Assembly: GCF_014764505.1 (NCBI RefSeq)
Contig: NZ_JACXWX010000014.1
Coordinates: 62,001-126,000, forward strand
DNA length: 64,000 bases
DNA from: Phormidium tenue FACHB-886
Lineage (GTDB): Bacteria; Cyanobacteriota; Cyanobacteriia; Elainellales; Elainellaceae
Direction of reading: 5' to 3'
The notes beneath the pieces were generated by a model. That model was not told where the DNA came from. It was given only the letters and a program-made list of their open reading frames with translations, and did not search any database. The translations under genes were made by a program, and so were the position numbers. Positions 1 through 64,000 of this stretch are shown here, in pieces (the first letter of the stretch is position 1; each line of letters opens with the position of its first letter).

Positions 1-1
1 G

Positions 2-133
2 TCTGCACTGCAAGCTGTCTTGCGCGTTGAAGTATCGATATTGCATGTGCAACTCTACAACTACTCGATGTCTGCGTTGATAGAGAACGAGAACATGAAG
101 AATCGACAACGAACAGATTACTTAGCACCCTAG
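2..133 (+). CDS. C-terminal end of an unidentified gene entering from the left edge
   Basis: A frame is open from base 2 to a TAG at 131-133, giving 43 codons. It carries a plausible protein end (helical stretch ...LRVEVSILHVQLYNYS, then a charged tail). The other two plus frames close early. I do not recognise the family. From 134 to 330 I see no gene, only the approach to the minus-strand LuxR-type gene that ends at 331. It could be chance openness; no start is visible because the window cuts it. Confidence 0.35.
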   Translation, partial: SALQAVLRVEVSILHVQLYNYSMSALIENENMKNRQRTDYLAP

Positions 134-330
134 AGGCTAGATCTTAAGTGTTTTGTATTGGTAGCTACGAAAGCTTGAAGTCTAACGCTTGGATCAGGTC
201 TGCACTAAGAGGGATGCGCGATCGGTAGGATTTGAGCGTTGCACCTGTCGATTTTAACAGGTTGTCCCTGCAAATCAAGAAATTGGTTGTCTGCTGTTCC
301 GTCGCTATGCACACCACATGAACCAGCAAC

Positions 331-1788
331 TTAAATCCAGCCTTTTTTCACTGCATCGTGCAATGCTTGAAACCGAGTGCGGGCTTTCAGCTTGCTCAGC
401 ACATTGTTGAGATGAAATTTGACAGTGCTCTCGCTGATCACAAGCTGCTGCGCAATATCTCGATCGCGTAACCCCTGAGCCAGCAAGCCCAGAATCTCGC
501 GCTCACGCTCTGAAGGAGAAGGGGTGTCATCCACAGCAGAAATTCCCCAGAATTCGCCCCGCTCTACTGCCTCAATTACCTGCTGGAGTTGCTCTGGAGT
601 AATCGATAGGTCAACTACAGCGTTGATGCCACTGGGAACTCGATCGGCTCCCTGCTGAATCCAGACGGTGCGCTGTGCTGTGCCGATCTGGGTCGCATCA
701 TCCGTTAGCAGCGGTACATCTTGGCGATTGCTACTGTCGATCTGCAAGCCTGCAGTATAGGCGAGCTGCCTGAAGGCAAGCTGTAGCACAGGCTGACGGC
801 AGCGAATTTGCACCAGGGTTCTCAGAATGGAGCGGGGATAGGGAAGTTTAATGAGCACCTGAATCACTCTTTGATTCGCACCCACTTGACTTTGCAATAT
901 CCCCCCTAAGCAGGCCACCATCAAGGGCAAGATACCGCTGTGCGATTGCACCCAATCTTCCGAGGAAGTAGAGGCTTGGCTAGCTACTACCCCTGCTTCC
1001 AGCGCCACAAACTCAGTCTGGTAAATCAAACGGCAGTGGCTACAGCCCATGCTTTTTAACACTTCAACGGCTTGCAGAAACACGTAGTGATAGGGCAAAG
1101 TCAACGGCTGCTCTGTGCCAATGAGTGTCAAGCGCACCGACCCTAGCAGCGCTGCTAGCTGATCGGAGAGGGCAACTGTGCCTGTGGCGGTTGGCAGTTC
1201 CAATATCTGCTGCTGGCGTTGGGTTTGCAAACGAACCTGGTAGCGAGTTGCCGTTTCCAGGACGATCGCCACCGTCGTACATAGCCCTTGCAGCACCTCT
1301 AAAAACTCAGGGGTCAGCACCGAGCGGCTAAAGGCAGCCAGCACTCCAATCACCCGAACAGAGGCATCAGTACTGCCGCGATCGCCTACCAGCAGCGGAA
1401 AGCCCGCAAACCCTCGAATTCCGTTAGCGATCGCCCACTCCCGATCTTTGACCCAAGCCTCTTCTGCTAAATGATTGCTGAGAAACGCCACGCGATTTTG
1501 AGCAATCTTGCCAACCTTGTAAGCACCAAGCGGCACTCTGGCAAAAGAGCCATTTAATCGGGTAGATAGCCCTGAAGAAGCCACCAAGCGCAACGCTGCT
1601 TGATCTGGCTCCATCAGCCAAATTCGGGCAAAGACGCAGTTAAATCGATCGATCAAGCCTTCTGTGGTTTGGTGAGCGATCGCTTCTGGCTCCAGATAGC
1701 CAGAAAAACTTTCAACGATCTCGTTCGCCCGCTGTAAGTCATACAGCAGCCGCGCTGGATCCAGACTGCTGGAGATCAGGTCGGACAC
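331..1788 (-). CDS. GAF-domain LuxR-family transcriptional regulator
   Basis: 485 residues from a GTG start at 1788. Residues about 15-185 look like a GAF sensor domain (ends ...GFAGFPLLVG... and a long closing helix). The last 65 residues are a NarL/LuxR helix-turn-helix: SEREREILGLLAQGLRDRDI, then STVKFHLNNVLSKLKA. The stretch before the HTH (about 330-415) ends in SITPEQLQQVIEAVERGE. That resembles the last helix of a receiver domain, but I see no phospho-acceptor aspartate, so it may be a degenerate receiver. Likely role: cytosolic DNA-binding regulator responding to a ligand or redox cue through GAF. No cognate kinase or operon partner is adjacent. The GTG start has no clear Shine-Dalgarno sequence, so the true start may differ. 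Confidence 0.85.
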   Translation of the reverse strand: MSDLISSSLDPARLLYDLQRANEIVESFSGYLEPEAIAHQTTEGLIDRFNCVFARIWLMEPDQAALRLVASSGLSTRLNGSFARVPLGAYKVGKIAQNRVAFLSNHLAEEAWVKDREWAIANGIRGFAGFPLLVGDRGSTDASVRVIGVLAAFSRSVLTPEFLEVLQGLCTTVAIVLETATRYQVRLQTQRQQQILELPTATGTVALSDQLAALLGSVRLTLIGTEQPLTLPYHYVFLQAVEVLKSMGCSHCRLIYQTEFVALEAGVVASQASTSSEDWVQSHSGILPLMVACLGGILQSQVGANQRVIQVLIKLPYPRSILRTLVQIRCRQPVLQLAFRQLAYTAGLQIDSSNRQDVPLLTDDATQIGTAQRTVWIQQGADRVPSGINAVVDLSITPEQLQQVIEAVERGEFWGISAVDDTPSPSEREREILGLLAQGLRDRDIAQQLVISESTVKFHLNNVLSKLKARTRFQALHDAVKKGWI

Positions 1789-1944
1789 GCTAGATCACTA
1801 TGAAAATCATTATCACTTTAAGCATAGACTTTACGTAATGCTGTATTGATAAATACGGGTTTGCTGGTCTGCCATCCGGTGAAGGGACAAAAACTCTACT
1901 ACCTTAGCCTTACTTCTGCTAAAGCTAAGTGATCCTCGTATAGA

Positions 1945-2012
1945 TCAGGACAAGTTTTTGTGTAGAAGCCCCATGTAGCAGAGCTTTTACACAAAAAAGA
2001 TTTCAATCTAAG
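1945..2012 (+). repeat. 68-bp hairpin-forming interspersed repeat, copy 1
   Basis: This stretch reappears inverted at 39247-39315 with about 60 of 69 positions identical, including TCAGGACAAGTTTTT at one end and AGATTTCAATCTAAG at the other. The arms TTTTTGTGTA (1954-1963) and TACACAAAAA (1988-1997) can pair. It lies in the 354-base gap between the divergent LuxR-type and S10 genes; I see no small gene in that gap. Confidence 0.75.
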
Positions 2013-2112
2013 CGCAGAGCGCCATACAATTCACGGCAGCGTTTAAGAGTACATTGTTCTAACATTTTTGGTTGGGAGGGACGATCTACACTCCTCTCAA
2101 CCCCAAACTTGT

Positions 2113-2140
2113 AAATTGTCAGGTCTAAATTGTCAGGTCA
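2113..2140 (+). repeat. 14-bp direct tandem duplication next to the S10 gene start
   Basis: AAATTGTCAGGTC followed by T, then the same 13 bases followed by A, occupy 2113-2126 and 2127-2140, directly before the ATG at 2143. It sits where the ribosome-binding region should be. No better Shine-Dalgarno sequence is visible. Confidence 0.8.
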
Positions 2141-2142
2141 AT

Positions 2143-3630
2143 ATGTCCGATACTCCTTCACCCACCACCCGTCAGGGCAGCACCACCGAGCATACTCTGG
2201 CTTTGCCCGATCGTCAGCTCCGCTACACTGCCACAGCCGCATGGCAACCGCTGTTCGATCAGGAAAAGCCCACTGCCGAAATGTTTCATGTTGCCTATCT
2301 GGCAGAAGGGAATGCACCGCAGCGCCCCTTAACGTTTGTGTTTAACGGCGGTCCGGGGGCTGCCTCTGCCTATTTACACATGGGCGCACTGGGACCCATG
2401 CGGATCGCCTTTGGTGAAAACGGCAACCTCCCTAAACCACCAGTCCGGCTGGTGGATAATTTGGAGAGCTGGCTGAGCTTTACGGATCTGGTGTTTATCG
2501 ATCCGATCGGCACAGGCTTTAGCCGCAGTTTGCCGTCTGATAAGGAGGCTCAAGAGAAAGCAGACGAGAAAGGCAAATCTCCTGAAGCAGAGCTACCTAA
2601 AGAAACAGAATTTTGGGAAGTCGAGCGCGACCTCAAGGCATTAGGCGAGTTTATTCAGCGGTTTTTGTCTCGGCAAAAGCGCTGGCTCTCGCCGATCTTC
2701 ATTGCTGGAGAGAGCTATGGCGGTTTTCGAGTGGCAAAGCTCGCCCGTAAACTACAGCAGGAGTTTGGCGTGGGGCTATCGGGCGCAATTTTGATCTCGC
2801 CGGCGCTGGAGTTTAGTCTGCTGGGCGGCAGCGACTACAACCTGACCGCTTGGGCAACGCTGCTGCCTTCTTTGGCGGCTGCCGCAGCGCATCACGATCG
2901 CGCTGAGTGGGCAGGCGAACGGGGGGATGCGGTGGCGCATCGAACCACCGCCGAACAGTTTGCCCGCAGAACGCTGATTCCTTTGCTGGCAGAAACGCTC
3001 ACACCTGACGAACGACAAGCTGCCTACAAACAGCTTGCAGGTTTAACGGGGCTGCCGCTGGCTTTGGTTGAAAAGCACGCCGGACGAATTGGCATTGAAG
3101 TATTCTCCAGGGAGCTGTTGCGCGATCGCCAGCGGATCGTCGGGCTGTATGATGCTTCTATCACGGCGATCGATCCCTTTCCCGATCGGCTGCTCTATGA
3201 AGGGACTGACCCCACTTTAGATGGACTCGATCGGCTGTTTACGGGAGCGATTAACAGCCACCTGCGCGATACGCTAGGGATTGAAACAGATTTGAGCTAT
3301 AACTTACTGAACCTGGAAACCTTCAAAGCCTGGAAGTTTGATATGAAGGGTGAGCTGAAGCAGGGGTTTATTGGGGCAGTGGATGATTTGCGGGCTGGCA
3401 TGTCGCTCAATCCCTACATGCAGGTGTATATTACCCACGGATTTTTTGATCTAGTGACGCCTTACTTTGCCTCTAATCATCTGGCAGATTTGATGCGGCT
3501 TGATCCCGAAATTCGCCCCAATTTAACGCTGAAGCATTTCCAAGGTGGACACATGTTTTACGCGTGGGACGAGTCGCGGCAGCAGTGGTTTGCTGAGACG
3601 AAGGCATTTTATCAAAAGGCAATTGCATAA
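2143..3630 (+). CDS. peptidase S10-like serine carboxypeptidase family protein
   Basis: 495 residues. The S10 alpha/beta-hydrolase landmarks are present in order: FNGGPGAAS (oxyanion/substrate region), FIDPIGTGFS, the nucleophile motif GESYGG with Ser191, GFFDLVTP with Asp436, and QGGHMFY with His470. The full Ser-Asp-His triad is therefore intact. I prefer the ATG at 2143. The same frame is open 25 codons further up, to a TTG at 2068, but that part is low-complexity and overlaps a tandem duplication. There is no signal peptide, so it is probably cytosolic, unlike eukaryotic vacuolar carboxypeptidases. A charged insert follows the second motif (about residues 125-150). It is a stand-alone gene followed by a hairpin. 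The natural substrate is unknown; peptide C-terminal hydrolysis is inferred from the family. Confidence 0.88.
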   Translation: MSDTPSPTTRQGSTTEHTLALPDRQLRYTATAAWQPLFDQEKPTAEMFHVAYLAEGNAPQRPLTFVFNGGPGAASAYLHMGALGPMRIAFGENGNLPKPPVRLVDNLESWLSFTDLVFIDPIGTGFSRSLPSDKEAQEKADEKGKSPEAELPKETEFWEVERDLKALGEFIQRFLSRQKRWLSPIFIAGESYGGFRVAKLARKLQQEFGVGLSGAILISPALEFSLLGGSDYNLTAWATLLPSLAAAAAHHDRAEWAGERGDAVAHRTTAEQFARRTLIPLLAETLTPDERQAAYKQLAGLTGLPLALVEKHAGRIGIEVFSRELLRDRQRIVGLYDASITAIDPFPDRLLYEGTDPTLDGLDRLFTGAINSHLRDTLGIETDLSYNLLNLETFKAWKFDMKGELKQGFIGAVDDLRAGMSLNPYMQVYITHGFFDLVTPYFASNHLADLMRLDPEIRPNLTLKHFQGGHMFYAWDESRQQWFAETKAFYQKAIA

Positions 3631-3661
3631 CCATGGTGCTTCGTGCCCCAATGAAGGGCAA

Positions 3662-3704
3662 TTCTTTGATGTGTACTGCACTTCACGTGGTACACATCAA
3701 AGAA
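3662..3704 (+). terminator. hairpin after the S10 gene, probable terminator
   Basis: Perfect 15-bp arms TTCTTTGATGTGTAC (3662-3676) and its complement (3690-3704) around a 13-base loop that can itself pair CAC with GTG. It lies 31 bases after the S10 stop. There is no strong T-run, so termination is inferred from position and stem quality. Confidence 0.6.
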
Positions 3705-3807
3705 CCTATTCCTCATGCGATGGAAATCCCTATATCGCACTAGCCGCTGCAGTTTCTTCTGCTTCTTCTCTTGACTCTGTCCTTTGGGGAGACCCTAAGC
3801 TGAAAGC

Positions 3808-4626
3808 ATGAATCCTCAGCCACAAACTCTACTCTCTATCGGCAGCTTTTCCAGCGCTGCCCGTCTTTCGCTCAAAGCGTTGCGGCTTTACGACCAACTC
3901 GATCTCCTGAAGCCCAGCTACGTTGATCCTGATTCTGGCTACCGGTACTACCAGGTAACTCAACTTCAGCAGGCTCGTTTGATCCGGATGATGCGCCAGA
4001 TGGAACTGCCATTGGCAACAATTGGTCGGATATTGGTTGCTGCCCCAGCCGATGCCGAGCAGATCGTGCGCGACTGTTGGCAAGCGCGAGAAAAACAGAT
4101 GGAGCAAATCCGGCGAATGATTCCTGATCTGATTGCTTATTTACATCAAGAGGAAACTGCAATGGCACTCGAAGTGAATGTGAGAACGATCGATGCTCAG
4201 CCAATTTTGAGCATGGCTCAACGAGTCCAGGTTGAACAGCTCTCTGTCCAAATTTGTACCAGCGTGCAAATGCTTTATGAGCTAGCAAAACAGCAAAAGA
4301 ATCCCGTGGTTGGAGCGCCGTTTGGCATCTACCATGCACCTATTAATCATGATGACGACGGACCGATCGAGGTCTGTGTACCAGTACAGCATTTATCTCC
4401 CTCAACTACCGCTGACGTGACCAGCCGTATCCTGAATGGCGGCAAAGGCGCTGCGGTACTGCTTGAGGGGGAGCAATGCAAGTTTCCGACAATCTTGGCA
4501 GGCTATGATGCAGCTAGCGATTGGATTCGGCAGAACGGCTATGAGGCGATCGAGCCGCCGCGCGAAATTTGGCATCGCTCTTCTGAGCAAGAGGAACAGA
4601 TGGAAGTTGTCTGGTTATTTCGGTAG
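3808..4626 (+). CDS. MerR-family regulator with GyrI-like effector-binding domain
   Basis: 272 residues. The N-terminal winged helix (about residues 8-78) has the MerR signature: SIGSFSSAARLSLKALRLYD, then the GYRYY wing and a LIRMMRQMELPL helix. A coiled-coil dimer helix (about 80-115) follows. A C-terminal domain (about 120-272) resembles the BmrR/GyrI drug-binding fold (PVVGAPFGIYH, IEVCVPV, and a C-terminal EPPREIWH...EVVWLF). Family knowledge: such proteins bind hydrophobic or cationic compounds and distort a 19-20 bp promoter spacer to activate transcription. No drug pump is next to it; the following gene is convergent. The target is therefore unknown and may be autoregulatory. Confidence 0.88.
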   Translation: MNPQPQTLLSIGSFSSAARLSLKALRLYDQLDLLKPSYVDPDSGYRYYQVTQLQQARLIRMMRQMELPLATIGRILVAAPADAEQIVRDCWQAREKQMEQIRRMIPDLIAYLHQEETAMALEVNVRTIDAQPILSMAQRVQVEQLSVQICTSVQMLYELAKQQKNPVVGAPFGIYHAPINHDDDGPIEVCVPVQHLSPSTTADVTSRILNGGKGAAVLLEGEQCKFPTILAGYDAASDWIRQNGYEAIEPPREIWHRSSEQEEQMEVVWLFR

Positions 4627-4651
4627 AGTCCTGCCAGTCATCACGATGGCT

Positions 4652-4690
4652 ACAGCGCTTTCCGCTGAAACAAAACCAAATTATTTTTTG
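4652..4690 (+). repeat. 39-bp interspersed repeat, copy 1
   Basis: ACAGCGCTTTCCGCTGAAAC and the following A/T-rich part recur at 15711-15749 with few differences. Both copies lie just downstream of plus-strand genes and next to a hairpin, as expected for a 3'-end intergenic repeat. Confidence 0.65.
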
Positions 4691-4708
4691 AAAACTACTG
4701 TAGGATAG

Positions 4709-4746
4709 GAGCATTTTTGTGAGTAGACACACCCACAAAAATGCTC
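4709..4746. terminator. bidirectional hairpin between convergent genes
   Basis: Perfect 13-bp inverted repeat GAGCATTTTTGTG (4709-4721) / CACAAAAATGCTC (4734-4746) with a 12-base loop, located between the MerR gene and the convergent histidine kinase. The T-run lies inside the arm, so it could work in both directions. Stability is modest. Confidence 0.55.
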
Positions 4747-4828
4747 TAAGCAACTTGGCTAGAACGATACAAGTAGGCTGGTTATTTGCTGTTCGATCAG
4801 GCGGAGTGCTTCAGGTATTGCTGCAGCT

Positions 4829-6103
4829 TTAGATTAATCTGGTACTGTGCTGGAGCGGCAATGCGATCGTGAAAGTTGTTCCTATATTCAATTTGCTATC
4901 TACTTTGATTTGTCCGTTGTGCAAGTCTACAAATCGCTTTACAATATTCAATCCCAAGCCTGTACCGGGGATATTGCTGACATTTTTTCCTCGGTGAAAA
5001 GGCTCAAATAGATGCGGTAAATCTTCGCGGGGAATGCCGATGCCCTGATCGCTAACCCGCAAAATCACCTGCCCGTTCCGCTTTGACAATTGCAGACTAA
5101 TTGGACTGGAATCGTGAGAATAACGGATTGAGTTAGAGAGGATATTGGTTAGAATCGATCGCAGCAGCTTTTCATCCAGCTCGGCAATTAGATGGCGATG
5201 GCGCGTGATCACCTGGAGCGGCTGTTGGTTTGTGGTTAGCTGCAGTTCTGCCGCTAAGGCATGACAGAACTGCACGAGTTCGATGGGAGCTGGCTGAATT
5301 CTCAGCTTATCTGCCTCAATTTTGCCGATCATCAAGATGTCGTCAATCATCTGGGTCATGCGTTCTACATCCGTTTTGATCCCATTCAGATATTCTCGAC
5401 GGTGTTCGGGCGATAGCTGGGCATCATAGCGCTCTAGGGAGCAAGCTGACAGCAATATATTGTTCAGCGGATTGCGAAACTCATGACAGATAATCGCCAC
5501 AAAGCGAGACTTGAGTTCGCTGAGTTCCTGGAGCTGCTCATTTGCTTGCTGAAGTTCTGCTGTACGATCGCGGACTTTTGCCTCTAGCTCTTCGTTAGTT
5601 CGTTGCAGAACAGCTTCCGCCCACTTACGCTGGGTGATATCCTGGAATGCCACAACCGTTCCCACTAAGCTACCCTGTTCATCCTGCATCGGGGTACTGA
5701 TATATTCCACCGGAAAGCTAGAGCCATCCTTGCGCCAGAACACTTCTGTATTAGCACGATGAATTCGGCCATCCCGGAAGGCTTCATAGATCGGGCATTC
5801 GTGGACAGGATAAGGTTGACCATCTGGCTTGGAATGATGCAACACGGCATGCATCGATTTGCCAATCAGTTCCTTGACCTGCCAACCAATCATCTTAGCC
5901 GCTGCCGGATTCACAAAGGTCACTTTGCCCTGCCGGTCTAGCCCATACACCCCTTCTCCCACCGAATTGAGGATTAATTCGTGCTGGCGACGCAGGGTTT
6001 CTAAATCAGGATCGATCGGCTGAGGCAATGCAAGAGAGGGTTCGGGCTGATGAGCAGGTTGTAGCCAGTAGTACTGCCGCATGAAGTCTAAAATTGCTGA
6101 CAA
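4829..6103 (-). CDS. PAS-domain sensor histidine kinase
   Basis: 424 residues from TTG at 6103 (an ATG seven codons later, at 6082, is an equally good start). A PAS domain (about 40-160) ends in the PAC-type DITQRK. A coiled linker is followed by a HisKA dimerisation helix with phospho-acceptor His207 in IICHEFRNPLNN. The HATPase_c domain has an N box (ILTNILSNSIRYSH), DQGIGIP and GTGLGLNIV. There is no transmembrane segment, so it is cytosolic. It is divergent from the REC-AraC regulator at 6239, with only 135 bases between them, so the two probably form a two-component pair. The pair adjoins the cyanate operon, which makes that operon a candidate target (inference). Confidence 0.9.
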   Translation of the reverse strand: MSAILDFMRQYYWLQPAHQPEPSLALPQPIDPDLETLRRQHELILNSVGEGVYGLDRQGKVTFVNPAAAKMIGWQVKELIGKSMHAVLHHSKPDGQPYPVHECPIYEAFRDGRIHRANTEVFWRKDGSSFPVEYISTPMQDEQGSLVGTVVAFQDITQRKWAEAVLQRTNEELEAKVRDRTAELQQANEQLQELSELKSRFVAIICHEFRNPLNNILLSACSLERYDAQLSPEHRREYLNGIKTDVERMTQMIDDILMIGKIEADKLRIQPAPIELVQFCHALAAELQLTTNQQPLQVITRHRHLIAELDEKLLRSILTNILSNSIRYSHDSSPISLQLSKRNGQVILRVSDQGIGIPREDLPHLFEPFHRGKNVSNIPGTGLGLNIVKRFVDLHNGQIKVDSKLNIGTTFTIALPLQHSTRLI

Positions 6104-6209
6104 TAGAGCGCGATCGCTGGAGGTCTGTATTCTATTACACGATCAAGACCTTTCAGTACCGCTAAAAACAGGAGTTAAAGACTAAGCTACATCACTCGGG
6201 TCATCCTGT

Positions 6210-6241
6210 GAATCAGGCTGCTATGGAATCAGGCTGCTATG
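6210..6241 (+). repeat. 16-bp tandem duplication spanning the regulator start codon
   Basis: The unit GAATCAGGCTGCTATG occurs at 6210-6225 and 6226-6241. Each copy ends in an ATG. The two ATGs (6223 and 6239) are 16 bases apart and so in different frames; only the second opens the regulator gene. Confidence 0.85.
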
Positions 6242-7003
6242 ACGAAAGTTTTAGTAATTGAAGATGAGGCACAGACCCGCAGCATTTTTATGAAATGTTT
6301 AGCCTTTGAAGGGTTTTGTGCAATCGAGGCTGAAAATGGCGCGATCGGGGTGAAGCTAGCTCAGACTCACCTGCCTGATTTAATCATTTGCGACATCATG
6401 ATGCCCAATATGGATGGCTACGGTGTTCTATCGGCAGTGCGTTGCCATCGCTCTACTGCCGCGATTCCGTTCATTTTTTTGACGGCAAAGGTGACGATGC
6501 CGGACCTGCGCCAAGGCATGGAAATGGGTGCAGATGACTACCTGACCAAACCTTGTAGCGTAGAACAATTTCTAGCTGCGATTACAACTCGCTTGGAACG
6601 CCACGTCCAATTAAGAGATTGTTTGAGCGTTTCTGCAGCAACCAGCCAGCCAACGGCTAGAATCTTTCCGGACTGTCCTCGCCTGTCTCAGGTGTTTGAC
6701 TTCATCGAAGCAAACTACCACCAGCCCATTAGCCTCGGGGATGTTGCCCAAGCAGCGGGCTACTCCCCTGCCTACTTGACGAATTTGGTGCAAGAGCTGA
6801 CCGGATACAGCATTAAGCGCTGGATTACCGAACGACGGATGGCACAAGCCAGACAGCTTCTGCGCGAAACAGACCACCCCGTGCGGCAGATCGCTGAAGT
6901 GAGCGGCTACCCGGATGTGGGCTATTTTACTCGCCAGTTTCGGCAGCTGCATGGCGATCCGCCCCAGTCGTGGCGCAACTCTATTCGCCTGCGATCGGCA
7001 TAG
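6239..7003 (+). CDS. response regulator with AraC-type DNA-binding domain
   Basis: 254 residues. The receiver domain (1-120) has the acidic pair ED at 8-9, phospho-acceptor Asp52 in ICDIMMPNMDG, and the conserved Lys in DDYLTKP. The C-terminal AraC/XylS domain (about 150-248) has two helix-turn-helix units: ISLGDVAQAAGYSPAYLTNL and the conserved HPVRQIAEVSGYPDVGYFTR. This is a typical phosphorylation-controlled activator. It is divergent to the histidine kinase at 4829-6103. The 173-base gap to cynA contains no other gene, so read-through or direct regulation of the cyanate operon is plausible but unproven. The ATG at 6239 lies within a 16-bp duplication, and no strong ribosome-binding site is visible. 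Confidence 0.92.
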   Translation: MTKVLVIEDEAQTRSIFMKCLAFEGFCAIEAENGAIGVKLAQTHLPDLIICDIMMPNMDGYGVLSAVRCHRSTAAIPFIFLTAKVTMPDLRQGMEMGADDYLTKPCSVEQFLAAITTRLERHVQLRDCLSVSAATSQPTARIFPDCPRLSQVFDFIEANYHQPISLGDVAQAAGYSPAYLTNLVQELTGYSIKRWITERRMAQARQLLRETDHPVRQIAEVSGYPDVGYFTRQFRQLHGDPPQSWRNSIRLRSA

Positions 7004-7176
7004 CAGCTGAGATGATCCGCCATCCACACAGGTAAGCCCTCGACAGCACACCAGCCGCAAGATCGAAAGAAAATCCCATTCTTGCGAAAACCAGTCCAAT
7101 GCGATCGCAGCAGATGTCCTGATACTGTGCAAAGCAACAAACCCAGTTCTTTTCTGATTAGGAGTCGGAGCAGCGT

Positions 7177-8757
7177 ATGGGATCAGCGGATGTGCGATTG
7201 CAGCCTAAGGTAGAGTTGAGTCGTTGTCCGTGTGGGGGGACTCACTTTCCGCAAGACCACTGGCAGGCTGCCGAAGGAATGCCCCACAACCCCGTGGAGT
7301 TGATCGATGATTTGGTGAAAATGGGCTTGTATAAGCCTGAAACGCTGCAGCTCGCAAAGACTTTGACCGAAGTAGAGATGAAGGAAGCGCTGCTGCTGCG
7401 GCAAATTGGCGGTGGCAATCCAGAACGAGAGCGCTTCTGTCAGGCGTTGATTCAAGAAGCGGGTGGACTCGATCAGGTCTTTGCAGCAGCGTTTGGCGTT
7501 CATGCAACGGAGTTTTTTAGCAACACGATCCGCAACAGCGATTTCAGCCGTCGCGAATTTTTGAAACGAGTGGTGGTTGCCGGAGCGCTGATTGCTGCAG
7601 CAAGCTGTGGTCAGCAAGAAGCCAACCAACCTGCTGCAGGACAATCGCCTGCTGCCGCTGCACCCACTAATCTGGAGAAAACAGATCTGACGATCGGCTT
7701 TATCCCCATCACCTGTGCCACGCCGATCGTCATGTCTGAACCATTGGGCTTCTACAGCAAGTATGGCTTGAATGTGCAGGTGAAAAAGATGCCAAACTGG
7801 GCAGCCGTGCGGGATTCGGCGATTGCCGGAGAACTCGATGCGTATCACATGCTTTCGCCCATGCCGATCGCTATCACGCTCGGTTTAGGTTCTGCTGCTT
7901 TCCCCATTAAGCTTGCTAGCATTGAAAACATCAACGGACAGGCGATCACCGTTGCCCTGAAGCACAAAGACACAGTGAAAGAAGCTAAAGACTTCCGGGG
8001 CTTCAAGATCGGAGTGCCTTTCCCCTTCTCCATGCACAACATGCTAATCCGCTACTATCTGGCGGCAGGTGGTCTCGATCCAGACAAAGATGTGCAAATC
8101 TCGCCTGTGCCGCCGCCCGACAGTGTGGCAAAGATGGCAGCAGGCGAAATTGATGCCATGCTGATGCCTGACCCCTTCAATCAGCGGGCAGTCTTTGAGG
8201 AAGTAGGCTTCATTCACATGCTGACTAAAGACCTGTGGGATGGTCATCCCTGCTGTGCGTTTGCGGCGAGTCAAAATTGGATCGATACGAATCCCAATAC
8301 CTTTAGAGCCGTGAATAAGGCGATCGTTGATGCGGCTGCCTATGCCAATGATTCAGCGAACCGTTCGGAGGTGGCAAAAGCCTTGATTGAGCGCAAATAT
8401 CTCAACCAGCCGTTGCCCGTAGTCGAAGCTGTGCTGACCGGCAGGTTTGAAGATGGGTTGGGTAACTCGCAAGAAGTTCCCGATCGAATTGGGTTTGACC
8501 CCTACCCCTGGAAAAGTTACGCCAAGTGGATCTCTTCTCAGCTGGTGCGGTGGGATCTGATGCCCAAAGACAAGGCAGACTATGACAAAATTGCTCAAGA
8601 GATTTTTCTCACCGATGTGTCAGCAGAGCTGCAAAAGGAATTAGGGCAAACGCCACCTGCCGAAGTAGAAAAGACCGAGACGCTGAAGTATGACCAGTTT
8701 GATCCCAAAAATCCCACTGCTTATGTAGACGAACAAATTAAGAAGTTCAAAGTTTAG
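7177..8757 (+). CDS. cynA: cyanate/nitrate-type ABC transporter, Tat-targeted substrate-binding lipoprotein with N-terminal extension
   Basis: 526 residues. The NrtA/CmpA/CynA-type periplasmic-binding fold begins near residue 150 (DLTIGFIPITCATPIVMSEP). It is preceded by a twin-arginine signal SRREFLK (124-130), a hydrophobic stretch, and a lipobox ending at Cys144 (AASC). Unusually, about 120 residues precede the Tat motif, starting with a CPCGG cluster near residue 17. They end in a helical region and would stay in the cytosol. The start is supported by TTAGGAGTCGGAG just upstream of the ATG. First gene of an operon with permease, ATPase and cyanase; the cyanase makes cyanate the likely substrate, though nitrate-family binding proteins are hard to tell apart by eye. 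No clean NtcA box (GTA-N8-TAC) was found upstream. Confidence 0.88.
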   Translation: MGSADVRLQPKVELSRCPCGGTHFPQDHWQAAEGMPHNPVELIDDLVKMGLYKPETLQLAKTLTEVEMKEALLLRQIGGGNPERERFCQALIQEAGGLDQVFAAAFGVHATEFFSNTIRNSDFSRREFLKRVVVAGALIAAASCGQQEANQPAAGQSPAAAAPTNLEKTDLTIGFIPITCATPIVMSEPLGFYSKYGLNVQVKKMPNWAAVRDSAIAGELDAYHMLSPMPIAITLGLGSAAFPIKLASIENINGQAITVALKHKDTVKEAKDFRGFKIGVPFPFSMHNMLIRYYLAAGGLDPDKDVQISPVPPPDSVAKMAAGEIDAMLMPDPFNQRAVFEEVGFIHMLTKDLWDGHPCCAFAASQNWIDTNPNTFRAVNKAIVDAAAYANDSANRSEVAKALIERKYLNQPLPVVEAVLTGRFEDGLGNSQEVPDRIGFDPYPWKSYAKWISSQLVRWDLMPKDKADYDKIAQEIFLTDVSAELQKELGQTPPAEVEKTETLKYDQFDPKNPTAYVDEQIKKFKV

Positions 8758-8768
8758 CAGAGCCTACT

Positions 8769-9593
8769 ATGACGAATGAGATACGGGCTACCCTACCCAC
8801 TAAGTCACCCACGCTCAACAAAGACCAGAAGGCGCTTCTGCTATTTGTGGCAATTCTGCTGGCGTTTCTAGGGCTTTGGGAGCTGGGCGCCAATCTAAAA
8901 ATTTTCTTGCCGATCATGCCCTCTGCCAGCGAGACCGTCCAGGATTTCTGGTTTTGGATTTCCGATCCTTTTTTTGATAATGGTCCAAACGATCAGGGTA
9001 TTGGGCTACTGCTGTTGACCAGCCTGCGGCGAGTCTTGACAGGCTTCTTGATTGGAACAACGATCGCCGTTCCTCTCGGTATTCTCATCGGTTTATCCGA
9101 AGTGGTTTCCAAAGCAGTCGATCCGTTTATTCAGATTTTGCGTCCTGTTTCTCCGCTGGCGTGGCTGCCTTTGGGATTAGCATTAATGCGCGATTCTGAA
9201 AAAACAGCGCTGTTTGTAATTGCCATTACCAGTATTTGGCCCACCCTGATCAATACCAAGTTTGGCGTCAGCAACGTTGATCCCACTTATCTCAATGTGG
9301 CTCGTACTCTGGGGGCTTCTCGTTGGCGCACCATTACCAAAGTGATTCTACCTGCAGCCGCTCCGAGTATTGTGGCAGGCTTGCGGATTAGCCTGGGTAT
9401 TGCTTGGCTGGTGATCGTGGCTGCCGAAATTTTGCTTAGCGGTGGGATCGGCTACTTCGTTTGGAACGAGTGGAACAACCTGAAGATCACCAGCATTATT
9501 ACTGCCATTTTGGTCGTCGGCTTAGTCGGGCTAATAATGGATCGTCTGTTTGGTCTACTGCAAAACTGGGTGACGTTTGGGCAGAGGTCTTAG
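8769..9593 (+). CDS. cynB: cyanate/nitrate-type ABC transporter permease
   Basis: 274 residues with about six hydrophobic helices: LLLFVAILLAFLGLWELGA, then several in the 80-200 region and a final IITAILVVGLVGLIMD. The EAA-like cytoplasmic loop that docks the ATPase is seen as NVARTLGASRWRTITKVILP followed by AAAPSIVAGLRIS. It belongs to the NrtB/SsuC family of binding-protein-dependent permeases. It starts 11 bases after the binding protein and ends 2 bases before the ATPase ATG, so translation is probably coupled. It is expected to work as a homodimer in the inner membrane. Confidence 0.93.
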   Translation: MTNEIRATLPTKSPTLNKDQKALLLFVAILLAFLGLWELGANLKIFLPIMPSASETVQDFWFWISDPFFDNGPNDQGIGLLLLTSLRRVLTGFLIGTTIAVPLGILIGLSEVVSKAVDPFIQILRPVSPLAWLPLGLALMRDSEKTALFVIAITSIWPTLINTKFGVSNVDPTYLNVARTLGASRWRTITKVILPAAAPSIVAGLRISLGIAWLVIVAAEILLSGGIGYFVWNEWNNLKITSIITAILVVGLVGLIMDRLFGLLQNWVTFGQRS

Positions 9594-9595
9594 CG

Positions 9596-10471
9596 ATGCA
9601 TGACTCCAAAACTATGGCTCCCGCGAGCCTGACAGCAGCGGCTCATCTGTCTCTGCAAGACATTTCTAAAGTGTTTCCGGGACGAAATAGCGCAGTGGAT
9701 AAAGTACTGCGGCGAACCTCTAAGGAATTTGTGGCGATCGCCAATATCGATCTAGAGGTTTCTCCTAACACCTTTGTGTCGATTATTGGTCCCTCGGGCT
9801 GCGGCAAATCTACCCTGCTAAACATCATTGCAGGGCTGTCTCAGCCCACCACAGGCACTGTCACGATCAACGGTCAATCTGTTTCTGCACCGGGACCCGA
9901 TCGCGGCGTGGTCTTCCAGAATTATGCGCTGATGCCCTGGATGACGGTTGCTGAAAATATCCGGTTTGCGGTGGAAACGGTTTACCCCACGATGCCGATC
10001 GCTGAGCAGAAGTCAATTATTCAAGACTCCATTGGCTTAGTCGGTCTACGGGGAGCCGAAGCCAAACATCCGCACGAACTCTCTGGCGGCATGAAGCAGC
10101 GGGTTGGCATTGCGCGGGCGTTAGCGATCAATCCTCAGATCCTGCTGATGGATGAGCCGTTTGGGGCGCTGGATGCGCTGACGCGCGGCTTTTTGCAAGA
10201 CGAGATCGAGCGGATTTGGGAGCAGGAGCGCAAAACCGTGATTTTAATTACCCACAGCATTGAAGAGGCTTTGCTGCTGTCCGATCAGATCGTCATGATG
10301 ACGCGTGGGCCAGCCGCTCGGATTGCCCAAGTGCTGAATGTGCCGTTTCCCCGGCCGCGCCGTCGCGAAGAGCTAGATCAATACCCGGAGTATCACCGGC
10401 TCAAGACCGCAATGGAGCAGCACCTCTCGTATGAAACTCGCGCGGTGGAAGAGGCGCGCATCAGAAGATAG
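9596..10471 (+). CDS. cynD: cyanate/nitrate-type ABC transporter ATPase
   Basis: 291 residues from the ATG at 9596. The frame is open 45 codons further up, but that part overlaps the permease gene. Walker A is GPSGCGKST, the ABC signature is [15 protein letters not shown] and Walker B is [13 protein letters not shown], followed by the H-loop LITHS. There is no C-terminal binding-protein-like domain of the NrtC/CmpC kind, so it is NrtD/CynD-like. GAGG precedes the start. It probably powers the CynB permease at the cytoplasmic face. A single ATPase gene implies a homodimer. Confidence 0.92.
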
Positions 10472-10529
10472 AGCATTGACCAGATTGGGACATACAAATT
10501 TCCAGCAATTGAACTCGAAGGAGCAAACT

Positions 10530-10979
10530 ATGTCAAACGTTGAAATTCTACCCATCACCGAAAAGCTGTTAGCCGCTAAAAAGGCAAAAGGAATCACCTT
10601 TGCAGATTTAGAGCAGGCGATCGGTCGGAATGAAGTTTGGATTGCAGCCGTGTTCTATCGGCAAGCGAGTGCTTCAGAAGACGAAGCCAGCAAGCTGCTT
10701 CATGCGCTAGGGCTGAGCGAAGATCTGCTGCCAGAGTTGACCTCCTACCCTGCTAAAGGGCTAGGTCCGCTTGTCCCGACTGATCCATTGATCTATCGCT
10801 TCTATGAAATTATGCAGGTGTATGGAATGCCTATAAAAGAAGTGATTCATGAAAAGTTTGGCGATGGCATTATGAGCGCGATCGACTTTACGTTGGATAT
10901 TGAGAAGGAAGAAGATCCCAAAGGCGATCGGGTGAAAGTGACGATGAACGGTAAGTTTTTGCCCTACAAGAAGTGGTAG
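10530..10979 (+). CDS. cynS: cyanate hydratase (cyanase)
   Basis: 149 residues. Reaction: cyanate plus bicarbonate gives carbamate and carbon dioxide, the carbamate breaking down to ammonia and a second carbon dioxide. The catalytic set of the family is intact: Arg90 and Glu93 in IYRFYEIM and Ser116 in [10 protein letters not shown], equivalent to Arg96, Glu99 and Ser122 of the E. coli enzyme. The N-terminal half is the POU-like helical domain ([19 protein letters not shown]) used in decamer assembly. AAGGAG at 10518-10523 lies six bases before the ATG. It ends the transport operon, so imported cyanate is used as nitrogen and carbon source. The carbon dioxide link fits with the beta carbonic anhydrase elsewhere in the window, but no direct connection is shown. 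Confidence 0.97.
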
Positions 10980-10990
10980 TCCGGAGGCCA

Positions 10991-11128
10991 ATGAAACGCC
11001 TGAATACGATCGCTAAACCAATAGCAGAATCAGCCTGGATACCGTTCATTACAAAAGTTCTAGCTTTTATTGGGCTTTGGCAAGTGCTGTCAAACAGTGC
11101 AGCCTTATTGACTCATTGGTTCCATTAA
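10991..11128 (+). CDS. 45-residue membrane-type small protein at the end of the cyn operon
   Basis: This small ORF starts 11 bases after the cynS stop and follows CGGAGG (GGAGG at 10983-10987), so it looks translated as the last cistron of the operon. The product has a basic N terminus (MKRLNTIAKPIAES) and one hydrophobic segment of about 20 residues (VLAFIGLWQVLSNSAALL), and ends in HWFH. One transmembrane helix with the N terminus inside is predicted by eye. I do not recognise a family. It could be a small partner of the transporter or a chance ORF. The Shine-Dalgarno sequence, tight spacing and terminator 39 bases after its stop favour a real gene. Confidence 0.55.
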   Translation: MKRLNTIAKPIAESAWIPFITKVLAFIGLWQVLSNSAALLTHWFH

Positions 11129-11167
11129 ACTGTCAACTGTTGTACGTACATTTTCTCCGTCCTGAAT

Positions 11168-11190
11168 CCCTCTCCCTCTCTGGGAGAGGG
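11168..11190 (+). terminator. terminator-like hairpin after the cyn operon
   Basis: Perfect 9-bp GC-rich stem CCCTCTCCC (11168-11176) / GGGAGAGGG (11182-11190), five-base loop, followed by CATTCTTTT. It is the first strong stem after the small ORF at 10991-11128 and fits an intrinsic terminator for the operon. Confidence 0.75.
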
Positions 11191-11257
11191 CATTCTTTTG
11201 TGGTCCCTTCCTCTAGGCAGTTGGGTCGGCTGGCTTCAATGGAAGTTCAATGCAAAC

Positions 11258-11677
11258 TCAGATATTGTCAGGCTTTTTCTTCGGCGTCTGGTTGTCGACC
11301 TCTTGCAGAGCCTTCACTTGTTCAAGTTGCACTTCAACCTGCTGCTGTCTGACGGCAAACTTGTGCTTCTGACTGTCAACTTTCTCTTGCAGAGCCTTCG
11401 TTTGTTCAAATTGGTCTTCAACTTGCTGCTGTTGTTTAACGAGAAGCTTGTGCTGCTGTTGGGTTTGGTCAGACTGCCATTCAACTTGAAGATTGTCGTT
11501 CCCGTTGGCGTTCGCCTCTGCTTCAAAGGAGCCTGCCTTATCGCTCAGGAGCAACTTGCTTTCGTTGATTAGCTTTTTAGTCTGGTCGATGTGTTCCTGC
11601 GATTGCTCAATGCTCTCTAAGGATTGCTCTTTTGCAATTTCGGCTAAGTCAAGGTGTTCCTGCGATCGTTGATTCAT
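11258..11677 (-). CDS. glutamine-rich coiled-coil protein with an internal 28-residue repeat
   Basis: 139 residues, rich in Gln, Glu, Lys and Leu, with heptad spacing over most of its length. Residues about 78-128 are two copies of a 28-residue (four-heptad) unit containing RQQQVEVQLEQVKALQE. It is matched at DNA level by an 84-bp tandem repeat. There is no signal peptide or membrane segment, and it ends in a basic TPKKKPDNI tail. No family recognised. A second short coiled-coil ORF lies 33 bases upstream on the same strand, so the two may be one operon or one broken gene. Biased composition makes a chance open frame possible. Confidence 0.5.
   Translation of the reverse strand: MNQRSQEHLDLAEIAKEQSLESIEQSQEHIDQTKKLINESKLLLSDKAGSFEAEANANGNDNLQVEWQSDQTQQQHKLLVKQQQQVEDQFEQTKALQEKVDSQKHKFAVRQQQVEVQLEQVKALQEVDNQTPKKKPDNI
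11303..11470 (-). repeat. 84-bp tandem repeat inside the coiled-coil gene
   Basis: Two units of 84 bp, each containing CTTGCAGAGCCTTC on the plus strand (11303 and 11387), diverged by scattered substitutions that keep the frame. Confidence 0.7.
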
Positions 11678-11710
11678 ATCTGATAGCTCTGGATGAACGT
11701 TAAATTGAAA

Positions 11711-12022
11711 CTACAAACTGTTGAAGTGAGCTTTGAATGACACAAACTCAATACCAAGCTCAATATGTTTCGCTTTCAGCTCCGCTTGTCGAGTTTTGAG
11801 CGCCATAAACTCTTCTGCACAGCGTGTGTGAAGTTCAACATGTTGAGCTTGTATCTCTGCTTGACGATCGAATTTTCTGCAGTTGAGGCAATAATAGAGC
11901 TTGGCAGGTTGAAACATTGGAACTATGAGCAGGACTTTGTACCAGGTAGCTCCTTGCTTACAGATAGCCCGTTGCTCACGCTCAGCGTCCAAATTACCTA
12001 TACAAAGAGGAATGCGCCCCAT
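11711..12022 (-). CDS. short coiled-coil ORF, possibly a gene fragment
   Basis: 103 codons. Only the last 50 residues look protein-like: DRQAEIQAQHVELHTR and TRQAELKAKHIELGIEFVSF form amphipathic heptads similar in style to the next gene at 11258-11677. The first half has no recognisable character. This may be the broken upstream half of one coiled-coil gene. Low certainty; no ribosome-binding site seen. Confidence 0.25.
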   Translation of the reverse strand: MGRIPLCIGNLDAEREQRAICKQGATWYKVLLIVPMFQPAKLYYCLNCRKFDRQAEIQAQHVELHTRCAEEFMALKTRQAELKAKHIELGIEFVSFKAHFNSL

Positions 12023-12089
12023 TCAATACGGGTTAGGTAGTCAGTATTACAAGCTTTCTTAATTAATAACACAATTGCCCTTTTACATG

Positions 12090-12129
12090 AAAGGCTTAAC
12101 GAGTACTGAGAGTGACTCGTTAAGCCTTT
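12090..12129. terminator. 15-bp perfect hairpin
   Basis: AAAGGCTTAACGAGT (12090-12104) and its complement (12115-12129) enclose a 10-base loop and are followed on the plus strand by TTCTC. No plus-strand gene ends here, so its role is unclear. It may be a stray terminator or a small mobile hairpin. Confidence 0.5.
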
Positions 12130-12561
12130 TCTCAGGCTCTACTTTTCTCACAGGAGTTAGACAACTCCCGTGTGGTTTTGCGATCACAAAAAGTTTAATA
12201 CCCCTGCTCAGTAGGCGCACGCCTTGCATTTATTCAGACCTTACATTTATTCGATCGACAACGGGGCAAGGACTGAGCAGCAATTGTCAAGTTTGTGTAT
12301 TCCCAGCCACAAGGTATAGCTGTAACAAGGAGCTTAGAACAGTTCTGTAGATGTGTAGAGTTCCTACAGAAACGTCCTTCTCCCGACCGTCCGGCTACAA
12401 AGTATTTCCAATTGGGTGAGGCACAGTATCTTATTGGGATCTTATTGAGCACTGGGCAGAATGCAGTACTTAATAAGTATGCATACTCCATGTAAACATA
12501 AAGTTTTATTTGAAGGGTACCTTCATCAACTTTAGCGATAGCCAGTTCTATATTTATCAGG
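12130..12561. other. 432-base interval without a convincing gene
   Basis: Between the hairpin at 12090-12129 and the hydrolase gene that ends at 12562. Short open frames occur on both strands (for example 12295-12495 plus), but none has family motifs, a ribosome-binding site or protein-like composition. Confidence 0.5.
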
Positions 12562-13347
12562 CTATCCGTCAGGATTTTCTATCTCATTCAAAAATCTCAG
12601 CACAAATGGCACAAATCTCTGAGGACGGAAAATTGCCCATTCGTGATACTCGCCTTCCGCCACAAGAATTTGGGCGTTGGGAATAGATTGGGCAAACTTG
12701 TAGCCTAACTCTAATGGGATGAATCGATCGCGTTCGCCCCACAATACGAGCGTTGGTGCCTGAATCTGTGGCATCAGCGATTGTAAGTCTTTATCAAGGG
12801 CAAGCCATGCAGATTGAATCAGATTCTCAGTATGAAAGGCAGTGTTATGCAGCAATGACTGTGTAAATTGCAGCAGTGCCATAGGCTTTACCTTGGGAGT
12901 TTGCATCATCATACCAACCAGCCGCCGCCGCACAACCAGCGGCAAAGCACCCAGCGGAATCCCTGTGCTATCCACAATGGTAAGACTTTTAACTAGAGCT
13001 GGCAAAGTGGCTGCTAGAGCGATCGCCACCGCGCCGCCACCAGAATGCCCAATCAAATGTACTTTTTCAATATTCAATGTTTTTAAGAAAGCAGCAACGC
13101 AGTTGACATAGCCTGCATGGTCAGGAACAGAGCTGGGATAAGTACATTTGCCAAAACCGGGTAAATCTGGTGCGATCACACGGTACTCTTGAGACAGGAG
13201 AATTAAACTGCTGCGGTATGGGCTTGTAGAGATCGTCCAGCCATGTAAAAACAGAACAGGAGCAGCATTACAGGTATTTTTTCCTTCTAAATAAACTGTT
13301 TCGTACTCTGGTAGATTAATCTGCTTTTCACATAGCCGATCGCTCAT
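12562..13347 (-). CDS. alpha/beta-fold hydrolase
   Basis: 261 residues. Landmarks: oxyanion-hole region VLFLHGW, DLPGFGKC, nucleophile elbow GHSGGG in VHLIGHSGGGAVAIALA, then PTLVLWGERDRFIPL (acid region) and GEYHEWAIFRP (catalytic His). It is most like small soluble esterase, lipase or haloalkane-dehalogenase-type hydrolases; the substrate cannot be read from the sequence. No signal peptide. It runs in the same direction as the petG-like gene 82 bases upstream, so the two may share a transcript. Confidence 0.9.
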   Translation of the reverse strand: MSDRLCEKQINLPEYETVYLEGKNTCNAAPVLFLHGWTISTSPYRSSLILLSQEYRVIAPDLPGFGKCTYPSSVPDHAGYVNCVAAFLKTLNIEKVHLIGHSGGGAVAIALAATLPALVKSLTIVDSTGIPLGALPLVVRRRLVGMMMQTPKVKPMALLQFTQSLLHNTAFHTENLIQSAWLALDKDLQSLMPQIQAPTLVLWGERDRFIPLELGYKFAQSIPNAQILVAEGEYHEWAIFRPQRFVPFVLRFLNEIENPDG

Positions 13348-13394
13348 CTCAAGTCTTTGCTCATGTTGAAGAACCGCTATGTAAAATCAAACAC

Positions 13395-13448
13395 TAGACT
13401 TTGTCACTCTTTTAGTCTTCGTCGCTCTTTTAGTCTTCGTCGCTCTTT
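13395..13448. repeat. 18-bp tandem repeat, three units
   Basis: Units at 13395-13412 (diverged), 13413-13430 and 13431-13448 (identical: TAGTCTTCGTCGCTCTTT). On the minus strand each of the two identical units encodes KSDED plus a stop codon, so the repeat duplicates the 3' end of the petG-like gene. Confidence 0.9.
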
Positions 13449-13564
13449 GCATTGGAAAGCAGCTTATTGTCACGCCGAAATTGAAAGTAAGCGCTCACAA
13501 GCAGCCCCAGTATAGTAACTGTAATCGTTCCCAAAACAATTCCGTCAAGCAGAGGTTCGATCAT
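13430..13564 (-). CDS. petG: PetG-like subunit of the cytochrome b6f complex
   Basis: 44 residues. It begins [20 protein letters not shown], a near-copy of the PetG consensus (M-[IV]-E-P-L-L-x-G-I-V-L-G), with one transmembrane helix followed by AYFQFRRDN, matching the PetG pattern AY.QY+R.N. PetG is an essential small helix at the periphery of the photosynthetic b6f complex. TAAGGA precedes the ATG by about six bases. It is seven residues longer than the usual 37. The extra tail ([10 protein letters not shown]) falls in an 18-bp tandem repeat and looks like a recent addition. The mid-helix differs from typical PetG (TITV instead of LIPV or MVFV), so it may be a second, diverged copy. Being under 50 codons, it is easily missed. 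Confidence 0.85.
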
Positions 13565-14316
13565 ACTGATTCCTTACTAAATATTCTTAAATCTGCAGGG
13601 TGTTTAAGAGGTAATCAATGTACCACTTTCTCCCCTAAGCTCTTCAACTTTGGGCAATTAATTTCGTTTAGCAGTTCTAATTATATCTTGACACGATCGT
13701 TCAACCATTTCACGCAAATAATGTAACAAAAACCTGTGCTGCAGGAACACCAATCAACTGTAATGTTAGATTCTTGAACTGCTCAAAAGAAAATCTGCCC
13801 AATGGATGAGGAATAGCCAGATAATGCTCTCGCACGAGCTAAGAGACACTGATTTTCTTCTAAAAGATTGAAATGTTGCCTAAGCATTTCTTCACTTTCT
13901 GGCAAAACTTTATAAGTTGAGCTGTACTTTATATACAAACAAGGTAAAATTAATTTCCTCCTTCGGGTAGAGAAGGGAGTTAGATCGATCGGTCTACTGT
14001 AGGGAGCTAACAGCGTTTTGCCAAACTGCTCGATAGGGTTACTTGCTCCACAATCATTTGAAGCTTTTTTGTCTGGTTATCTTGTTAAACTGACATTCAA
14101 TTAGAGTATCTGTTCTGTAGCCACTCTATCCACCCTGTTAATTCAGATTGAGAACAGCCGTGTCTTACAACTGAAGATTGTTCCAGTGATTCTTTTGATA
14201 TTTGAGAAAGGCGTAATGATATAAGTTCTCGTCTGCATACTTTACCCAAACGCCTGATTCAAACTTTATCTGTTACCGCTACATACACAGATGAAGTCAG
14301 CGGTGTTGCTGATTTC
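13565..14316. other. 752-base interval, A/T-rich, no secure gene
   Basis: One minus-strand frame, about 13783-13938 (51 codons from a TTG), encodes a protein-like helical segment with ESEEMLRQHFNLLEENQCLL. Its nearest AGGAGG (complement at 13957-13963) is too far from the TTG for a normal start, so I leave it as a possible small protein or remnant. The rest shows no motif; the promoter of the petG-like gene must lie at its left end. Confidence 0.4.
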
Positions 14317-14375
14317 GGGGATGATTTTTGAGTGAGAGGGGCACTCCGCACCCCTCTCACTCAAAAATCATCCCC
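14317..14375. repeat. 25-bp perfect inverted repeat
   Basis: GGGGATGATTTTTGAGTGAG plus AGGGG (14317-14341) and the exact complement (14351-14375) around a nine-base loop. Far longer than needed for a terminator, and no T-run follows. It may be the core of a palindromic mobile element or an intergenic hairpin repeat. Confidence 0.8.
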
Positions 14376-14613
14376 CTGTCAAACAATGCCGTTTGGGCAC
14401 ACGAGCGCAAACCTTTAGCAAATTTAGTTCACTGGAAAGATAAGCCGGTTGCTTTGTCAATTGTTCAAGGCTGGTTGACGGGTCTAACTCACTTTACTGT
14501 TGGCTACATTTTGACCTTCGCCGCATCCTTAATTGCTTCAACGGCAAGCCGATACGGCTGAGCCTTGACGGCATAGCTTCCAGCAGTTAACTGATTAATT
14601 ACAGCAGATATTC

Positions 14614-14639
14614 TTGCAGGCGGCAGCTGCCGCCCGCAA
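14614..14639. repeat. 26-bp GC-rich palindrome
   Basis: TTGCAGGCGGCAG directly followed by CTGCCGCCCGCAA, with one mismatched pair. Extruded, it gives a stable stem capped by a few central bases. It lies between the 25-bp hairpin and the leader terminator of the GDSL gene. Confidence 0.65.
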
Positions 14640-14739
14640 AAACATTTATACCGCTATCGGAACAAGTTATCTTCTGAAAGTAAAGCTATGCTTTCAGAAG
14701 AGGGTGGTTTCTTTAACAATTTGATTATTTGCAATAGAG

Positions 14740-14764
14740 TTCTCCTCGTTGAGGGGAATTTTTT
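14740..14764 (+). terminator. intrinsic terminator in the leader of the GDSL gene
   Basis: TTCTCCTC-GTT-GAGGGGAA (14740-14758) is an eight-pair stem with one G-T pair and a three-base loop. It is followed at once by a run of six T (14759-14764). It lies 30 bases before the GTG start of the GDSL hydrolase. Another hairpin, TCTTCTGAAAG (14670-14680) / CTTTCAGAAGA (14691-14701), precedes it. It either ends a short upstream transcript or acts as an attenuator. Confidence 0.75.
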
Positions 14765-14793
14765 AGTGGGTGATTCTGTTTTCCTGAAGAACA

Positions 14794-15660
14794 GTGAGAA
14801 AAATCATTGTTGCGATCGTTCTTGTGCTTCTAGCCTTTATGACAGCCTTAACTTTTTCAACTCAGCGATTTGAGCCGATCGACAAACTGGTTGTATTCGG
14901 CGATAGTCTCTCGGATACAGGAACGGTGTTTCGAGCAACAGGCGGATTATACCCACCCGATCCACCCTATTTTCAAGGACGCTATTCCAACGGTCGCGTT
15001 TGGGTGGAGTATCTTGCCGATCGCCTCCAGCTCTCTAGTAGCCAAATCAATAATTTTGCCTGTGGTGGAGCAACGAGCGGCAGCAGTTCTGAAGGTCTGG
15101 TTCCTAGCTTGCTCACCCAGGTTCGGTCATTCACCCAGACCCGTTCACCGCTTAGCTCTACCGCTTTGTATGTGCTATGGGCAGGTGCCAATGATTATTT
15201 GCAAGGGGTGAAGGATGCCACAATTCCGGTGAAGAATGTAATGGATGCGATTGCCTCTCTAACAAATGCAGGGGCTAAAAGAATTCTAGTAGGAAATTTG
15301 CCCAATTTGGGACAGCTCCCTTCAACTCGAAGTGGCCCTCATTCTGCCAATCTCACCACATTAACCCAGACGCATAATCAGGGGCTGCGACGATCGCTCA
15401 AGCTGTTGGGGCAACAGCAACCTGAGCTGGAAGTGGTCATCCTCGATGCGAATCTTCTATATCAAGAGGCAATTACCAATCCAGCAAAATTTGGCTTCAC
15501 CAATATAAGTGGCGCCTGTGTGTCTGGTTCCAGCGCTTGTAGTAATCCTAACCAGTTCTTGTTTTGGGATGGCATCCACCCGACAACGACGGCACACCAG
15601 AGCTTAGGAGAGCAGGCTTTTGCAGCGATTCAAGAACACCTGCCACTAAATGCTAGATAA
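14794..15660 (+). CDS. secreted GDSL/SGNH-type lipase or esterase
   Basis: 288 residues from GTG at 14794. A basic N terminus (MRKI) and an 18-residue hydrophobic core (IIVAIVLVLLAFMTALTF) make a signal peptide or anchor. SGNH blocks: block I VVFGDSLSDTG (nucleophile Ser), a Gly region NFACGGATSG, block III LWAGANDY (Asn), and block V FWDGIHPTTTAH (Asp and His). It is of the plant/bacterial GDSL type with the DSLSDTG signature, acting outside the cytoplasmic membrane on an ester substrate. The start codon is 30 bases after an intrinsic terminator, suggesting leader control. An overlapping plus-strand frame at 14870-15211 is not coding. Confidence 0.9.
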   Translation: MRKIIVAIVLVLLAFMTALTFSTQRFEPIDKLVVFGDSLSDTGTVFRATGGLYPPDPPYFQGRYSNGRVWVEYLADRLQLSSSQINNFACGGATSGSSSEGLVPSLLTQVRSFTQTRSPLSSTALYVLWAGANDYLQGVKDATIPVKNVMDAIASLTNAGAKRILVGNLPNLGQLPSTRSGPHSANLTTLTQTHNQGLRRSLKLLGQQQPELEVVILDANLLYQEAITNPAKFGFTNISGACVSGSSACSNPNQFLFWDGIHPTTTAHQSLGEQAFAAIQEHLPLNAR

Positions 15661-15710
15661 ATGCTAGATCGCTGAATTGAAGTCTATGGCAACCGCTACA
15701 GGATGAATTT

Positions 15711-15788
15711 ACAGCACTTTGCGCTGAAACAAAACTCAATTACTTTTTGCACCCCTCGGTTTGCAGGGGTTTCAAAGAAGTAATTGAG
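15711..15788 (+). repeat. 39-bp repeat, copy 2, merged with a nested hairpin
   Basis: 15711-15749 matches 4652-4690. It runs into a hairpin with outer arms CTCAATTACTT (15735-15745) / AAGTAATTGAG (15778-15788) and inner arms ACCCCT (15751-15756) / AGGGGT (15765-15770). It lies 50 bases after the GDSL stop, so it can also serve as terminator. Confidence 0.7.
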
Positions 15789-15797
15789 AGCCTATTT

Positions 15798-15929
15798 ATG
15801 AAAAGGGGGCTGCGGGAATCAGTACCTCCAACGCATAAAAAGCAGCTTTCCAGACCTCCTCGCTTCAAACCTCCCCGCTTCAGATCGCCCCGCTTCAAAC
15901 CTCCTCCAAGCGAAATGGCAGCAGCTTAA
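15798..15929 (+). CDS. 43-residue Pro/Arg-rich small ORF built on a 15-bp repeat
   Basis: Starts MKRGLRESVPP and contains PPRFK / PPRFR / SPRFK / PPP, encoded by four tandem 15-bp units (15854 to about 15910). It is followed 142 bases later by the large kinase gene. Highly basic and disordered; no family recognised and no good ribosome-binding site. It could be a repeat expansion that happens to be open. Confidence 0.22.
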   Translation: MKRGLRESVPPTHKKQLSRPPRFKPPRFRSPRFKPPPSEMAAA

Positions 15930-16071
15930 AAGACTAACCTCCGAGCTGGCGATAGCATAAAAGGGTGCTGATTATGCTGTTGCCTGCCATCGTTCATCGA
16001 TTAGTTCAGCGACGGCTGATTCGGTTGCAAACGGCAGCGGCAGTATTCCAGCTTCAGAAGGAGGCTAGACA

Positions 16072-19000
16072 ATGTTGGAAGCAAGACAAACATTATTGTC
16101 TCGCTATAGTGTGGCTGTGCTGGCAAGCTTACTGGCATTACTCGTGCGGTTCTTGCTCGTGCCCGTGCTTGGCGATGAAGCACCCCTGCTGGTCTTCATC
16201 ATGCCTGTGATGTTTAGTGCTTGGTATGGAGGACTGGGTCCCGGTCTGCTGGCAATGGGCTTAAGTGTCCTGGTTGGCACTTATTTCTTCGTTTTGCCGA
16301 ACTTTAGCCTCAGTGTTCTTGAGTGGGCAAATAGTGTTCGGATTCTCATCTTCATCATTGAAGGAATACTGATTAGTTGGTTAAATGAGGCACTGATAAA
16401 GTCCAGGCAGCGGGCCGAGAAAACCACACTAGCGCTGCAGGAGAGCGAAGAGCAGTATCGTCTGCTGGTAGAAGGCATAAAAGATTATGCCATCTTCATG
16501 CTTGACCCCAACGGCAGAATTGCAAGCTGGAATGCAGGAGCAGAGCGGCTAAACGGCTATGCTGCCCCAGAAGTGTTGGGGAGACACTTTTCGATATTAT
16601 TTCCACCCAGGGAAATCGAGCGGCATCAGCTAGTGCAGGAGCTACAGATCGCGGCCGCCGAAGGCCGCTACGAAGAGCAGGGCTGGCGACAGCGAAAGGA
16701 TGGATCGCTGTTTTGGGCAGATGCCGTAGTGACTGCTTTGCAGGACGATCGCGGCAATCTGCGAGGCTTTGTCAAAGTCACGCGAGATATTACCGATCGC
16801 AAAGCAGCAGCAGAGGTATTACAACAGAGCGAAGCTAATGCCAAAGCGAGAGCCGAAGAGCTAGAGATTTTTATGGAAACAGTACCAGTTGCCGTTTGGA
16901 TCGCTCACGACCCAGAGTGCCACAATATGACGGCAAACCGCGCGGCTCACAAGATGGTGGGATTGGCATCAGATTCTGTTGCAGCTGTGGCTCCTGATTT
17001 TGAAAATTACCCATTTGCGTTTAAGAATCAGCGAAGAGGTCAAGATATTTCCGTCGATGAACTCCCAATGCAGCAAGCCGCCAAAACGGGTCAAAGCGTT
17101 GAGGCGGATTTTGAAATGGTGTTTGAAACCGGAGAAGTTCGCTTTATCGATGGTCGAGCCGTGCCGCTGCGAGATGCATCTGGAAATGCACGAGGCGTAA
17201 TTGGCGCATTTTGGGATGTCACTGAGCAAAAGCAAGCCGAAGAGAGGCTCCGCCAGAGTGAAGAACGCTTTCGACACGCTATTTTAGACGCACCGCTGCC
17301 CATCATGCTGCACACCGAGGATGGAGAGGTCGTGCAGGTTAATCAGTCTTGGACAGAGATTACAGGATACCGCCTTGAGGACATTCCCACGCTTGAAGCT
17401 TGGACTGAAAAAGCTTATGGCGATCGCAAAGAAGAAGTGCGAGCCGCAATTCTGACTCAATATCCCCTCAATCAGCGAACGTCGATGGGAGAATGGACCA
17501 TTACAACCCGCACAGGGGAAATCCGCATTTGGGATTTTTATGCTGCCCCGCTGCAGATGTTAATAGAGAGCAGAAAGCTGGTGATTGTCACAGCGATCGA
17601 CGTCACCAATCGTAAACAATCTGAGGGTGAAATTCTTAGCTTGAACCGGGAACTCCAGCGCCAGTTGGCAGACTCTCAAACCCTATTAGAAGTGCTCCCA
17701 ATTGGCGTTGGGATTGCGGAAGACCCTCAATGCCGGAAAATTCGGGTCAACTCAGCTTTTGCTGAAATGCTAGCCATCAATTCCAACGCAAATGCCTCTT
17801 TAACTGCGCCAGAAGGCGATCGCCCCACAAATTTTAAGGTTTATCAGAACGACCAAGAACTACTTCCAGAAGATTTGCCCTTGCAGCGTGCAGCGGCTGA
17901 TGGCATTGAAGTTCGAGATTTTGAAGTTGATGTGGTTTGGAATGACGGCACCACCCTCACCCTGTTGGAGTATGCTGCCCCGCTCTTTGACGAACGCGGG
18001 CAAACCAGGGGCAGTATCGGTGCATTTTTAGATATCACGGCACGCAAGCAAGCCGAAGAAACATTACAAAAAACATTGAAAGACCTGTCTGATGTCAAGT
18101 TTGCCCTTGACCAAGCTGCGATTCTGGCAATCACTGATGCTCAAGGCAAGATTACTGAAGTCAACGACAAATTCTGCGAGATTTCCCAATTCTCCCGAGA
18201 AGAACTGATCGGGCAAAATCACCGCATCATTAACTCTGGCTACCATCCCAAAGACTTCTTTCGTAATCTTTGGGCAACGATCGCCCAAGGCGAAGTCTGG
18301 CATGGCGAGCTGAGAAACCGCACTAAGGATGGCAGCTACTATTGGGTAGATACAACGATCGTTCCCTTCCTCGACAAGTCTGGACAGCCCTTTCAATATC
18401 TCGCTGTACGGTTTGATATCACAGCCCGTAAGCAGGCAGAGGAAGCTTTAGCCGAGGAGAAAGCGACCACTGATTTGGAACGCAGACGCTTGCGGGCAGT
18501 TCTCGATATTCTGCCCGTCGGGGTGTTTATCACAGATGCCAATGGCCGGTTGATTGATATCAATCCAGCGGCGCACGCAGTTTGGGGTGGGGAAGCTCTA
18601 CTGCTAAGAACAATAGCAGATTATGGAGAACACAAAGGCTGGTGGTCTGGAACAAATTACCGTCTCTCCAGTGATGAATGGACAGCAGCCCGGACGCTCA
18701 AGCAGGGGCGAGCATTGTTCAACGAAGAGATCGATATTGAAACTTTTGACGGACAGCGAAAAACCATTTTGAATTCAGCCGTTCCGATTCGGAATGAAAC
18801 AGGCGCAATCGCCAACACAGTCGTGGTAAACATCGATATTACCCGACGCAAACAGGCGGAAGAATCGCTCCGTCGCACAGCTCAACGATTAGAGACGCTG
18901 CAGCAGATCGATCGCGCCATCTTACAGGCAACTTCCCCCGAAGCCATTGCCCACTCTGCTCTGCTACGGCTGAACCAAGTCATTACCTACCAGCAGGCAG

Positions 19001-20133
19001 GAGTTGTCTTGTTTAACTTCGAGTCTCACGAAGCTCAAGTGCTAGCAGGACAGGTCGATTCTACAGCGGCAGGGGCTGTCATCCCGATCGCCTCATTCTC
19101 GTCATTAGAAGGCTTGCGCTATCGGGAGGCAGTCCGCTACATCGAGGATTTGGGTACTATGCTCCAGCGTCCTCCCATGTTGGAGTATCAGTTTAGGCAA
19201 GGAACACGCAGCGTCCTGATTGTGGCTCTGCTAGCGGAGGGAAATTTGATCGGAGACCTGTATCTGTTTGCAAATGAGCCTGCCGCCTTTAATACAGAGA
19301 ACCGGGCAATCGCTCAAGAAATTGCTAACCCGCTTGCCGTTGCCATTCAGCAAGCCAGTCTCCGAGAGCAGTTGCAACGCTATACCACTGAACTCGAACA
19401 ACGTGTGGAAGCACGAACGGCTGAACTTCAGGAAGCCAATGAAGCCTTGCAGGCATTTACCTACTCGGTTTCGCATGACCTGCGCGCGCCCCTCCGTTCA
19501 ATTGAGGGATTGGGAATGATTCTGCTAGAGGACTATAGCGATCGACTCGACGAAGATGGACAAGACTATATTCAGCGGGTCATTCAAGCGTCCCAAGAAA
19601 TGGATGTGTTGATTCTGGATCTGCTAGATTACAGCCGCCTCAGCCGTACAGATATTCAGCTACAGGCACTCAACCTTAATGCCGTGGTTGCAGAAGTATT
19701 GACCCATCTGCAAGATGACATTGATACCAAACAAGCTCAAGTCACGGTTGAGCCATCCCTACCCAATGTCATGGGGAACTATACCATCCTCAGCCAGGTT
19801 CTCACCAATCTGTTCACCAATGCACTGAAGTTTACCCAGCGAGATCGTCAGCCTCAAGTTCGCCTGTGGGCAGAAGAACGACTTGATAAAACGGGAGCGT
19901 GGGTGCGCTTATGGGTGGAAGATAGTGGCATCGGCATTGAACCCAGATTTCAAGAGCAGATTTTTCAGGTGTTCGAGCGATTGCATAGTGCTGAAATTTA
20001 CCCCGGTACAGGAATTGGGCTGGGGATCGTTCGGAAAGGAATAGAGCGCATGGGCGGACGGGCTGGCGTTGACTCACAAGTGGGTCACGGTAGCCGTTTT
20101 TGGGTCGAGTTACGCAAGCCACCTGCAGCATAA
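16072..20133 (+). CDS. membrane-bound multi-PAS/GAF sensor histidine kinase
   Basis: 1353 residues with AAGGAGG well placed before the ATG. The N terminus (about 10-110) is a four-helix membrane domain of the DUF4118/KdpD type (MPVMFSAWYGGLGPGLLA). Six PAS/PAC units follow (about 125-245, 260-390, 395-525, 540-665, 670-800, 805-930), several closing with the characteristic D[IV]T.RK. Then come a GAF domain (about 945-1095), a coiled linker, and a phytochrome-type HisKA with His1135 in YSVSHDLRAPLRSIEG. The HATPase_c domain has EDSGIGIEP and GTGIGLGIVRKG. No receiver of its own; the next two genes supply receivers, so a phosphorelay is likely. The ligands of the PAS domains cannot be read. A short frame overlapping the start (15965-16210) is judged non-coding. 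Confidence 0.95.
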   Translation: MLEARQTLLSRYSVAVLASLLALLVRFLLVPVLGDEAPLLVFIMPVMFSAWYGGLGPGLLAMGLSVLVGTYFFVLPNFSLSVLEWANSVRILIFIIEGILISWLNEALIKSRQRAEKTTLALQESEEQYRLLVEGIKDYAIFMLDPNGRIASWNAGAERLNGYAAPEVLGRHFSILFPPREIERHQLVQELQIAAAEGRYEEQGWRQRKDGSLFWADAVVTALQDDRGNLRGFVKVTRDITDRKAAAEVLQQSEANAKARAEELEIFMETVPVAVWIAHDPECHNMTANRAAHKMVGLASDSVAAVAPDFENYPFAFKNQRRGQDISVDELPMQQAAKTGQSVEADFEMVFETGEVRFIDGRAVPLRDASGNARGVIGAFWDVTEQKQAEERLRQSEERFRHAILDAPLPIMLHTEDGEVVQVNQSWTEITGYRLEDIPTLEAWTEKAYGDRKEEVRAAILTQYPLNQRTSMGEWTITTRTGEIRIWDFYAAPLQMLIESRKLVIVTAIDVTNRKQSEGEILSLNRELQRQLADSQTLLEVLPIGVGIAEDPQCRKIRVNSAFAEMLAINSNANASLTAPEGDRPTNFKVYQNDQELLPEDLPLQRAAADGIEVRDFEVDVVWNDGTTLTLLEYAAPLFDERGQTRGSIGAFLDITARKQAEETLQKTLKDLSDVKFALDQAAILAITDAQGKITEVNDKFCEISQFSREELIGQNHRIINSGYHPKDFFRNLWATIAQGEVWHGELRNRTKDGSYYWVDTTIVPFLDKSGQPFQYLAVRFDITARKQAEEALAEEKATTDLERRRLRAVLDILPVGVFITDANGRLIDINPAAHAVWGGEALLLRTIADYGEHKGWWSGTNYRLSSDEWTAARTLKQGRALFNEEIDIETFDGQRKTILNSAVPIRNETGAIANTVVVNIDITRRKQAEESLRRTAQRLETLQQIDRAILQATSPEAIAHSALLRLNQVITYQQAGVVLFNFESHEAQVLAGQVDSTAAGAVIPIASFSSLEGLRYREAVRYIEDLGTMLQRPPMLEYQFRQGTRSVLIVALLAEGNLIGDLYLFANEPAAFNTENRAIAQEIANPLAVAIQQASLREQLQRYTTELEQRVEARTAELQEANEALQAFTYSVSHDLRAPLRSIEGLGMILLEDYSDRLDEDGQDYIQRVIQASQEMDVLILDLLDYSRLSRTDIQLQALNLNAVVAEVLTHLQDDIDTKQAQVTVEPSLPNVMGNYTILSQVLTNLFTNALKFTQRDRQPQVRLWAEERLDKTGAWVRLWVEDSGIGIEPRFQEQIFQVFERLHSAEIYPGTGIGLGIVRKGIERMGGRAGVDSQVGHGSRFWVELRKPPAA

Positions 20134-20272
20134 TCACTGCAAAAACAGTTCTTTTGTTCGATTTTTGTTGTTCAATAATTAAATTAACCAAAACTCTTAG
20201 CCAAACTCTCTTTTACAGCAAAGATTTCATTCTCACAAAAGAATACATAAGAATACGCAGTTTTTATAATCC

Positions 20273-21766
20273 ATGCAGATCCTTGTAGCCGATGACAATC
20301 CAAACCAACGGCTTTTTATCATTCGGGAATTAGAAAAAGAATTTTCAGGGCTAGAAGTTCAGGAAATTGTCGATGAAGGCAGCTTTGAGCAAGCATTAGC
20401 AGGCGATCGCTTTGACCTGGCAATTATCGACTATCAATTGCGCTGGACTAACGGACTAGACCTGCTACACCGTCTGAAACAGCAGTTTGCAGACTGCCCG
20501 GTGATTATGTTCACCGATACGGCCAATCAAGAGATTGCCGTTGAAGCCATGAAAGCAGGACTGGATGACTATATTTTGAAGTCTCCAAAGAATTACATCC
20601 GTTTGCGGGCGGCGGCAAGAGCGGCTGTAGAACGAGCGGCAGCAAAGCGGCGATCAGCCCTGCTAGAGGTGCGTTTTCAGTCGTTGCTGGAGCAACTTAG
20701 TATTGGCGTGTTTCGGGCAACTTTCGATCGCCGCTTGCTCGAAGCGAATCGAGCCTTTCTGCAGCTATTACAAAGTAATTCCCTCACAGATACACAAATC
20801 AGCCAGTTCACGCAGCAGCTTTCAGAACCCACAGAACTCCAGCCAGGACAGAAGCGAGAGCGAGAATTGCAGCTAATTGACAGAGCGGGCAACCCTGTCT
20901 GGATTCGTTTGGCTGAGACTCTCAATTTTCCTAATGGAGAGTCCGTTATTGATGGTTTAGTGGAAGACATTACAGAACTCAAACGCTATGCCGATCGGCT
21001 GCAGACCATCCAGGAGGAAGAGCGGCAGCGGTATACCGAGCAGCTTGAGCAGGAAGTGACCCGCCGGACTCAGCAGCTAGAGGAAGCAAACCAAGACCTA
21101 GAAACGTTCGCCTATTCGGTTTCTCACGACTTACGAGAGCCTTTGCGTTCTATACGTGGATATGCTCAAATCCTCTTGGAAGACTTTGCCAGCCAATTGG
21201 AGCCAAACGGTCAAGCATATGCTGCCCGAATTCAGGATAACGCCGATCGAATGAATGAAATGGTTCAGGGTTTGTTATATTACAATCGCTTGAGCCGAAC
21301 GGACTTAACGCCACAGCCGATCGATTTAAGCAATGTAGTGAGAGATATTCTGGCTCAATTAGAAATTCAACTACAGCAAGCTCAGGTCGTAGTCGAAGAA
21401 CCTCTATTAGCCGTAGTAGGGCATTACCCAACCGTAGAGCAGGCAATTACAAATCTAGTCACGAATGCTATTAAATTCGTAGCTCCAGATAAACAGCCAT
21501 GCATTCGGATTTGGAATGAGCGACGCGACGGATTCGTTCGCCTGTGGGTGGAGGACAATGGCATTGGCATTAACCCTCAATACCATAACCAAATTTTCGA
21601 CATTTTTGAGCGGCTGCATGGCGTGGAAAACTATCCTGGCACAGGGATTGGGCTGGCGATCGTCCAGCGTAGCATGGAGCGAATGGGTGGGCGATCGGGG
21701 GTTGAATCTCAACCGGGGCAAGGAAGCCAATTTTGGATTGAGCTACCTATATTTGAAGAAGCGTAA
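20273..21766 (+). CDS. receiver-PAS-histidine kinase
   Basis: 497 residues. The receiver domain comes first (1-120), with DD at 7-8, Asp53 in LAIIDYQLRW and Lys in DDYILKSP. A PAS-like domain (about 135-240, ending DITELK) follows, then HisKA with His285 in YSVSHDLREPLRSIRGYAQ and HATPase_c (EDNGIGINP, GTGIGLAIVQRS). The kinase core is very similar to the end of the preceding 1353-residue protein, showing recent duplication of that module. It starts 139 bases after that gene and shares its receiver type (DYxLRW) with the following one. A receiver at the N terminus of a kinase suggests it is driven by an upstream kinase, probably the preceding gene. Confidence 0.93.
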   Translation: MQILVADDNPNQRLFIIRELEKEFSGLEVQEIVDEGSFEQALAGDRFDLAIIDYQLRWTNGLDLLHRLKQQFADCPVIMFTDTANQEIAVEAMKAGLDDYILKSPKNYIRLRAAARAAVERAAAKRRSALLEVRFQSLLEQLSIGVFRATFDRRLLEANRAFLQLLQSNSLTDTQISQFTQQLSEPTELQPGQKRERELQLIDRAGNPVWIRLAETLNFPNGESVIDGLVEDITELKRYADRLQTIQEEERQRYTEQLEQEVTRRTQQLEEANQDLETFAYSVSHDLREPLRSIRGYAQILLEDFASQLEPNGQAYAARIQDNADRMNEMVQGLLYYNRLSRTDLTPQPIDLSNVVRDILAQLEIQLQQAQVVVEEPLLAVVGHYPTVEQAITNLVTNAIKFVAPDKQPCIRIWNERRDGFVRLWVEDNGIGINPQYHNQIFDIFERLHGVENYPGTGIGLAIVQRSMERMGGRSGVESQPGQGSQFWIELPIFEEA

Positions 21767-21941
21767 AACTCGTCAAATTTCTAAGAAAACATAGCAATGT
21801 TTAGTTTCTACTCCGATTTATCCTGAGTATCTCTAAAATCCTTGTAAAAACTAAGATTGTTGGTAGCAGAAGAATTGAAGCAGGTGTGTTAAGCTTTCTC
21901 TGTCTATAGGCAGGTGTAATTAATCAAGATTTATTATTTTT

Positions 21942-22124
21942 TCAAAGCTCTTTGCAAGAGATAGACTGGCAACGTTCAATAGCAGCGTTTAATAGCGATG
22001 AACGTTGAAATATTTCATAGGTAATCATTGATAAATAACGCATTGATAAATGACGTAATTGCTTGAGTGCATCTGTGTTTAATCTCACATATTTTGCTTT
22101 AGCCCATGTCTCTGACGCTTCCAC
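21942..22124 (-). CDS. 60-residue ORF, weak ribbon-helix-helix resemblance
   Basis: Lies alone in the 468-base gap between two kinase genes, on the opposite strand. The product contains KYVRLNTDALKQLRHLSMRY and QRSSLLNAAIERC, a strand-helix-turn-helix spacing like MetJ/Arc-type antitoxins. The match is to shape only, without a diagnostic motif, and there is no adjacent toxin. Otherwise the gap holds only A/T-rich sequence and the AAAGGAG of the next gene. Confidence 0.25.
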   Translation of the reverse strand: MEASETWAKAKYVRLNTDALKQLRHLSMRYLSMITYEIFQRSSLLNAAIERCQSISCKEL

Positions 22125-22234
22125 CAGTTTTGACTCTCAGAGTTTTGACTCTTAGCATCGATAGCCGTAGGTGTTCATCACCTATGAAGTCCTCCCACTC
22201 ATTTATGGATCAAGGGCAGGTTTAAAGGAGTTGG

Positions 22235-24346
22235 ATGATTCACCTTTTGCTGGTCGATGACAACCCGGACGATCGCACGTTCACGGTTCGTGAACTGGAA
22301 CGCGAGTTCTCCGATCTCAGTGTCAGTCATGTAACCAATGCCGCCAGTTTTGAACAAGCTTTAACTGAAGGAAGCTTTAATTTTGTCATTACAGACTATC
22401 GCCTCCGCTGGAACGATGGGCTGACTATTCTGCGTGAAGTGCGAGATCGCTATCCCAACTGCCCAGTCATCATGTTCACCGATAGCGGCACACAAGAAAT
22501 TGCCGTCGAAGCAATGAAAGCCGGATTGGATGACTACCTGCTCAAGTCTTCTAAGCACTCTGTCCGCTTGCCCATTGCCATTCGGGCCGTACTCGATCGC
22601 AAACAGCTAGAGGCAGAACGAGATCAACTCCTTGAGCGCGAACGGGTTGCACGAGCAGAAGCAGAAGCCCAAGAGAAGCGATCTACTTTCCTGGCAGAAG
22701 CCAGCCGAATACTAGCGTCTTCGCTAAACTACCGCCAGGTGCTCACCAGTATCGCTTACATGGCAGTTCCCAAATTTGCCGACTGGTGCTTCGTAGATAT
22801 TGTCGAGAATACAGTTGTAGACTTCGAAAAACCTGTCGTTGCGGCCAGCACTTCAAACATAGAGGCATTGGTGCTGCAATTACGGAGACGCTACCCACCC
22901 TCTCCAGATGCCCTTTACGGATCCGCTAAAGTGCTGCGAACTGGAGAACCAGAGCTAGTTTCCGACATTCCTGAAACCATTCTCCTGGCAACCGCTCAGG
23001 ATGAGGAGCACTTAAGACTATTGCGCCAGCTTCAGGCTAAGTCTTACATGGTGGTGCCGATGAGCGTGGGAGAGCGCACGCTCGGCACGATCGCTTTTGC
23101 CTCTGCCAGTGCTCATCGCCAATATACCCAGGCAGACCTAAAAATGGCGTTGGAACTAGGACATCGCGCTGCGGTTGCCCTTGACCATGCTCTCCTGTAT
23201 CAGGATGCTCAGGAAGCGAATCGAATTAAGGATGAATTCTTAGCGATCGTGTCCCATGAGCTTCGCACCCCACTGAATGCGTTGCTGGGCTGGGCGCAGA
23301 TGCTCCGCAACCGTAAGATAGATGAGGAAACCACGGCAAAGGCACTAGAAACGATCGAACGCAACGCAAAGCTTCAAGGTAAGCTGATCGACGATATCCT
23401 GGATATTTCTCGCATTGTTCAAAATCGAATTCATCTTAGTAAGATTGCTGTTCACTTAGTTCCGGTTATAAATGAAGTCTTAGAAGATGTTCATCCGCTA
23501 GCAGAAGCAAGAGCCATTGAAATTGAAGCGCTCCTCGATCCAGCCGTTCGGCAGGTGACTGGCGATCCAGAAAGATTGCAACAGATCGTTTGGAATCTGC
23601 TTTCCAACGCGATCAAGTTCACTGCGCAGGGTGGACGTGTTGAGGTGAAGCTGTCTCAAGTTGGCAACCATGCTCAAATTACCATCAGCGATAACGGGCA
23701 GGGAATTTCTGCTGAGTTTCTCCCTTACATCTTCGATCGTTTCCGCCAAGGAGGTTATACAACCACTCGAAAGCACGGAGGATTGGGATTAGGATTGGCG
23801 ATCGTCCGGCATTTAGTCGAGATGCATGATGGCATGGTGTATGCGACCAGTGCGGGGGAAGGATTGGGGGCAACTTTTACGGTACAGTTGCCGATTCGAG
23901 AACCACAATTACTTGCACAACCTGAGCCAGAAGAGCCAGCCATCACAACTGATCTTCCCCCGCTGAAGGATCTGCGAGTTCTCGTTGTTGATGATGATCC
24001 AGATACTCTAGACCTCACTGCTTTTGTTCTAGACCAGTGCCAAGCAGATGTCAGAACGGCAAACTCGGTGGATGCCGCGTTGGCTGTACTGCCTCAGTTC
24101 AAACCCAATGTTTTAATCAGTGATATTGGGATGCCTGAGAAGGATGGGTACTTTCTCATTCAGCAGGTTTGGCAACTCGAAACCGACCTAAACACGCCAA
24201 TTCTGGCAATTGCCCTCACAGCCTTTGCGAAAGAGGAAGATCGGCAACGGGCGATCGCAGCCGGGTTTCAACGCCACCTCACTAAACCCATCAACCCATA
24301 CGAACTCGTTGCTATAATCGCTAATCTCGTAAATCACAGTACATGA
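22235..24346 (+). CDS. hybrid sensor kinase: receiver-GAF-kinase-receiver
   Basis: 703 residues, preceded by AAAGGAG four bases before the ATG. Receiver 1 (1-120) has DD at 7-8 and Asp54 in FVITDYRLRW. GAF (about 150-325) follows. HisKA has His341 in IVSHELRTPLNALLGWAQML. HATPase_c has SDNGQGI and GGLGLGLAIVRH. Receiver 2 (about 580-700) has VLVVDDDPDT, Asp630 in LISDIGMPEKDG and Lys in HLTKP. Two receivers flanking one kinase make it a natural middle or end step of a relay from the two upstream proteins. No output domain is present in the three genes, so the final target is elsewhere. Confidence 0.95.
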   Translation: MIHLLLVDDNPDDRTFTVRELEREFSDLSVSHVTNAASFEQALTEGSFNFVITDYRLRWNDGLTILREVRDRYPNCPVIMFTDSGTQEIAVEAMKAGLDDYLLKSSKHSVRLPIAIRAVLDRKQLEAERDQLLERERVARAEAEAQEKRSTFLAEASRILASSLNYRQVLTSIAYMAVPKFADWCFVDIVENTVVDFEKPVVAASTSNIEALVLQLRRRYPPSPDALYGSAKVLRTGEPELVSDIPETILLATAQDEEHLRLLRQLQAKSYMVVPMSVGERTLGTIAFASASAHRQYTQADLKMALELGHRAAVALDHALLYQDAQEANRIKDEFLAIVSHELRTPLNALLGWAQMLRNRKIDEETTAKALETIERNAKLQGKLIDDILDISRIVQNRIHLSKIAVHLVPVINEVLEDVHPLAEARAIEIEALLDPAVRQVTGDPERLQQIVWNLLSNAIKFTAQGGRVEVKLSQVGNHAQITISDNGQGISAEFLPYIFDRFRQGGYTTTRKHGGLGLGLAIVRHLVEMHDGMVYATSAGEGLGATFTVQLPIREPQLLAQPEPEEPAITTDLPPLKDLRVLVVDDDPDTLDLTAFVLDQCQADVRTANSVDAALAVLPQFKPNVLISDIGMPEKDGYFLIQQVWQLETDLNTPILAIALTAFAKEEDRQRAIAAGFQRHLTKPINPYELVAIIANLVNHST

Positions 24347-24420
24347 ATCAACCTTATTGCTTCAGAAACCTGCAGCGAGAGAAGCTGTGGCTAATGCTCA
24401 AGAGCTTGAGTTTCGGGCAG

Positions 24421-24876
24421 TTACCGTTTAACAGATGCCACCAAGGAAACTCCTAAAACCACCAGGACAACTCCTGCAATCCGTGTTGGGCTAGCTGAGT
24501 ATTTTGTCAGTCCAATCGCGCCATAGTGGTCCAAAAACAGCGCTGCGATCATCTGACCTGCGATCGCCAAGGCAAGGGCAAGCGCGGCTCCAATTCTTGG
24601 TGTAGTGAAAATACTTGACCAGACATAAAGCGTGCCCAAACATCCGCCAATCCACATCCACCAAGAGGTTTGAGCAAGCGCAGTCGCAGCAGGCAGTGGA
24701 TAGCGGGCAGCAAGGCAGATAGCGAGGGATGCTAACGTTCCTGCAAGGTATGAAATAAACGTCACCTGCATAGGCTCACCCACATAGCGCCGTAGCAGAG
24801 TGTTTAGGGCAACTTGAACCGGGAGAATTGCCCCGCCTGCAAGTGCCGCTAGCAGGTAAACTGTCCGTCCGCCCAT
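24421..24876 (-). CDS. DUF606-type DMT superfamily membrane transporter
   Basis: 151 residues, five hydrophobic segments. It opens with LLAALAGGAILPVQVALNTLLRRYVG, typical of the short DUF606 members of the drug/metabolite transporter superfamily (half the size of EamA proteins, probably acting as dimers). The later WWMWIGGCLGTLYVWSSI and a closing GVVLVVLGVSLVAS also fit. CTCCTCC on the plus strand just above the start is a good Shine-Dalgarno sequence (GGAGGAG). It is divergent to a MarR regulator with repeated operator-like motifs between them, so it is the probable target of that regulator. Substrate unknown. Confidence 0.88.
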   Translation of the reverse strand: MGGRTVYLLAALAGGAILPVQVALNTLLRRYVGEPMQVTFISYLAGTLASLAICLAARYPLPAATALAQTSWWMWIGGCLGTLYVWSSIFTTPRIGAALALALAIAGQMIAALFLDHYGAIGLTKYSASPTRIAGVVLVVLGVSLVASVKR

Positions 24877-24896
24877 ATTGCTCCTCCAGTTTTATT

Positions 24897-24973
24897 TATC
24901 TTGAAGCTAAGATACTTTACATCAAGATTATAGCGACTATTTTGATGTCAAGATATTTAATGTCAAGATATTT
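24897..24973. promoter_or_regulatory. operator-like repeats between the DMT transporter and marR-type gene
   Basis: Contains the palindrome TATCTT-GAAGCT-AAGATA (24897-24914), a half site ATCAAGAT (24921-24928), and two direct copies of ATGTCAAGATATTTA (24945-24959 and 24960-24974). All share TCAAGATA or its complement. Location in a divergent promoter next to a MarR gene suggests its own binding sites. Confidence 0.6.
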
Positions 24974-25481
24974 AGGCAAGTGGGTAGTGGAGAAGTCTGA
25001 TCCAGTCGATAGAATTTTGCTGCAATGGCAACGTGAGCGTCCTGATTTGGATGTCTCACCGATGGGCATCATTGGGCGAATGGGACGATTAGCCAAACAT
25101 CTAGAGCGAGCTATCCAAGAGACGTTTGCAGAATTTGGTTTAACCGCTGGAGAGTTTGACGTACTAGCAGCTCTGCGCCGTTCGGGTCAACCCTACCGTC
25201 TCACACCAACCGAGCTGTTTAACATGCTGATGGTGTCATCGGGTACGATGACACACCGGATTGATCGCCTAGAGCAAGCTGAACTTGTTGAGCGGGTTCC
25301 CGATCCAAGCGATCGTCGAGGCACACTCATCGTGCTGACAGATAAAGGCTTTACGCTGATTGAGCAGGCGGTTGCAGCTCATGTTAGCAATGAACACCGA
25401 ATTCTTAGCGTTCTGGAAAAGACAGAACGTGAAGCGCTGATTCTATTGCTTCGTAAACTGCTAATTTCGTTTGAGGAGTAG
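24945..25481 (+). CDS. MarR-family transcriptional regulator
   Basis: 178 residues from the first ATG (24945). That ATG and the next one (24960) lie inside the operator repeats and would translate them as MSRYLMSRYL. The family-like sequence begins near VEKSDPVDRILLQW, so the GTG at 24987 is an attractive start. Winged-helix features: FDVLAALRRSG, LTPTELFNMLMVSSGTMTHR (recognition helix), IDRLEQAELVERVPDPSDRR (wing) and a C-terminal dimer helix. Likely a ligand-responsive repressor of itself and of the divergent DMT transporter. It is followed by a strong terminator. Confidence 0.9.
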   Translation: MSRYLMSRYLGKWVVEKSDPVDRILLQWQRERPDLDVSPMGIIGRMGRLAKHLERAIQETFAEFGLTAGEFDVLAALRRSGQPYRLTPTELFNMLMVSSGTMTHRIDRLEQAELVERVPDPSDRRGTLIVLTDKGFTLIEQAVAAHVSNEHRILSVLEKTEREALILLLRKLLISFEE

Positions 25482-25493
25482 CGTATTTGCCAT

Positions 25494-25532
25494 GCGGAGC
25501 AGTGCTGGTCAGAGTGACCAGCACTGCTCCGC
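25494..25532. terminator. strong 18-bp hairpin between convergent genes
   Basis: GCGGAGCAGTGCTGGTCA (25494-25511) and its exact complement (25515-25532) with a three-base loop GAG. It starts 12 bases after the MarR stop and precedes the end of the convergent DUF1579 gene. There is no long T-run, but the stem is very stable. Confidence 0.75.
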
Positions 25533-25593
25533 AAAATCGTTTATCTCAGCAATGTTCTACGCTGCTTAGCTGGGGGTTAGATGGGGTATGGTG

Positions 25594-26109
25594 CTATTGT
25601 TTCCGTCGATAATTTGCGGTCATGAAGTGCTGCCACTGCCCATCATCCCCTAGCACGTGCGAAGTCATAACTCGGTGATCGTCACTCTTGAACTCAATCA
25701 CGTCTCTGTACTTCGCTGTCTTCTCGTCACCAGTCATTGCAGGTCCATCAGCGTTGAGCGTGAGCACCGTTTCACCTGCGTCCAATTCACCCTCGTACAG
25801 CCACAGATAGGTCATCATTGAGCCGATCCAGGTGCCCACATATCGCTGTTTTTGCGGGTCGTAGCCCAGGGTCATCAAGGTTGTAGCGTGACCACAGCCA
25901 GGCACCTCACCCTGTCCTTCAGCCAAAATCCAGAGTTCACCCAATGAGCGTATACGCTCAGTTCCCGTTGATTTTTCGGCAGGTTGATCTGCTCCCATTG
26001 TCACTTCGGTTTCATACGCCCAATCACCGACAAGTTTTTGGAGCCACTGATGTTCCTTTTTTGGTTCAGTATGCATTGTTAAATCCTGTTGCGTTTGGGT
26101 TGTCTCCAT
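25594..26109 (-). CDS. DUF1579 family protein
   Basis: 171 residues. The DUF1579 pattern is clear: HQWLQKLVGDWAYETEVTMG, then GTERIRSLGELWILAEGQG, MTLGYDPQKQRYVGTWIGSM and YRDVIEFKSDDHRVMTSHV. Such proteins form a lipocalin-like beta barrel of unknown function. Cytosolic. An internal ATG (MHTEPKKE) 11 codons later is an alternative start. The plus-strand sequence CTCCC just above 26109 gives GGGAG upstream of the first ATG. It is part of a minus-strand set with DUF899 and VOC proteins, a combination often seen in soil bacteria; the shared role is unknown. Confidence 0.88.
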   Translation of the reverse strand: METTQTQQDLTMHTEPKKEHQWLQKLVGDWAYETEVTMGADQPAEKSTGTERIRSLGELWILAEGQGEVPGCGHATTLMTLGYDPQKQRYVGTWIGSMMTYLWLYEGELDAGETVLTLNADGPAMTGDEKTAKYRDVIEFKSDDHRVMTSHVLGDDGQWQHFMTANYRRKQ

Positions 26110-26232
26110 TGTTTTATCTCCCTGTGATGAATGATTAAGAAATGCGTTCTCATTAGAGGTAGTTTAGAGATACCGCGTCTCGATCAGCAGAGGCTGAGAG
26201 TTACCGTTATGCCCTCTATAACCCCAGTTTCC

Positions 26233-26961
26233 CTACCCATACGTCGGACTCTGAGGCCAACCCGAAGGGGAGTCTTCAAAGTCTTCTTGGCGTCCGTAAG
26301 GTGTCATATCAAGAAGGCTATAGGCATCAGTAACTGATTCAACACCACGGGCATAGGTCGAATAGGTATGGAAAACATCGTCTCCGATGCGGAAGAAAAC
26401 GCTAAGTCCATGGCTTTCGCCCTGCATCACATTTGAGCCGTTTCGCTTCTCCAACTCAGCTTTGTCCCGATAGTTATATTCAACGGGGGCAATGTTTTTG
26501 TCTAGCGTGACATGGAAATCGTAGTTGAAATCACTGCCAAAGGAGGAATACCAGGGGAGAGTCCATCCTTTGAGTGTTTTGTAGGCTTCAAGCTTAGGCA
26601 GCGGGGCACGGGAGACAAGCACAAACATTGTGTTGCGATTGCTTAGCATTGACAAGTCACCCAAGGCATCGACATAGCCTGTACAGCCCATACAGCCTGC
26701 GTTCCATTCTGGAGCAAACATGAAATGATAGACGATCAGTTGGGTACGTCCGTTGAACAAATCAATTAGCTTGACAGAGCCATCCAGTCTTTCAAAAGTA
26801 TATTGCTTCTCAAGTTTGACCATTGGTAGCCTGCGTCGCTCAGCATTGATGCGATCGCCGTGCTTGGTGTATTCTTTCTCGTGTTCTAGGAGTGTTTTAC
26901 GAGCAGCGATCCACTCGTTTTGCCCAACGATGCTTGGATGCGCGATTTCGTTCTTAATCAT
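26233..26961 (-). CDS. DUF899 family thioredoxin-like protein
   Basis: 242 residues from the ATG at 26961, preceded by AAAGGAGATTCACA. The frame is open 37 codons further up, but that part has no family character. Signature stretches: [54 protein letters not shown] (CxxC at the thioredoxin active-site position), [19 protein letters not shown] and [23 protein letters not shown]899 proteins are thioredoxin-fold and often annotated as putative dithiol-disulfide oxidoreductases; activity is not established. Neighbouring VOC and DUF1579 genes run in the same direction. Confidence 0.9.
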
Positions 26962-27157
26962 TGTGAATCTCCTTTGATGAGTTGATTGAATCACTTGCAG
27001 TGATTCTTGCCCTAAGGTTGTCGCTAAGCCAGAAATTGAAGAATTGATCCGTAGGAGAATAATCTTCTCCATTCGCTATAGCTTTCTTAGAAGGTAAAGA
27101 GTTGCTTTTTACGCCTTGGAAAGGCAGAGAATCGAGCTTAAAGGGGAGTATGAAGGC

Positions 27158-27568
27158 TTAAGCCACCTGCTCACAGTTGACCATCCACGGTGTGCCAAAC
27201 TGATCGACCAACAGACCAAAGCGGATAGACCAGAAGGTCTGTTCGATCGGCATCTTCACCTTGCCGTTTTCTGCCAGAGCATGAAAAATGCGTTCTGCTT
27301 CTGCTGGTTCACTAACGCTAAGCTGCACGTAGAAGCCTTGAGGTGCTTCAAAATATTCAGGCGGACTGTCAGACCCCATCAGAAGACGATCGCCTAGATC
27401 GAGGCAGACGTGCATAATTTTGTCCTGCCATTCAGCAGGGATCTGCTCTGCCGAGGGTGCCTCCTTGTGAGCCATCATCATGGTGATTTTGCCACCAAGA
27501 CAATGCTCATAAAACTTGAATGCTGCCTCACAGTTGCCGTTGAACATGAGATAAGGATTGATTTTCAT
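27158..27568 (-). CDS. PhnB-like VOC-family protein
   Basis: 136 residues, with AAAGGAG ahead of the ATG. It begins MKINPYLMFNGNCEAAFKFY, the hallmark of the PhnB/YjdN branch of the glyoxalase/dioxygenase (VOC) fold. VQLSVSEPAEAERIFHALAE and PIEQTFWSIRFGLLVDQFGT follow, ending with PWMVNCE. Metal ligands of true glyoxalases are not obvious, as is usual for this branch. Probably a small soluble dimer with unknown ligand. It is transcribed in line with the truncated SnoaL fragment above and the DUF899 gene below. Confidence 0.9.
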   Translation of the reverse strand: MKINPYLMFNGNCEAAFKFYEHCLGGKITMMMAHKEAPSAEQIPAEWQDKIMHVCLDLGDRLLMGSDSPPEYFEAPQGFYVQLSVSEPAEAERIFHALAENGKVKMPIEQTFWSIRFGLLVDQFGTPWMVNCEQVA

Positions 27569-27601
27569 GGTGTGCTCCTTTTGTTGGTTCAGTGGGTTTT
27601 G

Positions 27602-27844
27602 CTACGGGTTGAGTGTGAAAACAGCTTCAGAGGTTTCTGGATCAAATGGCACCGAGATGTGTTCATGTAAAATTTGCCAGTTACCCTGATTTTTCTGACA
27701 AACAGCGGTGATGTGCATCCACATTTGCATGGCGGGATAGCCTTTTCCTGTAAAGCGAAACAGCCAACGTGCAGTAGCCAAGTTGCCATTCACGGCAATG
27801 GTGAGATCTCGGGTTTCCATCTCGAAAGAGTTTGGATAAGGCAA
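27602..27844 (-). pseudogene. truncated SnoaL-like (NTF2-fold) protein, C-terminal half only
   Basis: 80 codons from a TTG. The content (TRDLTIAVNGNLATARWLFR, WMHITAVCQKNQGNWQILHE, HISVPFDPETSEAVF) matches the C-terminal half of DUF4440/SnoaL-type proteins (usually 125-150 residues). The N-terminal half, with the first helices and the substrate pocket, is absent. In this frame a stop lies nine codons above the TTG, and the bases above form a diverged direct repeat instead. It is most likely a remnant, though a start could lie in a frameshifted region. Confidence 0.6.
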
Positions 27845-27932
27845 ACACGGTGAATTTCGACAGTACTAACTCGCGCTTCTGGAATCTGAGCGGCTCAGCA
27901 GCATGTATTTCATTCAGTTGCCTCCATTTCTT

Positions 27933-28070
27933 GCCTCTACAAGTTAGTCGAACGGTGCTGGCTCAAATCGACACTTCCTTGAAAATTTTTTCGTTCGGTG
28001 CAATCGAGCTTTACCGCCTGCAAGCCAGTCGAACGGCAATTGCTTAAATCGACACCTTGCCCAAAGTTTG
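27933..28070 (+). repeat. diverged direct repeat of about 55 bp
   Basis: 27933-27990 and 28016-28070 share AGTCGAACGG, then AAATCGACAC about 15 bases later. It lies directly upstream of the truncated SnoaL gene, where its missing half should be. Confidence 0.5.
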
Positions 28071-28426
28071 GATCAACTTTTCTAAAAGTATGCAGCAGTT
28101 GAGTTGCAGTAAGTCCCAGCCCGACAGCAGGAACAAGGTTATTACACCAGCCTGAGATTTGAAAGTTATGCTCAAGTCAGACTGGGATGAAGTATTCTGT
28201 GGCAGATGTGGTTTTGTAGATTGAACACAGCAATTGTGGAGCGATCGCAATGAGCAACTGCTAATTAGTAGAATCGGTAGTGAATAATTTATCACTTAAG
28301 TTGATTTAGTACAAGGGTACTGCTATAATGCAATCGTCTTATTAAGATTCCAGTTAAAACGCATCAAAGCACTGATCCAAATCTCTGGCTTACCCCATTC
28401 CAACTCAACTCATGGAGGGTTTAGAC

Positions 28427-28855
28427 ATGGATAATAACCCCAGCATTCTCTCTCACGTCTCGATCGGCACCAATGATTTTGAACGATCGATCGCTTTTTA
28501 CGACGCTGTATTACCGACGCTAGGCTGCAAGCGCCTGATGGAGCATCCAGGGGCGATCGCCTATGGCAAGCAGTACCCCGAATTTTGGGTGGGAACCCCG
28601 ATCGATGGGCAACCTGCAACTGTTGGCAATGGTACTCATATTGGCTTTATCGCTCCTACCAAAGAAGCCGTCCACGCCTTCTATGAGGCAGCGCTGGCAG
28701 CAGGAGGCAGAGACGAAGGTGCGCCCGGCGGCAGACCCGAATACAGTGAGCCATACTACGGCTGCTTTGTTCGCGATCCGGATGGGCACAAAGTAGAAGC
28801 CTCTTTCTGGGATGAGCAGCTTGAGCAAGAACTCAGCCAGGGCAAGTCTGCGTAG
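28427..28855 (+). CDS. VOC-family (glyoxalase/bleomycin-resistance type) protein
   Basis: 142 residues from the ATG at 28427, which has GGAGG eight bases upstream; an in-frame ATG at 28412 lies before that site. Typical VOC halves: HVSIGTNDFERSIAFYDAVL with LGCKRL, then HIGFIAPTKEAVHAFYEAAL and GCFVRDPDGHKVEASF. The His near the start and the Glu of KVEASF fit two of the usual metal ligands. It is likely a lactoylglutathione-lyase-like or detoxification protein; substrate unknown. Stand-alone gene. Confidence 0.9.
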   Translation: MDNNPSILSHVSIGTNDFERSIAFYDAVLPTLGCKRLMEHPGAIAYGKQYPEFWVGTPIDGQPATVGNGTHIGFIAPTKEAVHAFYEAALAAGGRDEGAPGGRPEYSEPYYGCFVRDPDGHKVEASFWDEQLEQELSQGKSA

Positions 28856-29359
28856 ACTGAACGTGAAATAGTCGATCTTCTGTCGCTTTGGGTAGGAGAA
28901 AATTGCATAGACTGGTGAAGCGCTGGTACGAAAAGCCCTGCTATGAGAAGCTCTGCTGTGAAAAGCTAATTCACGGTCACGGCTCATTCCTTGAATAATC
29001 AAGCGAGCGTCATCACCCCCTTTTGATATAGCGCACAACGGCGTTGCCCTTCCCATACAGGCTATCTGCCAGCACCAGTTCTATTTTGAATTTCCAGGCT
29101 AAAGCCCTATGCCTTCGAACTAAAGTTCTATAACAATGCTATAAGCATTGCGCAAAACGATTCCATTATTCGTTTGTTCTAAACGTCCAATGCGTCACAC
29201 CTTTTTCTAACCTAATCTATCTTCATTCAAGTAACAAAGAAAGTTAACTGACTATACTGTTTATATCAAAGGCTGAGCTACTTATGTTCACTATTTGAGT
29301 AACGATCAGCACAATCTTGATTGTGTTAGTCAAGCGGATCGTTTACGCTTCAATTGAGT
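28856..29359. other. 504-base interval without a gene
   Basis: Between a plus-strand VOC gene and the end of a minus-strand AAA gene. It has a short hairpin CAATGCT-ATA-AGCATTG (29134-29150) and A/T-rich sequence. A long minus-strand open frame that enters from the VOC gene has no protein character. Confidence 0.6.
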
Positions 29360-31138
29360 TCAAGCCAAACAATGGCGGAAGTAGTGACGATAGAGCTGGC
29401 ATCGTAGCATTCCATCGTTGCCCACTAATCGGACAAGACCCATACTGCTGAGTTTGAAGGCTTGCTCAGTGGGCAATCGCACTGGAGCGTCATGAAATAC
29501 CACCTCCCGAAATGCCTGCATTAGGCGTGGATGGCGTTCAAGATTGCTGAGGTGGCGCCGAAGATGGTCAGTATAAATGCTGCCCTCAGTTGGCGCCTGC
29601 AGCAGCAGTTGCTCTAGGCGCAGATTCAGATGGGCGATCGCATACAGCGCCAGTCGGATCAGAAAGGGATGCCCTCCCACTAATTCCATCAACGCCTCGA
29701 TCGCGTTCTCTGGTAGAGAAAGATCATAGCGCTGCAACAGTTCTTCGACCTGAGGAAATGAAAATTCCGGCAACTCGATCGCTAACCCGACATTAAACGG
29801 AGATTTGTTCACATCTAGCGGGATGTAAACCTCGGTGGAATGCACCACAACGAGACGAATGGCTTTCCAAATCTCCCGCCGTTTCGCTTCTTCATGCAAC
29901 GCCCGCAGCAACCCAAAAAAATCATCCGCTATTTCAAGGCTGGCAAATACGCGATCGACTTCATCAAGTCCCAGAGTCAAAGGAGCCGAGAGCTGCGGCA
30001 GCAGATACTGCTCAAAATAGGCTTTGCAGCACTGGTTACTGCCAATCAGGTCAGCAAGCTGCCAATGCTTTGCCAGTTGTTCTGAATCCAGCAGACCGAG
30101 TTCCAGACTGACACTGGCGCAAAACCACTGGAGGAACGTATCTGAACTATTGAAAATGCGCTGATTGGCAAGCTGAAAGCTCAGCGGCACAATCCGCGAT
30201 CCCTGCTGCTCTGCTTGATGGAGAATTCGCGCCATCAACGAGGTTTTTCCCATTTGCCGAGGCGCTTTCACCCGAATCAATGCACCGGGCTGGGCGATCG
30301 CCTCATAGCACAAAGATTCAATAGGTGGGCGATCGATGTAAAACCTCGATTCGAGATCCATCTGCCCTCCCGGAATCTCAGGCGAGGCAGTCGGCAAAGG
30401 TGGCGCGGGGGTTTGCGTTGTTGGGATGAGCTGTGTCCAGGAAATAGCAAACTCAGAATTAGCGGGTAGCGCCATACGCCGCTGGTTGAATACCGCCAGC
30501 AGTGCCGATGCTAACCCTGTGGGCGGATCAGCAAGCTGACATCGCCATGGCTGGCTGGCTTGCAGATAGCCCAACAGATCAAAGGGCAGTTGCTGCCCCC
30601 AGGGTAGATTAATCACAATCGGCAAAATAGCAGGCCGTTGGGTTGTATCCCACGCTTCTTTGGCAAGCTGAACACTCGCCAGAGCTGCTTCGCTGACGGC
30701 AAATTGCTCTGTTAACAGCAATAGCCAATAGTCAAACTGCAGCGGGTCTATGGACAGGAGTGGCGTTGGAGCGATCGTCACCTGATGTTGGGTTTGAGCG
30801 AAATACTGCTGGAGTTGAGCGATCAGATCTGCACAACGCTCATCGCCGCTAATAAGAACCGTTGTGAAATCCTTCTTTGCTTCTGGAGCTTTCTCAACTT
30901 GCTCTGTTAACGGCTCTGATTCCAGATCTGCTAGATCGCGCCAATCTTGCCCGAGTACCTGACAAAGTTCGACAAAATTGACAAAATCCACAGGTTTGCC
31001 ATTCAGAAAATGACTGACAGTCGATTGGGCAATTTCTAGGTGGTCTGCCAGAAGCCGTTGGCTGGGAAAGCCATTTCGCAGCAGAGACAGCTTGACATGA
31101 GAAATGTAGGATTGACGGAGTTTGAGCGATCGCGGCAT
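29360..31138 (-). CDS. HTH / TIR-like / AAA-type STAND ATPase fusion
   Basis: 592 residues. Residues about 20-65 are an XRE-like helix-turn-helix (FPSQRLLADHLEIAQSTVSH, FLNGKP). Residues about 90-230 start FTTVLISGDERCADLIAQLQ and contain FDYWLLLLTEQF. This alternating beta/alpha pattern resembles TIR or similar Rossmann-like signalling domains; the assignment is tentative and I see no clear catalytic Glu. Residues about 265-560 are the cyanobacterial AAA-like NTPase type: RFYIDRPPIESLCYEAI, P-loop APRQMGKTSL (292-301), Walker B GLDEVDRV (390-397), then HPFLIRLALYAIA. The same P-loop type (RQMGKSS) occurs in the AAA/WD40 gene at 32288. A DNA-binding head on a STAND ATPase suggests a signalling switch or defence regulator. 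It lies 32 bases below the Uma2-like gene on the same strand. Confidence 0.8.
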   Translation of the reverse strand: MPRSLKLRQSYISHVKLSLLRNGFPSQRLLADHLEIAQSTVSHFLNGKPVDFVNFVELCQVLGQDWRDLADLESEPLTEQVEKAPEAKKDFTTVLISGDERCADLIAQLQQYFAQTQHQVTIAPTPLLSIDPLQFDYWLLLLTEQFAVSEAALASVQLAKEAWDTTQRPAILPIVINLPWGQQLPFDLLGYLQASQPWRCQLADPPTGLASALLAVFNQRRMALPANSEFAISWTQLIPTTQTPAPPLPTASPEIPGGQMDLESRFYIDRPPIESLCYEAIAQPGALIRVKAPRQMGKTSLMARILHQAEQQGSRIVPLSFQLANQRIFNSSDTFLQWFCASVSLELGLLDSEQLAKHWQLADLIGSNQCCKAYFEQYLLPQLSAPLTLGLDEVDRVFASLEIADDFFGLLRALHEEAKRREIWKAIRLVVVHSTEVYIPLDVNKSPFNVGLAIELPEFSFPQVEELLQRYDLSLPENAIEALMELVGGHPFLIRLALYAIAHLNLRLEQLLLQAPTEGSIYTDHLRRHLSNLERHPRLMQAFREVVFHDAPVRLPTEQAFKLSSMGLVRLVGNDGMLRCQLYRHYFRHCLA

Positions 31139-31170
31139 GCAGAGGAATCACTGTAGGCATTAGCAGCAGG

Positions 31171-32037
31171 TCACATAAGAGCATTCACCTGCTCTTGTGA
31201 TAACCCTAAGAGTTGAGCAACTTGTCCGACTTCCATACCAGTTGCTAGTAAATTTTGGGCAGCTTGGCGCAGTTGAGCCTGAGCTTGTTCTGTGTCGGTT
31301 AAAAACCAGTTGCCTGTGCGATCGCACCAGCGCAGCCAATGACCTGGAACATCCTCAAACACACCTTCCCAAATGCCTAAGCCAATCTCTAAATCGGTCA
31401 ACCAGGCAATCGGGTTTTCTGGGTTGAGCAATTGTTCCTGATATTGTCCTCCATTCAGCCTAAAGTAGCGCAACCGTTGGGTATAGCGACTATACACGAG
31501 GTAGTGAGGCACTCGCAAATACCGTTCATAAACATCTAGCTTTGCAGAGGGTTTAATCACCTCTGAGCCATTTTCTGGGGTAGGGAATGCTGACGTTACT
31601 GATTCTGTATCCGCCCCCTCGGCTGTTTCGGAGAAGCGCCCTAAGTCTTCGGCTTCAGTGCCTGGAGACAGAAACTCGATCGCCACATAGGGACTTTTAC
31701 CTTCCTGCCAAATGACATAACTCCGTCGCAGGTCTTTGCCATCATACAAACGAGGTACATCAAGCGCCAAGAACCAGTCAGGACGCTTGTACCACAGCGG
31801 ATGCTTTACATCATAGTAAAGGTTGAGATCGGAGGCTGTAAACCAATTGTTACGAGCGTAACTGCTCAACTGCAGCGTACGGCTAAGCAATTGCGGTTGA
31901 AGATGATGAAATTCATCTGGCAAACCTGGCTCCTCTGGGTTCTCACTGGGTAAATCATCCATCGTAGGCAGCGTTTCGCGAGGCGATCGGGGGGGATCGA
32001 CCTGTTCAAGTTTTGGTCTGTAAGTACGGGAACCCAT
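31171..32037 (-). CDS. Uma2-family (DUF820) putative PD-(D/E)XK nuclease-like protein
   Basis: 288 residues from the ATG at 32037; an in-frame TTG lies four codons higher. DUF820 landmarks: YYDVKHPLWYKRPDWFLALD (Asp), YVIWQEGKSPYVAIEFLSPG (the central E of the nuclease core), then KLDVYERYLRVPHYLVYSRY and LRYFRLNGGQY. The C-terminal part ends with a helical tail (ATGMEVGQVAQLLGLSQEQV) common in cyanobacterial members. The family is greatly expanded in cyanobacteria and its function is unknown. An acidic insert (about residues 135-165) is unusual. It precedes the HTH/AAA gene on the same strand and is divergent from the AAA/WD40 gene. Confidence 0.88.
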   Translation of the reverse strand: MGSRTYRPKLEQVDPPRSPRETLPTMDDLPSENPEEPGLPDEFHHLQPQLLSRTLQLSSYARNNWFTASDLNLYYDVKHPLWYKRPDWFLALDVPRLYDGKDLRRSYVIWQEGKSPYVAIEFLSPGTEAEDLGRFSETAEGADTESVTSAFPTPENGSEVIKPSAKLDVYERYLRVPHYLVYSRYTQRLRYFRLNGGQYQEQLLNPENPIAWLTDLEIGLGIWEGVFEDVPGHWLRWCDRTGNWFLTDTEQAQAQLRQAAQNLLATGMEVGQVAQLLGLSQEQVNALM

Positions 32038-32287
32038 CGCTAACCTCAATGCGCGCCTTCTAGTTTTTACTTCATGCTACAGCAGTCCTAAATGAGCGAT
32101 GAGAGGTGAGGGGGTAGAACAGGAACACTCCTCTTACACGCTACTTGGGCTATGGGTCGATAAAGTCGATGGCAAATCAATCAGAACTCAAAAATCTCCT
32201 TTTTGAACTCATCAACTGCCTGAGTTTCATGAGAAATGACAACGGTTTTTCTAGAATCCATTCTTCTTATTTCTCGTCTAAACTGCC

Positions 32288-35200
32288 ATGACTGCACATC
32301 ACAACCACAAAGCGACTGCCACTCCCTATTATCAAGCAGGCGGCACGTTACCCCAAAACGCTCCTGCCTATGTCAAGCGTCAGGCTGACCTCGATTTGTA
32401 CGAGGGGCTAAAGGCAGGGGAATTTTGCTACGTCCTAAATTCTCGACAGATGGGGAAATCGAGCCTGCAGGTGCAGGTCATGAAGCGCTTGCAGGCTGAG
32501 GGGGTTGCTTGCGTCACGATCGACATTTCAGATATTGGCAATCAAGTCTCGCTGGAGCAGTGGTATGGCGGCGTTGCCTACAAGCTGGCAACCAGCCTCA
32601 ATGTGTTCACCGCTGAAGAATTTATGGAGTGGTGGAGCGATCGCGCCTCCCTTTCGCCTGTGCAGCGGTTGAGCCATCTGATTGAAGAAGTTGTGCTGAA
32701 TCAGGTTTCCCAGCCCATCGTAATTTTTATTGACGAAATTGACAGCGTTCTTAGTTTTCACAACCCGCTGGATGATTTCTTTGTGCTGATTCGCGCGTGC
32801 TATAACAAACGGGCGCATCATCCGGCTTATCATCGCCTTACCTTTGCGTTGTTGGGAGTTGCCACTCCCAGCGATCTGATCAGCGATACCAAACGCACTC
32901 CCTTCAACATTGGTCGAGCTATAGATCTGCATGGATTTGCTGAACACGAAGCGCAGGTTTTAGCCGATGGTTTAGCAGAAGCCGTTGATCATCCTCAAGC
33001 AGCACTCCGCCAGATCTTGCGCTGGACAGGTGGACAGCCGTTCCTCACGCAGAAGGTTTGTCAGCTGCTGGTGAAGGAGCAGAAGAGTGATATCGATCGC
33101 CTCATCCAAACGCATATTATCGACAATTGGGAGGCACAGGATTATCCAGAGCATTTGAAGACGATTCGCGATCGCCTGCTCCGCAATGAGCAGAGAGCGG
33201 CTCGGCTGCTGGGGCTATATCAGCAGATATTGCTGGCTCCAAATCAGTCAATTCCGGCAGATGATTCGGCGGAGCAGATGGCGCTCAAGCTGTCGGGTTT
33301 GGTGGTGCGGCGTCAGGGCAATCTGTGCGTTGCCAACCTGATTTATAAAACAGTATTTGATATTGCCTGGGTCAGTGAGCGATTGGGCAGTCTGCGAATT
33401 TACAACGATGCGATCGCCGCTTGGTTGGCTTCCAAGCGGGAGGATACCTCTCGCTTATTGCGGGGGCAGGCATTACGAGAAGCGTTGAATTGGTCAGCAG
33501 GTAAGAGCCTCAGCGATGACGATTACCAATTTTTGGCGGCGAGTCAGGACGCTGAAAATCGCACCATTCAACTGGAGAAATTGGAGGTTCAGATCGGCTG
33601 GGATATTGAAAAACAGGAAAAGGAAACGATCGCCGAAGCGAATCAGATTCTCACCCTGGCGAATCAAAAAGCTAAACGCCGCATCCGAGTCGGATCAGTG
33701 GTGCTGGCTATCTCTTTAGCAGGAGCAGCGATCGCCGGAACTTTTGCTAATTCTGCGTTACAGCGACAGCAGGCTGCTCTAGCAGGCACTCGACTGGAGC
33801 GACAGGGCATGAATGCGCTACGCCAGTTTGAAGCCTCTGAGCTGGACGCCCTGCTGTCAGCAATGGAGGCTGGACAGGAACTCAACCAGCTAGTGAACGA
33901 CGATCGCCCCTTATCTGAATATCCGGCAACCAGCCCAGTTCTAGCGCTACAAAGCGTTCTAGATCGGATTAAAGAACAAAATCGGGTGACAGGCTTCCCG
34001 GTTAATTCAGGGGCAGTGGAATTTAGCCCTGATGGCAAACTAGTGTTAACTGCCTCTGCCACATCATCTGCTGACAGCCCAGCAACCGCCCAACTGTGGA
34101 CGACTCAGGGAACGCTGATTGCTAACCTGGGTAATCACACTGGAACTGAGTTGGCAATGCAGTTTAGCCCCAATAGTCAGCTGCTTGCTACGTCTGGGTT
34201 TGATGGCAAAATTCGGCTATGGAATCAGCAGGGCGATCGCCTTCGAGAGTTGCAACAGCCCGAAAACCGTCCGGTGTTTGCTTTGGCGTTTAGTCCTGAT
34301 GGTGCATCACTTGCCGCAGCGAGCTTTCAAGCAGTTGATGTTTGGTCATCGCAAGGACGCTATCAGTTCAAACTAGAAGGGTTTGAAGGCAATATTCATG
34401 CGGTGCAGTTCAGTCCGGATGGACGGCATCTTGCGGCAATTGACGAACGGGGCACTGTACAAATTGGGTCACGCGATGGACAAATGGCTACTGTCAAAGC
34501 ATCCCCTCATCTAAAAATGCAGTGGAGTCTAAATGGTGAGTATTTATTGATAGTCGGTATGGATGGCATTGCTCAGATGTGGACGGTGAAGGGCGATCGC
34601 GTTGGTGAAATTAGGTTTCCGGGTGACAGCAACGGTGTATACAAATCCATTGCCGATGCCCACTTTACCTCCAATAACGAGATTGTGGCTATAACCATCG
34701 ATGGAGAAGTGAGCCACTGGACACCCGCAGGAAAACAGCTTCCTCCCAGAGTTCCTGAAATACGCCCCAGTTCCACAGCCGGAATCACTCCGGTAGAAGC
34801 CAATCTACAGCTCAGTCCTCAGGGCGATCGCTTTATCTTCAGCAACTTCTCTGGCACAATTTTCCTTTGGCAGCAAATTGGGTCAGCTCCGCCCGTTGTT
34901 TCAACGATGAAAGGTCAGGGCAGAATTCTCAATGCCTGGTTTGCCCCAGCGGGCGATCGCTTGCTTACCTTTTCAACGGCTGGCATGATTCAGGAATGGA
35001 ATCTGCAAACTCCTAACGAGTATCCGCTGGAGGGGGCGACACCTAACTTTATGCAGCTTGCACTGAGCGGGCAAACTAACCGCGTGGTTGGCATTAGCAC
35101 AGAGGGCAATGTCCAGCTATGGGATACGGCAGGACGGCAAGTGGCAACGCTGGATGCGTCGGGACAGTCTTACCTCCAGGCTCAGTTTAGCCGCGATGGT

Positions 35201-36097
35201 CAGGTGATGGCGATCGCTGGGCAGGAGGGCTTAATTCGGATGTGGAATTCAGACGGGCAACTGATTCAGGAACTGAAGGGCGACCAGCCCTACGTTGAAG
35301 CTCTTGCTCTCAGCCAGGATGGTAGCCATATTGCGGGTGCTACCCTCAATAACCAGATTAATCTCTGGGATCGTCAGGGAAATCTGCTATTACAAACCCG
35401 TACACCGTCTCAATCGTCTATTAATGCGCTGAGTATCAGCCCCAGCGGAAATTACCTTGCAGTCGCGCATAGGGGTGGCAGCCTCACGATATGGTCTGCA
35501 GCCGGAGATGTTTTGGCAACCCTGACTACTCACGAGCAAGACATTCTAGCCATGCAGTTTAGCCCTGACGACCAGCACTTAATCACTACAGGCATAGACG
35601 GAATTGTGAAAGTTTGGACTCCTCAAGGAAAGTTAGTCAAAACGCTGGAGCAATCCCAACCCGATGCTTACCTGATCGAATTCAGCCCAGATGGAAACTA
35701 TTTTGCAACCACCGGGATGAACGGCAACATTAAACTATGGAATCGCCAGGGGCAACTACTGACCAACTTTACAGCGCACACGGACTCGATCTTCCGCATT
35801 GTATTTAGCCCTGATAGCCACAGCTTTGCCACGGTTGCTCATAACACGATGAGGCTGTGGACGGTAGAAGGACAGTTGCTGAGTGATATCGCTGTTTCAC
35901 AGATCACTCATCACGTCAGCTTCAGCAAAGATGGGCAAACGATCTTCACCGCTGGCAACAATAATACAGTTCATCATTGGCAGGTTCCCAGCTTGCCCAA
36001 TCTCCTAACGCGTGGTTGCCACTGGCTAGATAAGTATTTCACTCACCATTCAAATCTGCAGAATACACCCGATCGGCAACAGTGCGTTTCACAATAG
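32288..36097 (+). CDS. AAA-type STAND ATPase with WD40 beta-propeller sensor region
   Basis: 1269 residues. The N-terminal AAA-like domain (about 10-370) has P-loop [11 protein letters not shown] (50-60), Walker [12 protein letters not shown] (144-154) and [12 protein letters not shown] coiled linker precedes a hydrophobic segment, about 467-487 ([20 protein letters not shown]), probably one membrane helix. From about 560 to 1240 run some fifteen WD40 units (repeated FSPDG...LAT...I.LW), enough for two propellers. Known architecture: STAND ATPases with WD40 sensors act as switches that oligomerise on ligand binding. No N-terminal effector domain is visible, so partners such as the neighbouring HTH/AAA protein may supply output. 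The barstar-like gene follows after 87 bases. Confidence 0.92.
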
Positions 36098-36184
36098 AAC
36101 TATTATGGTTGTCTGAGGCAGGATGCTCTCTGGCAGCCTAAGGATGCGGCGATCGCTGCATGCAGTTCTACTGATGGAGGTTCT

Positions 36185-36601
36185 GTGAAACCTGAGTACG
36201 TCCTCGACGGTCGTCGCACTACAACACTCGAAGCGTTCTACGCTGAGATCACTCAGGTTCTGTTGTCTGGGCAACCTTGGGGCGATAATCTCGATGCCCT
36301 CCACGCTGTTCTGCGCGGCGACTACGGACAGTTGCCGGAGCAGTTTCGGCTGGTCTGGCGAGATGCAAAGGTTGCCCAAACTGCACTCGGCTATCCTCAT
36401 ACCGTTCATCAGCTCATGCAACGGCTGCGCGACTGTCATCCTACGGTATTGATCAAGACGGCTTGGGCACTGCGGGCAGCGCTGCGAGAACAGGGACCCA
36501 CAGTATATGACTGGCTAGTGGAGCTGATTGAAGAACACCCGAACGTGGAACTGGTGCTCGTTGAGTCAGATGATTTGAATGATGCTTGCTCTGCTTGTTA
36601 G
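36185..36601 (+). CDS. barstar-like ribonuclease inhibitor family protein
   Basis: 138 residues from GTG at 36185, with GGAGG four bases upstream. Barstar pattern: YVLDGRRTTTLEAFYAEITQ, WGDNLDALHAVLRGDYGQLP, FRLVWRDAKVAQTALGY and VYDWLVELIEEHPNVELVLV. Family role: barstar blocks the active site of barnase-type guanyl-specific RNases. No barnase-like RNase is in the window, so this may be orphan immunity or have another partner. It is in line with the AAA/WD40 gene and could be co-transcribed. The tail DLNDACSAC has two Cys and is unlike the usual barstar end. Confidence 0.85.
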   Translation: MKPEYVLDGRRTTTLEAFYAEITQVLLSGQPWGDNLDALHAVLRGDYGQLPEQFRLVWRDAKVAQTALGYPHTVHQLMQRLRDCHPTVLIKTAWALRAALREQGPTVYDWLVELIEEHPNVELVLVESDDLNDACSAC

Positions 36602-36622
36602 TTGCTAAAAATTGAAAGCAGT

Positions 36623-36979
36623 TCAGCCAGACCCGTAAGAAGCTATTGAGTAGCTGTAATCTTCCTGAAGAACGCAAGAACTTAATGAATTTCCATATTT
36701 TTGAAGAACATAGTGAACACCCTGGTGAATCAAATCTTCAATCTGCAGCTTTATCTCTGTGGGGCAGGGTGTTGTCTCAGCATTGATGTCTGCTTCTTTT
36801 TCCTGCTCTACCGTAATATGCACATTGCGAACTCGCGTCAACACATAAGCAATTAACTCTTGACGCAAATCAGAATGGGCAAATATATAGGGATAGGGAT
36901 AATGGTAGTGTGTATCGGTGATTTGCTCAATTTCTGCACACACCACTAGCATGGTTAGGTTTGCAATTGATTTGGGCAT
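36623..36979 (-). CDS. ComFB-like short protein
   Basis: 118 residues from the ATG at 36979; the frame is open 19 codons further up without family character. Start PKSIANLTMLVVCAEIEQIT, then AHSDLRQELIAYVLTRVRNV and IKLQIEDLIHQGVHYVL resemble the small cyanobacterial proteins annotated as late-competence ComFB family. The zinc-binding Cys of Bacillus ComFB are not evident. Some cyanobacterial ComFB proteins are reported to bind cyclic dinucleotides; whether this one does is unknown. It is convergent with the barstar-like gene. Confidence 0.5.
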   Translation of the reverse strand: MPKSIANLTMLVVCAEIEQITDTHYHYPYPYIFAHSDLRQELIAYVLTRVRNVHITVEQEKEADINAETTPCPTEIKLQIEDLIHQGVHYVLQKYGNSLSSCVLQEDYSYSIASYGSG

Positions 36980-37036
36980 TACTGCATTTTCTCTCGTTGT
37001 ATCTTGTGCTTCGTACCACCGAGTGTTTAAGTCCAC

Positions 37037-37506
37037 CGAGTATTAAAGTTTCGCAAGCCAAAGCGTGGTAAATGTGCTGAGATGGGTATTCTCCCAATCT
37101 TAATCATGCGTTCTCTGCTTTAATCTCTTGCTTGATGGCAAGCTGCATTAACACAATAATTGCTGAGCCAACCCTGCTAAGAACTTGAGTACACAGAGTG
37201 TTTAACAAACTAATCAAACATGGGTTTGGCTACTTCTGGTAGCACTGGTTAGAAACCCTGTTCTCTACAGTTGTTACCCAGCACCGCTCCAGAAGTTGAA
37301 CTCGGTCATATCAGCAGTCCTCCAATAAGTCAACCTAGCAGTGAGGTGGCTCTTAAAAACAGCCTGTCTGCTCACACTCATACATTAGGAGAACAATTTG
37401 AGGAAGTTGTGAGGATGTGGACTTTATATTTCTGCCATCCAACCCAATGCAACTATGAGCCGTTGTACTAGTTTGAGGTGGTCAAAGGGCTTGACGATCG
37501 CGGTAA
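37037..37506. other. 470-base interval without a gene
   Basis: A/T-rich spacer between the ComFB-like gene and the repeat at 37507. A 66-codon plus frame (37271-37471) has no protein-like features. Confidence 0.5.
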
Positions 37507-37595
37507 TATAGCAATCTTAAAAGGTTTGTGAAAGGTAAGGAGGATCGCCCCCTATCTTTCAGAAACTATTTCACAACTCAAATAGGATCGCTATA
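37507..37595. mobile_element. 89-bp MITE-like element, copy A
   Basis: Ends TATAGCAATC (37507-37516) and GATCGCTATA (37586-37595) are near-perfect terminal inverted repeats. The inside is an imperfect long hairpin containing GGTTTGTGAAAGG and TATTTCACAACTCAAATAGG. Same length and ends as copy C (50966-51054); copy B is at 48241. Confidence 0.8.
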
Positions 37596-37748
37596 GTTTC
37601 CATCCGGACATAGCAGCGACGATCAACAGATAAGTCAAGCGGTTACCCAATTACTGCTGTGGCACAATAGCAAAAGCTTTTTAGGTCGTATTTTGCCTGA
37701 TTCCAAGCTGCCTACATCTGCTCTGATTTTTGCTTCGTTCACAGCAAA

Positions 37749-37793
37749 CTTAATTTGCGTGATCTGCACAATGTGCAGATCACGCAAATTAAG
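37749..37793. terminator. 21-bp perfect hairpin, probable terminator of the carbonic anhydrase gene
   Basis: CTTAATTTGCGTGATCTGCA plus C (37749-37769) and its exact complement (37773-37793) with loop AAT. It lies 20 bases beyond the end of the minus-strand carbonic anhydrase; on that strand it is followed by TTTGCTGT. Confidence 0.7.
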
Positions 37794-37812
37794 GAGCTTT
37801 AGACGATTAAGA

Positions 37813-38487
37813 TTATCCTTGAACTGCTGTAATGAGCGGATCGGGAACGGGGAAAGAGCGTTTTTCAAGGATCATAAATTGTCGCAGTCCTGCATTATAA
37901 GCAAAGACCATTCCTGACTCAATTTCGTAGATCCAGGCATGGAGGTTGAGTTGCCCACTATGGATTTTAGAGCGAATGGCGGGGTAAGTCTCTAAGTTTT
38001 TAACCTGAGTTAGCACGTTTTGCTCAATTGCGATCTTCCAAAGTTGGCTAGGCTCCAATCCTCCGTAGTTATCCAATACCAAACGACGAGTCGCTTCACC
38101 ATGCCGTTTCAGCCAATCATACACTAGAGGCATTTGCTCGGCTAAGCTACCTATTTGCAATAACCCTTTCATTGCCCCACAGTGCGAATGCCCACAGATG
38201 ATGATGTCTTTAATGTTTAATCCCTGCACCGCATATTCAATTCCAGCTGCTTCAGCGGTGTTTGCAGAGCCATAGGCAGGGATAATATTCCCCACATTTC
38301 GCATGACAAACAGCTCACCGGGTTGTGCTTGAGTAATTAGGCAGGGATCAATGCGGGAATCAGAGCATGTAATGAACAAAACATCTGGCGATTGCCCAGC
38401 CGATAGCCGCTCAAAAAGCTCACGATGGTCGTTGAAGTAGTTGTTGTGAAAGGCATTAAGCCCTTGAATAAGACCTGTGACTGACAT
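37813..38487 (-). CDS. beta-class carbonic anhydrase
   Basis: 224 residues. Zinc ligands Cys41, His100 and Cys103 in ITCSDSRIDP and IICGHSHCGAM; the Asp43-Arg45 dyad is present. RNVGNIIPAYG is also conserved. It interconverts carbon dioxide and bicarbonate in the cytosol or carboxysome. The length is that of a plain bacterial beta enzyme, without the C-terminal extension of carboxysomal CcaA. It begins like cyanobacterial IcfA-type proteins (GLNAFHNNYFNDHRELFERL). Stand-alone gene ending at a strong hairpin. It could also supply bicarbonate to cyanase, but nothing in the sequence links the two. Confidence 0.94.
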   Translation of the reverse strand: MSVTGLIQGLNAFHNNYFNDHRELFERLSAGQSPDVLFITCSDSRIDPCLITQAQPGELFVMRNVGNIIPAYGSANTAEAAGIEYAVQGLNIKDIIICGHSHCGAMKGLLQIGSLAEQMPLVYDWLKRHGEATRRLVLDNYGGLEPSQLWKIAIEQNVLTQVKNLETYPAIRSKIHSGQLNLHAWIYEIESGMVFAYNAGLRQFMILEKRSFPVPDPLITAVQG

Positions 38488-39435
38488 GGTTTTATTTCCG
38501 AAGGTTGGTCAAGCGCTCAATACGTCTGAATTTCCGTTTTCTAAAAATGGCGATCTTCAGTCCTATCTTTCCCTTACTACATCGGGACTATCTCACTTTC
38601 CATAGTTTTATTAAAAAATTTAAAGTCTGTCCACAAAAAGTTTTATCAACCGTCAGCCGCCAATTCTCATAATCAGCTTTGAACTACTGTGCACATGAGT
38701 CAAGATTGCCCAGCTTGTAGAAACAAATGTCATTTACCCTGCCGGAAATTATGAATTTAAGCTGCTTTCCCTGGGCTCAAGGGTTCAGCAAACGCACTAT
38801 TACCGACTGCTTGAGCCGCTGGAGGCTGTGGACTGGAGGCTGATTCAAATGGGCTGGCAGAATTTGATGCAAGTCACCCGATCGGTCAAGCTAGGCAAAC
38901 TAGTGTCATCGGCGATCTTGCGGAAACTAGTGTCAATTTCATTTCTAGTTCATTGGCTCAATCTTGTGCAGAATTGAATTCAGCAGCTCATAAGTAAACT
39001 TTGCCATAGAGATTCTACTAATAGGTTGGCTGCCATGAGTATTGTTGACGCATCGGATTGAGAAGTGTTTTGTATATTACAGGCACAATTTAAACAGTCT
39101 AAAAGCTTGACTGAATTATCTCTTGAAAGGTTCCGCCGTCATTCTCCAAGCGTCTCAAGTACGTGGTGCTACATGATTCGTTTTGATCACTTATTCTAAT
39201 TCTGGTGGCAACAGCTATACATTGCACGTAAATATGCCACTCTGTACTTAGATTGAAATCTTTTTTTGTGTAAAATTTCCGCTACACGCGGCTTTTACAG
39301 AAAAACTTGTCCTGACATATGCGCGTAGCGCTATATCTGTTCTAACATTTGGGCTCATATATGAAAGCAAATCAGAACTAACCGGCTATCTAATTCGCAT
39401 TACGCTGACTAGAGAGGTAAAACAATGCACTGTCC
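38488..39435. other. 948-base interval: possible gene remnant and a repeat
   Basis: The plus frame 38699-38977 is open for 92 codons but has no start near its beginning (it follows a TGA). It reads as protein-like text (AGNYEFKLLSLGSRVQQTHY, RLLEPLEAVDWRLIQMGW) of no family I know, perhaps a decayed gene. The second copy of the 68-bp repeat is at 39247-39315. The rest is A/T-rich with no motif. Confidence 0.45.
39247..39315 (-). repeat. 68-bp hairpin-forming interspersed repeat, copy 2 (inverted)
   Basis: Reverse complement of 1945-2012 with about 60 of 69 positions identical. The stem TTTTTCTGTAAAA / TTTTACACAAAAA is kept despite changes. It is followed at 39335 by TGTTCTAACATTT, which also occurs near copy 1 (about 2055-2068). 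Confidence 0.75.
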
Positions 39436-42300
39436 TTAGCGACACCAGGCATTAGAGAATTCTGCATAGGACATTTGTTGAGCACAGTACCACAGTAATT
39501 TATGGCACTCATGCAATTGCGTTCCTGCGACTTGATTGGAATTAGAGGAATTTGCATTTGCAAGCAACAAGCTTAATTGAGAAACAATATCAGTCAGCTG
39601 ATGCTCTAGTACAACTTCCTTCAGGTCTTCCACGACTCGTTTGTAAAGGGTTGAAGTGTCTTTTGCTAGTAGAAGCTGCAGCAAACAATCGATCGCCTGA
39701 GGATGACCAGGTTGAAGTGTTGCCAGACGATACGCAATTCGCCGTTGATTAGCTGAGTTTTTCACAGCCAACAATTGTTGTTCTAATGTTGTGATAAGTT
39801 GATTAAAATTTTGTTTGTCTGTTTTCTTATTGTTATATTTTTGGCTTATTTTTTCTGATTTTTGTTGAATCGAATTAAGTACAGCAATTGCAACACTATT
39901 TTGTGAATCAAGGGTAACCAAGTTTTCTGCTGTTCGTAGCTGCAATGTGGCATTCGTGGTTGAACGAATGATTTGCTGCAGGGTCGTGATTCCTTGTGGA
40001 TGAGTTGGATTAATTTTTGCCAAGCTATAGGCAGCCCTACGGCGAATGTTGTCTTCTTGAGTTGATTCTAAGATCTTCTCAAGGGAGTGAATCACGACAG
40101 GAGCACCTGGCTCAATTCTCCCCAAGCTTTCAATGACTTGAAGACGGAGAGCTTCACTTTGTAATGTGCCGATTAATTGAGTGAGGGTGGCGATCGCAAT
40201 AGAGCTACCCGGATCGAAGGTTTTGCCAAGCGTATAGGCTGCCAGCCAGCGGGCAAAGGGATTTTCTGCGTCCTGGACGAACTGTTCTAGAGCCGCGATT
40301 GCCAACGGTCGATCGGTTTGTAATAAAGCGATTCTAGCCCCCTGGCAAAGTGAGACGCTCGCTTCACCAAATCGCCATTCCAGCAATTGCGCCAGAATGG
40401 TTTTAGCCTGACTGCATTGGGGAAACTCTGCCAGCCCTGCCGCAGCCAGGAAGTAGGCGCGATGAAAGTAGAAGCCTCCACAGCTATCGTCAAACGTTGT
40501 GAGTGCCTCGATGAAGTCTTCTTTATTTGCCGTGGAGATATCCGTTCTGCCCAGCCACAGCAGGATTACTGCTCGCCAAGAAGGGCTGAAGAGGGGGAAA
40601 TCGTGAGCCGGGTCAAAGAAGAACTGCCAATCTGATATTGCCTGCGCTGCAAAGTACTCCTGAAACGTTGAGTGGTAAAAGGCATAGACCTTCTCACCAG
40701 TGGTGGTTGAAATACCAACCTGATTGAACCAACCCAACTGCAACGCCAGGGTCATTAACTCCAGTGATTGAGCAAAAGCGGTTTGGGCAAAGGAATGGGA
40801 AAGCCGAAATCGGGTTTCCGGCTTTAGGAACGCACGCAGTGCTACCTGTCCTAATACCTGGTTTAATTGCTGCCGTTGAGCCAGTGTCGTTGGGAAGCGG
40901 TCTTGCTTCCATTCATAAAGGGTTTCAACAAACTGCTGGTAAAGCAGAGACTTCGTATGGGGTAGAGTGCCTTGAGTGAGAGACCAAGTGCGACAGAGCA
41001 GCGCTAACCGAAGCGGATTTTTAACTGCATCTCTAATTCGCTTGCGCTTCGGATTAACCAATTCCTGTTGCAGGCGATCCCCCAGTTCCGGTTTGTCCTG
41101 AAACCAGCGATCGATAAACTGCCCTACTTGATCTCCAGGGGTTCCAGTTCCATTGCTGAAACTGAGGTTGCAGTAGGTGGTGAAAGAATCGAGCGCATTC
41201 TTGCCGCTATCCCACACGTTGGAGCGACAAGTCAGCACGATGTGAGCATCGGCAATCCAGCCCCGCAGTTGTCGGGCGAGACCCGTTAGGGCAGTTGCCG
41301 CATCAAGCGCCATCTCATCGATCGCATCGAGCAGTAGCCAGACGCGCCCCTGCTCAAACTGTTGGGCAAATGCTTCCTGAAGCTCTAGAGGAACACTAAT
41401 CCTTCGGGTTGCCTGTTTCAGCCAGTCCTGTAAGAGATAATTCTCCAGTGTTGCTCCCTGCAAATCTGCCAACGGAATCCAGATTGGTAACGCCTGTTCC
41501 GCTAAGAGCCAAGTTGCAATTTTTTGCAGCAGGGTGGTTTTACCTGCACCAGGTTCACCGACGATCGCCACTCGTTGTTTCCCTAGTGATTGCAGACGGT
41601 TGAAAAACGCCTCTAATGAAAGGGTAGCTTCAGATTCCTCGGATTCGTCAATTTGTAAAGCTGTGCCAGATGAATCACCAGACTCTCGATCCTGCTGTTT
41701 GCGTTCTGTTAATTCTAGAGGAAGATAAAGTTCATGCAGGTTGAAGGTGATTCCATCCGTTACGGTTAATGGATTAATCGTTAGCCGCTCATACTGCTGT
41801 GCTTCTAGACTTTCACGGCAAAGCTGCCACCAAAAATCCTGTCTATCTTCGTTCGTTCCCTCACTCTCTTTCTCGCCTGCGGCCTGCTTGGATTTCTGGG
41901 GACGGCGGTGTTCCCATTCCTGCTGGAATCGACGTAGATTAGCCATGCGATCGCTTCGCTTATGCCACAGATTGAGGGTAAAATGCCAAACCTCCGACCC
42001 TCCTTTGTTTGGGCGATTATCGTCCAGAATTTCTAGAAAATCCTCAAATCGCCGCAACGCCTCTTTGATCTGTTCGCTACTCAGGGGAGTATTTGCTAGT
42101 TTGGTCAGTGCCTCCAGAAATCGAACTTTCGTTCGCACCACCAACCGCTGTTCGTTCTGCCAGTGGGTCTGAATTTGAGGCTGCAACGCATCCAGAGCCA
42201 TCTCGTCACCCTCCAACTCGTCATTGGCATAGTCGAGCAAGACAGAGAACAGCTGATGCGATCGCTTTTTGGCTTCAGGTCCATAACTGGGACGAGCCAT
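39436..42300 (-). CDS. NACHT-domain STAND ATPase with HEAT-like repeats
   Basis: 954 residues from the ATG at 42300 (a TTG lies two codons higher). Numbering here counts from that TTG. An N-terminal helical domain of unknown role (about 1-150, YGPEAKKRSHQLFSVLLDYA, WHFTLNLWHKRSDRMANLRR) is followed by the NACHT core. Walker A is VGEPGAGKTTLL (249-260), Walker B is LLLDAIDEM (323-331), then VLTCRSN (sensor), NPLRLALLCRTW and YAFYHSTFQEYFAAQAIS. The C-terminal third (about 640-950) is a series of HEAT-like helical pairs of about 31 residues (LRLQVIESLGRIEPGAPVVI, RRRAAYSLAKINPTHPQGIT). Bacterial NACHT proteins include experimentally shown anti-phage NLR-like proteins; a defence role here is inference. 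No nuclease or toxin domain is evident. Confidence 0.92.
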   Translation of the reverse strand: MARPSYGPEAKKRSHQLFSVLLDYANDELEGDEMALDALQPQIQTHWQNEQRLVVRTKVRFLEALTKLANTPLSSEQIKEALRRFEDFLEILDDNRPNKGGSEVWHFTLNLWHKRSDRMANLRRFQQEWEHRRPQKSKQAAGEKESEGTNEDRQDFWWQLCRESLEAQQYERLTINPLTVTDGITFNLHELYLPLELTERKQQDRESGDSSGTALQIDESEESEATLSLEAFFNRLQSLGKQRVAIVGEPGAGKTTLLQKIATWLLAEQALPIWIPLADLQGATLENYLLQDWLKQATRRISVPLELQEAFAQQFEQGRVWLLLDAIDEMALDAATALTGLARQLRGWIADAHIVLTCRSNVWDSGKNALDSFTTYCNLSFSNGTGTPGDQVGQFIDRWFQDKPELGDRLQQELVNPKRKRIRDAVKNPLRLALLCRTWSLTQGTLPHTKSLLYQQFVETLYEWKQDRFPTTLAQRQQLNQVLGQVALRAFLKPETRFRLSHSFAQTAFAQSLELMTLALQLGWFNQVGISTTTGEKVYAFYHSTFQEYFAAQAISDWQFFFDPAHDFPLFSPSWRAVILLWLGRTDISTANKEDFIEALTTFDDSCGGFYFHRAYFLAAAGLAEFPQCSQAKTILAQLLEWRFGEASVSLCQGARIALLQTDRPLAIAALEQFVQDAENPFARWLAAYTLGKTFDPGSSIAIATLTQLIGTLQSEALRLQVIESLGRIEPGAPVVIHSLEKILESTQEDNIRRRAAYSLAKINPTHPQGITTLQQIIRSTTNATLQLRTAENLVTLDSQNSVAIAVLNSIQQKSEKISQKYNNKKTDKQNFNQLITTLEQQLLAVKNSANQRRIAYRLATLQPGHPQAIDCLLQLLLAKDTSTLYKRVVEDLKEVVLEHQLTDIVSQLSLLLANANSSNSNQVAGTQLHECHKLLWYCAQQMSYAEFSNAWCR

Positions 42301-42427
42301 AGACAAGTTGGAATGAGGGAGCGATTCTATCCTGCCTCAACCCATTAAAAATTACAAATTATCCAGAGCAATTCTTTTAGGGGAAAGCACCTTGCATCGG
42401 TTCATCCTTGCATCGGTTCATCAACGC

Positions 42428-42778
42428 TTATCCCGGCACAGCAGGTACTTCTCGGAGCAAGTCGGGTTCGTTGTGGATAAATGTAATTTGCAATGTTCCT
42501 ACTAACTCCTTTTGCTTCAATGCCGATTCGTGAGCCAGCGTAAGTTGGTCGATGCTCTCTTGGCTCAAATCCAGACCCGTCTTTTGCAAAGATGCAGCGA
42601 GTTTACCCAAATCTGCGATCGGCGCCTCAAAGTTAATGCAGATCAAAACGTTCGAGTACAAGTGGAAATCTGTAATCCAGGCTCCCGCTTGGTTGATCGC
42701 CTCGCTCACACAATTAGTCATTTCAATCCGTTCTGCTTTGGTGAATCCAGAAAGACGCAGAAACTGCCGCTCAGACAT
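42428..42778 (-). CDS. small conserved-looking protein upstream of the NACHT gene
   Basis: 116 residues with a strong GGGAGG ribosome-binding site upstream of the ATG at 42778. Content: FTKAERIEMTNCVSEAINQA, GAWITDFHLYSNVLICINFE, then two helices and LVGTLQITFIHNEPDLLREV. The alternating strands and helices look like a small alpha/beta (ferredoxin-like) domain; no family recognised. It is on the same strand and 127 bases upstream of the NACHT gene, so it may be its co-transcribed partner or regulator. Confidence 0.7.
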   Translation of the reverse strand: MSERQFLRLSGFTKAERIEMTNCVSEAINQAGAWITDFHLYSNVLICINFEAPIADLGKLAASLQKTGLDLSQESIDQLTLAHESALKQKELVGTLQITFIHNEPDLLREVPAVPG

Positions 42779-42856
42779 GAGCTAACCTCCCAGATCAATC
42801 AACCTCAATACTAGGAGAGGGGTGAGAGAATTGTCTTCATCCTGCAGGGCATCTAG

Positions 42857-43006
42857 CCAGGTGATGTGGAGATGGCTAACAGGTTCGTAGGAGTGCTGGA
42901 TGAAATTCCGGGAGCCTACAAACCGATCGACCAGCTAATGGCAAACCAGTCTGACCTGGTAGAGGTGGTGGCAACCCTGAAGCAAGTTGTTTGTGTGAAG
43001 GGTTAG
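42857..43006 (+). pseudogene. rtcB: 3' remnant of rtcB (RNA-splicing ligase), last about 48 codons
   Basis: Read in the plus frame ending at TAG 43004-43006, this encodes VLDEIPGAYKPIDQLMANQS followed by DLVEVVATLKQVVCVKG. That is the highly conserved C terminus of RtcB ligases (GAYK.I...M..Q.DLVE.V..LKQVV.VKG). The frame closes upstream at TAG 42854-42856, and nothing resembling the rest of the roughly 400-residue protein precedes it, so more than 85 percent of the gene is gone, including most catalytic metal-binding residues. An ATG at 42872 could still start a 44-residue peptide. In other bacteria rtcB is often linked to rsr and Y RNA genes (the Salmonella rsr-yrlBA-rtcBA operon), which explains its presence here. 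Confidence 0.88.
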
Positions 43007-43025
43007 GGGCGGAGCAGAAGCAACA

Positions 43026-43066
43026 AAGCTAGGGGAATCCCCCAGGTTCTGACCCTCCCCTAGCTT
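43026..43066. other. 11-bp hairpin between the rtcB remnant and the Y RNAs
   Basis: AAGCTAGGGGA (43026-43036) pairs perfectly with TCCCCTAGCTT (43056-43066) across a 19-base loop. It may terminate the old rtcB transcript or be part of the Y RNA precursor. The interval 43067-43203 up to the first Y RNA has no gene and should hold the RNA promoter. Confidence 0.5.
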
Positions 43067-43203
43067 CCAAACCCCAGCCGGAACAAGCTCTTCAACCTCT
43101 CATGCTCAACTCGCCTGAGGGAAGATGAGCACCCTATTCTGGATTCATCAAAGGAAGAAAGGGAACGGAGACAAACCTCCTGCCCGACTTCTACTTCCAT
43201 CTT

Positions 43204-43331
43204 GTGGCAGCTAGCTCAACAGTAGAGCGCCAACTCTTGCCCGCAAGGGACGCAGATTGAGGGTTATCGCTTTGGACGACTCCCCCCTTAATCACCGGAG
43301 ATGCGGGTGCAACTCCCGCGCTACTACACCA
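43204..43331 (+). ncRNA. Y RNA-like (YrlA-type) RNA with tRNA mimicry, copy 1
   Basis: D-arm-like TAGCTCAACAGTAGAGC (43212-43228): stem GCTC/GAGC, loop AACAGTA. T-arm-like GCGGG-TGCAACT-CCCGC (43303-43319). Acceptor-like GTGGCAGC (43204-43211) pairs with GCTACTAC (43320-43327) at seven of eight positions, one of them a G-T pair, and is followed by ACCA. Between the D and T arms about 74 bases replace the anticodon arm. They contain hairpin TCTTG-CCCG-CAAGG (43235-43248) and a block GATTGAGGGTTATCGCTTTG (43255-43274) shared with copy 2. No tRNA anticodon arm exists, so this is not a tRNA gene. The neighbouring Ro60-family gene makes it a YrlA-type Y RNA. Known YrlA RNAs have a tRNA-like module and no free CCA end; the exact ends here are unknown. 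Confidence 0.85.
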
Positions 43332-43336
43332 AATAC

Positions 43337-43457
43337 TGGCAGGTAGTTTAACAGTAGAACGCCTAACTATCCTTGTTCACACCTTGCCCGCAAGGGCCGA
43401 CGATCGAGGGTTATCGCTTTGGGAGCAGGAAATGTGGGTGCAACTCCCACTCTGCCA
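43337..43457 (+). ncRNA. Y RNA-like (YrlA-type) RNA with tRNA mimicry, copy 2
   Basis: Acceptor-like TGGCAGG (43337-43343) pairs at all seven positions with TCTGCCA (43451-43457), counting one G-T pair. D arm: TA then GTTT-AACAGTA-GAAC (43346-43360). T arm: GTGGG-TGCAACT-CCCAC (43434-43450). Central hairpin CCTTG-CCCG-CAAGG (43382-43395); shared block GATCGAGGGTTATCGCTTTG. Compared with copy 1 the D stem, T stem and hairpin change by compensatory substitutions, direct evidence for conserved RNA structure. The 3' side continues ATTTCC, so no CCA is encoded. It lies 63 bases upstream of the rsr ATG, on the same strand. Confidence 0.87.
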
Positions 43458-43520
43458 ATTTCCACACATTGCCCTCATGGGCTGTTCACGTAGCGTTGCC
43501 TAGCGCAACAGGAGTTCACA

Positions 43521-45125
43521 ATGAACTATAAGTTTTTTGTGCAGAATAAAACCCAAACACCGCAGAGCCAACCGATTACTGGACGCGAGGCAGAGATGAT
43601 CCAGGGGCGATCTAGTGGCTGGATGTTTAAGGCAGATATTTGGAACGTGCTGTGTCGCTGTTTGCTAATTGGCACAGCTCAAAGCACCTACTACGCAGGT
43701 AAGCACGAGTTGACAGATGAGTTTATTGAGGTGCTACGGCAGGCAATTGCCCTTGACCCCGATCGCGTTGCGACTGAAATTGTTTGTGCCAGTGATGGAC
43801 GGGCGATTAACAACAGTGCGCCGTTGTTCGCGCTGGTATTGCTGTCGATGGGTGAGACGACTGAAGCAAAGCGTGCTTTTCAAAAAATTTTTCCCCAAGT
43901 AGTGCGGACGGGCAGCCACTTCTACGAGTGGTTGAGCTACACCAAAGCCATGCGTGGCTTTGGAAAGATTGTGCGCGAAGCTGGAAAGTCATGGTTGTTG
44001 AATGCTGATATCAAGGCACTGGCGTATCAACTGCTGAAGTACCAGCAACGGCAAGGATTTTCTCACCGGGACGCACTGCGGTTGTTCCACGTTAAGCCGT
44101 CAACTGAAGAGCACAGCCAGTTGTTTCAGTGGGTAACTCAGGGCTGGAAAGACCTGCCTCAGGAGATTCCCTCTAATGCGCTGGCGCAGATCTGGTGGTA
44201 CGAGTGGCTGAAGCGGAACCCGGAGCAAACTCACGAGGCGATCGCCAAAGGTCGCTTAACGCATGAAATGGCGGCACCTGTCGGCAAGATGGACAAACGA
44301 GCTTGGCAACTGCTGTTCAATGACATGCCCATTGGTGCATTACTGCGAAATCTGGGTTCATTAACCGAACTGGGGGTTCTGACGGCAGATGGCCGCGACA
44401 ACTTGAAGCGGGTTGCGAAGGTACTCAATAGTGCTGAGCATTTACGAAAAGGACGCATCCACCCGATTGACGTGCTGAAAGCTCTCAAGACCTACCAATC
44501 CGGTGGGCACTTGGGCCGCAGCCAGAAAACCTGGCAGCCTGTTCCCTATATTGTGGATGTGCTGGAACAAGCTCTAGAACTCTCCTTTGATGTGATACAG
44601 CCCACAGATAAGGTATTTCTGCACGCGATCGATGTTTCGGGTTCCATGTCGGCTTACAGCGTCAGTTCAATTGGGCTAACCTGCTGCGAGATTGCCACTA
44701 CAATGGCACTGGCAACTGCGAAAGCAGAAAAGCACTATGTCATCCGAGGATTTGCAACCGACTTCCGTGACCTGAAGATTACAGCACGGGATTCTTTCAG
44801 CAATGCGATCGCTAAGGCAAGTAACCAGAATTTTGGTGGAACCGATGCATCCGTAGCATATAGCTGGGCGATCAAGCACAAGGTTAAAGCGGACGTGTTT
44901 TGTTTCTGGACAGACTGCGAAAGCTGGGCAGGGCGAAAGCACCCTAGCCAAGCGTTAGACGAGTATCGCCGCAAGGTGAATCCTCAGGCAAAAGCAGTAT
45001 ACGTGACGCTTGCTCCCTACAATATCTCGCTCGTTGATCCTCAAGATTCGAGGTCTTGGGATATTGCTGGGTTCGATCCGGGAACACCACGGTTGATCCA
45101 GATGATTGCAGCAGGGGAACTTTGA
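43521..45125 (+). CDS. rsr: TROVE-domain Ro60/Rsr RNA-binding protein
   Basis: 534 residues, AGGAG six bases before the ATG. The N-terminal 1-360 is the TROVE HEAT-like ring (opening RSSGWMFKADIWNVLCRCLL, GTAQSTYYAGKHELTDEFIE; then FYEWLSYTKAMRGFGKIVRE and RIHPIDVLKALKTYQSGGHL). The C-terminal 361-534 is a von Willebrand A domain with the MIDAS motif DVSGSMS (371-377) and matching Thr and Asp in NFGGTDAS and FWTDCESW. Ro60 rings bind ends of misfolded RNAs in the central hole and Y RNAs on the outer surface. In Deinococcus the Y RNA tethers Rsr to polynucleotide phosphorylase. Two tandem Y RNA-like genes lie directly upstream, forming a complete Ro RNP locus. Followed by a convergent MFS gene. 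Confidence 0.96.
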   Translation: MNYKFFVQNKTQTPQSQPITGREAEMIQGRSSGWMFKADIWNVLCRCLLIGTAQSTYYAGKHELTDEFIEVLRQAIALDPDRVATEIVCASDGRAINNSAPLFALVLLSMGETTEAKRAFQKIFPQVVRTGSHFYEWLSYTKAMRGFGKIVREAGKSWLLNADIKALAYQLLKYQQRQGFSHRDALRLFHVKPSTEEHSQLFQWVTQGWKDLPQEIPSNALAQIWWYEWLKRNPEQTHEAIAKGRLTHEMAAPVGKMDKRAWQLLFNDMPIGALLRNLGSLTELGVLTADGRDNLKRVAKVLNSAEHLRKGRIHPIDVLKALKTYQSGGHLGRSQKTWQPVPYIVDVLEQALELSFDVIQPTDKVFLHAIDVSGSMSAYSVSSIGLTCCEIATTMALATAKAEKHYVIRGFATDFRDLKITARDSFSNAIAKASNQNFGGTDASVAYSWAIKHKVKADVFCFWTDCESWAGRKHPSQALDEYRRKVNPQAKAVYVTLAPYNISLVDPQDSRSWDIAGFDPGTPRLIQMIAAGEL

Positions 45126-45369
45126 CTCTTTTCATCAAGGAGTTTGCAAAAGCCCGTTATGCGCGATCGCTCTTAAAATTTCTGCGACAAAATCATCTCT
45201 GCTGCGATCATTTTATCACTAGCGTATTTTCAGCTAAACTTACGGTGCAATATAACTATTCCTGCTCTCATAATTCTTCTCTCATAGAGTCGGTGAGGAG
45301 AAACTTGAAACCTTTTCTGTTGTTTCAGAATTGAACCGTTCTTATAAAAGTTGATGCGACGTTTCAAAG

Positions 45370-46542
45370 TTAGACACGCTGCCTGCGATTTACTTGAAAC
45401 AGCACCAGAGCGGCAATGAATTGTGCAGTAATCGAAAATCCTATTAAGGTTAGAAGGGAGCGATCGTATAGCATTCCCATCAGCGCACTGCCCAAAAACC
45501 ACGCCAATCCATAGCACAGATAGAAAATACCAAAGGCAGAACCGCGTCTATCGGCTGGAACCATTGTTGCAATTGCCGCTTTTACAATCGATTCTTGCGC
45601 TCCCATGCCAATACCCCATAGCACCATACCCAATAACGCCAGTGATGCATTGCCCAAAAAAGCGAGCGGGGCAAATAGAGCCGAAAGCAGAAATGTCCCA
45701 ACTAAAACAGTAATCCCATGACGATCGAACAGCCGACCCAGAATCAGAGCAGCGATCGCGTCAACTGCCATTGCAACTGCATAAAACAAAGGAATAGTAT
45801 TAGTTTGAGTTAGAGCAGTGGCTTGAAAGTGAAACGCGATCAAAGGAAAGTCGGCATAGCCAAGGGCGACGAACATCACTCCGGCTAAATAAACCCAAAA
45901 CTGAGGAGGTAAGCCTTCTCCGCTCAGTTGCAATGTTTTCGCTTCAAACTCACGTGGATTGGGATAGATTCTCTGAATAATCAACAAAACAATTAGTCCC
46001 AGAACTGCTGGAATCACCAAAACTGCAAATCCGGGTTGATAACGCTGCTGCCACGCCAAGATCGCTGCCACTGCCAACGGACCTGATACTGCCCCAATCT
46101 GATCGAGAGCTTCGTGTAGCCCAAAGCCGAATCCTCCACCCACCCGCAGAGCGGCATGAGACAACAAGACATCACGGGGAGGGGTGCGAATTGCTTTTCC
46201 AGTGCGTTCTGCCAGCAAAAGGGCTGCTGCTGTCTCCCATCGCCCTGTAAAGGCAAGCAGCGGTATCGCAGCAGTGTTGATCACATATCCTAGCGTGGTA
46301 AGCTTCCAATATTGGCGGGTTTTGTCGCTCAAGTAGCCTGTAAGCAGACGTAGCCCAAAGCCAATGAGTTCGCCCACGCCAGCAATCAACCCTACAGCGG
46401 TGCCGCTAGCGCCCAAGAAGCCCAAATAGGCTCCAGAAATGCTTCGTCCGCCTTCGTAGGTTGCATCAGCACAGAGACTTACGATGCCAATGAAAATAAC
46501 AAATTTGAGAGCCTGTTTTTCTACCGTTGTTTCCTTAGCCAT
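45370..46542 (-). CDS. major facilitator superfamily transporter
   Basis: 390 residues with about eleven to twelve hydrophobic helices. It opens ALKFVIFIGIVSLCADATYE with a GGRSISGAYLGFLG segment. The MFS loop motif appears as LLTGYLSDKTRQYWKLTTLG between helices 2 and 3 and again as ALILGRLFDRHGI in the second half. RTGKAIRTPPRDVLLSHA is characteristic of a prokaryotic MFS group near the sugar or drug efflux families. Substrate unknown. It ends 244 bases from the convergent rsr gene. Confidence 0.9.
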   Translation of the reverse strand: MAKETTVEKQALKFVIFIGIVSLCADATYEGGRSISGAYLGFLGASGTAVGLIAGVGELIGFGLRLLTGYLSDKTRQYWKLTTLGYVINTAAIPLLAFTGRWETAAALLLAERTGKAIRTPPRDVLLSHAALRVGGGFGFGLHEALDQIGAVSGPLAVAAILAWQQRYQPGFAVLVIPAVLGLIVLLIIQRIYPNPREFEAKTLQLSGEGLPPQFWVYLAGVMFVALGYADFPLIAFHFQATALTQTNTIPLFYAVAMAVDAIAALILGRLFDRHGITVLVGTFLLSALFAPLAFLGNASLALLGMVLWGIGMGAQESIVKAAIATMVPADRRGSAFGIFYLCYGLAWFLGSALMGMLYDRSLLTLIGFSITAQFIAALVLFQVNRRQRV

Positions 46543-46566
46543 TTCTTCATCAATAGAACTTAAAGT

Positions 46567-46824
46567 TTATGCCGATAGCTCTGGTAATCCAGTGTTAAGT
46601 AGCTGTTTTTCGGTCATTGGATCAAGCCGGGATGATGCTTCATTAAGGATGACTAAATCAGGTTTTTTGAGAAACACACGAGCAAATGCTAATAGTTGAG
46701 CTTGTCCTGCAGAGAGCCCAGTAGAGATGACTATACTGCTTGAGAGGAAGCTGCATTCATCAAAAGATCTGGGCACCGGTAGCTTAGCGTAAAGTGCGAT
46801 CGTTGAGAAAGCGAAAATGACCAC
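46567..46824 (-). pseudogene. fragment of an ABC exporter ATPase
   Basis: Only the signature-to-Walker B part remains: GLSAGQAQLLAFARVFLKKP followed by DLVILNEASSRLDPMTEKQL. In intact exporters the signature reads LSAGEAQLLAFAR and Walker B ends DEAS. Here the catalytic-site acid pair is changed (NEAS), and Walker A, the Q-loop and the membrane domain are missing. The first 25 residues are unrelated. It is a decayed end of a gene of about 580 residues, just upstream of the MFS gene on the same strand. Confidence 0.8.
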
Positions 46825-47465
46825 TATACGGATTTTTTTGATGCCTAAACGGAATTTTTATAGCTCAGCTAGTCCACAGGCTAGCTATTGAGACGCCCAT
46901 ACAAACTTTGCATCAGCAAGGGTGTCAACAGGTGAAAAGTGTATCTCCAGACCATGACGAAGACCCGCCCTGAGCACTCGCCGAACCTCTCGAAGAAAGC
47001 TGAGCAAGGAAAATAAGGGCTTGCTCCGGCAGTTGTTCGATGACTGTATGCCTTAGGCAGGGCAAAACTCCACAAAAGCCCCAAAGATGTAATGCTTAGA
47101 TAGAACGCTGCGAAAGCCTTGTGATGTTGTCATGATTTAAAGAAACAACAGCACCAAGCCCATTTTGTAGTTTCAGATACCGCAGTTACACCCAGTTAAA
47201 TTAGGATTTCATAACTTAAAACAATCAGGCGATCTAAACAGAACATCTAGACTGCTCGCTGTATCATACTACTTCTGCTGATTTGCACAAGGATGAGGGC
47301 TTACAGCTGCTTGACGATTCCAGTCAATGTTTCTGCCAATATTTCTATTGATAGACTTTCAGATCCATTTAATCTATTCCGCCGATAGAGTATGACTCGA
47401 ATCAATTAAGGAAAGCTAAGGATATTGAACAGTTGCTTTATTCATTCCTTCACCTTTTTCTTAAT
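46825..47465. other. 641-base interval with a possible methyltransferase scrap
   Basis: On the minus strand 46885-47027 the frame reads KPLFSLLSFLREVRRVLRAG. The last part is like the FLxEVRRVLRPGG motif near the end of class I methyltransferases, then runs out. Too short to be functional. The remainder is A/T-rich and holds the leader of the membrane-protein gene at 47466. Confidence 0.35.
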
Positions 47466-48182
47466 ATGAGCTTCTTTAATCCTAATATCCCAATGATTGC
47501 CAGAAAGCAGTCTGCTTTTGCAATTGGCGATCTACCGGGGCTATGGCGATTCCATTGGCGCGTGAACCAACAAGTTATCTTATCTACATTTTATACTCGG
47601 CATGACCAAGCCTGCTTGCTCTGGGCGATTGTATCGGCTGCGATCTTTATAACTGCCCAGTTCTTGCCCATGAGTTGGTATGCCCAAGCTATTTTGGCAT
47701 CAGGACTGACGCTCCTCAGCGTAATGGGTATGGTCATGCTGACATGGTATTTTACATCAGCAGAAGGGCTAACTTGGCTGCTATATTGCTGGAGCTTCTT
47801 GATGGCAATCGGCATGCTGATTACCGATCTGAGTTTCTTGTTGCAGTGGGGGCAAATTTTAGGGCAGATTTGTCCCTTGTGGCTAGCCTTGAGTGGAGCA
47901 GGCTACATGATCACTGGCGTAGGAATGCGATCGCGAGCCTTTCTGCTCATTGGCATTGTTCACTTACTGGCGATCGGCATTCTTCCTGCTGTGGGTATGT
48001 GGCAGCCGTTAATAACGGGCATTATCATTAGCGGCAGCACGCTGCTGGTTGCCGAGGTTCAATGGGATTCACACGGCGTCTGTGGCAACAAACAGATCAC
48101 AGAGCCTGAGAGAATCGATCTCCTGCATGAGTCAGGGGGCATGGAGCAGTTCGTAGTTGAGCAAGTCAGCAATCAGGGTTAA
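47466..48182 (+). CDS. six-helix integral membrane protein of unknown function
   Basis: 238 residues from the ATG at 47466; another ATG at 47493 is possible. About six hydrophobic segments: LLWAIVSAAIFITAQFLP, AILASGLTLLSVMGMVMLTW, LLYCWSFLMAIGMLITDLSF, WLALSGAGYMITGVGM, FLLIGIVHLLAIGILPAVGM and LITGIIISGSTLLVAEVQW. The tail is soluble and acidic. The N-terminal part before helix 1 (ARKQSAFAIGDLPGLWRFHW) is cytoplasmic by charge. No family recognised and no functional neighbour. A MITE-like element follows 58 bases after its stop. Confidence 0.75.
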   Translation: MSFFNPNIPMIARKQSAFAIGDLPGLWRFHWRVNQQVILSTFYTRHDQACLLWAIVSAAIFITAQFLPMSWYAQAILASGLTLLSVMGMVMLTWYFTSAEGLTWLLYCWSFLMAIGMLITDLSFLLQWGQILGQICPLWLALSGAGYMITGVGMRSRAFLLIGIVHLLAIGILPAVGMWQPLITGIIISGSTLLVAEVQWDSHGVCGNKQITEPERIDLLHESGGMEQFVVEQVSNQG

Positions 48183-48240
48183 GCGTAACCGCGATGAATC
48201 TAATTAGAAAAGAACAAGCGAAAGGAGTTAGCCAGGAGGC

Positions 48241-48320
48241 TATAGCAATCCTAAATGGTTTGTCAGAGGTGGGGCTTCACTCGCCCCACCTCTGACAAAC
48301 CATTTCACAACTCAAATTCG
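48241..48320. mobile_element. MITE-like element, copy B, with a 23-bp perfect hairpin
   Basis: The left end TATAGCAATCCTA is intact. The right end stops matching after TTTCACAACTCAAAT, where copies A and C continue with A-GATCGCTATA-type ends, so copy B has lost its right terminus. Inside, arms of 23 bases (48253-48275 and 48283-48305) pair perfectly around TTCACTC. Confidence 0.8.
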
Positions 48321-48369
48321 CCTCATGCAATTCAGCATGGAGACATCAACAAAGCAAACAACTGTTGAC

Positions 48370-48903
48370 CTATCGATTCAAGCATCGGTTCTCCCCGCTC
48401 ATATCACCCAGACAGTTTCCTTCGCGGTCTAGGATCACTACTGATCGAACGGTTGAAAATTGCTTCAAAGACGCATCGAGAGAACTAATAGCACGAGCAT
48501 CATCGCCAATTCCCGCTGAAACAACCTGTTTACAAAACTGTAGCCTTGCTACATTGGCAGAAATAGATATAGTAAAGTCCTTACCGCAGTTCGACTCGCC
48601 GCTCAAGGTAATTGCGCTCACGAACCCCTGTTGTCTCTCTTGGCGCGTGGGTCCTGCAATCACTTGTTCGATCGCAAATTGGGCAACGCTTGAACTTCGC
48701 GTTTGTCTCCAAACTGGTTCAACATGACTCACATTGCTCTGCTGTTGAGGATTTTTGGGTAGAAAAACTTTTATGCGATGCAATCGAGGCGCTGCCGTCT
48801 CAGCCTGGGTCGCAGCGATCGTTGGAGCCTCTAAAAAGGTTAAACCTGTAATTGCTATAAACGGTAGAACAGACAAGCCGAGTATGGCGCGAAAGTTGAG
48901 CAT
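48370..48903 (-). CDS. secreted GerMN-domain protein
   Basis: 177 residues from the ATG at 48903; an open extension of 51 codons above it lacks protein-like content. Signal peptide: LNFRAILGLSVLPFIAITGL with a likely cut near TIAA. The mature domain is GerMN-like (sporulation/germination-type): RIKVFLPKNPQ, VEPVWRQTRSSSVAQFAIEQ, VIAGPTRQERQQGF, ISANVARLQFCKQVVSAGIG and VRSVVILDREGNCLGDMSGE. Cyanobacteria do not sporulate; in them this domain occurs in envelope proteins, role unknown. Two Cys (SNCGKDF and LQFCKQ) may form a disulfide. Confidence 0.85.
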   Translation of the reverse strand: MLNFRAILGLSVLPFIAITGLTFLEAPTIAATQAETAAPRLHRIKVFLPKNPQQQSNVSHVEPVWRQTRSSSVAQFAIEQVIAGPTRQERQQGFVSAITLSGESNCGKDFTISISANVARLQFCKQVVSAGIGDDARAISSLDASLKQFSTVRSVVILDREGNCLGDMSGENRCLNR

Positions 48904-49196
48904 TTTGAGATTCTCAGAATTCTCTGGTAGATTTTGGTTGAACTCAACGTGCGATCGCTCGATTCTTCGAGCCTTGATCTTACGGTGGCGATTGCTTCGT
49001 AACACGCTGTAGAACTGATGACGTAGAAACTTGGCATTAGTGCCGCACACGTTCAAGTGAGTTCGTTTGATGACAAAATCTTAAAGGCAAAGGCTCTTGG
49101 TCAAACAGGGGTTAAAAAACCAACTGTAGGCACATACACAGCGCTTTGATCGAAGCAGTGCTTAGAAAGCCAAGTTTTAACATAGCCTCTGTTCAA

Positions 49197-50177
49197 TCAT
49201 GAAATCAGGCTGTCTCGTAGTTTCATGAAAACACTGTTGTTTGGATTAAGCTGAATCGCCTGTTCAATATCAATCACTGCTTCTTCGATTCGCTGCAAAC
49301 CAATTAGAACAACGGCTCGATCGACATACACCTCAGCCGCATGAGGATCATAAATTAGCGCATTGGTGAAATCAGTTAAGGCACTAGCTAAGTCAAACAC
49401 CCTATAGTGAACGACACCTCGATTTGCCCAGAAGGTAGCGCTTTCTGGCGCTAGCTGAATGGCTCGGTTTAAATCGGCGATCGCCCGCTCAAACTGTTGA
49501 ATATCGCTGAGCAGGCAGCTTCGATCCCAGTACAAGGCAACATTGTTAGGATCTCTAGCGATCGCCTGATCGTACAGCACAATTGCTATCTTCAGAACAT
49601 CCATTTGAATTTTCCGATTCATTGTTTCAGAAGTTTGGATATTTACGCCTAAAGCAAAATCTGAAACCGAATTGAATAACTTGAATATATTTTTATGAAG
49701 CTCACTGCGTGCAACGCCAACTAGCGAATAGGTAAGCGACTTTGTTTTGGCAGAAGAAATCATTTTAGAATCTGGTAATAGAACAACCGTCTGACCGACA
49801 TGGGCGCTGAACTGCTGCGGATTAAGACGAATAGCGTGCCCAAAATCGGCGATTGCCCTTTCGGTTTCGCCTAACTGATTGTAGGTAACACCCCGATTGA
49901 GATAGAGCGCAAACAAAGTAGGCGCATATTCAAGTGCCCGGCTTAGATCGTTCAAAGCTTGGTGATAGTTTCCCTGCGTGTAATAGGCAGTTGCACGATT
50001 TGCATAGGCACAGACGGACTGAGAGTTACACTGGAGCGCAGCGGTAAACAGCTCGATCGCTGCTTCCGAATGCCCCTGCTGAAGATCAGCAATGCCACGT
50101 TGAATCAACGCATCTGAAACCGATGAGTTTACCGCTTGTTGAGGCTGATGCATCTTTGCTTCTCCTACAAAATCCAA
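49197..50177 (-). CDS. TPR-repeat protein
   Basis: 326 residues. At least six tetratricopeptide units are visible in two blocks: about 22-125 (RGIADLQQGHSEAAIELFTA, RATAYYTQGNYHQALNDLSR, RGVTYNQLGETERAIADFGH) and about 195-320 (RSCLLSDIQQFERAIADLNR, RGVVHYRVFDLASALTDFTN, RAVVLIGLQRIEEAVIDIEQ). The 70-residue middle (about 125-195) breaks the pattern. No signal peptide. Likely a protein-protein scaffold. It starts 20 bases downstream of a MacB-type remnant on the same strand. An internal ATG eight codons later is an alternative start. Confidence 0.88.
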   Translation of the reverse strand: MDFVGEAKMHQPQQAVNSSVSDALIQRGIADLQQGHSEAAIELFTAALQCNSQSVCAYANRATAYYTQGNYHQALNDLSRALEYAPTLFALYLNRGVTYNQLGETERAIADFGHAIRLNPQQFSAHVGQTVVLLPDSKMISSAKTKSLTYSLVGVARSELHKNIFKLFNSVSDFALGVNIQTSETMNRKIQMDVLKIAIVLYDQAIARDPNNVALYWDRSCLLSDIQQFERAIADLNRAIQLAPESATFWANRGVVHYRVFDLASALTDFTNALIYDPHAAEVYVDRAVVLIGLQRIEEAVIDIEQAIQLNPNNSVFMKLRDSLIS

Positions 50178-50197
50178 CTATCCTAAGCTTCAATAGT

Positions 50198-50716
50198 TCA
50201 ACGAGTTTGGATAACTCCATCAGACTTGTTCGTAATAATCACAATTGTGATATCCCGTTGATTAGATTTAGTTAACAAATCCATTATTCTTTGTGAGTTT
50301 GAGTCAGTTTTGATAACGGCTGTTAAAATATTTTCTGCTTCATCTACTGTTTGAACAGTTGGAGTTTGGAGGGAGGCAGTAATCGCAGAAGCCACCGTTG
50401 CCTGTGCCGCAATCGCCTCAGTATCTACCCAGCTCAGCATTGATATAGAACCGTTTCCCTGGATGATGCTGTCTGTTCTAGAGGCTCTTACCATTACGGT
50501 CGGTGTGTTCATGCCCAAAGGCTGGAGCTGTGTCTCCGTAAGTTTTTGGGCACCCTGCCCAGTCGAAGTGATCGCCACAGCTGAGCCAATGCCGATAATT
50601 ATTCCTAGCAGGGACAAAACCATCCGGAGTGGGTTGGTAATTAGTGAGCCGGTCCCGTTTCGTGTCGTTGCCAACGCAGAAGGAGCAGTTGGACGAACAA
50701 ATACAAACAATGCCAT
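50198..50716 (-). pseudogene. chimeric remnant of a MacB-type ABC transporter
   Basis: 172 codons. Residues about 26-80 are the start of a MacB-type permease (NPLRMVLSLLGIIIGIGSAV, AITSTGQGAQKLTETQLQPL). After a degraded middle, the end (about 140-172, SQRIMDLLTKSNQRDITIVI, then ITNKSDGVIQTR) resembles the last part of a MacB/LolD-type ATPase (IM.LL..LN...ITIV.VTHE.D.A...R) with the H-loop His changed to Asn. In intact operons the ATPase precedes the permease, so the two scraps are in the wrong order. It looks like a deletion/fusion product, not a functional transporter. Confidence 0.6.
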
Positions 50717-51690
50717 AGGAGATCCTGAGTGTGTGGGTCATCTTGCTAAGATGGAATAGCTAAATTTTTAGATTCGGCTGAATTTGAAATGTTCGTCAAT
50801 ATTTGTTCATTTCGTTAATCTTCAATCTGCATATAAACACCAGCGCTGCTCTCCTGTCAGGCGATCGTCTGTGTTTGCACTAGAATCTTGTTGAAACCCT
50901 ACGCTGTTACAACTTCAGCCTATGCTGCATCGATATCTTCCAGTTGCATCTGGTTTCTGCATTGATATAGCAATCCTAAGTGGTTTGTGAGAGGTGGGGC
51001 GAGCGAAGCCACACTTGTGACAAACCATTTCACAACTTAAATAGAATCGCTATAGAACTGAGATGAGAATGTAGAAAAGTTTAGTGCGGATATACGTTTC
51101 CGTAGCCGTAATTGATGAAACCACAGTTAAGCAATTCCATAAATCACTCGTTCTATGTTAGAGATAGGCTCCGTTTTACACATGGATCAAACCTCCTAAA
51201 CGATCCGGTACTTTAGTCCTAGATTCGTTATTAAAGTCTGCTTTAACCGGTTCGTGCTGTGGTGTTGCTTAGCTTGTCCTTAGCTAGAGAAAGTAAGAAT
51301 TTAATTAAAATTCAATTTCTGTCGTTTGCGGTTCCATCGCAGTCAAATTCATCAAACACTAGCCCTTGGTGCGAATTTTTCCATTACTTGTTGAAACATA
51401 AGTTGCTATGTTTCGCTTCCTAGCAGATTTATACCTTCAGCAACAACTCGTACTCCTCTAAAGGATCTGTAGCTTATGCTACTGACTATGGTTTGACTTC
51501 GCAGATAGTCTTATCGAGCTAGCAGCAGCTTGAAAACCTGCTATATCCGTTCTTTGAGTAGGTGGAGCATTCTGCTGCTGGCATCAGAACTGGAAAAGGA
51601 GTGACTGCGGTTAAAGGGTGCTTGCAGCAATAGTGACAGGTCAAGCTTTGACCCAAGGCTCCAGACTATCTACTTGAGGAGTGGGCGATC
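50717..51690. other. 974-base interval with a MITE-like copy and a long leader
   Basis: Contains the element at 50966-51054. Between 51055 and 51690 I see only A/T-rich sequence with no open frame of protein-like content; it should hold the promoter of the amidase gene. TGAGGAG just before 51691 is the ribosome-binding site. Confidence 0.5.
50966..51054. mobile_element. 89-bp MITE-like element, copy C
   Basis: Ends TATAGCAATCCTA (50966-50978) and TAGAATCGCTATA (51042-51054), inverted repeats with few mismatches. Inner arms TGGTTTGT / ACAAACCA. Exactly the length of copy A. Confidence 0.85.
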
Positions 51691-53892
51691 GTGGTTAATG
51701 TTTTTTCTTTATCAAGTCCAGAGTCTTTCAATCTACTAGAAGCAACAGTTGATGAGATCAACCAGGCGTTAGAGTATGGTGCGCTAACCTCGCAAGAACT
51801 GGTACAGCTCTATCTCAATCGAATCAATGCTTATGATTTTAATGCGCCCGTTGGTGAAGGTACACAGCCGCTCAATACCATTTTGGCGTTGAATGAAAAT
51901 GTTCTGGCTAGCGCCAAGAGCCTGGACGAAGAGCGGCGGCAGGGCAATATCAAAAGCCCGCTGCATGGTATCCCGGTGCTGCTGAAAGACAACATCGATA
52001 CAGCTGACCAACCCACTACAGCCGGTTCTGTAGCCCTAGAAGGTTCAGTTCCGCCGGATGATGCCTTCATCACCACAAATTTGCGGAACGCAGGTGCCGT
52101 CATCCTGGGCAAAGGCAGCCTAACCGAGTATGCCAACTATTTAGCTAACGGAATGCCTGCGGGCTACAGTTCCCTAAATGGCTACACCTTCAATCCTTAT
52201 AACCCAACGCTTTCGACTACCACTCCAGATGGCAGACCGGCCCTGTCTCCAGGGGGTTCCAGTGCAGGCTCAGCGGCTGCCGTTGCTGCTAACCTGGTCA
52301 CCGTCTCAATCGGCAGTGAGACGAATGGGTCGATCCTTAGCCCTGGCAATCAAAACTCGGTCGTTGGTATCAAGCCTACCGTTGGTTTGGTCAGCCGTGA
52401 CGGTATCATCCCAATTGCGGCTAGCCAGGATACTGCAGGACCGTTTGGGCGAACGGTTGGTGATGCTGCAGCGCTTTTGGGCTTGCTGACAGGCGTCGAC
52501 TCCAATGATGCTGCAACCCGCACTAGCGCAGGCAAGTCTTTCACTGACTACACTCAATTTCTCGATGACAAAGCGCTGCAAGGCAAGCGGATCGGTGTTC
52601 CAAAAACGGTGTTTTGGGATGGGCTCACCGACGAACAGCGGGGGATTGTGGAACGGGCAATTGCTGTACTCGAAGCGCAAGGGGCAACCGTTGTCTTTGA
52701 GGAGATTCCAACTGCTCAGGAGCTATCGACCACGCCAAATACAACCGTGCTCGACTATGAGTTTAAGCGCGACCTTAACGCCTACCTCAGCAGCTTAGGT
52801 CCGGATGCTCCAGTCAAAACGCTGGCTGATGTGATCGCTTTCAATGCAGCTAATCCCCAAGTAGCGCTCAAGTATGGACAGGCTAGAGCACTTTCTGCAG
52901 AATCGAAAGATCTGAGTCCCGATTCAGCCGATACAGCTGCCTATCTGTCTGCTAGAGCCAATGATCTACGGCTGACTAAAGATGCGCTTGATGCTTACTT
53001 GAGTACCAATGACCTCGATGCAGTGCTGTTTCCTGCTACGCGAGGGGCTAATATTGGCGCGAGAGCAGGTTATCCCAGCATTATCCTACCGGCAGGCTAT
53101 CAGTCCAACAGCACTCCCACCCAGGCTGACGACACCCCTTTTGGGATCGCCTTTCTGGGGACGGCTTACAGCGAACCGACGCTAATTGGCTTAGGCTATG
53201 ACTACGAACAGGCGGCTCAGGTACGAATTGCGCCAGCTAGTACGCCCGGACTGCCTGGTGAAACGTTTGAGTATTTGACTGAGGTGTTGGTAACTGGTAC
53301 GGAGAGCGATGATGTAATAACCCCTCAGCAGGTTGCTAACTTTGATGGGAACGGGGATATAGTTTATGCCCTTAGCGGAAATGACACCATCGATACCAGC
53401 TCCAGCGTTTCTGGCAGCAGCCAGATCGACGCAGGTGAAGGCAATGACAGCGTTACGGTCGGTCGAGGTGATGCAGTTTCTGGTGGCGCGGGCAATGACC
53501 GACTCACAGCAAGTGAGAGTCGCGGTGGCAACTTGATTGCAGGGGATGCTGGAGATGATTTATTCAACCTGGGTCACAGCGATCGGCTGCTAGGCGGTGA
53601 GGGAGATGACCAGTTCTATGTTGGAATTGGCGGAGATAACCTGATCACGGGTGGCGAGGGAGCAGACCAGTTCTGGATTGCCAATGACGTACGACCTAGA
53701 GCGGCTAATACGATCACAGACTTCGAAATTGGCAAAGATGTGATTGGGATTGCACGATTGGGGATTGATTTCTCAGGCTTGAACCAGACAGAAACAGAGG
53801 GTGGGCTGCTGCTGGCTGCTGCTGGTACAAATCTAGCGGTGCTCCAAGGTATCTCTAATCCTCTGAGCGCTAACAGTTTTGCGTTTGTCTAA
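51691..53892 (+). CDS. amidase-signature enzyme fused to RTX calcium-binding repeats
   Basis: 733 residues from GTG at 51691. Residues about 15-530 are an amidase-signature domain. The catalytic Lys lies in IPVLLKDNID, the Gly/Ser-rich loop is SPGGSSAGSAAAVAANL, and the nucleophile region is SIGSETNGSILSPGNQN, so the Ser-cisSer-Lys triad is present. PSIILPAGY is also typical. Residues about 540-715 contain RTX-type nonapeptides (GGAGNDRLT, GDAGDDLFN, GGEGDDQFY, GGEGADQFW), which bind calcium and usually mark proteins exported by type I secretion. There is no N-terminal signal peptide, consistent with that route. Likely an extracellular amide or ester hydrolase; substrate unknown. No HlyB/HlyD genes are nearby. 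Confidence 0.93.
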   Translation: MVNVFSLSSPESFNLLEATVDEINQALEYGALTSQELVQLYLNRINAYDFNAPVGEGTQPLNTILALNENVLASAKSLDEERRQGNIKSPLHGIPVLLKDNIDTADQPTTAGSVALEGSVPPDDAFITTNLRNAGAVILGKGSLTEYANYLANGMPAGYSSLNGYTFNPYNPTLSTTTPDGRPALSPGGSSAGSAAAVAANLVTVSIGSETNGSILSPGNQNSVVGIKPTVGLVSRDGIIPIAASQDTAGPFGRTVGDAAALLGLLTGVDSNDAATRTSAGKSFTDYTQFLDDKALQGKRIGVPKTVFWDGLTDEQRGIVERAIAVLEAQGATVVFEEIPTAQELSTTPNTTVLDYEFKRDLNAYLSSLGPDAPVKTLADVIAFNAANPQVALKYGQARALSAESKDLSPDSADTAAYLSARANDLRLTKDALDAYLSTNDLDAVLFPATRGANIGARAGYPSIILPAGYQSNSTPTQADDTPFGIAFLGTAYSEPTLIGLGYDYEQAAQVRIAPASTPGLPGETFEYLTEVLVTGTESDDVITPQQVANFDGNGDIVYALSGNDTIDTSSSVSGSSQIDAGEGNDSVTVGRGDAVSGGAGNDRLTASESRGGNLIAGDAGDDLFNLGHSDRLLGGEGDDQFYVGIGGDNLITGGEGADQFWIANDVRPRAANTITDFEIGKDVIGIARLGIDFSGLNQTETEGGLLLAAAGTNLAVLQGISNPLSANSFAFV

Positions 53893-53976
53893 ACTTTGCG
53901 TTTGGCTAAACCACTACTGTCGCGTATCAAGACAAATAGCAAAAGCATCTAAGATTGGAGACAGGTTGACAGACGA

Positions 53977-54162
53977 TCAGTCTCCTACCAATGGGCATAA
54001 CACAGGGCTTACTGGTAACGATCGATCGAAAGCAGTTTTTGTGCTGGCAAGTGTTGTTGACGATCTACCTGCGTCAACAACAACTTGCACTTCGTATCCA
54101 GCTTCAACGGCACTGATGGTTGGATAAACTATGCAAGCATCAGTAGGCTGTGCAAGCATCAT
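53977..54162 (-). pseudogene. isochorismatase-family hydrolase fragment
   Basis: 61 codons, of which PTDACIVYPTISAVEAGYEV followed by QVVVDA matches the T[ED]VCVxxPxLSAxEAGYEVxVVxDA segment around the catalytic Cys of cysteine-hydrolase (YcaC/isochorismatase-like) proteins. Nothing before or after continues the fold, and the usual D and K catalytic residues upstream are missing. A plus-strand frame over the same bases (53879-54127) is not protein-like. The surrounding interval 53893-54399 has no intact gene. Confidence 0.6.
54047..54088. other. 17-bp near-perfect hairpin within the isochorismatase remnant
   Basis: GCAAGTGTTGTTGACG (54047-54062) and CGTCAACAACAACTTGC (54072-54088) pair with a single bulge around a nine-base loop. 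It may serve as terminator for the amidase gene that ends at 53892. Confidence 0.45.
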
Positions 54163-54399
54163 CAGTTAACCTGTCATAACTAGTTGCTTCTTATCCGTTG
54201 CCTCAATCGCTTGCTTGTGCTCTTCATATTTCCAACAATCCACAGCACCTGAACGTTTGATTCTCGGCGCGTATTCTTCTGGTGTAATAATTTATCAATC
54301 TTTGAGTAATAAGCTTTGAAACCCAGCTTCCATACTGCTGGTTAAAACTAGCAGCATACCTAAAGGACTGGAAAGATTTTTCGATCTGCTGATACTTTA

Positions 54400-55242
54400 T
54401 TAGGCGTCAGACTGCGCCCGCGTAATTGTTGTGAAGTAGTGGTAGGGCGATCTCGGAGTGGGTTTCACCTCAAGCTTGCTTGTGAAAGAATCCATCACCG
54501 GGTACTCCCGCAGCACAGTACTCACTAAATTGCGGTTCACGGTTTCCCAAGAATCTGTGGAATTAGCATAGGTTGACAAAAACTGCTCGATGCGTGCGTA
54601 GATAGGAATAAAGTTGGGATAGTCAGCGCTAGAAATACCATCCTGGTAGCGGTATTTCACTCGCAGATTCAACTTGTGTTCTCCTTGATGCTCAACAGTT
54701 ACCTGTCCAGTAATGAAGCTCCAGCTTTCCAGGATTTTGCCATCATCCGTATGGGTGACAGTGGTGGAACGGGTGTAAGGCGTTTGCTGAGTTGGCAGCA
54801 CCTCCAGATTGGCCGTAACAGAGGCAAGCATGGGATATTCTCGTAAAATCGCTTCAGTCAAATTTCGATTTACGCGCTCCCAGTAGTCGTCCTCGTTGGG
54901 ATAACTGCTCAGAAAATTTGTGATTTGGCGATAGATCGTTGAACTATCAGGAGATTCAGCCCTAGCTATATTTTCTACAGGAGTGCTTCCGCCTGGATCA
55001 CTTACCTTGGGAACACAACGGAGTGTGAAATTGAGTTTATTTTTCCCCTGATGTTGGATAGGGTATTGTTCAATTAAGAAGCCCCATTCTCTTCGCAGAG
55101 GCTCTGTTTCTAATTCTTGAACTAACTCAGGTTGAGTCTGTGCTGTAGCAGACGAATAGCGATTAAAAAAAGAACCGCTAAAGCTTAGAGTAATAATTAC
55201 AAAAACAGTACAGAAGAATAGAGAGCTGCGAGCAAATTTCAT
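54400..55242 (-). CDS. secreted protein with two tandem copies of an unknown domain
   Basis: 280 residues. Signal peptide: KFARSSLFFCTVFVIITLSF then SGS, cut likely near ATAQ. The mature part is an internal duplication of about 110 residues: unit 1 (about 55-165) has IEQYPIQHQGKNKLNFTLR, ITNFLSSYPNEDDYWERVNR, LREYPMLASVTANLEVLP and TPYTRSTTVT. Unit 2 (about 175-275) has VTVEHQGEHKLNLRVKYR, IEQFLSTYANSTDSWETVNR, LREYPVMDSFTSKLEVKP and SPYHYFTTIT. The strand-helix-helix-strand order is reminiscent of T-fold (uricase/pterin-type) units, but no active-site motif is visible. Periplasmic or extracellular; function unknown. The rubredoxin gene is 49 bases upstream on the same strand. Confidence 0.8.
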   Translation of the reverse strand: MKFARSSLFFCTVFVIITLSFSGSFFNRYSSATAQTQPELVQELETEPLRREWGFLIEQYPIQHQGKNKLNFTLRCVPKVSDPGGSTPVENIARAESPDSSTIYRQITNFLSSYPNEDDYWERVNRNLTEAILREYPMLASVTANLEVLPTQQTPYTRSTTVTHTDDGKILESWSFITGQVTVEHQGEHKLNLRVKYRYQDGISSADYPNFIPIYARIEQFLSTYANSTDSWETVNRNLVSTVLREYPVMDSFTSKLEVKPTPRSPYHYFTTITRAQSDA

Positions 55243-55291
55243 AGGTCACAGAATAATATTAAATCACTCCCAAACCACCGTAAAACGATCC

Positions 55292-55453
55292 TTAGTTCAC
55301 TGGCTCAAAGTCAGTTTTAGCTGCACCACAAACTGGGCAAACCCAGTCTTCTGGGATTTGCTCGAAGGGTGTTCCTGGCGCAATTCCACCATCGGGATCG
55401 CCCTCTTCTGGATCGTAGGTATATCCACAAACGGTACAGACATACTTTGTCAT
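55292..55453 (-). CDS. rubredoxin
   Basis: 53 residues, too short for usual length cut-offs. The two iron-binding knuckles are intact: [20 protein letters not shown] (CxxC) and [19 protein letters not shown] (CPxCG). It carries a single Fe(SCys)4 centre and acts as a one-electron carrier in the cytosol. It has no C-terminal membrane helix, so it is not the RubA type needed for photosystem assembly in cyanobacteria. AAAAGG precedes the ATG. It lies upstream of, and in line with, the duplicated secreted protein. Confidence 0.96.
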
Positions 55454-55900
55454 TACGTTTGCCTTTTCTAGATGATAATGAATTAGCCTACCAAAAATCT
55501 TTCAGATTGCAATTATTCCATTAGTTAAGTGCAATCAACAATATGCCAAAGTTCCAACGAACCCAAGGCAACAGCTCTAAAGGAAATTGTGCATTAACTT
55601 TATAACTGTTTGATTGCCTCCTAGTCACTCTTAGACTGGGTTTCGGGTCGCATTGTCTAACACCTCAGGAGCATCGTACTCGTTTGAAACCCACAAAATT
55701 CCACTTGGATTAAGATGCCATAAATCAATTTCTTAGTAATCTCCTACCGTTCGATAGAGTTTATAATCTATCTGTAGACGTAACCCTAATACGCATTTGA
55801 AGAGGTTGATTCAGCCCAATTCCCGCTTTGCTCATTTTTCCACCTTTAATTCTTCAATATAAGTACATTGCTAGTCTGTTGATTGCTGCTGCTCCAACTC
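55454..55900. other. 447-base interval between divergent genes
   Basis: Between the rubredoxin (minus) and hybrid kinase (plus) genes. No gene, repeat or long hairpin seen; both promoters should lie here. The kinase frame is open for six more codons above 55901. Confidence 0.5.
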
Positions 55901-58900
55901 ATGCCTGAAGCATTTCCTGAACGCCTATTGCCGCCGACTCCTTCACCTGGAGCTGAAGTGAGACGATTAGAAGCACTGCGACGATACAGCATTCTTAACA
56001 CCCCACCGGAAGCAGCCTTCGATCGCATTACTGCCTTGGTCGCTCGTCTATTTGATGTACCAATTGCTCTGGTCTCCCTGGTGGATGAATCAAGAGCCTG
56101 GTTCAAGTCGTGCTATGGCTTTGAGCTGCAGGAGGTACAACGCAATGCCACCATTTTTGACTTTGCTTTGCTACCCAATGAAGTGCTAGTGATTCCTGAT
56201 GCCCAACAGGACGATCGCTTTGCCTACAATCCGTTTGTGCACCATGAGCCCGGATTACGCTTCTACGCGGCTGCTCCATTGCTTACTCAGGATGGCTTCA
56301 ACTTAGGTACCCTCTGTTTGTTAGACAGGAAGCCGCGCCCAGCGTTAACCGATGAGCAAAAAACTACCTTGTCTGACTTGGCGGCAATCGTGGTCGATGA
56401 ATTAGAACTGCGCTTGGTAGCCCGCAAAGTGACGCAAATCGATACAGCGACACTAGAAGTGACACGCGGTGTTTCTGCAACAACAGGTACAGCCTTTTTT
56501 CAGACGCTGGTACAACACCTCACCAGAGTCTTAACCGTGGATTATGCCTATATCGGTCTGCTGGTAGGCGATAACTTAACGGCGTTGAGAACGATTGCCG
56601 TCTGTGCTCAGGGTCAAACTATCGAGAACTTTGAATACCTGCTGCAAGATACCCCTTGCCAAAAAGTGATTCAGCAGCGCAAGCTGTGTTGCTATCCACA
56701 AGGGGTACAAGCTCTATTTCCGCACGCGCCCCTGCTGGCTCCGCTGCAAATAGAAAGCTATGTTGCCATTCCATTTTTTGATTCTACGGGCACTCCACTA
56801 GGATTGCTAAGCGTAATGGATCGAAAGCCTCTAGACAATGCTCATCTATCAGAATCCCTGCTAACAGCCTTTGCTCTACGAATTGCCAGCGAACTAGAAC
56901 GTCAGCAAACCGAAGTTGACCACCACCGATCGTCCTTTCTGGTTGAGGTCAGTACAGCACTAGCATCGTCTTTGGACTATGAACAAACGCTCCAGAGTGT
57001 TGCTCGTTTAGCTGTGCCTTATTTTGCAGACTGGTGCTGTGTAGATCTCTTGAATGATGACGGTAGCATCAGCCGTGTTGCGCTTGTTCATTCCGATCCT
57101 GAAAAAGTGCAGTTTGGTTGGGAGTTAGCACAGCGTTTTCCCAGACATCTAGATGATGGATATGGCATCTCTCAGGTAATAAAAACTGGACAAAGTGAAA
57201 TTGCGATCGAAATTACCGATGAGCAACTTGTAGCAGCCATATCAAATCCTGAATACTTGGAAATCTTGCGAGGAGTGGGCTTAAAATCATGCATTATGGC
57301 CCCGCTGCAGGCACGTGGACGAGTATTGGGCAGTATTTCCTTTGTGTTTACCGAATCAAATCGTCAATACAGCATGGACGATTTAGGACTCGCTGAGGAT
57401 CTGGCGCGCCGTGCTGCAATCGCCATTGATAATGCTCATCTTTATCACACCGCTCAACAGGCAAAGCAAGCCGCCGAAACCGCCGCCGATCGCATGAGCC
57501 GCTTACAAACGGTGACAGCTGCTCTCTCAGATTCTCTGACTCCCATTCAAGTGGCAGAGGTCATTGTGGAACAGAGCCTAGCGGCTCTAGAGGCAGATGC
57601 CGCACTGATGGCACTTTTGACCAAAGAGGGTACAACATTAGAAATTGTGCGAATGGTAGGCTATCAAACAGATCCAGAGAAAACCCTACAGCAATTTCCT
57701 CTGACTGCATCAGTTCCCTTAGCAGAGGCGGTGCGGACTGGACAGCCGCTTTGGGCAGAGCCTTTGGCAGAACGGCTTGCTCGCTACCCTCACCTAGCAG
57801 AAATCTATAAACGCCTTCCCTTTGAGGCATGGATTTCGCTGCCATTAATGGTTGAAGGAAAGGCTGTGGGAGGGCTATCTCTTTCATTCAAACAGTTCAA
57901 GCAGCTGAGTCAAGACGATCGCGAGTTTATGCTTGCCCTCAGCCGTCAGTGTGCTCAAGCCATCTCCCGCGCTCAATTGTATGAAGCAGAACGAAATGCC
58001 AGAGCTGAGGCAGAACAGGCAAGCCGGGTGAAAGATGAGTTTTTAGCGGTGCTGTCCCATGAGCTACGAACTCCGCTCAATCCTATTCTTGGCTGGTCAA
58101 AGCTCTTGCAAAATCAACAGCACAATCCTGTCACCCTGGCTCGCGGCTTGCAAACCATTGAGCGCAATGCGAAACTGCAAACTCAGCTCATTGAAGATTT
58201 GCTAGACGTTTCCCGAGTTCTGCAAGGCAAGCTCAACCTCGATATTACTTCAGTGGACCTCAAGTCCACCATCGAAGCTGCAATGGAAACAGTACGGCTA
58301 GCGGCAGAAGTGAAAGCAATTCAGCTCCAGACTCGATTCGCTCCTAATGTAGGATACATTTCAGGAGATGCAGGACGCTTGCAGCAAGTGGTTTGGAATC
58401 TGCTATCAAATGCGGTTAAGTTCACACCGCAGGGTGGGCAGGTGCAAATTACCCTGGAGCAGATCGATTCCCAAGCACAAATTCAAGTCAGCGATACGGG
58501 GCAAGGCATTACACCAGAATTTCTGCCCTATATCTTCGATCGCTTTCGTCAAGCAGACAGTACAACCACCCGTAAATTCGGAGGATTGGGATTGGGGTTA
58601 GCAATCGTGCGTCAACTGGTTGAACTACATGGCGGTACAGTTGATGTAGACAGTCCAGGTGAAGAACAAGGTACAACGTTTAGGGTCAGGCTGCCGCTAA
58701 CCAAGCATCAAGTCAGAAGCGTGAAGAATGAGAACAGTCTTCATCCTGCCGATTCTATCCCTCATCCTCTACAAGGTGTTCGAGTTTTAGTGGTAGATGA
58801 CGAAATAGATGCGCGTGAATTACTGGTTTTTATTCTGGAACAAGCAGGCGCAATCGCCATTTCAGTTGCATCTCCTGTAGAGGCCTTACAAGCCTTAACG

Positions 58901-59167
58901 GACTTAGAAATTGATGTGCTAATTAGTGACATTGGAATGCCAGACATGGATGGCTACATGCTGATGCAGCAGGTGAAATCTGAGTTCACAAAGAAGCGGA
59001 ATCAGATTTCACACCGTGCCAATGCTGTACCAAAGGCAATTGCCCTGACTGCTTATGTAGGGGAAATCAACCAGCAAAAGGCGCTAGCAGCAGGATTTCA
59101 GCAGCACCTTAGCAAACCAGTTGAGCCAACAGAACTGGTTGCCGCGATCGTAAACCTGATCAAATAA
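55901..59167 (+). CDS. multi-GAF hybrid sensor histidine kinase
   Basis: 1088 residues from the ATG at 55901 (a TTG lies six codons higher). Four GAF-type modules: about 20-175 (EVRRLEALRRYSILNTPPEA, DRITALVARLFDVPIALVSL), 190-335, 350-525 and 545-690. HisKA has His720 in AVLSHELRTPLNPILGWSKL. HATPase_c has SDTGQGI and GGLGLGLAIVRQ. The C-terminal receiver (about 960-1085) has VLVVDDEIDA, Asp1010 in VLISDIGMPDMDG and Lys in HLSKP. It is soluble. The core is closely similar to the kinase at 22235-24346, so the two are paralogues. No dedicated output regulator is adjacent. Confidence 0.95.
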   Translation: MPEAFPERLLPPTPSPGAEVRRLEALRRYSILNTPPEAAFDRITALVARLFDVPIALVSLVDESRAWFKSCYGFELQEVQRNATIFDFALLPNEVLVIPDAQQDDRFAYNPFVHHEPGLRFYAAAPLLTQDGFNLGTLCLLDRKPRPALTDEQKTTLSDLAAIVVDELELRLVARKVTQIDTATLEVTRGVSATTGTAFFQTLVQHLTRVLTVDYAYIGLLVGDNLTALRTIAVCAQGQTIENFEYLLQDTPCQKVIQQRKLCCYPQGVQALFPHAPLLAPLQIESYVAIPFFDSTGTPLGLLSVMDRKPLDNAHLSESLLTAFALRIASELERQQTEVDHHRSSFLVEVSTALASSLDYEQTLQSVARLAVPYFADWCCVDLLNDDGSISRVALVHSDPEKVQFGWELAQRFPRHLDDGYGISQVIKTGQSEIAIEITDEQLVAAISNPEYLEILRGVGLKSCIMAPLQARGRVLGSISFVFTESNRQYSMDDLGLAEDLARRAAIAIDNAHLYHTAQQAKQAAETAADRMSRLQTVTAALSDSLTPIQVAEVIVEQSLAALEADAALMALLTKEGTTLEIVRMVGYQTDPEKTLQQFPLTASVPLAEAVRTGQPLWAEPLAERLARYPHLAEIYKRLPFEAWISLPLMVEGKAVGGLSLSFKQFKQLSQDDREFMLALSRQCAQAISRAQLYEAERNARAEAEQASRVKDEFLAVLSHELRTPLNPILGWSKLLQNQQHNPVTLARGLQTIERNAKLQTQLIEDLLDVSRVLQGKLNLDITSVDLKSTIEAAMETVRLAAEVKAIQLQTRFAPNVGYISGDAGRLQQVVWNLLSNAVKFTPQGGQVQITLEQIDSQAQIQVSDTGQGITPEFLPYIFDRFRQADSTTTRKFGGLGLGLAIVRQLVELHGGTVDVDSPGEEQGTTFRVRLPLTKHQVRSVKNENSLHPADSIPHPLQGVRVLVVDDEIDARELLVFILEQAGAIAISVASPVEALQALTDLEIDVLISDIGMPDMDGYMLMQQVKSEFTKKRNQISHRANAVPKAIALTAYVGEINQQKALAAGFQQHLSKPVEPTELVAAIVNLIK

Positions 59168-59294
59168 CTTATTACCGTAGCGTTCTTTATATTGAGCTTT
59201 CTAGAATGAAGAGCAGCAAGATTATAAAAGTTAACGGGTTAGACCTACAGAGATATCGTGAATAGGCAGAAAGTGGATAGGCAAAACATGGTGG

Positions 59295-60143
59295 TTAAAC
59301 CTTGTTTCTTAGAAATCCAACTAGGCTCTGTAAGAAGGAGTGGCTAACTTGTGTTGTTTCACTTTGAGGTGCGATCGATTCTACTGGTTCAGAGTCAACC
59401 ACCGTCTGTGGAAGATTTGCCACCATTGGCATTTCTTCTGCAACCCCTGAAACAATCAGTCGGAAGGCAGTCTGCTGAACCTTTTCGAGGGGTAACTGCA
59501 ATTGCTTGGCAATGGCGCTAATAGAAATCGTTCCATTGACAAACTCCCAGACTTGCCACTCGACCTGATTTAAGCGTTGTTGAGGTTTACCTTTAACAGC
59601 GCTGATTAGAGCAGACGTAGGCTCTGGTAGTTTATCTGCTAATGCAGACCAATCTTTCAAGGCGCGCAATCCTGCGAGCGTTACTTCCGTCGCTGGTGCA
59701 CTCAACCCTGTCATTTCGGCTGTGGACATTGGTGCTTTTACATCGAACTGGAACCATCCATCTTTAAGGGTAAATAGCGCACAAATCTGCTGCATAACTT
59801 GAGCATAAAACAGTAATTTCAACTGCTCTGCATTCAAAACACCCTGTGATTTGAGACACAACCCCAATGGGGTATTCACAGCACAGGACTGCGCTAGACG
59901 TGAGGCTGCTCGATTCCCCAGCCATCCTCGTTGGCTAATCATCCTCAATAACCCTTGTTGGTCAAGCGTATTGCTAGTCGCTACTATGCGTCCCTGGTTG
60001 AACCAAATATAGTAATTGCGGGGTTTTTCAGAATCCGCATTCGTTAGCGTGCAGATAGTTAACAATCCAACCCTGTTACCTTGCTCCAAAAATTGAAAGA
60101 GTTCTGCCAAAGAAAACTCCGCCAAATACCCAGTGACCGCCAT
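59295..60143 (-). CDS. DUF4388 (PatA N-terminal-like) protein
   Basis: 282 residues. It opens VTGYLAEFSLAELFQFLEQG followed by NRVGLLTI and YYIWFNQGRIVATSN, the DUF4388 signature seen in PatA-type and gliding-related regulators. A middle helical part with LKLLFYAQVMQQICALF and FQFDVKAPM follows, and a winged-helix-like end WEFVNGTISISAIAKQLQLP. No receiver domain. It is the last gene of a minus-strand series with a Ras-like GTPase, Roadblock and protoglobin. In other bacteria DUF4388 is often found with Mgl-type GTPases, so a role as GTPase partner or adaptor is inferred. Confidence 0.85.
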   Translation of the reverse strand: MAVTGYLAEFSLAELFQFLEQGNRVGLLTICTLTNADSEKPRNYYIWFNQGRIVATSNTLDQQGLLRMISQRGWLGNRAASRLAQSCAVNTPLGLCLKSQGVLNAEQLKLLFYAQVMQQICALFTLKDGWFQFDVKAPMSTAEMTGLSAPATEVTLAGLRALKDWSALADKLPEPTSALISAVKGKPQQRLNQVEWQVWEFVNGTISISAIAKQLQLPLEKVQQTAFRLIVSGVAEEMPMVANLPQTVVDSEPVESIAPQSETTQVSHSFLQSLVGFLRNKV

Positions 60144-60314
60144 ATTGCTCCTTACTGCGCTTGCTACAAATGGTACATAGTTACAAAATGATTAGAAAAC
60201 AACTAGTATTTATCCCGCTCATTCTGATGAGTGACGCGGGCAGTACCTCCATAATTCCTTAACCTGAGTGGGTGAACATGTAGAAATAGGTTGGTGCTTC
60301 AAGCTCTTCAATCC

Positions 60315-60854
60315 CTAAACTAGGCATTCACGGCTAGAGTGTTCGATGAGCTTAATGATGGTCTGTGCAACTGAAACAGCTTCATTGGGATTAACGCTGA
60401 CGATAGGAGGACATTCAAAAGGATTGGGATATCCCAGCGCAACGCCAACATTGGCAGCATCCCAGGCATCAGGACAGTCCACATGAGTCAGACCAATGAT
60501 CATAGGAACAGACGATCGCTGTTTCATAAACGTTAGAATACGGCGGGCATAGCGGAACTCTCCAGGACGATGAGCCGCAACCAGTAAAACATAGGCATGG
60601 GCTTTGTGGATTAGAATATCCCACATAAAGTCAAAGCGGGATTGTCCTGGTGTTCCGTATAGATGTAACGCCATATCAGCACCAAACTGGAGCCGTCCAA
60701 AGTCAAAAGCAACAGTTGTTTTCTTCTTCAGCAAGAGCGTATCATCAGTGGCTCGACGATCAGTATCTACCACTTCAATTTCACTGACTGAACGAATGAA
60801 AGTAGATTTTCCGGCACCCACAGGCCCAGTTACGACCAAACGCATAATTTCCAT
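60315..60854 (-). CDS. Ras/MglA-like small GTPase
   Basis: 179 residues. P-loop TGPVGAGKST (9-18); switch II region LHLYGTPGQSRFDF, in which the usual Asp of DxxGQ is replaced by Tyr-Gly; base-recognition loop LTHVDCPDA in place of NKxD/TKxD. The fold and length match the bacterial Arf/Rab-like proteins often encoded beside Roadblock/LC7 genes (MglA-MglB style). Roadblock proteins act as GTPase-activating or anchoring partners. The altered switch II may lower intrinsic hydrolysis, making it dependent on the partner. Alternative start: a second ATG three codons in. Confidence 0.9.
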   Translation of the reverse strand: MEIMRLVVTGPVGAGKSTFIRSVSEIEVVDTDRRATDDTLLLKKKTTVAFDFGRLQFGADMALHLYGTPGQSRFDFMWDILIHKAHAYVLLVAAHRPGEFRYARRILTFMKQRSSVPMIIGLTHVDCPDAWDAANVGVALGYPNPFECPPIVSVNPNEAVSVAQTIIKLIEHSSRECLV

Positions 60855-61015
60855 TAAACTTCACTCAACCGCAATCAATAGGGTTGGAACAAAATAATAA
60901 ATGCCACATGGAGATAAAAAATCAAAGAGACATTATTATTATGGTTTTCTTCTGAAGATTGACTAGTGCGAATCGGCAAGTTGCCGATTGACCAAAATGA
61001 TCTGAATAGCTGGAA

Positions 61016-61504
61016 CTAGGCGAGAATCGCAAATTCGATAACATCGTGAGTGCTGCCGCGTAGCACTGACTCAATCTGTTTACCGCGCAGGCGATGCCCT
61101 GTAATTTGTTCTAGCGCACCTTGAAGCGCGCCTAAGGTGTAGGTCAACTTACGATTTGATCCTTCAGATTCCCCGGATGAGCAAATCGTCTCACGGCAAT
61201 AGACGCGAATTGTGCCATCCATGGTAATTTTATCTATGATGCAGAGGCGAGTTCCTTCTTTTCCCAGTACCTCGTCTAGCCTGGTTGCAATCCCAGCTAG
61301 ATCAGTTGAGCTATTCTTTAGACCAAGCTGCTCAGCAATTTGCCTCCCTCGTGCCCGACCAGCGGCAATTAAAGCAATGGCAGCGGCCTTTTCTCCTAGT
61401 GCTTCCTCAACACCAGTCACAACTGCTCTAAAGCAAATGATGCTGCTGAAGTCGCCGAGTTCAGAACGTATTGGTTGTGGGTTGATTAAGGTAGATATCG
61501 TCAT
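61016..61504 (-). CDS. 162-residue protein of a GTPase/Roadblock-linked family
   Basis: Residues about 20-60 (SIICFRAVVTGVEEALGEKA, AAIALIAAGRARGRQIAEQL) and 120-162 (LTYTLGALQGALEQITGHRL, IESVLRGSTHDVIEFAI) enclose a beta-rich middle with CIIDKITMDGTIRVYCRETI. The layout (long helix, hairpin, helix, closing strand) resembles V4R/hydrocarbon-binding-like small-molecule domains, a tentative comparison. The 83-residue protein at 62115-62366 shares its first half (CFQTFVAGVEETLEERLTEI). Position between Roadblock and GTPase genes implies a common pathway. Confidence 0.75.
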   Translation of the reverse strand: MTISTLINPQPIRSELGDFSSIICFRAVVTGVEEALGEKAAAIALIAAGRARGRQIAEQLGLKNSSTDLAGIATRLDEVLGKEGTRLCIIDKITMDGTIRVYCRETICSSGESEGSNRKLTYTLGALQGALEQITGHRLRGKQIESVLRGSTHDVIEFAILA

Positions 61505-61680
61505 AGTTAATCTAAAGCGAACGGTGGCTTTGAATGTAATGCTACGCTCAAAAACTCATGAAATAGTTAATGATTCCGAAGACATCGATTGCAATAGGAG
61601 CGTAAAGCACTACGTGAAGCGCACTATTACAAGATTTCAACAATAGTCTGAAACGTTGTGCAGAAATACCAGTAAATTAG

Positions 61681-62052
61681 CTATGCCAGAAGTAGTTTAA
61701 GCTCTGACAAAGCACGTTTGATCTCTAGCATCAACAACCCCTGCTTTGCAGATTGATTGGCAAGCACTAGAAACACAGCATCTTCACCACAGCTAGTAAG
61801 AATGCCGTACCCCTTATCACCTTCTACAAAGATTCGATCGATACCGCCTCTAGCCAATTCGCTGCCAATACGTTCGCCCAATGAAAGCATTGCTGCTGAC
61901 ATTGCAGACACCCGTTCTTCATCCATGCCTCCGGGAATGATAGCAGCCAGAGGAAGACCATCGGGAGTCACCAGTGCGGCTCCCTGAACATCATTGGTAG
62001 ACGTAACAAAGTTTTGCAGAATGCTGCTGAGTTTTTCAGTACTAATAGCCAT
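61681..62052 (-). CDS. Roadblock/LC7-domain protein
   Basis: 123 residues. Roadblock pattern: LSSILQNFVTSTNDVQGAAL, VTPDGLPLAAIIPGGMD, a central helix SAMSAAMLSLGERIGSEL, then IDRIFVEGDKGYGILTSCGE and DAVFLVLANQSAKQGLLMLE. Such proteins dimerise and bind or activate Ras-like GTPases, as MglB does for MglA. The cognate GTPase is probably the one encoded at 60315-60854. Confidence 0.92.
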   Translation of the reverse strand: MAISTEKLSSILQNFVTSTNDVQGAALVTPDGLPLAAIIPGGMDEERVSAMSAAMLSLGERIGSELARGGIDRIFVEGDKGYGILTSCGEDAVFLVLANQSAKQGLLMLEIKRALSELKLLLA

Positions 62053-62114
62053 CGTGGTTTCCTCGCTATGGTTAATGAGAAGTCAATTGTTTATTGTTGT
62101 TCGCAGCTCTGTGA

Positions 62115-62366
62115 TTACAGAATGCTGGAAGCGATCGAGATATGTGGTTTAGGGTTGTGGAGTAATGCATCTAAAGCCAGGTCACACAGCATATTGGTAA
62201 CAGTTGCATCTGCTCGACTGATTGCAATTGCAGAAATTTCTGTAAGTCGTTCTTCAAGTGTCTCTTCTACTCCAGCTACAAACGTTTGAAAACAGGACGT
62301 GTCGTAGAAAATATCAGGCGCTGTGGAACTCTGGCGACAAAGGGATGCCAACGCGGAAATAGACAT
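62115..62366 (-). CDS. 83-residue protein, short paralogue of the 162-residue neighbour
   Basis: From the ATG at 62366, five bases after the protoglobin stop. The frame extends 20 codons further up, but inside the protoglobin gene. CFQTFVAGVEETLEERLTEI, then SAIAISRADATVTNML correspond to CFRAVVTGVEEALGEKAAAI and LIAAGRARGRQIAEQL of the protein at 61016-61504. The C-terminal half (beta part and last helix) is missing. It may be a truncated duplicate or a functional minimal form; tight spacing to the protoglobin gene suggests translation. Confidence 0.65.
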   Translation of the reverse strand: MSISALASLCRQSSTAPDIFYDTSCFQTFVAGVEETLEERLTEISAIAISRADATVTNMLCDLALDALLHNPKPHISIASSIL

Positions 62367-62371
62367 ATTAA

Positions 62372-62926
62372 CTAGATTGTTCCTGCCCCCGTTGCAATGA
62401 GCCGTTTGAATAGTCCCTCTGTCCAACCTGTTTCACGTAAAACAGCAGCAGAGGATACCTCGATATACGCCTGCTCAATGAAAGCCAGATCAATCATGCA
62501 GATCTTACTGAGCGCATCCCGCAATGCTTCGGGTTGATTTTCTGCCTGTAAACGCTTGCCAGCCTCCTGCACAACAGCAGCCATTGCTGGAACAACGTGT
62601 TGCGGTCCAATGCCAATACGCACATGAATCAAACCAATTCTCCAACGGCGATCGGCATAGTCATTGCCCCAATTGTCCATGCCTGTAAACATTTCCTCAA
62701 ACCATTGCACGAAAGTTTCTCGCAGGCGATGGATTCGTCCCTCAGATCCGTTCAAAATTGCGTTCATCTCTGCATCTCGTCCCAAAAAGGCATAGAAGTG
62801 ATCAGCCATTTCTGGAGCAAGCTGCGCGCCCCAATCTGCCTTGGCTTGTAGTAAAGCTCTCTCTTCAGCTGTGAAGCCAATTCGAGTCGCCATTTTAGAC
62901 ATGAATGTGTGCGGCTCTAATGCCAT
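62372..62926 (-). CDS. protoglobin-domain heme protein
   Basis: 184 residues. Single protoglobin/globin-coupled-sensor type domain: RIGFTAEERALLQAKADWGA, MADHFYAFLGRDAEMNAILN, FVQWFEEMFTGMDNWGND, RRWRIGLIHVRIGIGPQHVV with His101 as the likely proximal heme ligand, then ALSKICMIDLAFIEQAYIEV. No output domain is attached, so signalling would need a separate partner. It is the first gene of the minus-strand series ending in the GTPase and DUF4388 genes. Oxygen, nitric oxide or carbon monoxide sensing is inferred from the family. Confidence 0.9.
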   Translation of the reverse strand: MALEPHTFMSKMATRIGFTAEERALLQAKADWGAQLAPEMADHFYAFLGRDAEMNAILNGSEGRIHRLRETFVQWFEEMFTGMDNWGNDYADRRWRIGLIHVRIGIGPQHVVPAMAAVVQEAGKRLQAENQPEALRDALSKICMIDLAFIEQAYIEVSSAAVLRETGWTEGLFKRLIATGAGTI

Positions 62927-64000
62927 AAGGTAGCTTCCCTAAATAAACTTGATTGACGGACTCTTTATAGCAATGCTGCTTGACAAACAGTACAGGGATA
63001 ACACGCATCTTTTACTAATGAAAAAGCTCTGTCAATGAAACAAAAGCTTGAGAGCCAGTTCTCTACAAAGAATAAGATAAATTAATAAACTTTCTATCGC
63101 TTAATATAAATACAAAAGCGTCAAAATCATTACTATTGCTAACTTCTATGTATTGCAAGCTGTTCAAATTAGACAACAAAAATATTGTTTAACTATTTTA
63201 ATTAAGCGAATTAATTTGACAAGCTGAAGTATTTAATTTACGAAGAAATAAAATTTTAATTATGAGCTGATGTATCGCAAAATATTAAGAGAAGGTTTAA
63301 AACCTATAAGAAGTATTTCAAAAAAGCGGACTCTTCCGCTTTCCCTTCCACCCTGCTTACCTGTAAAAATACCGATCGCAATCCAACTAAAATTGAAGAT
63401 AGAAGCTGTGCATCTTCATCCTGATGCCTCTTAGTCAGGCAGGAAGCGATCTTCATCTAGACAGCATGAACTTCAGCTATGTTGACTTAAGCATTTTAAG
63501 CAGGTTTTTGATGCTGTAGTTCGGTAAAAGGCAAGTTCCGTTTCAACAAGGCTTGCAGCAAGATTCTTTCGCACCAACATCACAGCTGACGACGAGAATT
63601 CGATTACAAATGGAGTTGATGAAATTATCACGATCGAGCGTTCAAATCTGATCTCTTTTTCAGAGATGAAGCTTTTTCATTTGTTCATTGAAGAGTTTAG
63701 AACATTACCGTAATTCATTAACTTGTTTCATAAGTCGTTCTCCTCCCTACGATAGAAACTTCACTCCTACCATTTATGACTGGGGTCGCAAAAAATCTCC
63801 TATCCCATCAGCCGAAGCTGTCAGAACTGGATACGCTTGCTCTCCTGGATCAAAAAAACGAACCTCTGCACCAAATTCTTGAATGGTCCGAAATTAGCAA
63901 TCAATGACAAAAGCTTAAATGCCCTGCTGAGAAACAAGACATGGTAACCCCTTATTCTGAAGTATTAAGATAAACGGTTCGTCTTAGTACAACCGCTGTC
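62927..64000. other. 1074-base A/T-rich interval to the window end
   Basis: Must contain the promoter of the protoglobin series. Between 62990 and 63330 it is strongly A/T-rich without open frames. On the minus strand 63774-63893 the frame reads EFGAEVRFFDPGEQAYPVLT followed by ASADGIGDFLRP and a stop. It looks like the end of a decayed gene I cannot name. A plus frame across it (63688-63882) is not protein-like. Confidence 0.45.

Follow-up and report, generated by a model that had tools for sequence, protein, structure and literature searches.

The locus described here lies in a 64,000-nucleotide stretch of the genome of Phormidium tenue FACHB-886 (hereafter the window, meaning the whole stretch that was analysed). 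A gene predicted to encode a Ro60/Rsr ring protein is preceded by two putative Y RNA units and by what is left of an rtcB gene. The features are as follows, in window coordinates.

39436..42306, minus strand: divergent neighbour, an EAD4-NACHT-HEAT-NCC-H protein of STAND type (Pfam: EAD4 3.6e-41, NACHT 7e-11, NCC-H 1e-10)
42428..42778, minus strand: 116-aa ORF with no family assigned, occupying the stretch where most of rtcB was
42889..43006, plus strand: predicted rtcB 3' remnant, last ~38 codons and stop (PF01139 positions 384-426)
43204..43331, plus strand: putative Y RNA unit 1, type A (R1 47.6 bits); acceptor 43204-43211/43320-43327, D arm 43214-43228, Ro module 43236-43293, T arm 43303-43319, A 43328, encoded CCA 43329-43331
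43336..43458, plus strand: putative Y RNA unit 2, type B (R1 113.6 bits, although unit 2 is in the R1 seed); acceptor 43336-43343/43451-43458, D arm 43346-43360, Ro module 43371-43416 with a GCAA closing loop, T arm 43434-43450, no encoded CCA
43469..43484, plus strand: leader hairpin of rsr, similar to that of the Ro module but in this locus distant from the start codon
43521..45125, plus strand: rsr, predicted Ro60/Rsr ring protein (TROVE and vWA) of 534 aa, by Pfam and solved-structure similarity

The rsr frame is predicted to encode an intact Ro60/Rsr protein, in agreement with the full-length TROVE/vWA protein of the original prediction. The frame of 534 aa is unbroken and 90% identical to its nearest relative, and the DVSGSMS motif at residue 371, which we take to be the metal site, is intact. 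Both Pfam domains scored above their cut-offs (vWA_Ro60 2.9e-40, TROVE 2e-16). The structure of D. radiodurans Rsr (2NVO) was matched over its whole length and aligned to residues 14-533 (E 3.6e-76), and a second solved Ro60/Rsr structure, 1YVP, matched at E 6.6e-74. A 106-nt fragment of an rsr 3' end was also observed elsewhere in the same genome. Near-exact peptide patterns detected no Ro60 in IMG/VR. Of the 32 class loci, 28 have a leader-type hairpin directly 5' of the rsr start codon, and a somewhat broader pattern recovers one in 69 of 80 named loci; the window locus fails the class pattern. A promoter block present in 17 of 32 loci is absent from the window locus, and a search of 42980-43530 gave no sigma70-like promoter.

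Beyond rsr and the RNA units, the surroundings vary. The EAD4-NACHT gene was treated as a local neighbour, since a relative (55-79% identical) lies upstream in 6 of the 80 named loci (L133, L134, L136, L137, L138 and L203) and it clusters in three loci of the first set, the window included; a defence linkage was rejected on the same counts. The 116-aa ORF matched no Pfam family at E 0.1, and the 80 named loci contain nothing similar to it at E 1e-5. No conserved partner gene besides rsr was found, the commonest neighbours being two ordinary-looking genes present in 18/39 and 19/39 loci.

Judged by its sequence, the stretch at 42889-43006 is what survives of the 3' end after rtcB was deleted. 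The 38 C-terminal residues (42890-43003) share 79% identity with a cyanobacterial RtcB of ~400 aa (L086). Window positions 42889-43484 share DNA homology of 84% with Oculatella LEGE 06141 (L137), and homology resumes at 42202-42300 (82%), inside the divergent NACHT gene. Between its two homologous stretches Oculatella carries an open rtcB of 419 codons; the flanking homology and this open gene together mark the remnant as a real deletion scar. A full-length open rtcB is kept at this site in the close relatives Oculatella LEGE 06141 and Leptolyngbya ES-bin-22, and this synteny bears out the earlier claim that an RtcB partner had been deleted. The remnant placed at the head of the locus stood, but the start given for it, 42857, is about 30 bases too early, as homology begins at 42889. 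The suggestion that RtcB is encoded elsewhere also held as regards genes: a genome check for another rtcB found one on contig C212, in a cluster of rtcB, CobW-like, archease and rtcA genes.

The proposed match to the usual rsr-yrlBA-rtcBA type of linkage was not supported. Among the named loci, 3 of 80 (flanks of at most 3 kb) have an rtcB gene, full or contig-cut, next to the array, as does 1 of 37 other loci (mostly larger flanks), and the gene order differs too. As far as the excerpted text of PMC7790460 describes the Salmonella RNA repair operon, it shares Ro60, Y RNAs and RtcB with the cyanobacterial loci, rtcB being adjacent in Oculatella LEGE 06141 and Leptolyngbya ES-bin-22. In contrast to that operon, the order here is rtcB-Y-Y-rsr, no rtcA neighbours the window locus, and rtcB, lost from the window by deletion, is not linked in most of the loci that were examined. 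Of an rtcBA operon linked to rsr, only the local 3' remnant of rtcB is present.

The RNA units were characterized by comparison across loci. The finder required a D arm, a T arm and the core GGGTTATC. The first descriptor set held 96 units, 22 of which failed the arm-score/length filter, and the later set from named loci held 241, with 52 failing on arm score or length; 15 further cores were incomplete, 14 without a T arm under the finder's rule and one without either arm, some of them outside arrays. Conservation of the core is no proof, because the core was a search requirement, and conservation of the D and T arms cannot be cleanly weighed, because the finder required both. Two strand orders of the Ro module, called types A and B, were distinguished, and units were classed by the length of their 5' part; classing by Ro-stem energy was poor and was dropped. 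For type B, 40 of 64 units of similar length were aligned (A1), those omitted including two whose acceptors pair poorly (3 and 5 pairs). The type A alignment (A2) has 24 rows, 14 from the finder and 10 from R1 matches, and leaves out two of 16 'A' units, L033:7337 and L040:8550, as apparent hybrids or deletions.

In type B (40 units, unit 2 included), 95.1% of cells were paired compared with 85.0% in shuffles, covariation was 0.398 compared with 0.202, and both sides changed at 20 of 31 pairs compared with 13.1, each at 0/500 shuffles. With the D and T arms removed, 93.8% of cells were paired (shuffles 83.1%), covariation was 0.415 (shuffles 0.208) and both sides changed at 15 of 22 pairs; four of the five measures stood at 0/500 shuffles and the fifth at 11/500. 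Type A (24 units, unit 1 included) showed both-side changes at 14/29 pairs, and at 10/20 pairs in the four helices left without the D and T arms, with 0/500 on all five measures. Among 150 model-fitted matches, 25 of 31 pairs had both-side changes. The acceptor covaries at 8/8 pairs in type B, and the Ro-module helices covary in part (3/4 and 2/8 pairs in type B; 2/4 and 2/6 in type A). The Ro stems in A1 flank conserved CGA and CTTG strands, and the conserved internal-loop strands of the Ro stem presumably match animal Y RNA motifs.

These comparisons define a predicted cyanobacterial Y RNA, a tRNA-ordered body in which a Ro60-binding stem replaces the anticodon loop. Its layout runs from an open 8-bp acceptor through the D arm, the Ro-binding stem at the anticodon-loop position and the T arm to an often encoded CCA. 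Taken in the wide sense, the units have what a bacterial Y RNA has: D, T and acceptor arms that form a tRNA-like part (acceptor covariation, tRNA model matches), and, next to a Ro60 gene, a Ro stem whose internal loop is conserved. The assignment of a Ro60-Y RNA locus was thus upheld, the Ro60 gene being preceded by two covariation-supported units. In the window, units 1 and 2 each pair at 7 of 8 acceptor positions and retain all helices. Their minimum-energy folds match the proposed structure in part only, and single-sequence folding was not significant against shuffles (z -1.40 and -0.41). Rfam models, YrlA among them, gave no match at the gathering threshold on the whole window, unit 1 included; in a permissive scan of the short stretch 42900-43600 at E 10, unit 1 barely reached the tRNA model (29.1 bits, cut-off 29), beside four weaker, chance-looking matches. 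ARAGORN called no tRNA within the window.

Several features vary along the arrays. Among units with 7 or 8 acceptor pairs, CCA is encoded in 32 of 56 inner units vs none of 21 last units; in the named set, 'last' covers only the 57 units ending at most 60 nt from the start. An isolated single unit lies 3' of rsr in 19 loci. Aligned separately (A4, 22 units), these post-rsr units appear by eye to have no D arm, and most have a T-rich, terminator-like end. Some units elsewhere have, by eye, Leu-like bodies with long variable arms. Some arrays also contain incomplete units, as in L041 and L177, where only model positions 37-83 were matched.

Could the tRNA bodies be processing punctuation only, freeing the RNAs and the rsr mRNA from one precursor and having no role in the finished particle? 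Tandem arrays carrying such bodies fit this possible, if doubtful, account, as do the post-rsr units with their missing D arm and terminator-like end; the long-armed Leu-like bodies, however, would exceed what cleavage needs.

The original prediction had likened the locus to the rsr-yrlBA-rtcBA type, proposed a search with the YrlA model, and counted the lack of a match to any Y RNA model, together with no binding to the TROVE protein, among the grounds for abandoning the idea. A YrlA-type identity of the RNAs was not sustained. YrlA (RF02553) found no match in the genome at E 0.001, the gathering score of 69 not being reached, and the best score among relatives scanned was 52.1 bits. As a verdict on Y RNA identity the negative search is nevertheless misleading, because the cyanobacterial RNAs have normal tRNA order and an internal Ro stem; relative to YrlA they are circularly permuted, and so the model misses them. 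In the Rfam consensus of YrlA, the Ro stem encloses the T arm, the closed acceptor and the D arm, in that order. The part of PMC11472068 available describes a solved YrlA as superposing on tRNA through circular permutation. YrlA (RF02553; Salmonella YrlA, PDB 6CU1) resembles the present units in its neighbouring Ro60 gene, its Ro stem and its D, T and acceptor arms. It differs in ending in the Ro stem, with a permuted tRNA part and a closed acceptor, whereas the cyanobacterial units have an open acceptor, normal tRNA order and an internal, looped Ro stem in two strand orders. Paired ends in the Ro stem and a T arm before the D arm, as in YrlA, were not what acceptor pairing and the isolated units indicated.

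The mature RNAs might still be ordinary YrlA spanning unit junctions and ending in the Ro stem, the tRNA order being an appearance of the array. YrlA matches do span tandem-unit junctions in L006 (37.7 and 35.8 bits), and five more (34.1-52.1 bits) in nine further loci span junctions by their coordinates; the incomplete units are compatible with this register. Ro-stem duplex energy proved uninformative and left the registers unseparated (in 11 adjacent pairs the own stems averaged -8.8 and the cross stems -8.9, with the own stem lower in 8 pairs and the cross stem in 3). Acceptor pairing, by contrast, favours the units as drawn. In 41 adjacent pairs the weaker own acceptor beat cross pairing in 30, tied in 7 and lost in 4, and in 101 pairs from the overlapping named set the own acceptor was better in 73, tied in 21 and worse in 7. 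Isolated units 3' of rsr, CCA encoded at acceptor ends and the failure of any observed YrlA match to attain 69 point the same way, and in the window the Ro stem of unit 1 finds a downstream partner within its own unit, a competitor in any junction RNA. The junction register is thus distinctly improbable.

Decay and silence of the system in this genome, with function kept in relatives, are equally improbable. The deleted rtcB, the displaced leader hairpin, the absent promoter block, the acceptors at 7/8 pairs and the additional rsr fragment would fit such decay. Against it, the rsr frame is intact and close to its nearest relative, all helices are kept in both RNA units, and L044, of similar layout, equally has no promoter block.

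The tRNA-ordered units follow Ro60 closely. At least one unit lies upstream of rsr in 78 of 80 named loci. In Picosynechococcus sp. PCC 7002, a laboratory strain that can be transformed, plasmid pAQ7 carries unannotated units 5' of its TROVE gene (SYNPCC7002_RS15900). R1 matches of at least 63 bits were found in 32 of 41 Ro60-positive vs 0 of 345 Ro60-negative genomes, the positive half being partly by construction because R1 was built from Ro60 loci. That the units are degenerate tRNA genes or fragments near rsr, with no Ro60 role, is very hard to maintain: tRNA models do match (29.1 bits in the window, 48.5 bits in L004) and R1 scores ordinary tRNAs up to 62 bits, but the units have no anticodon loop, the Ro-module helices are kept and partly covary in both types, and the Ro60-negative genomes yielded no match at 63 bits. 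The literature searched, from which the main Y RNA papers were missing, held no description of a tRNA-ordered Y RNA layout. Chen, in 2014, is said to have found Y RNAs in over 250 species, cyanobacteria possibly among them.

RtcB matches occurred in 41/41 Ro60-positive vs 88/345 Ro60-negative genomes, a comparison in which phylogeny and genome size are confounders; within family f6 the counts were 20/20 vs 15/22 (p 0.009). RtcA was present in only 11 of 32. According to excerpts of the two reports, TROVE and RtcB transcripts rose together in a cyanobacterial coculture (log2 4.5 and 3.5; PMC11423583) and erythromycin caused a strong rise of TROVE (PMC6424891).

Taken as a whole, the locus is probably a Ro60 RNP operon of cyanobacterial type, with tRNA-bodied Y RNAs, processing by tRNA enzymes and an RtcB stress partnership. 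We infer from sequence comparison that the window RNAs are transcribed, bound and functional. The array and rsr would be co-transcribed, and tRNA-processing enzymes would excise the RNAs at their tRNA bodies, with RNase P acting on the 5' side and tRNase Z or exonucleases on the 3' side. The Ro60 ring would bind the internal stem, leaving the tRNA body and a free 3' end exposed, and the body may recruit a tRNA-handling or RNA-degrading partner, by analogy with the Deinococcus Y RNA and PNPase. In that Rsr-Y RNA-PNPase complex (RYPER; PMC8394870), the ring protein is homologous to the one encoded here, but the Y RNA layout differs. The particle may act in the same stress response as RtcB, here supplied from another locus, and the leader hairpin may allow Ro60 to restrain its own translation. 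More speculatively, the particles may be mature, CCA-ended tRNA look-alikes, of several body types in some genomes, that cannot be cut at an anticodon loop and are shown to tRNA-damaging, tRNA-degrading or repair enzymes; they might act with RtcB when ribosomes or tRNAs are attacked, and YrlA might have arisen from this form, or given rise to it, by a shift in the processing frame.

Other systems share parts of this arrangement. Gordonia phage BearBQ (L075) and the distant relative G041 (L065) have a GGTTATC core and a Ro60 gene, as here, but by eye their Y RNAs have the usual layout, ending in the Ro stem. tmRNA and circularly permuted tRNA genes, which function in translation, likewise have a tRNA-like body, with an insert or in an unusual gene arrangement, but have no Ro module.

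The putative units represent a possibly new Y RNA layout, frequent next to cyanobacterial Ro60 genes and unrecovered by the curated YrlA model. A tandem array with a shifted cutting frame would offer a simple route between a tRNA-ordered and a permuted tRNA mimic. Several questions now become testable. How do the ends of Y RNAs originate? Is the tRNA part charged or CCA-tailed? Why do Ro60 and RtcB travel together?

The original prediction of an rtcB (RNA ligase gene) 3' remnant, two tandem RNA units and a full-length Ro60/Rsr protein was borne out in all three parts, at the places expected. The elements of the locus are as follows, with rsr denoting the Ro60/Rsr gene and each unit being one Y RNA.

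Elements of the Ro60 locus in the window
Open frame ending at 43006: C-terminal end of RtcB, by match to RtcB
43204-43331: Y RNA unit 1, type A, between the rtcB end and rsr, in tandem with unit 2
43336-43458: Y RNA unit 2, type B, in tandem with unit 1
43469-43484: rsr leader hairpin, Ro-module-like, here away from the start codon
43521-45125: Ro60/Rsr protein, full length, similar along the whole protein

Divergent from the locus lies a gene for an EAD4-NACHT-HEAT-NCC-H protein (39436-42306), a STAND-type candidate immune protein. Elsewhere in the genome, a 106-nt fragment on contig C182 (L070, 2906-3011) is 88% identical to the extreme 3' end of rsr (45022-45127), so the genome once had either another copy of rsr or an integration footprint. 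Another genome (G211) carries a 48-residue match to the rsr C-terminus 1.7 kb past its own full-length gene.

The deletion of rtcB is real, because the closest relatives among the best 80 of 177 loci matched by the Ro60 protein settle the point by keeping the gene at the same place. Oculatella sp. LEGE 06141 (L137; 419 codons) and Leptolyngbya sp. ES-bin-22 (L134; 417 codons) each have an open rtcB of full length, with a divergently oriented NACHT gene on one side and the RNA array on the other; at a third locus (L143), rtcB at the array is truncated by the contig end. The window aligns with L137 in two stretches, 42202-42300 (the NACHT start) and, across the array, 42889-43484 (84%). Judged by this alignment, the intervening stretch, whose 116-aa frame has no known Pfam family, occupies the former place of most of rtcB. 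In Pantanalinema (L133; Ro60 90% identical), the NACHT gene adjoins the array and no rtcB match was found at the locus. rtcB and rsr are neighbours in 3 of 80 named loci (the best 80 of 177 matched by the Ro60 protein; flanks up to 3 kb) and in 1 of 37 others (L065). Together with the relatives' layouts, these counts indicate that adjacency is a local state of the window's lineage.

A genome search for another rtcB had been proposed, and in this assembly of 8.9 Mb (255 contigs; completeness 99.88%) one further match was found. This 501-aa form is encoded on contig C212, with genes for a CobW-like protein, archease and RtcA after it; with this second rtc cluster, the cell is not without a ligase gene. 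Among 386 genomes of the phylum, an RtcB match was found in 41/41 Ro60-positive genomes (Ro60 threshold E 0.001, counting weak and partial matches) versus 88/345 negative ones, with a Fisher value of 2e-22 that is inflated by relatedness. Within the largest family of the class sample (f6) the counts are 20/20 versus 15/22 (p 0.009), two genomes whose sole Ro60 match is partial or divergent being scored negative. RtcA occurs in 11/32 genomes and is hence optional. Two expression reports fit the association: transcripts of TROVE and RtcB increased jointly in a far-red coculture (PMC11423583), and a TROVE transcript rose strongly in Chlorogloeopsis after erythromycin (PMC6424891). In several genomes (G229, G278, G376, G382, G191, G143 and others), RtcB matches are split (residues ~2-50 and ~46-426) within extended open frames (about 590-775 aa), the pattern expected of an intein.

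The prediction that a YrlA model (Rfam RF02553) would recognize the RNAs failed. No match was found in the own genome at E 0.001, and all matches in relatives (37.7, 35.8 and 26.5 bits) and in nine further loci (five, 34.1 to 52.1 bits) fell under the cut-off of 69. The model fails because its element order differs, as two displayed alignments on L006 reveal: both begin in one unit's Ro stem and finish in the next unit. By coordinates, each of the five other matches likewise overlaps two adjacent units. In YrlA the Ro stem comes first, then the T arm, the closed acceptor stem, the D arm and the Ro stem again; the cyanobacterial unit starts with the acceptor, followed by the D arm, the Ro module, the T arm and the acceptor again, often with CCA after it. 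The unit is thus of normal tRNA order, with the Ro module replacing the anticodon loop. Type B keeps a covarying two-pair anticodon-stem remnant, and units at L049 and L054 appear by eye to retain a 5-bp anticodon stem. According to two papers, solved YrlA matches tRNAs via circular permutation (PMC11472068) and its ends lie in the large stem (PMC8394870, a review). Given these accounts and the unit order, the layouts of YrlA and the cyanobacterial RNA are related to each other by circular permutation. The kind of system is already known; the RNA layout is new as far as our tools and the accessible literature show, the main Y RNA papers lying outside it.

This structure was supported by covariation. 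In 40 type-B units, 95.1% of cells at 31 pairs were paired and 20 pairs had changes on both sides, with 141 such cells versus 37 in shuffles; 0/500 shuffles reached these values on four of the five measures, 3/500 on the fifth. Sliding partners by 1 to 3 columns lowered pairing to 43-54%. Because the finder had demanded a GGGTTATC-like core and the majority of pairs in the D and T arms, these parts are selected. With the two arms left out, 22 pairs remained: 93.8% of cells were paired, both-side changes occurred at 15 pairs, and covariation was 0.415 versus 0.208 in shuffles (0/500 on four measures, 11/500 on the fifth). Both-side changes were found at 14/29 pairs in 24 type-A units, and at 10/20 without these arms (0/500 on all five measures). 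Among 150 of 281 matches in the named set, which overlaps the first set, an alignment fitted to the model had them at 25/31 pairs. The 3' strand of the Ro stem lies downstream in type A (window unit 1) and upstream in type B (unit 2), so the Ro module has two strand orders. Single window units did not fold significantly better than shuffles.

Could the RNAs instead be read across unit junctions, with ends in the Ro stem as in YrlA? Incomplete units in some arrays agree with such ends. Acceptor pairing was not demanded by the finder, so the acceptor strands serve as a test. With its own partner, the acceptor formed 8/8 pairs in 59 of 74 filtered units, 7 in 13 and fewer in 2 (named set, 189 units: 158, 24 and 7). 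Own pairing mostly beat cross pairing, the weaker own acceptor being better in 30 of 41 neighbouring pairs, equal in 7 and worse in 4 (named set, 101 pairs: 73, 21 and 7). Isolated units also speak against junction-spanning RNAs: 19 loci of the first set have one extra unit 2-172 nt past the rsr stop, for which the YrlA register is therefore impossible. These lack a D arm by eye and mostly finish in a T-rich stretch; the window has none at the threshold of R1, a covariance model built from cyanobacterial units. Encoded CCA is a third objection, following the acceptor in 32/56 inner versus 0/21 last units (named set, 81/111 versus 1/57). Among 33 host tRNA genes read by ARAGORN, six end in CCA by automatic count, five being mere acceptor ends by eye. 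In the window, ACCA is encoded in unit 1 and not in unit 2. The acceptor strands favour ends in tRNA order over the YrlA register.

R1 was run on the 386 genomes, with about 8 candidates per genome scored under strict filters. The bare tally of 386/386 genomes is meaningless, since ordinary tRNAs (about 77 nt) reach scores of up to 62 bits. Thirty-two genomes have a match of 63 bits or more, and each belongs to the 41 that are Ro60-positive: 31 of 32 class members with full-length Ro60 and a distant relative (G044). The remaining member (G078) has a 57-bit unit. Since R1 derives from Ro60 loci themselves, it is the absence elsewhere (0/345 Ro60-negative genomes) that carries information. In the own genome, the two window units span 127-128 nt and score 113.6 (in the seed) and 47.6 bits; a further 22 matches, tRNA-sized at 76-97 nt, reach at most 53.4 bits.

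The Ro60 gene of G044 (L064, contig C179; 40% identical) lies amid tRNA genes, with 29 tRNA matches above cut-off and two tRNA-grafted Y units (70.3 and 51.2 bits). A divergent 584-aa Ro60 frame (L067; G127, C31) also lies amid tRNA genes, with 8 tRNA-sized R1 matches. Unannotated Y RNA units were found between phnC and the TROVE gene on plasmid pAQ7 of Picosynechococcus sp. PCC 7002 (L213; NC_010474.1). Two genomes (G030, L069; G360, L068) have short frames with partial Ro60 matches; that of G030, near a contig end in a neighbourhood common to many intact loci, suggests loss of the system.

A Ro-module-like hairpin directly precedes the rsr start codon at 28/32 class loci, and under a slightly wider pattern at 69 of the 80 named loci (best 80 of 177). 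In many it extends into a GGAG-like ribosome-binding stretch, and the hairpin may be a site of self-control by Ro60. About 460-1100 nt upstream of rsr, 17/32 loci (L033, L034, L048 and 14 more) share a conserved promoter-like block of TTGAC(A/T) followed by a TATACTACATTAATACTACAAG-like sequence with repeated TACTACA. The block, absent from the window, looks like the operator of a shared regulator.

In Deinococcus, Rsr has been described as tethered to PNPase by a Y RNA (PMC8394870, PMC8058203). It has also been suggested that the tRNA part of YrlA may compete for an anticodon nuclease (PMC7790460), an idea that fits an RNA without an anticodon loop. In the cyanobacteria, tRNA-processing enzymes would cut the units out and leave the tRNA body exposed, where it could recruit a tRNA-handling or degrading partner. 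The Ro60-Y RNA particle may act jointly with RtcB under stress.
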